The translations under genes and the position numbers were made by a program. A DNA stretch of 10,060 bases, taken from NCBI GenBank assembly GCA_003647605.1, contig QMND01000013.1, positions 1-10,060 of the forward strand, given 5' to 3'. Shown here piece by piece: positions 1 to 10,060 of this stretch. The notes beneath the pieces were generated by a model. It searched no databases, was not told the DNA's origin, and worked only from the letters and a program-made list of their open reading frames with translations. The DNA comes from Candidatus Shapirobacteria bacterium (lineage in GTDB: Bacteria; Patescibacteriota; Microgenomatia; UBA12405). The stretch's first letter is position 1; each line of letters opens with the position of its first letter.

Positions 1-1737
1 AATATAAAAAACAAAAATAATTTTAGCCGTATTTTTAAAAATCGGCAAAATTCAAACAAAGACGCTCTGAGAATTAGCTCTTTAGGAGGTTTTGGGGATG
101 TTACCCAAAATATGTTCGTTTATGAATATGCTCCTCAGGGAGATTTCTCTAAAAGCCAAATTATTATCGTTGATTGTGGAGTCGGCTTTCCTGAAGAAGA
201 TGACTTTGGAGTTGATCTCCAAATTCCTGACACTACTTACCTAGAAGACAAGAAAGACCGTATTCTGGGTATTTTTATTACTCACGGACATGAAGATCAT
301 ATTGGAGCTATTCGTTTTATTTTACCAGTCCTTGGTTTAAAAATTCCTATTTATGCTCCAAAATTAGCTACTGCTTTCATTAAAGCTAGGTTAGAAGAAA
401 ACCAAATTAAAGCCAAAATCAAAACTTATCAAGATGCTATACCTATTAGAACTGGAGTATTTACTATCGACCCTATTAGAGTTACTCACTCTATCCCTGA
501 TACTTTCCACTTTGCCATCCAAACTCCTTTGGGTTTGCTTTACCATGGTTCTGATTTCAAGTTTGACCTTTTTCCTTTAGATGGTAAATTTGCTGATTTG
601 CCTCACATTGCCAAAATCGGCAATAATCACAATGTTTTGTGTTTATTGTCTGACTGTTTAGGAGCTGATCACCCTGGTTATTCACCTTCCGAAAGAACCA
701 TTGCTGAAGATTTTGAACGAGAGATAAAAACTGCTAAGGGTAGGGTCTTTGTAACTTCTATTTCCAGTAATATTGTTCGTTGGGGTCAAGCAGTTGAATA
801 TGGCAAGAGAGCTGGTAGAAAAGTTGTTATTGTTGGTTTTTCGGTTGAAAGAGCTATTAAAGTGGCTCAGCAATTAGAATATATCAATCTTAAGAAAAGC
901 GATTTGATACCCATAAATAGGGCCAATAATTTTCCCGATAATAAACTGATCTTTTTGACAGCTGGTTTTGCTGGTCAGCCCAATTCAGCTTTAAGTAAGA
1001 TGGTTATGGGCAAACATCGAATCAAGATTCGTTCTAGTGATAAGGTTGTCTTTTCTTCACCTGATTATATTCCTGGTACTTCCCATTCTATTTACACTAT
1101 GATTGATAATCTAGCCAAAATGGGAGCTGAAGTAGCTTATGGCAGTAAAGGTCAATTACATGTGTCTGGTCATGGTTACCAGAAAGAACATGCTATTTTG
1201 ATTTCTTTGCTTAATCCAAAATATTTGCTACCTATTGGTGGTAATTATAGGCATATTCGCAGTTACAAAAGCATGATTCAAAAATTGGGCTATCCAGCCA
1301 ATAGCTTACTTTCGCCAGATCCAGACGCCACTGTTACTTTTCATGCCGATAAGACTTATGACACTAAATTCCGTCTTCATCTTAAAAAGATTTTAATCGA
1401 TGGTTTTGGAATTGGCGATGTTGGCACTACTGTTTTGAGAGACAGGCGATTGTTGGCTGAAGATGGGATGTTGTCAGCTGTTTTGCTGGTTAATACTAAA
1501 GCTGGTCGGTTAGCCAAAGAGCCAATTGTTCTTAGTAAAGGTTTTGTTTTTATTAAAGAAAATACCCAGTTAATTAACCAACTTAAACAAGAAATTGTTA
1601 ATAAGTTTAAACAAGTAGCTGGTAATCCTATCAATTTGGACTATGTTCGAGAACAAATTCAAGGACATTTGGAACAGGTTGTTTACCAAAAAACCGGTCG
1701 CCAACCCATGATCCTGCCTTTGGTGATTGAGATATAA
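1..1737 (+). CDS. rnj: Ribonuclease J (metallo-beta-lactamase/beta-CASP RNase), 5'-partial
   Basis: RNase J is a cytoplasmic 5'-3' exonuclease/endonuclease for mRNA decay and rRNA maturation. The frame is open from base 1, and the family's N-terminal motif LRISSLGGFGDVTQN is encoded before the first ATG at 112, so the true start is upstream of the window. A Lys/Asn-rich stretch precedes that motif. Counting the Met at 112 as residue 1, visible motifs are HGHEDH (58-63), the HSIPD His (126), GSDFK with the metal-ligand Asp (148), SDCLGADHPGYSPSE (180-194), the beta-CASP region (about 210-360) with HVSGHG (350-355), and the C-terminal domain with DGFGIGDVG and VLRDRRLLAEDG. The last metal-ligand His of the family (PVHGEYR in typical members) is Gly376 here (PIGGNYR). 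The family call is near certain; full catalytic competence is not. Stop is TAA. Confidence 0.95.
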   Translation, partial: NIKNKNNFSRIFKNRQNSNKDALRISSLGGFGDVTQNMFVYEYAPQGDFSKSQIIIVDCGVGFPEEDDFGVDLQIPDTTYLEDKKDRILGIFITHGHEDHIGAIRFILPVLGLKIPIYAPKLATAFIKARLEENQIKAKIKTYQDAIPIRTGVFTIDPIRVTHSIPDTFHFAIQTPLGLLYHGSDFKFDLFPLDGKFADLPHIAKIGNNHNVLCLLSDCLGADHPGYSPSERTIAEDFEREIKTAKGRVFVTSISSNIVRWGQAVEYGKRAGRKVVIVGFSVERAIKVAQQLEYINLKKSDLIPINRANNFPDNKLIFLTAGFAGQPNSALSKMVMGKHRIKIRSSDKVVFSSPDYIPGTSHSIYTMIDNLAKMGAEVAYGSKGQLHVSGHGYQKEHAILISLLNPKYLLPIGGNYRHIRSYKSMIQKLGYPANSLLSPDPDATVTFHADKTYDTKFRLHLKKILIDGFGIGDVGTTVLRDRRLLAEDGMLSAVLLVNTKAGRLAKEPIVLSKGFVFIKENTQLINQLKQEIVNKFKQVAGNPINLDYVREQIQGHLEQVVYQKTGRQPMILPLVIEI

Positions 1738-1815
1738 GCAAAATAAAAAGCTTGTTATCAACTCCTATTTTTCTTTGTATTATTTTTTACCTAACTATCC
1801 AACAATTCTACACAT

Positions 1816-1850
1816 CGTCATTGCGAGGAGCGAAGCGACGTGGCAATCCC
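1816..1850. repeat. GC-rich imperfect palindrome, probable dispersed repeat element
   Basis: A short GC-rich stretch stands out in an AT-rich spacer. ATTGC (1820-1824) and GCAAT (1843-1847) form its outer arms, and the centre GCGAAGC can fold as GC-GAA-GC. From memory it resembles the CATTGCGAGGAGCGAAGCGA-type repeats scattered through many bacterial genomes; I cannot search to confirm this. It contains the in-frame GTG at 1840 that would extend proS upstream, which argues that this GTG is not a real start. No T-run follows directly, so it does not look like a terminator. Confidence 0.55.
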
Positions 1851-1899
1851 GTTGGAGTCACACTCTCTTTTTTCAACTTTCCCCTCCAGCTTTTTAGGT

Positions 1900-1911
1900 T
1901 ATAATAAAGCC
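1900..1911 (+). promoter_or_regulatory. Promoter -10 box of proS, leaderless geometry
   Basis: A perfect TATAAT lies at 1900-1905, followed by 6 bases and then the ATG at 1912. With usual -10 to start-site spacing, transcription would begin at the A of the ATG. No convincing -35 box is visible. No Shine-Dalgarno precedes the ATG. Confidence 0.7.
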
Positions 1912-3621
1912 ATGCGTTATTCAAAACTTTTTGGTAAAGTCTCCAAAACCGTCAGTAAACAAGCCATTGTCGCCAGTCATCGCTTTTTGGTCCAAGGCGG
2001 TTTTATTCGTCGTATTTCCTCAGGTCGCTATGCCTTTTTACCTCTAGGTCTTCGAGTCCGTCGCAAAGTCGAGAATATGATTCGCCAAGAAATGGTTAAA
2101 ATTGGAGCTCAAGAATTAGTTGTTCCTACTCTTCACCCTATCGAATTATGGCAACAAGCTAACCGTGATCAAAAATTTGGTCCCTCTATGATGCGACTCA
2201 AAGACCGTCGTGGGGCTGAGTTTACTTTAGGAGCTACTGCTGAAGTTATGATGGTTGAATTAGTCAAACAATTTAACCTATCTTACAAAGATTTACCTAT
2301 TAACATTTTTCAATTCTCTCAAAAATTTAGAGATGAAGTTAGAGCCAGTGGAGCTTTGTTAAGAACTAGAGAATTTATCATGAAAGATGGTTATTCTTTT
2401 CATGTTGATGAAGATAGCTTAAAACAAACCTACCAACTCTATTGGCAGGCCTATCTAAATATAGCTAAACAACTAGATTTAGAGGTGACTGTAGTTGAGT
2501 CGGACAATGGAGCCATAGGTGGTATGATTTCTCACGAATTTATGGTTGAAACCGATGTCGGTGAAGATGTTTTAGCCAAGTGTGATTGTGGCTATTCAGC
2601 CAATTTAGAGACAGCTAAATTTGTTAGAAAACAAGTCAATCCCGATGAAAAGCCCAAAAAAATGGAAATTGTGTCTCAACCCGAATGGGTTATGACCATG
2701 GAGGATAATGTCAAACATTATGGTAAATCCAAAGATCACTTCTTGAAAAATGTAGTTTATAAAGACATAGACGGCACTATTATTATTGGTGTTATTCGTG
2801 GCGACTTATCGGTCAACAAAACTAAATTGGCCAATGTTTATGGGGCCAAGGGTGAATTAGAACCAGCTACTGATGAAGATTTGGCTAAACTAGGTACTAA
2901 ATTCGGTTGGGTTCATTGTTGGGGGCATAAGGCTGTTTATGTCGGTGACTTGTCACTTAAAACAGTAGTCAATTTTATCGGTGGACAAAAAGAAAAAGAC
3001 ACTGATTCTATCAATGTTAATTATGGTCGTGATTTTGAGTGTGATTTTTTTGGTGATATTGCCGAAGCCGAAGCTGGTGCCATTTGTGGGCAATGCAACA
3101 AGGGTAAATTGAGACTAGTTAAATGTGTTGAGTTTGGTAATATTTTCAACATTGGTTATACATATAGCCAAGCGATGGACGCCAACTTTATTGACCAAGA
3201 CAATCATCAACAAAAGTTTTATATGGGCTCCTATGGAATTGGCCTAGGTCGAGCTATGGCCTGTGTAATTGAAACTCATCACGATGACAAAGGCATTATC
3301 TGGCCTAAGTCCATTACTCCTTATCATGTCCATTTGGTTTATCTCAATTCTTCCGATCCGACGGTTTTAGGAAAAGCCGAACAAGTTTACCAGGATTTAC
3401 AAAAAGCTGATATTGAAGTTTTATTCGATGATCGTCCTGATGTTTCGGCTGGTTCTAAATTTGCTGATGCTGATTTAATTGGTATTCCTGTTAGATTGTT
3501 GATTAGTCAAAGAAGTTTGGATAAAGGAGGACTAGAATTAAAGTATCGCCATTCTTCTGAATCCGAACTCATTCCCATTTCCGATTTGTCAAAAGTGATT
3601 TTAGATTTTTATAAAAAGTAA
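1912..3621 (+). CDS. proS: Prolyl-tRNA synthetase, bacterial type with editing insertion
   Basis: This class II synthetase charges tRNA-Pro with proline in the cytoplasm. The protein is 569 aa, close to the usual bacterial-type length. The N-terminus MRYSKLFGKVSKTVSKQA and the following SHRFLVQGGFIRRISSGRY fit the family start. Motif 2 is around residues 139-164 (FRDEVRASG, then REFIMKDGYSFH). The editing (INS) domain between motifs 2 and 3 is present, with FLKNVVYKD and VIRGDLSVNKTKL. Motif 3 is MGSYGIGLGR (438-447), and the anticodon-binding domain occupies the last 100 residues or so. CDC (224-226) and CGQC (392-395) could form a metal site. The family's usual RGIEVGHIF reads KCVEFGNIF here. 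I chose ATG 1912 over the in-frame GTG 1840 because the GTG lies in a repeat, upstream of a perfect -10 box. Confidence 0.96.
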   Translation: MRYSKLFGKVSKTVSKQAIVASHRFLVQGGFIRRISSGRYAFLPLGLRVRRKVENMIRQEMVKIGAQELVVPTLHPIELWQQANRDQKFGPSMMRLKDRRGAEFTLGATAEVMMVELVKQFNLSYKDLPINIFQFSQKFRDEVRASGALLRTREFIMKDGYSFHVDEDSLKQTYQLYWQAYLNIAKQLDLEVTVVESDNGAIGGMISHEFMVETDVGEDVLAKCDCGYSANLETAKFVRKQVNPDEKPKKMEIVSQPEWVMTMEDNVKHYGKSKDHFLKNVVYKDIDGTIIIGVIRGDLSVNKTKLANVYGAKGELEPATDEDLAKLGTKFGWVHCWGHKAVYVGDLSLKTVVNFIGGQKEKDTDSINVNYGRDFECDFFGDIAEAEAGAICGQCNKGKLRLVKCVEFGNIFNIGYTYSQAMDANFIDQDNHQQKFYMGSYGIGLGRAMACVIETHHDDKGIIWPKSITPYHVHLVYLNSSDPTVLGKAEQVYQDLQKADIEVLFDDRPDVSAGSKFADADLIGIPVRLLISQRSLDKGGLELKYRHSSESELIPISDLSKVILDFYKK

Positions 3622-3655
3622 TTTGTCCCTTTAGACTTAATTGTTTTATTTGTTA

Positions 3656-3667
3656 TATACTCTTAAT
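3656..3667 (+). promoter_or_regulatory. Promoter -10 box of ftsK, leaderless geometry
   Basis: TATACT at 3656-3661 lies 6 bases before the ATG at 3668, the same spacing as at proS. An overlapping TGTTATATA (3651-3659) could act as an extended -10 instead, giving a start about 2 bases earlier. No clear -35 and no Shine-Dalgarno are visible. Confidence 0.6.
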
Positions 3668-5755
3668 ATGGCTAAAAGACGACGTGGTAGACGCAAGAAG
3701 AAAAAAATCTTGTCTCTCAAACTAAAAGCAAAAACAATCAAATCTATTTTCTTCATTTTTTTCATCGTTTTATCAGTTATCATTGCCTTTTCTTTTTCGC
3801 ATGCCACCGGTTATTTAGATATGGTTAACTACTCCATTAATCAATATTTTGGTTTCGTTTCTCTTCTTCTTCCATTTTTACTTCTCATTCTGGCTTTTTC
3901 TTTCAGTCACCTAAAATCTCCTTTAAAAGAAACCAATGTCTCTCTTGGTTTTTTAATAATGTTTATTTCCTTAATGGCCTTAGCCAAGCAAGGTCTTTTT
4001 GGAAACTTTGTTTGGCAACAACTCTCTTTTTTGTTCACTGACTTTCCCACTTTTTTAATTTTTTTAGGCACTCTAATCGTTGGTTTCGTTGTTTTATTTG
4101 ACACTTCGATCGCCCAAATTATTAAACAAGCCAGAGAAATTATCAAGTTATTTAAAAGATATGTATTAGGGCGAGTTGATAAAAACAAAAAGAAGAAAAA
4201 AGAAAAAGAAGAGGTGGTTTATATTCAACAAAGACAAGAAACAGAAAAAACTAAAGACACGAGAGAAGAAGTGAAACCAACCCAACCAACCACTTCTGTA
4301 TCAGAGATCAAGAGTCCTTTAGCTTCATCGTCTAATCAAATTTGGGAATATCCAACCATTGACATTTTCGATAAAGCTCCAGGTAAAAAAGCAGACAGAG
4401 GCGATGTTGCCTATAACGCCAAAACCATAGAAGACACTTTAGAGTCTTTTGGAATTAGAGCCAGAGTTGAAGAAATAAATAACAGTCCTTCAGTTACTCA
4501 ATACGCTATTGCCGTAGCTGTTGGAACAAAGTTATCTAAAATCGTTAGTTTAGGCAATGACTTAGCTATGGCTCTTTCAGCTCCAGGCGGTCAAATCAGA
4601 ATAGAAGCCCCAATTCCTGGTCGCCCTTTAGTTGGAATAGAAGTCCCCAACCAATCATTACAAGTAGTTCCAATTAGACAAGTTTTAGAAAGTGAAATTA
4701 TAAAAAACAACAAATCAAAAACAGTCATTCCTTTAGGTTTAGGTGTTTCTGGTAAGGTTCAATTTGCTGACATTTCTAAAATGCCCCATGTTCTAATAGC
4801 CGGTCAAACTGGTTCAGGTAAATCAGTTTGTATTAATTCATGGATTAGTACTTTAATTTTTAGAGCTTCTCCAGACGAGCTAAGGTTGATAATGGTCGAT
4901 CCTAAAAGAGTTGAACTGACTCCATATAATGGTATTCCTCATTTATTGACACCAGTTATTGTTGAGCCAGATAAAGTGGTTTCTTCTCTTAAATGGGCTG
5001 TTGGCGAAATGGAAAGAAGATATAAAACTTTTGCTGAAGTTGGAGCTAAAAACATTGCTTCTTATAATAATATGGCCGGTTTTCAAAGTTTACCTTATAT
5101 TTTGATTATTATTGATGAACTGGCCGATATAATGCTTTATTCTCCTGCTGAAGTAGAGGATTCTATCTGTAGAATTGCTCAAATGGCCAGAGCTGTTGGT
5201 ATCCATTTAGTTTTAGCCACTCAGCGACCTTCTGTTGATATCTTAACCGGTTTAATTAAAGCCAATATTCCTACTCGAGTTGCATTTGCTGTTTCTTCTG
5301 TAACCGATTCCAGAGTTATTTTAGACAGTCCCGGAGCCGAGAAACTTCTTGGTAAAGGAGACATGCTTTATACTCCACCAGAATTAGCCAAGCCACTGCG
5401 TATTCAAGGTTGTTTTGTCTCTGACAAGGAAATAAAAAAATTAATAGATCATATCAAAAAACAAAAACAAAGCGAGTATGATGATCAGGTTGTCAACCAA
5501 CCAGTTTCTGCTGGTAGTTCAAGCAAAAATTTAGTTTCGGTGGGTGGGCAAGAAAAAGATGTAAAATTCCAAGAGGCCGTAACTGTCATCAAGAACAGTG
5601 GTAAGGCGTCGGCCTCCTTATTACAAAGACAATTAAAGTTAGGTTATGCTAGGGCTGCTAGAATTTTGGACCAATTAGAATCGGCTGGTCTTATAGGTCC
5701 TTCTAATGGGGCTAAACCTCGTCAAATTTTTATGGATAAGATATCCTCTGCTTAA
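3668..5755 (+). CDS. ftsK: DNA translocase FtsK/SpoIIIE
   Basis: FtsK is a membrane-anchored, ATP-driven DNA pump that clears chromosomes from the division septum. The 695-aa protein begins with a very basic stretch (MAKRRRGRRKKKK) and has four likely membrane helices at about 26-43, 61-79, 93-106 and 126-144. A short Lys/Glu-rich linker follows (about 170-225). The motor domain has Walker A GQTGSGKS (379-386), Walker B ILIIIDE (478-484) and the conserved VDPKRVEL and LATQRPSVD blocks. A C-terminal winged-helix gamma domain (about 633-689, with GYARAARILDQLE) is present, so it probably reads oriented DNA sites. I chose ATG 3668; the in-frame TTG at 3641 lies upstream of the probable -10 box. 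The linker is much shorter than in E. coli FtsK, closer to SpoIIIE/SftA-like lengths. It is probably cotranscribed with the gene at 5759. Confidence 0.96.
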   Translation: MAKRRRGRRKKKKILSLKLKAKTIKSIFFIFFIVLSVIIAFSFSHATGYLDMVNYSINQYFGFVSLLLPFLLLILAFSFSHLKSPLKETNVSLGFLIMFISLMALAKQGLFGNFVWQQLSFLFTDFPTFLIFLGTLIVGFVVLFDTSIAQIIKQAREIIKLFKRYVLGRVDKNKKKKKEKEEVVYIQQRQETEKTKDTREEVKPTQPTTSVSEIKSPLASSSNQIWEYPTIDIFDKAPGKKADRGDVAYNAKTIEDTLESFGIRARVEEINNSPSVTQYAIAVAVGTKLSKIVSLGNDLAMALSAPGGQIRIEAPIPGRPLVGIEVPNQSLQVVPIRQVLESEIIKNNKSKTVIPLGLGVSGKVQFADISKMPHVLIAGQTGSGKSVCINSWISTLIFRASPDELRLIMVDPKRVELTPYNGIPHLLTPVIVEPDKVVSSLKWAVGEMERRYKTFAEVGAKNIASYNNMAGFQSLPYILIIIDELADIMLYSPAEVEDSICRIAQMARAVGIHLVLATQRPSVDILTGLIKANIPTRVAFAVSSVTDSRVILDSPGAEKLLGKGDMLYTPPELAKPLRIQGCFVSDKEIKKLIDHIKKQKQSEYDDQVVNQPVSAGSSSKNLVSVGGQEKDVKFQEAVTVIKNSGKASASLLQRQLKLGYARAARILDQLESAGLIGPSNGAKPRQIFMDKISSA

Positions 5756-5758
5756 TCT

Positions 5759-6364
5759 ATGTTTAAAGCCTCCTCAATTCTTAAAAAAGCTAGATTGGAT
5801 AGGGAATTAGGTATAGACGAGATTTCAAAAAAGTTAAAAATTCCTTCAAAGTATCTAAGAGCCATAGAAGAGGAAGATTCTAAAAATTACCCCCAACCAC
5901 CATATTTACAACTTTTTGTCAAGGAATACGCAGATTTTTTCAATCTTAACAGTAAAGACATTCTCTCCTTTTTTCGTCGAGATTACCGAGAATCTTTGAA
6001 CAAAAAGTCTCCTCGAAAACATTCTACTTTTTTTATCACCCCTCAAAAACTTTTTAAGTCTTCTATTTTAATACTATTTTTAATTCTTTTCGCCTATTTA
6101 TTCAACCAATATGTCAGTTTTCACCGCCCTCCACAATTAGAAATTTCTTGGCCGTCAATGGAAGATGTCAAAAAAGGCGAATTTCTTTTAAAAGGTAAGA
6201 CTGATTCCGAAGCCACTATCCGACTTAATGATAGTTTGTTAATTGTTGATGATAATGGTAATTTTTCTAAACAAATCAAATTACTAGATAATCAAACTAA
6301 CAAAATTATCATTACGGCCATTTCTCCCTCCGGCGCCACTACCATTCTAGAAAAAGAGTATTGA
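5759..6364 (+). CDS. RodZ-like protein: helix-turn-helix, one membrane helix, Ig-like outer domain
   Basis: RodZ-type proteins link the cytoskeleton or elongation machinery to the cell envelope and influence rod shape. This 201-aa protein has the RodZ-type N-terminal HTH (about residues 5-65: LKKARLDRELGIDEISKKLKI, then YLRAIEEED and the PPYLQLFVKEYADFFNL pattern). A basic juxtamembrane segment, one membrane helix (about 101-119) and an extracytoplasmic beta-rich domain (about 125-201) follow. That outer domain has the look of a bacterial Ig-like or glucodextranase-B-like fold (GKTDSEATIRLND, DDNGNFSKQI). It starts 3 bases after the ftsK stop with no Shine-Dalgarno, so coupled translation is likely. 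Stop is TGA, which shows TGA is a stop in this genome. I withhold the symbol rodZ because the outer domain is divergent. Confidence 0.8.
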   Translation: MFKASSILKKARLDRELGIDEISKKLKIPSKYLRAIEEEDSKNYPQPPYLQLFVKEYADFFNLNSKDILSFFRRDYRESLNKKSPRKHSTFFITPQKLFKSSILILFLILFAYLFNQYVSFHRPPQLEISWPSMEDVKKGEFLLKGKTDSEATIRLNDSLLIVDDNGNFSKQIKLLDNQTNKIIITAISPSGATTILEKEY

Positions 6365-6402
6365 TCTTTGTTTGTTTGCTTGTTCTTGTTCTAAGGTTTC
6401 TC

Positions 6403-6411
6403 TGTTAAAAT
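6403..6411 (+). promoter_or_regulatory. Possible extended -10 promoter for the 6442 gene
   Basis: TGTTAAAAT fits the extended -10 pattern (TG, one base, then TAAAAT at 6406-6411). It would give a leader of roughly 24 bases before the ATG at 6442. The region is so AT-rich that chance matches are likely, and a second TAAAAT sits at 6412-6417. No Shine-Dalgarno is present. Confidence 0.3.
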
Positions 6412-6441
6412 TAAAATATTGATTATTTAAAAACAAAATAT

Positions 6442-7551
6442 ATGGGTCAGGCCAATCCCAATACTCCTATTACTCAAGCTGGCAATGTTTTAGTTATTAA
6501 AAAGAGCCATTTGTACACCTTTTTTGGATTTTTATGCCTGTTTTTAGTTGCTTTATTTTTTGCCTATAAATACTATCAACTCAAAAATACGGATCAGGTA
6601 AAAGTCTCTGCTTCAAATCAAACCATCCCCACTTCGATCCATCAACCGTCTTTGGCCTTGCCCGAGACAGCCCAATGGAAAAACTATTCTAGGACAGGTT
6701 TTAGTTTTAAGTATCCGTCTAATTTAGACTTGCGTGAAACTAAATCAGGGCATGTTTCTTTGTCTTTGTATGGGCCTAGCCAAAAAAAAGATACCGAGCC
6801 TTACGATGGTTTGTATCTTACTTTTGGTCATCCCCTTAAATTAAAAAATTCTAGCTTAGACGACTATACAGATCAGCAACTCAAGCTTCTTCTGGAAACA
6901 GGGGAGTTGGTTGATAAGAAAAAAAAGATAAAGATAAATGGTTTTGACGCTTACTCTTTTTCTGTTCAAGGACTTGGTCTACATCGATATATTTATGTTA
7001 AGTCGACTGACGGTCGTTTGGTTATGACTATAACTGATTCGACTCACGATCCCGGTCATCAGGGTTTTTCTAAAACAGTTGACTTGATTATGTCCACTTT
7101 TGTTTTAAATAATCAATCAAACGCTTCTGTTTCTACATATACCAACCAGGATTTTGCTTTTCAAATAGAATATCCGTCTAACTGGTTTTCAGCTACCGCT
7201 TTGCATGACAAAAATTTGTTTCTTCTTAATCCGGAGTCACAACCGCACCCCGATTCTGGAGAAATTTTTGAACCAATCGAAATCATGGCCACCGATCAGG
7301 TCGAAAGTGAGGCTGAATTTATCAAGAGCTGGACACAGGTGGGCTACAAAGTGGGTATCATCAACAAAATCAATTCATCTCCATTTACCACCGTTTATCA
7401 GCTAGACAAAACCGGCCCATCTCCCGGACCAGACCACTTTTTAGTTATGGCTACCTCACTTCAAAAATATGGAGTTGTTAAAATCGTGGTCCATGATTTG
7501 GATTTAATCACCCAAGCATACGATATTTTATTCAGTTTGTCTTTTTTGTAA
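6442..7551 (+). CDS. Membrane-anchored protein with two PsbP-like repeats, function unknown
   Basis: I do not recognise a named gene. The 369-aa product has a short N-terminal cytoplasmic tail, one membrane helix (about 24-44) and a large extracytoplasmic part, with no lipobox Cys. That part holds two copies of a domain. Each begins with an aromatic/Tyr-Pro-Ser signature: GFSFKYPSNL at 86-95 and DFAFQIEYPSNWF at 237-249. Each ends with a hydrophobic helix-like tail: VDLIMSTFVL (213-222) and AYDILFSLSFL (359-369). This resembles the PsbP-like domains common in membrane-anchored proteins of uncultured bacteria. Outside photosynthesis their role is mostly unknown. The second copy carries extra Pro/Gly-rich loops. 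The in-frame TAA at 6412 leaves ATG 6442 as the only plausible start. The gene stands alone between rodZ-like and the insertion sequence. Confidence 0.75.
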   Translation: MGQANPNTPITQAGNVLVIKKSHLYTFFGFLCLFLVALFFAYKYYQLKNTDQVKVSASNQTIPTSIHQPSLALPETAQWKNYSRTGFSFKYPSNLDLRETKSGHVSLSLYGPSQKKDTEPYDGLYLTFGHPLKLKNSSLDDYTDQQLKLLLETGELVDKKKKIKINGFDAYSFSVQGLGLHRYIYVKSTDGRLVMTITDSTHDPGHQGFSKTVDLIMSTFVLNNQSNASVSTYTNQDFAFQIEYPSNWFSATALHDKNLFLLNPESQPHPDSGEIFEPIEIMATDQVESEAEFIKSWTQVGYKVGIINKINSSPFTTVYQLDKTGPSPGPDHFLVMATSLQKYGVVKIVVHDLDLITQAYDILFSLSFL

Positions 7552-7576
7552 TTCATACCTCCCTCTTGTCAACTCT

Positions 7577-7607
7577 TGTTAAAGTTTCACCCAATTAGTT
7601 TACATTT
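7577..7607 (+). repeat. Left inverted end of the insertion sequence
   Basis: It starts TGTTAAAGTTTCAC and ends GTTTACATTT (7598-7607). It matches the reverse complement of 8652-8680 with two single-base gaps: shared TGT, GT, TCAC and ten identical bases at the inner edge. Confidence 0.5.
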
Positions 7608-7643
7608 CCGAGGCTAAAGTTAATTGTTTTTGCCTATTAAAAA

Positions 7644-7705
7644 TCAGCTGACCCCTTGCTAATCTATGAATTGAATTACAAATTAAAACAAGGAGGGTCA
7701 ACTGA
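7644..7705 (+). promoter_or_regulatory. Hairpin sequestering the transposase ribosome-binding site
   Basis: TCAGCTGACCCCTTG (7644-7658) pairs with CAAGGAGGGTCAACTGA (7689-7705): 14 pairs, one C-A mismatch and a two-base bulge, with a 30-base AT-rich loop. The right arm contains the whole Shine-Dalgarno AAGGAGGG (7690-7697) and ends on the A of the start codon. RNA transcribed through the whole region should hide the ribosome site. A transcript starting within the loop or right arm would lack the left arm and be open for translation. Confidence 0.65.
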
Positions 7706-8739
7706 TGACTGATAATAACATAAATAAGCTGATAGAGAGCAGGAAAAGAATAGTAAGGGCAGTTAGAAATAAAGAGATGTCTGTCAAGTCTGCTGCCAAT
7801 TTATTAGGAGTAACTAGACAAGGACTGTGGAAGATTAAAAAGAGAGTAGAAAATGGTGGCTATACTAAAACTAATTTATTGGGTTCTAAACCAGGTCCTA
7901 GGTCATACAAAAGGGTTTGGAATAGAACTGAAGAATGGATAGAGAAAGAGGTGGAGAAGTCGTGGAGACAGTATTGTGTCGGAGTAAGCAATTTAGTCTG
8001 GATTCTAGAAGACACGGTCGGTATTAGTTTATCCAGGTCTACTATCTACCGTATTTTAATTAGGAGAAAAGTGTATGAAGAAAAGAAAAAAACGAGGAAG
8101 AGAAAAGACTGTAGACATTACACTAAATCCTATCCTGGGGAAGAAATACAAATTGATACCACTGAACCATTTGGCAAGAGTAAAGGAATAATGATTGTAG
8201 CCATAGACGATTACAGTAGGTGGGTATCGGCTGATCTGTATCATGGTAATACATCAGCTAATGCTGCCAAGTTTCTATATCGCCTTAGGCATTCTCTGCC
8301 ATTCCCAATTGTGTCAGTCAGATTAGACAATGGTTCTGAATTTCAAAAAGACTTTGTTAAGGCTTGCAAGGATTTGAATATCAATATTATTAGAAACCCA
8401 CCGCATAGTCCTCAAAAAAATGGCAAGGTAGAAAGAATGCACAGAACCATAGAAGAAGAGTGTTTGTGGAGAGTTAAAGCCAAGCCAAAAGAAGAGATGA
8501 GAAACAAGTATTGGTTAAACAGATATTTGGCTTGGTACAATCACCTTAGGAGACATTCTGGCTATGGGATGAACAAGAAAAGGCCCATAGAGAGAATAGA
8601 AGAATGGCTTCTACATCACCTTAACAATTCATTGGATACCCCAGAGGTCACAAATGTAAACGAAACTGTGATACGGTACATTTCTTGCTTTTTGGCCTTT
8701 AATTACTCTATACTATTTTTATGGATATCACTCAACTAA
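7705..8739 (+). CDS. DDE transposase with HTH and integrase (rve) core, IS481-like
   Basis: This enzyme catalyses cut or copy and joining of its insertion sequence. The 344-aa protein has an N-terminal HTH (about 12-50: MSVKSAANLLGVTRQGLWKI), a second HTH-like region (about 90-120: SLSRSTIYRILIRRKV) and an rve core. The catalytic residues are probably Asp151 (QIDTTEPF), Asp208 (RLDNGSEF) and Glu243 (NGKVERMHRTIEEE), with 34 residues between the last two. All three are present, so it may be active. The start is set by AAGGAGGG 7 bases before ATG 7705, the only strong Shine-Dalgarno in the window. Codon use differs from the neighbours: nearly all Arg are AGA/AGG and many Ile are ATA. Residues after about 326 are encoded beyond the right inverted repeat. 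This hydrophobic tail (ISCFLAFNYSILFLWISLN) is probably read-through into host DNA and overlaps the next gene by 19 bases. Confidence 0.9.
   Translation: MTDNNINKLIESRKRIVRAVRNKEMSVKSAANLLGVTRQGLWKIKKRVENGGYTKTNLLGSKPGPRSYKRVWNRTEEWIEKEVEKSWRQYCVGVSNLVWILEDTVGISLSRSTIYRILIRRKVYEEKKKTRKRKDCRHYTKSYPGEEIQIDTTEPFGKSKGIMIVAIDDYSRWVSADLYHGNTSANAAKFLYRLRHSLPFPIVSVRLDNGSEFQKDFVKACKDLNINIIRNPPHSPQKNGKVERMHRTIEEECLWRVKAKPKEEMRNKYWLNRYLAWYNHLRRHSGYGMNKKRPIERIEEWLLHHLNNSLDTPEVTNVNETVIRYISCFLAFNYSILFLWISLN
8652..8680 (-). repeat. Right inverted end of the insertion sequence
   Basis: Read on the minus strand it begins TGTACCGTATCACAG and ends GTTTACATTT, matching the left end at 7577-7607. It lies inside the 3' part of the transposase reading frame. 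Confidence 0.5.
8709..8720 (+). promoter_or_regulatory. Promoter -10 box of the 8721 gene, leaderless geometry
   Basis: TATACT (8709-8714) lies 6 bases before ATG 8721. A weak -35 candidate, TTGCTT (8685-8690), sits 18 bases upstream, just outside the right end of the insertion sequence. The element therefore appears to have landed immediately upstream of an intact host promoter. Confidence 0.55.
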
Positions 8740-8966
8740 TTTTGGTCATTAGTATTGTTATTATTACTACGCTTTTAACCATCATCGCTTTTTACTTTAT
8801 TTCTATCCTAAAAGAAGTCAAAATGACTTTATCAAAAAGCAATCTCATTTTAGACGACACCCACTTAATTACTTCTTCTATAGCTCAACCAGTTTCTAGT
8901 TTTGCCGATTTTTTTAAAGGTCTTAAAGACGGTATTCAATCTTTGAACAATTTGTTTAAAAAATAA
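8721..8966 (+). CDS. Small membrane protein, DUF948/YtxG-like
   Basis: The product has 81 aa. One membrane helix spans about residues 4-29 (very rich in Ile/Leu), followed by an amphipathic stretch with Ser/Thr and a short Lys-ended tail (FFKGLKDGIQSLNNLFKK). The shape, an N-terminal anchor plus a soluble helical segment, is that of DUF948/YtxG-type proteins, whose function is poorly known. The match is by architecture and neighbourhood rather than a diagnostic motif. The ATG at 8721 follows a -10 box at the leaderless spacing. The following gene starts one base after its stop, so the two are almost certainly cotranscribed. Confidence 0.65.
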   Translation: MDITQLILVISIVIITTLLTIIAFYFISILKEVKMTLSKSNLILDDTHLITSSIAQPVSSFADFFKGLKDGIQSLNNLFKK

Positions 8967-8967
8967 C

Positions 8968-9210
8968 ATGTCCGTTTCCGATTCTAAAACCACCACAACC
9001 TCGTCTAGCTTTATCGTTGGCTTGGTTTTAGGTTTGATTCTTTCCGCCATCTTAGCCATAGTTTTATATAAAAAGGACAAAAATAAAACTTTAGCTCAAC
9101 TTAAAAAAGAATTAGAAAAGTATTTTAACTTTGTCTCTGCTTCTCCTAAAAAAACAATTCCCAAAATTCGTCAGTCCAAACCAAAGAAATTCAAAGGTAT
9201 AAAAAAATAG
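8968..9210 (+). CDS. Small membrane protein, YtxH-like
   Basis: The product has 80 aa: a Ser/Thr-rich N-terminus, one Gly/Leu/Ile membrane helix (about 14-34, FIVGLVLGLILSAILAIVLY), a charged helix (KKDKNKTLAQLKKELEKYF) and a very basic tail rich in Lys and Pro. This arrangement resembles YtxH-type proteins, where a short Gly-rich helix precedes a charged helix. In Firmicutes ytxG and ytxH are neighbours, and the same pairing seems to occur here, one base apart. It has no Shine-Dalgarno of its own and probably depends on translation of the upstream gene. Function is unknown. Confidence 0.62.
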   Translation: MSVSDSKTTTTSSSFIVGLVLGLILSAILAIVLYKKDKNKTLAQLKKELEKYFNFVSASPKKTIPKIRQSKPKKFKGIKK

Positions 9211-9215
9211 TTTTT

Positions 9216-9229
9216 GTTATAATTTGGCT
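9216..9229 (+). promoter_or_regulatory. Extended -10 promoter of alaS, leaderless geometry
   Basis: TATAAT (9218-9223) is preceded by TGT (9215-9217), a full extended -10. Six bases separate it from ATG 9230, so transcription should start on the start codon. It begins 7 bases after the stop of the preceding gene. No Shine-Dalgarno is present. Confidence 0.7.
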
Positions 9230-10060
9230 ATGAATGCACCTCGACTTAAACAAAAGTTTATTGATTTTTTCCTTTCTAAAGGACACCAAGAAATTCCTTC
9301 CGCTAGTTTGATTCCCGAAAACGATCCGACCACCCTTTTTATTTCAGCTGGTATGCACCCGTTAGTTCCTTTTTTACTAGGTACTCCCCACACTTTGGGT
9401 AAAAGACTGGTTGATGTTCAAAAGTGTCTTAGAACAAGGGATATTGATGAAGTAGGTGATACATTTCATCACACTTTTTTTGAAATGTTAGGCAACTGGT
9501 CTTTAGGTGATTATTTCAAAAAAGACATGATTGCTTGGAGCTATGAATTTTTAACTAAACAATTAAATCTTAATCCTCAACATTTGCATATTACTTGTTT
9601 TGCCGGCGATACCAATGCTCCCAAAGATGAACAAAGTGCCAAATTTTGGCGTCAACTTGGCATTCCAGAATCTAGAATTCATTTTTTACCCAAAAAAGAC
9701 AACTGGTGGGGTCCAGCTGGAGCCACTGGTCCTTGTGGTCCCGACAGCGAGATGTTTATTGATACTCAACCACAACAGCCATCAATTCCCTTTGATCAAG
9801 CTTGTCGACAAGGACGAATTATTGAAATCTGGAACGATGTTTTTATGCAATACAATAAAGATGAGAGCAGTAAATACCATCTGCTTTCTCAACAGAATGT
9901 CGACACCGGCATGGGAGTCGAAAGAACCGTAGCCATTTTAAACGGCTTTTCTGACAATTATTTGACTGACATTTGGCAACCCATCATTCAAAAAATAGAG
10001 CAATTATCTTCCCAAAAATATTCTCAACAACCTCGTCCTATGCGAATTATGGCTGACCAT
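9230..10060 (+). CDS. alaS: Alanyl-tRNA synthetase, 3'-partial
   Basis: AlaRS charges tRNA-Ala in the cytoplasm. The 277 codons visible run without a stop to the window edge and cover most of the catalytic (class II) domain. The N-terminus MNAPRLKQKFIDFFLSKGH is followed by family signatures: FISAGMHPLVPF, DVQKCLRTRDIDEVGDT, HHTFFEMLGNWSLGDYFKKD (motif 2 region), NWWGPAGATGPCGPDSEMF, EIWNDVFMQYN and NVDTGMGVERT (motif 3 region). The GPAG...CGPDSEM version differs from the CGPCSEI form of many bacteria. The editing and C-Ala domains, if present, lie beyond the window, so full length cannot be judged. The start ATG 9230 is set by homology to AlaRS N-termini and by the -10 box 6 bases upstream. 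Confidence 0.96.
   Translation, partial: MNAPRLKQKFIDFFLSKGHQEIPSASLIPENDPTTLFISAGMHPLVPFLLGTPHTLGKRLVDVQKCLRTRDIDEVGDTFHHTFFEMLGNWSLGDYFKKDMIAWSYEFLTKQLNLNPQHLHITCFAGDTNAPKDEQSAKFWRQLGIPESRIHFLPKKDNWWGPAGATGPCGPDSEMFIDTQPQQPSIPFDQACRQGRIIEIWNDVFMQYNKDESSKYHLLSQQNVDTGMGVERTVAILNGFSDNYLTDIWQPIIQKIEQLSSQKYSQQPRPMRIMADH

Follow-up and report, generated by a model that had tools for sequence, protein, structure and literature searches.

The window, by which we mean the entire stretch of DNA analyzed (10,060 nucleotides, positions 1 to 10,060 of contig QMND01000013.1), comes from an uncultured ultra-small bacterium, a member of the Patescibacteria of the Microgenomates/Shapirobacteria type. Four of its genes are preceded at a short distance by a hexamer that resembles a -10 element. 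The features that our analysis concerns are as follows.

1900..1905, + strand: -10 box TATAAT of proS, with spacer AAAGCC (6 bases) and ATG at 1912
1912..3621, + strand: proS, prolyl-tRNA synthetase, predicted leaderless (Pfam PF00587, PF03129, PF04073)
3656..3661, + strand: -10 box TATACT of ftsK, with spacer CTTAAT (6 bases) and ATG at 3668
3668..5755, + strand: ftsK, DNA translocase, predicted leaderless (Pfam PF01580, PF17854, PF09397)
5759..6364, + strand: gene for an HTH_25 protein, a downstream cistron 3 bases after ftsK, with neither a Shine-Dalgarno (SD) sequence nor a TATAMT box at spacer 6
7691..7696, + strand: strong SD, AGGAGG in the sequence, ahead of the transposase ATG at 7705
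8709..8714, + strand: -10 box TATACT of the 8721 gene, with spacer ATTTTT (6 bases)
8721..8966, + strand: the 8721 gene, encoding an 81-aa protein, predicted leaderless (no Pfam match)
8968..9210, + strand: gene for an 80-aa protein, a downstream cistron 1 base after the preceding stop, with neither an SD nor a TATAMT box at spacer 6
9215..9223, + strand: extended -10 box TGT-TATAAT of alaS, within a 19-base gap, with spacer TTGGCT (6 bases) and ATG at 9230
9230..10060, + strand: alaS, alanyl-tRNA synthetase, predicted leaderless, continuing past the contig end (Pfam PF01411)

A preliminary description of this DNA had reported that proS, ftsK, the 8721 gene and alaS each have a box exactly 6 bases ahead of their ATG, and the pattern TATAMT-N6-ATG is indeed found, exact to the base, at 1900-1914, 3656-3670, 8709-8723 and 9218-9232. 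As was also stated there, these four genes lack an SD (no AGGA, GGAG or GAGG occurs in the last 18 bases before the ATG), and gaps of 3 and 1 bases lie ahead of the genes at 5759 and 8968. Since alaS starts only 19 bases past the preceding stop, the boxes are not limited to widely separated first genes. Within the window, alaS alone has the strict TGn of an extended -10 element. Two further starts, on which the preliminary description was silent, belong to the gene at 6442, which has neither box nor SD behind a 77-base gap, and to the transposase, a mobile gene whose SD is the only one among the eight window starts examined. The window gave no match to Rfam, and no second copy of its IS was found in the 251,805 bases of own-genome stretches examined.

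The check proposed at that time, i.e., to look for a -10 motif peaking 12 bases before predicted starts, finds such a peak beyond the window, both in the same genome and in its relatives. For the genome itself, we counted patterns in all 949,383 bases and conducted positional analyses on 251,805 bases of stretches. TATAMTN6ATG occurs 49 times genome-wide, compared with 10 times for the reversed pattern. Among TATAMT sites followed by an ATG that begins an open frame of 80 codons or more in the 251,805 bases, 33 have spacers of 5-7 bases (8, 17 and 8, respectively), while the other 28 spacers between 0 and 30 account for 26 in total; this histogram does not need any assignment of starts. For genes, we picked starts by codon usage alone and searched for TATAAT with at most one mismatch, located 4-8 bases before the start. 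The box precedes 46 of the genome's 106 first genes (43%), as against 6.0 at control distances, which is an excess over background of about 38-40%. Allowing the start to move gave 45/106 versus 10.6, so that the excess was no higher. The claim of a spacing of exactly 6 holds for the mode, but the range is 5-7 (10, 27 and 4 first genes at 5, 6 and 7 bases). Random-seed motif searches recovered tTAtAA at spacers 7 and 6 in this genome and TATAAT at spacers 6, 5 and 7 in the family.

Boxes are also found before the first genes of relatives when genomes are pooled: 63/185 versus 15.5 at control distances in the family (8 genomes), 16/37 versus 1.0 in the order (3 genomes) and 57/230 versus 14.0 in the class (6 genomes). 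When 29 genome samples were individually compared with their controls, 27 exceeded them; the two that fell short are G053 (0/7 versus 2.0) and G093 (0/6 versus 1.0), and the signal is weak in G040, a member of the same class (16/91 versus 10.5). TATAMT-ATG pairs are more numerous at spacings of 5-7 than of 15-17 in 175 of 192 genomes of the phylum, and this genome and its relatives exceed their own reversed-pattern controls in 36 of 36 cases. At the level of single genes, TATAAT with at most one mismatch occurs at spacers of 5-8 in 12 of the 14 proS orthologues fetched, and TATACT or TATTAT at spacers of 5-6 in 16 of 18 same-family orthologues of ftsK, among which positions -12 to -7 form the best-conserved upstream block. 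A box of the alaS type was present in 8 of 21 alaS loci examined, or 8 of the 11 where the match starts at the ATG.

Judging from the TG of the extended -10 and the near loss of the box in overlapping genes, the boxes behave as a promoter and not as a ribosome site. A TG located one base upstream of the box, the exact position expected of an extended -10, occurs in 33 of 104 cases, versus a mean of about 5 at all other offsets save one, which is about a sixfold enrichment. The box is found in 9/120 genes that overlap the preceding one, 9/49 with a gap of 0-5 bases, 23/52 with a gap of 6-20 and 40/87 with a gap of 21-59. A -35 hexamer at spacers of 16-18 is scarcely above background (20/104 versus 14-15), with 14/132 at spacer 17 and 3-12 at other spacers, and no pyrimidine preference was found at the base before the ATG among spacer-6 genes.

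It might be supposed instead that the A/T-rich box is a translational element, i.e., a ribosome site of the unstructured or A-rich kind known from Bacteroidetes, and that the mRNAs have leaders and are transcribed from promoters at a greater distance upstream. The enrichment of A at -4 and -5 in first genes fits this idea, as does the fact that SD cores in the genome's own first genes are at background level (5/106 versus 6 in the control). However, a translational element would be expected before downstream cistrons too, contrary to the counts for overlapping genes, the TGn extension is a feature recognized by polymerase, and the motif is TATAAT or TATACT rather than generic A-richness. We therefore consider this explanation unlikely.

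Still less probable, in our estimation, is that these are ordinary sigma-70 promoters in a compact, AT-rich genome, whose coincidence with start codons reflects chance or selection for short gaps, with leaders of 1-10 bases. The stretches analyzed do have a GC content of 36.5%, and some boxes are located at spacers of 7-9, for which leaders 1-3 bases long would be expected. However, when the upstream sequences were shuffled 1000 times, the mean was 9.4 and the maximum 22, as compared to the 46 observed. Moreover, compactness alone does not predict a sharp mode at 5-7, and the box (at spacers of 4-8) persists at gaps above 400 bases (36/100). Nor does AT-richness account for G201, with a GC fraction of 0.482 and boxes in 31/80 first genes versus 1.5.

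The counts of genes depend on our own script rather than on curated annotation. A first, cruder gene caller left large stretches of the relatives gene-free and gave a weaker result (11/57 versus 7 in the family), and the retrained caller used for the final counts misplaced the start of ftsK to a point 306 bases past the ATG and left the 8721 gene and the cut-off alaS uncalled. An artefact of gene calling or start choice is nevertheless highly improbable, because starts were picked without upstream information, such that misplaced ones (e.g., ftsK) lose boxes and do not create them, and because the distance histogram is free of start choice, orthologues agree on the ATG, and E. coli processed by the same script shows SD sequences in first genes (17/41 versus 4) without an excess of -10 boxes (1/41 versus 2.0). 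Internal genes of E. coli had a box in 3/21 cases versus 0 at control distances. A Thermus plasmid chosen as positive control had a box before 0/16 first genes and is too small for this role.

What the sequences show directly is a motif at a fixed distance from starts that has promoter features, is conserved, depends on intergenic space and goes along with a lack of SDs. As to mechanism, the boxes would be sigma-70-type -10 elements, often extended (TGn), and their spacing suggests that RNA polymerase starts on, or one or two bases from, the start codon. With such a transcription start, the mRNAs of many transcription units would have no 5' leader, and initiation would be leaderless, i.e., start-codon-first. 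Downstream cistrons, mostly without -10 or SD, would probably be translated by coupling to the gene upstream or by re-initiation after it. We estimate a probability of roughly 87% that -10 boxes are set for leaderless transcription and initiation in many units, with coupled downstream cistrons. The preliminary description called leaderless initiation the default for first genes; the box is the commonest recognizable signal, but in its strict form it covers only the 43% of first genes given above, and the rest mostly have neither signal.

We also considered the loss of a ribosomal factor as a cause, and rejected it. The anti-SD is intact, as CCTCC is kept at the 16S 3' end in 14 of 14 loci checked. 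IF3 was found in 19/19 genomes and an S1-like protein in 14/19 (E <1e-50, below the rpsA cut-off), and thus no ribosomal signature demands leaderless initiation. bS21 was not detected in this genome and was detected in 7/19 (3 above the cut-off). However, it was likewise missed in four bacterial control genomes, including that of Thermotoga, which uses SDs, and we therefore do not claim a cause.

Bacteroidetes initiate independently of SDs on leadered mRNAs, with the anti-SD sequestered. The present lineage resembles them in keeping an anti-SD while hardly using SDs, and differs in that its -10 box lies directly before the start codon. A closer parallel is the leaderless expression from a "-10 motif adjacent to ORFs" in Deinococcus-Thermus (PMC12340547): a TANNNT box lies 6-7 bases before the ORF of nearly 1/3 of D. 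radiodurans genes, functions without a -35 and, as here, is conserved across orthologues. In Deinococcus-Thermus, a ribosome-binding motif, GGAG, comes second among the main motifs, and the box was tested as a promoter in living cells; in our case, SDs are near background in first genes, the box is TATAAT or TATACT and often TGn-extended, and it is known from sequence alone. Leaderless (TA-led) genes, with a TA-like signal about 12 bases before the start, also occur in Actinobacteria and other bacteria (Zheng et al. 2011, PMC3160421), and we find a -10 signal at the same distance genome-wide, no SD before these genes, and with it the TATAAT hexamer and TGn of sigma-70-type extended -10 elements. 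The parts of that survey used here describe TAtAAT in low-GC genomes, a TG peak in Lactococcus and an average of 4.2% leaderless genes in the mostly low-GC Firmicutes, in contrast to a box in about 40% of first genes here at 36.5% GC, and Patescibacteria are unnamed in those parts.

No report of leaderless initiation in the Patescibacteria branch was found in the literature searched. Leaderless starts are already known elsewhere; here, in a branch that is large and has been little studied, they look like the commonest recognizable start signal. More speculatively, and with somewhat less than even odds in our judgment, leaderless transcription from an extended -10 could be the ancestral or predominant mode of starting in much of Patescibacteria: the intact anti-SD would be hardly used, monocistrons would be leaderless, downstream cistrons would re-initiate, and SDs would occur mainly on mobile genes (one transposase here) and in some sublineages (G144). 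Gene finders trained on SDs would misplace starts in a very large uncultured group, for which a -10 at spacers of 5-7 is a better start cue. Leader-free promoters of about 15 bases would explain how close neighbors (gaps of 6-20) have their own promoters in a tightly packed genome. Finally, the known range of leaderless initiation would grow beyond a few cultured phyla and take in a deep branch whose ribosomes are reduced.

In the window, a sequence pattern search for TATAMT-N6-ATG (M = A or C) finds all four of the -10 boxes reported in the preliminary description, at 1900, 3656, 8709 and 9218, and in each of these four genes the final 18 bases before the ATG likewise lack a Shine-Dalgarno (SD) core, i.e., AGGA, GGAG or GAGG. 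By Pfam, three of the genes encode prolyl-tRNA synthetase (proS), FtsK and alanyl-tRNA synthetase (alaS), while Pfam has no match for the 81-amino-acid protein encoded at 8721. The alaS box sits in a 19-base gap, an example within the window of a box between close neighbours, and it is the only one of the four with a strict TGn (extended -10). Neither a -10 box nor an SD precedes the gene at 6442, which has a 77-base gap upstream. Among eight window starts examined, the only SD is a textbook AGGAGG, before the transposase gene at 7705. Two repetitive elements lie in the window:

1812-1858, short repeat of the GTCATTGCGAGGAGCGAAGCGACGTGGCAATC type in the rnj-proS interval
7595-8664, insertion sequence encoding an rve-type transposase, inverted repeats TTAGTTTACATTT / AAATGTAAACGAA

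The transposase open reading frame (7705-8739) extends beyond the right repeat, across the -10 box of the 8721 gene and into the beginning of that gene. We found no second copy of the insertion sequence in 252 kb of stretches from the source genome; the short repeat has six more full or partial matches there, and it resembles a widespread intergenic repeat.

Based on sequence patterns, these boxes very probably act as -10 promoters, frequently of the extended type, and would yield leaderless or nearly leaderless mRNAs. Genome-wide, TATAMTN6ATG occurs 49 times, versus 10 for the reversed pattern, and the forward count exceeds this control in 36 of 36 genomes (the source genome and 35 relatives). 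A spacer histogram that is independent of gene prediction was drawn from 251,805 bases of source-genome sequence read directly (the window and 20 further contigs). Counting cases of TATAMT followed by an ATG that opens a frame of at least 80 codons, we observed 8, 17 and 8 at spacers of 5, 6 and 7 bases, and the remaining 28 spacers within 0-30 total 26 cases, with at most 3 each. The window is the entirety of contig 13 in a genome of 949,383 bases and 195 contigs, whose bin has a completeness of 84% and a contamination of 4.6%. The bin has two 16S matches, one full and one partial (contigs C23 and C38). Given these matches and the contamination, a second organism is perhaps present, and a few stretches of the bin may therefore be foreign.

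Genes were also predicted from codon usage, using a script that picks starts without upstream information. They were classed as first if the neighbour was on the opposite strand or the gap was 60 bases or more, and as internal if the strand was the same and the gap no larger than 20; a box was TATAAT, one mismatch allowed, at a spacer of 4-8, compared with control distances. The preliminary description had proposed looking beyond the window for a -10 motif peak upstream of starts, and such a peak exists: 46 of 106 first genes of the source genome have a box, versus 6.0 in the control, and in 1000 shuffles of these upstream regions the count averaged 9.4 and never exceeded 22. Internal genes have a box in 11 of 52 cases (versus 1.5) and an SD in 7 (versus 4). 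First genes with a box number 63/185 (versus 15.5) in the family pool of 8 genomes, 16/37 (versus 1.0) in the order pool of 3 and 57/230 (versus 14.0) in the class pool of 6. Of single genomes, 27 of 29 samples are above control, where many samples have fewer than 20 first genes; those below are G053 (0/7 versus 2.0) and G093 (0/6 versus 1.0), and the genome G040 is weak (16/91 versus 10.5). Motif searches from random seeds recovered TATAAT at spacers 6, 5 and 7 in the family pool, tTAtAA at 7 and 6 in the source genome, and a blurred TAaAaT at 6, 7 and 0 in the class pool. In E. coli K-12, the same script gave -10 boxes in 1/41 first genes (versus 2.0) and 3/21 internal genes (versus 0.0), and an SD in 17/41 first genes (versus 4).

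An earlier version of the script found only 11/57 (versus 7) in the family, which changed with retraining and more sequence. A Thermus plasmid, intended as a -10 positive control, gave 0/16 first genes, so the script has no such control outside this phylum. On the window, the proS start is right, the ftsK start is placed 306 bases too far in, and the 8721 gene and the cut-off alaS are both uncalled; the script thus counts one of the four window boxes. The script-based percentages are thus likelier to understate the true share than to overstate it.

The boxes are conserved in orthologues. We retrieved the region upstream of ftsK from 26 genomes, and within the family TATACT or TATTAT stands at a spacer of 5-6 in 16 of 18. 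When these 18 and the source sequence are taken together, the majority base at columns -12 to -7 occurs in 14 to 16 of the 19 rows, versus 6 to 13 rows at columns -40 to -13; in the six columns closest to the ATG, -1 alone reaches 14. At class level, the single orthologue carries TATAAT with a 6-base spacer. Among seven order-level loci, five (L269, L270, L272, L273 and L275) are boxless with a stop codon, read by eye, at most 8 bases from the ATG; L274 has a longer gap and TATGAT at spacer 6; L271, where the gap is also longer, lacks a box even when one mismatch is allowed. Boxless ftsK behind a near stop and boxed ftsK form a natural contrast of operonic and stand-alone genes. For proS, 12 of 14 orthologues have a box (at most one mismatch, spacer 5-8). 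For alaS, a box (TATAAT or one mismatch, spacer 6-7) occurs in 8 of 21 loci examined, from 80 fetched, and in 8 of the 11 whose match starts at an ATG.

Promoter features were analyzed in 104 first genes with a box at spacer 5-7, pooled from the source, family and order genomes. TG lies exactly one base upstream of the box in 33 of them, versus 1 to 8 (mean about 5) at other offsets, save one with 16. The -35 boxes are weak (20/104 versus 14-15), and we saw no initiator bias at -1. Box presence depends on free intergenic space: 9/120 overlapping genes have a box, 9/49 at gaps of 0-5, 23/52 at 6-20, 40/87 at 21-59, and 35/105, 36/97 and 36/100 in three wider classes. A gene's own box is therefore frequent even in close neighbours and mostly missing in abutting genes.

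The anti-SD (GGATCACCTCC) is kept at the 16S 3' end in 14 of 14 loci checked, including that of the source genome, whose first genes have an SD core in 5/106 cases versus 6 in the control. SD pairing is thus possible, yet hardly used by these first genes. IF3 was found in each of 19 genomes, with an S1-like protein in 14 of these and bS21 in 7; a search for bS21 in the source genome did not detect it. Among same-strand genes with gaps of at most 5, SDs occur in 5/31 (control 4.7) in the source genome, 12/108 (7.0) in the family and 7/30 (1.7) in the order, and 22 of the 31 have neither SD nor -10 box. Such signal-less downstream cistrons might be translated by re-initiation behind the upstream gene. 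In eight same-family 16S loci, including that of the source genome (L171-L175, L177, L178 and L181), the anti-SD runs directly into its complement (CCTCCTTTGAGG); the order-level 3' ends L168-L170, L176 and L185 have CCTCCTTTCTA and then G/A-rich sequence. The anti-SD and the adjoining complement might pair in the 16S precursor.

Across the phylum, we compared TATAMT-ATG at spacings of 5-7 and 15-17 in 192 genomes, including the source. More cases at 5-7 occur in 15/15 genomes of the class (p < 0.01 in 12) and in 160/177 of the rest of the phylum (p < 0.01 in 94); a significant deficit occurs in none of the 192. Not every family shows the trait: family f25 (G043, G065, G083, G101, G115 and G143) has nearly no excess (744 versus 709), the only such case among nine multi-genome families summed. 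G144, a genome outside the class, mixes both modes: its first genes have a -10 box in 33/112 cases (versus 12.0) and an SD in 35 (versus 3), and its internal genes an SD in 40/70 (versus 6).

For Deinococcus-Thermus, ORF-adjoining -10 boxes that give leaderless mRNAs are well established (PMC12340547), and many leaderless genes occur in Actinobacteria (PMC3160421). No report of leaderless genes in Patescibacteria was found in the limited part of the literature searched, so this absence is no proof of novelty. The preliminary description's proposal that leaderless initiation is the default for first genes is supported in part: the strict-motif excess accounts for some 40% of first genes but not for the remainder, so that a default is not proven. 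The box is the commonest recognisable start signal in this lineage.
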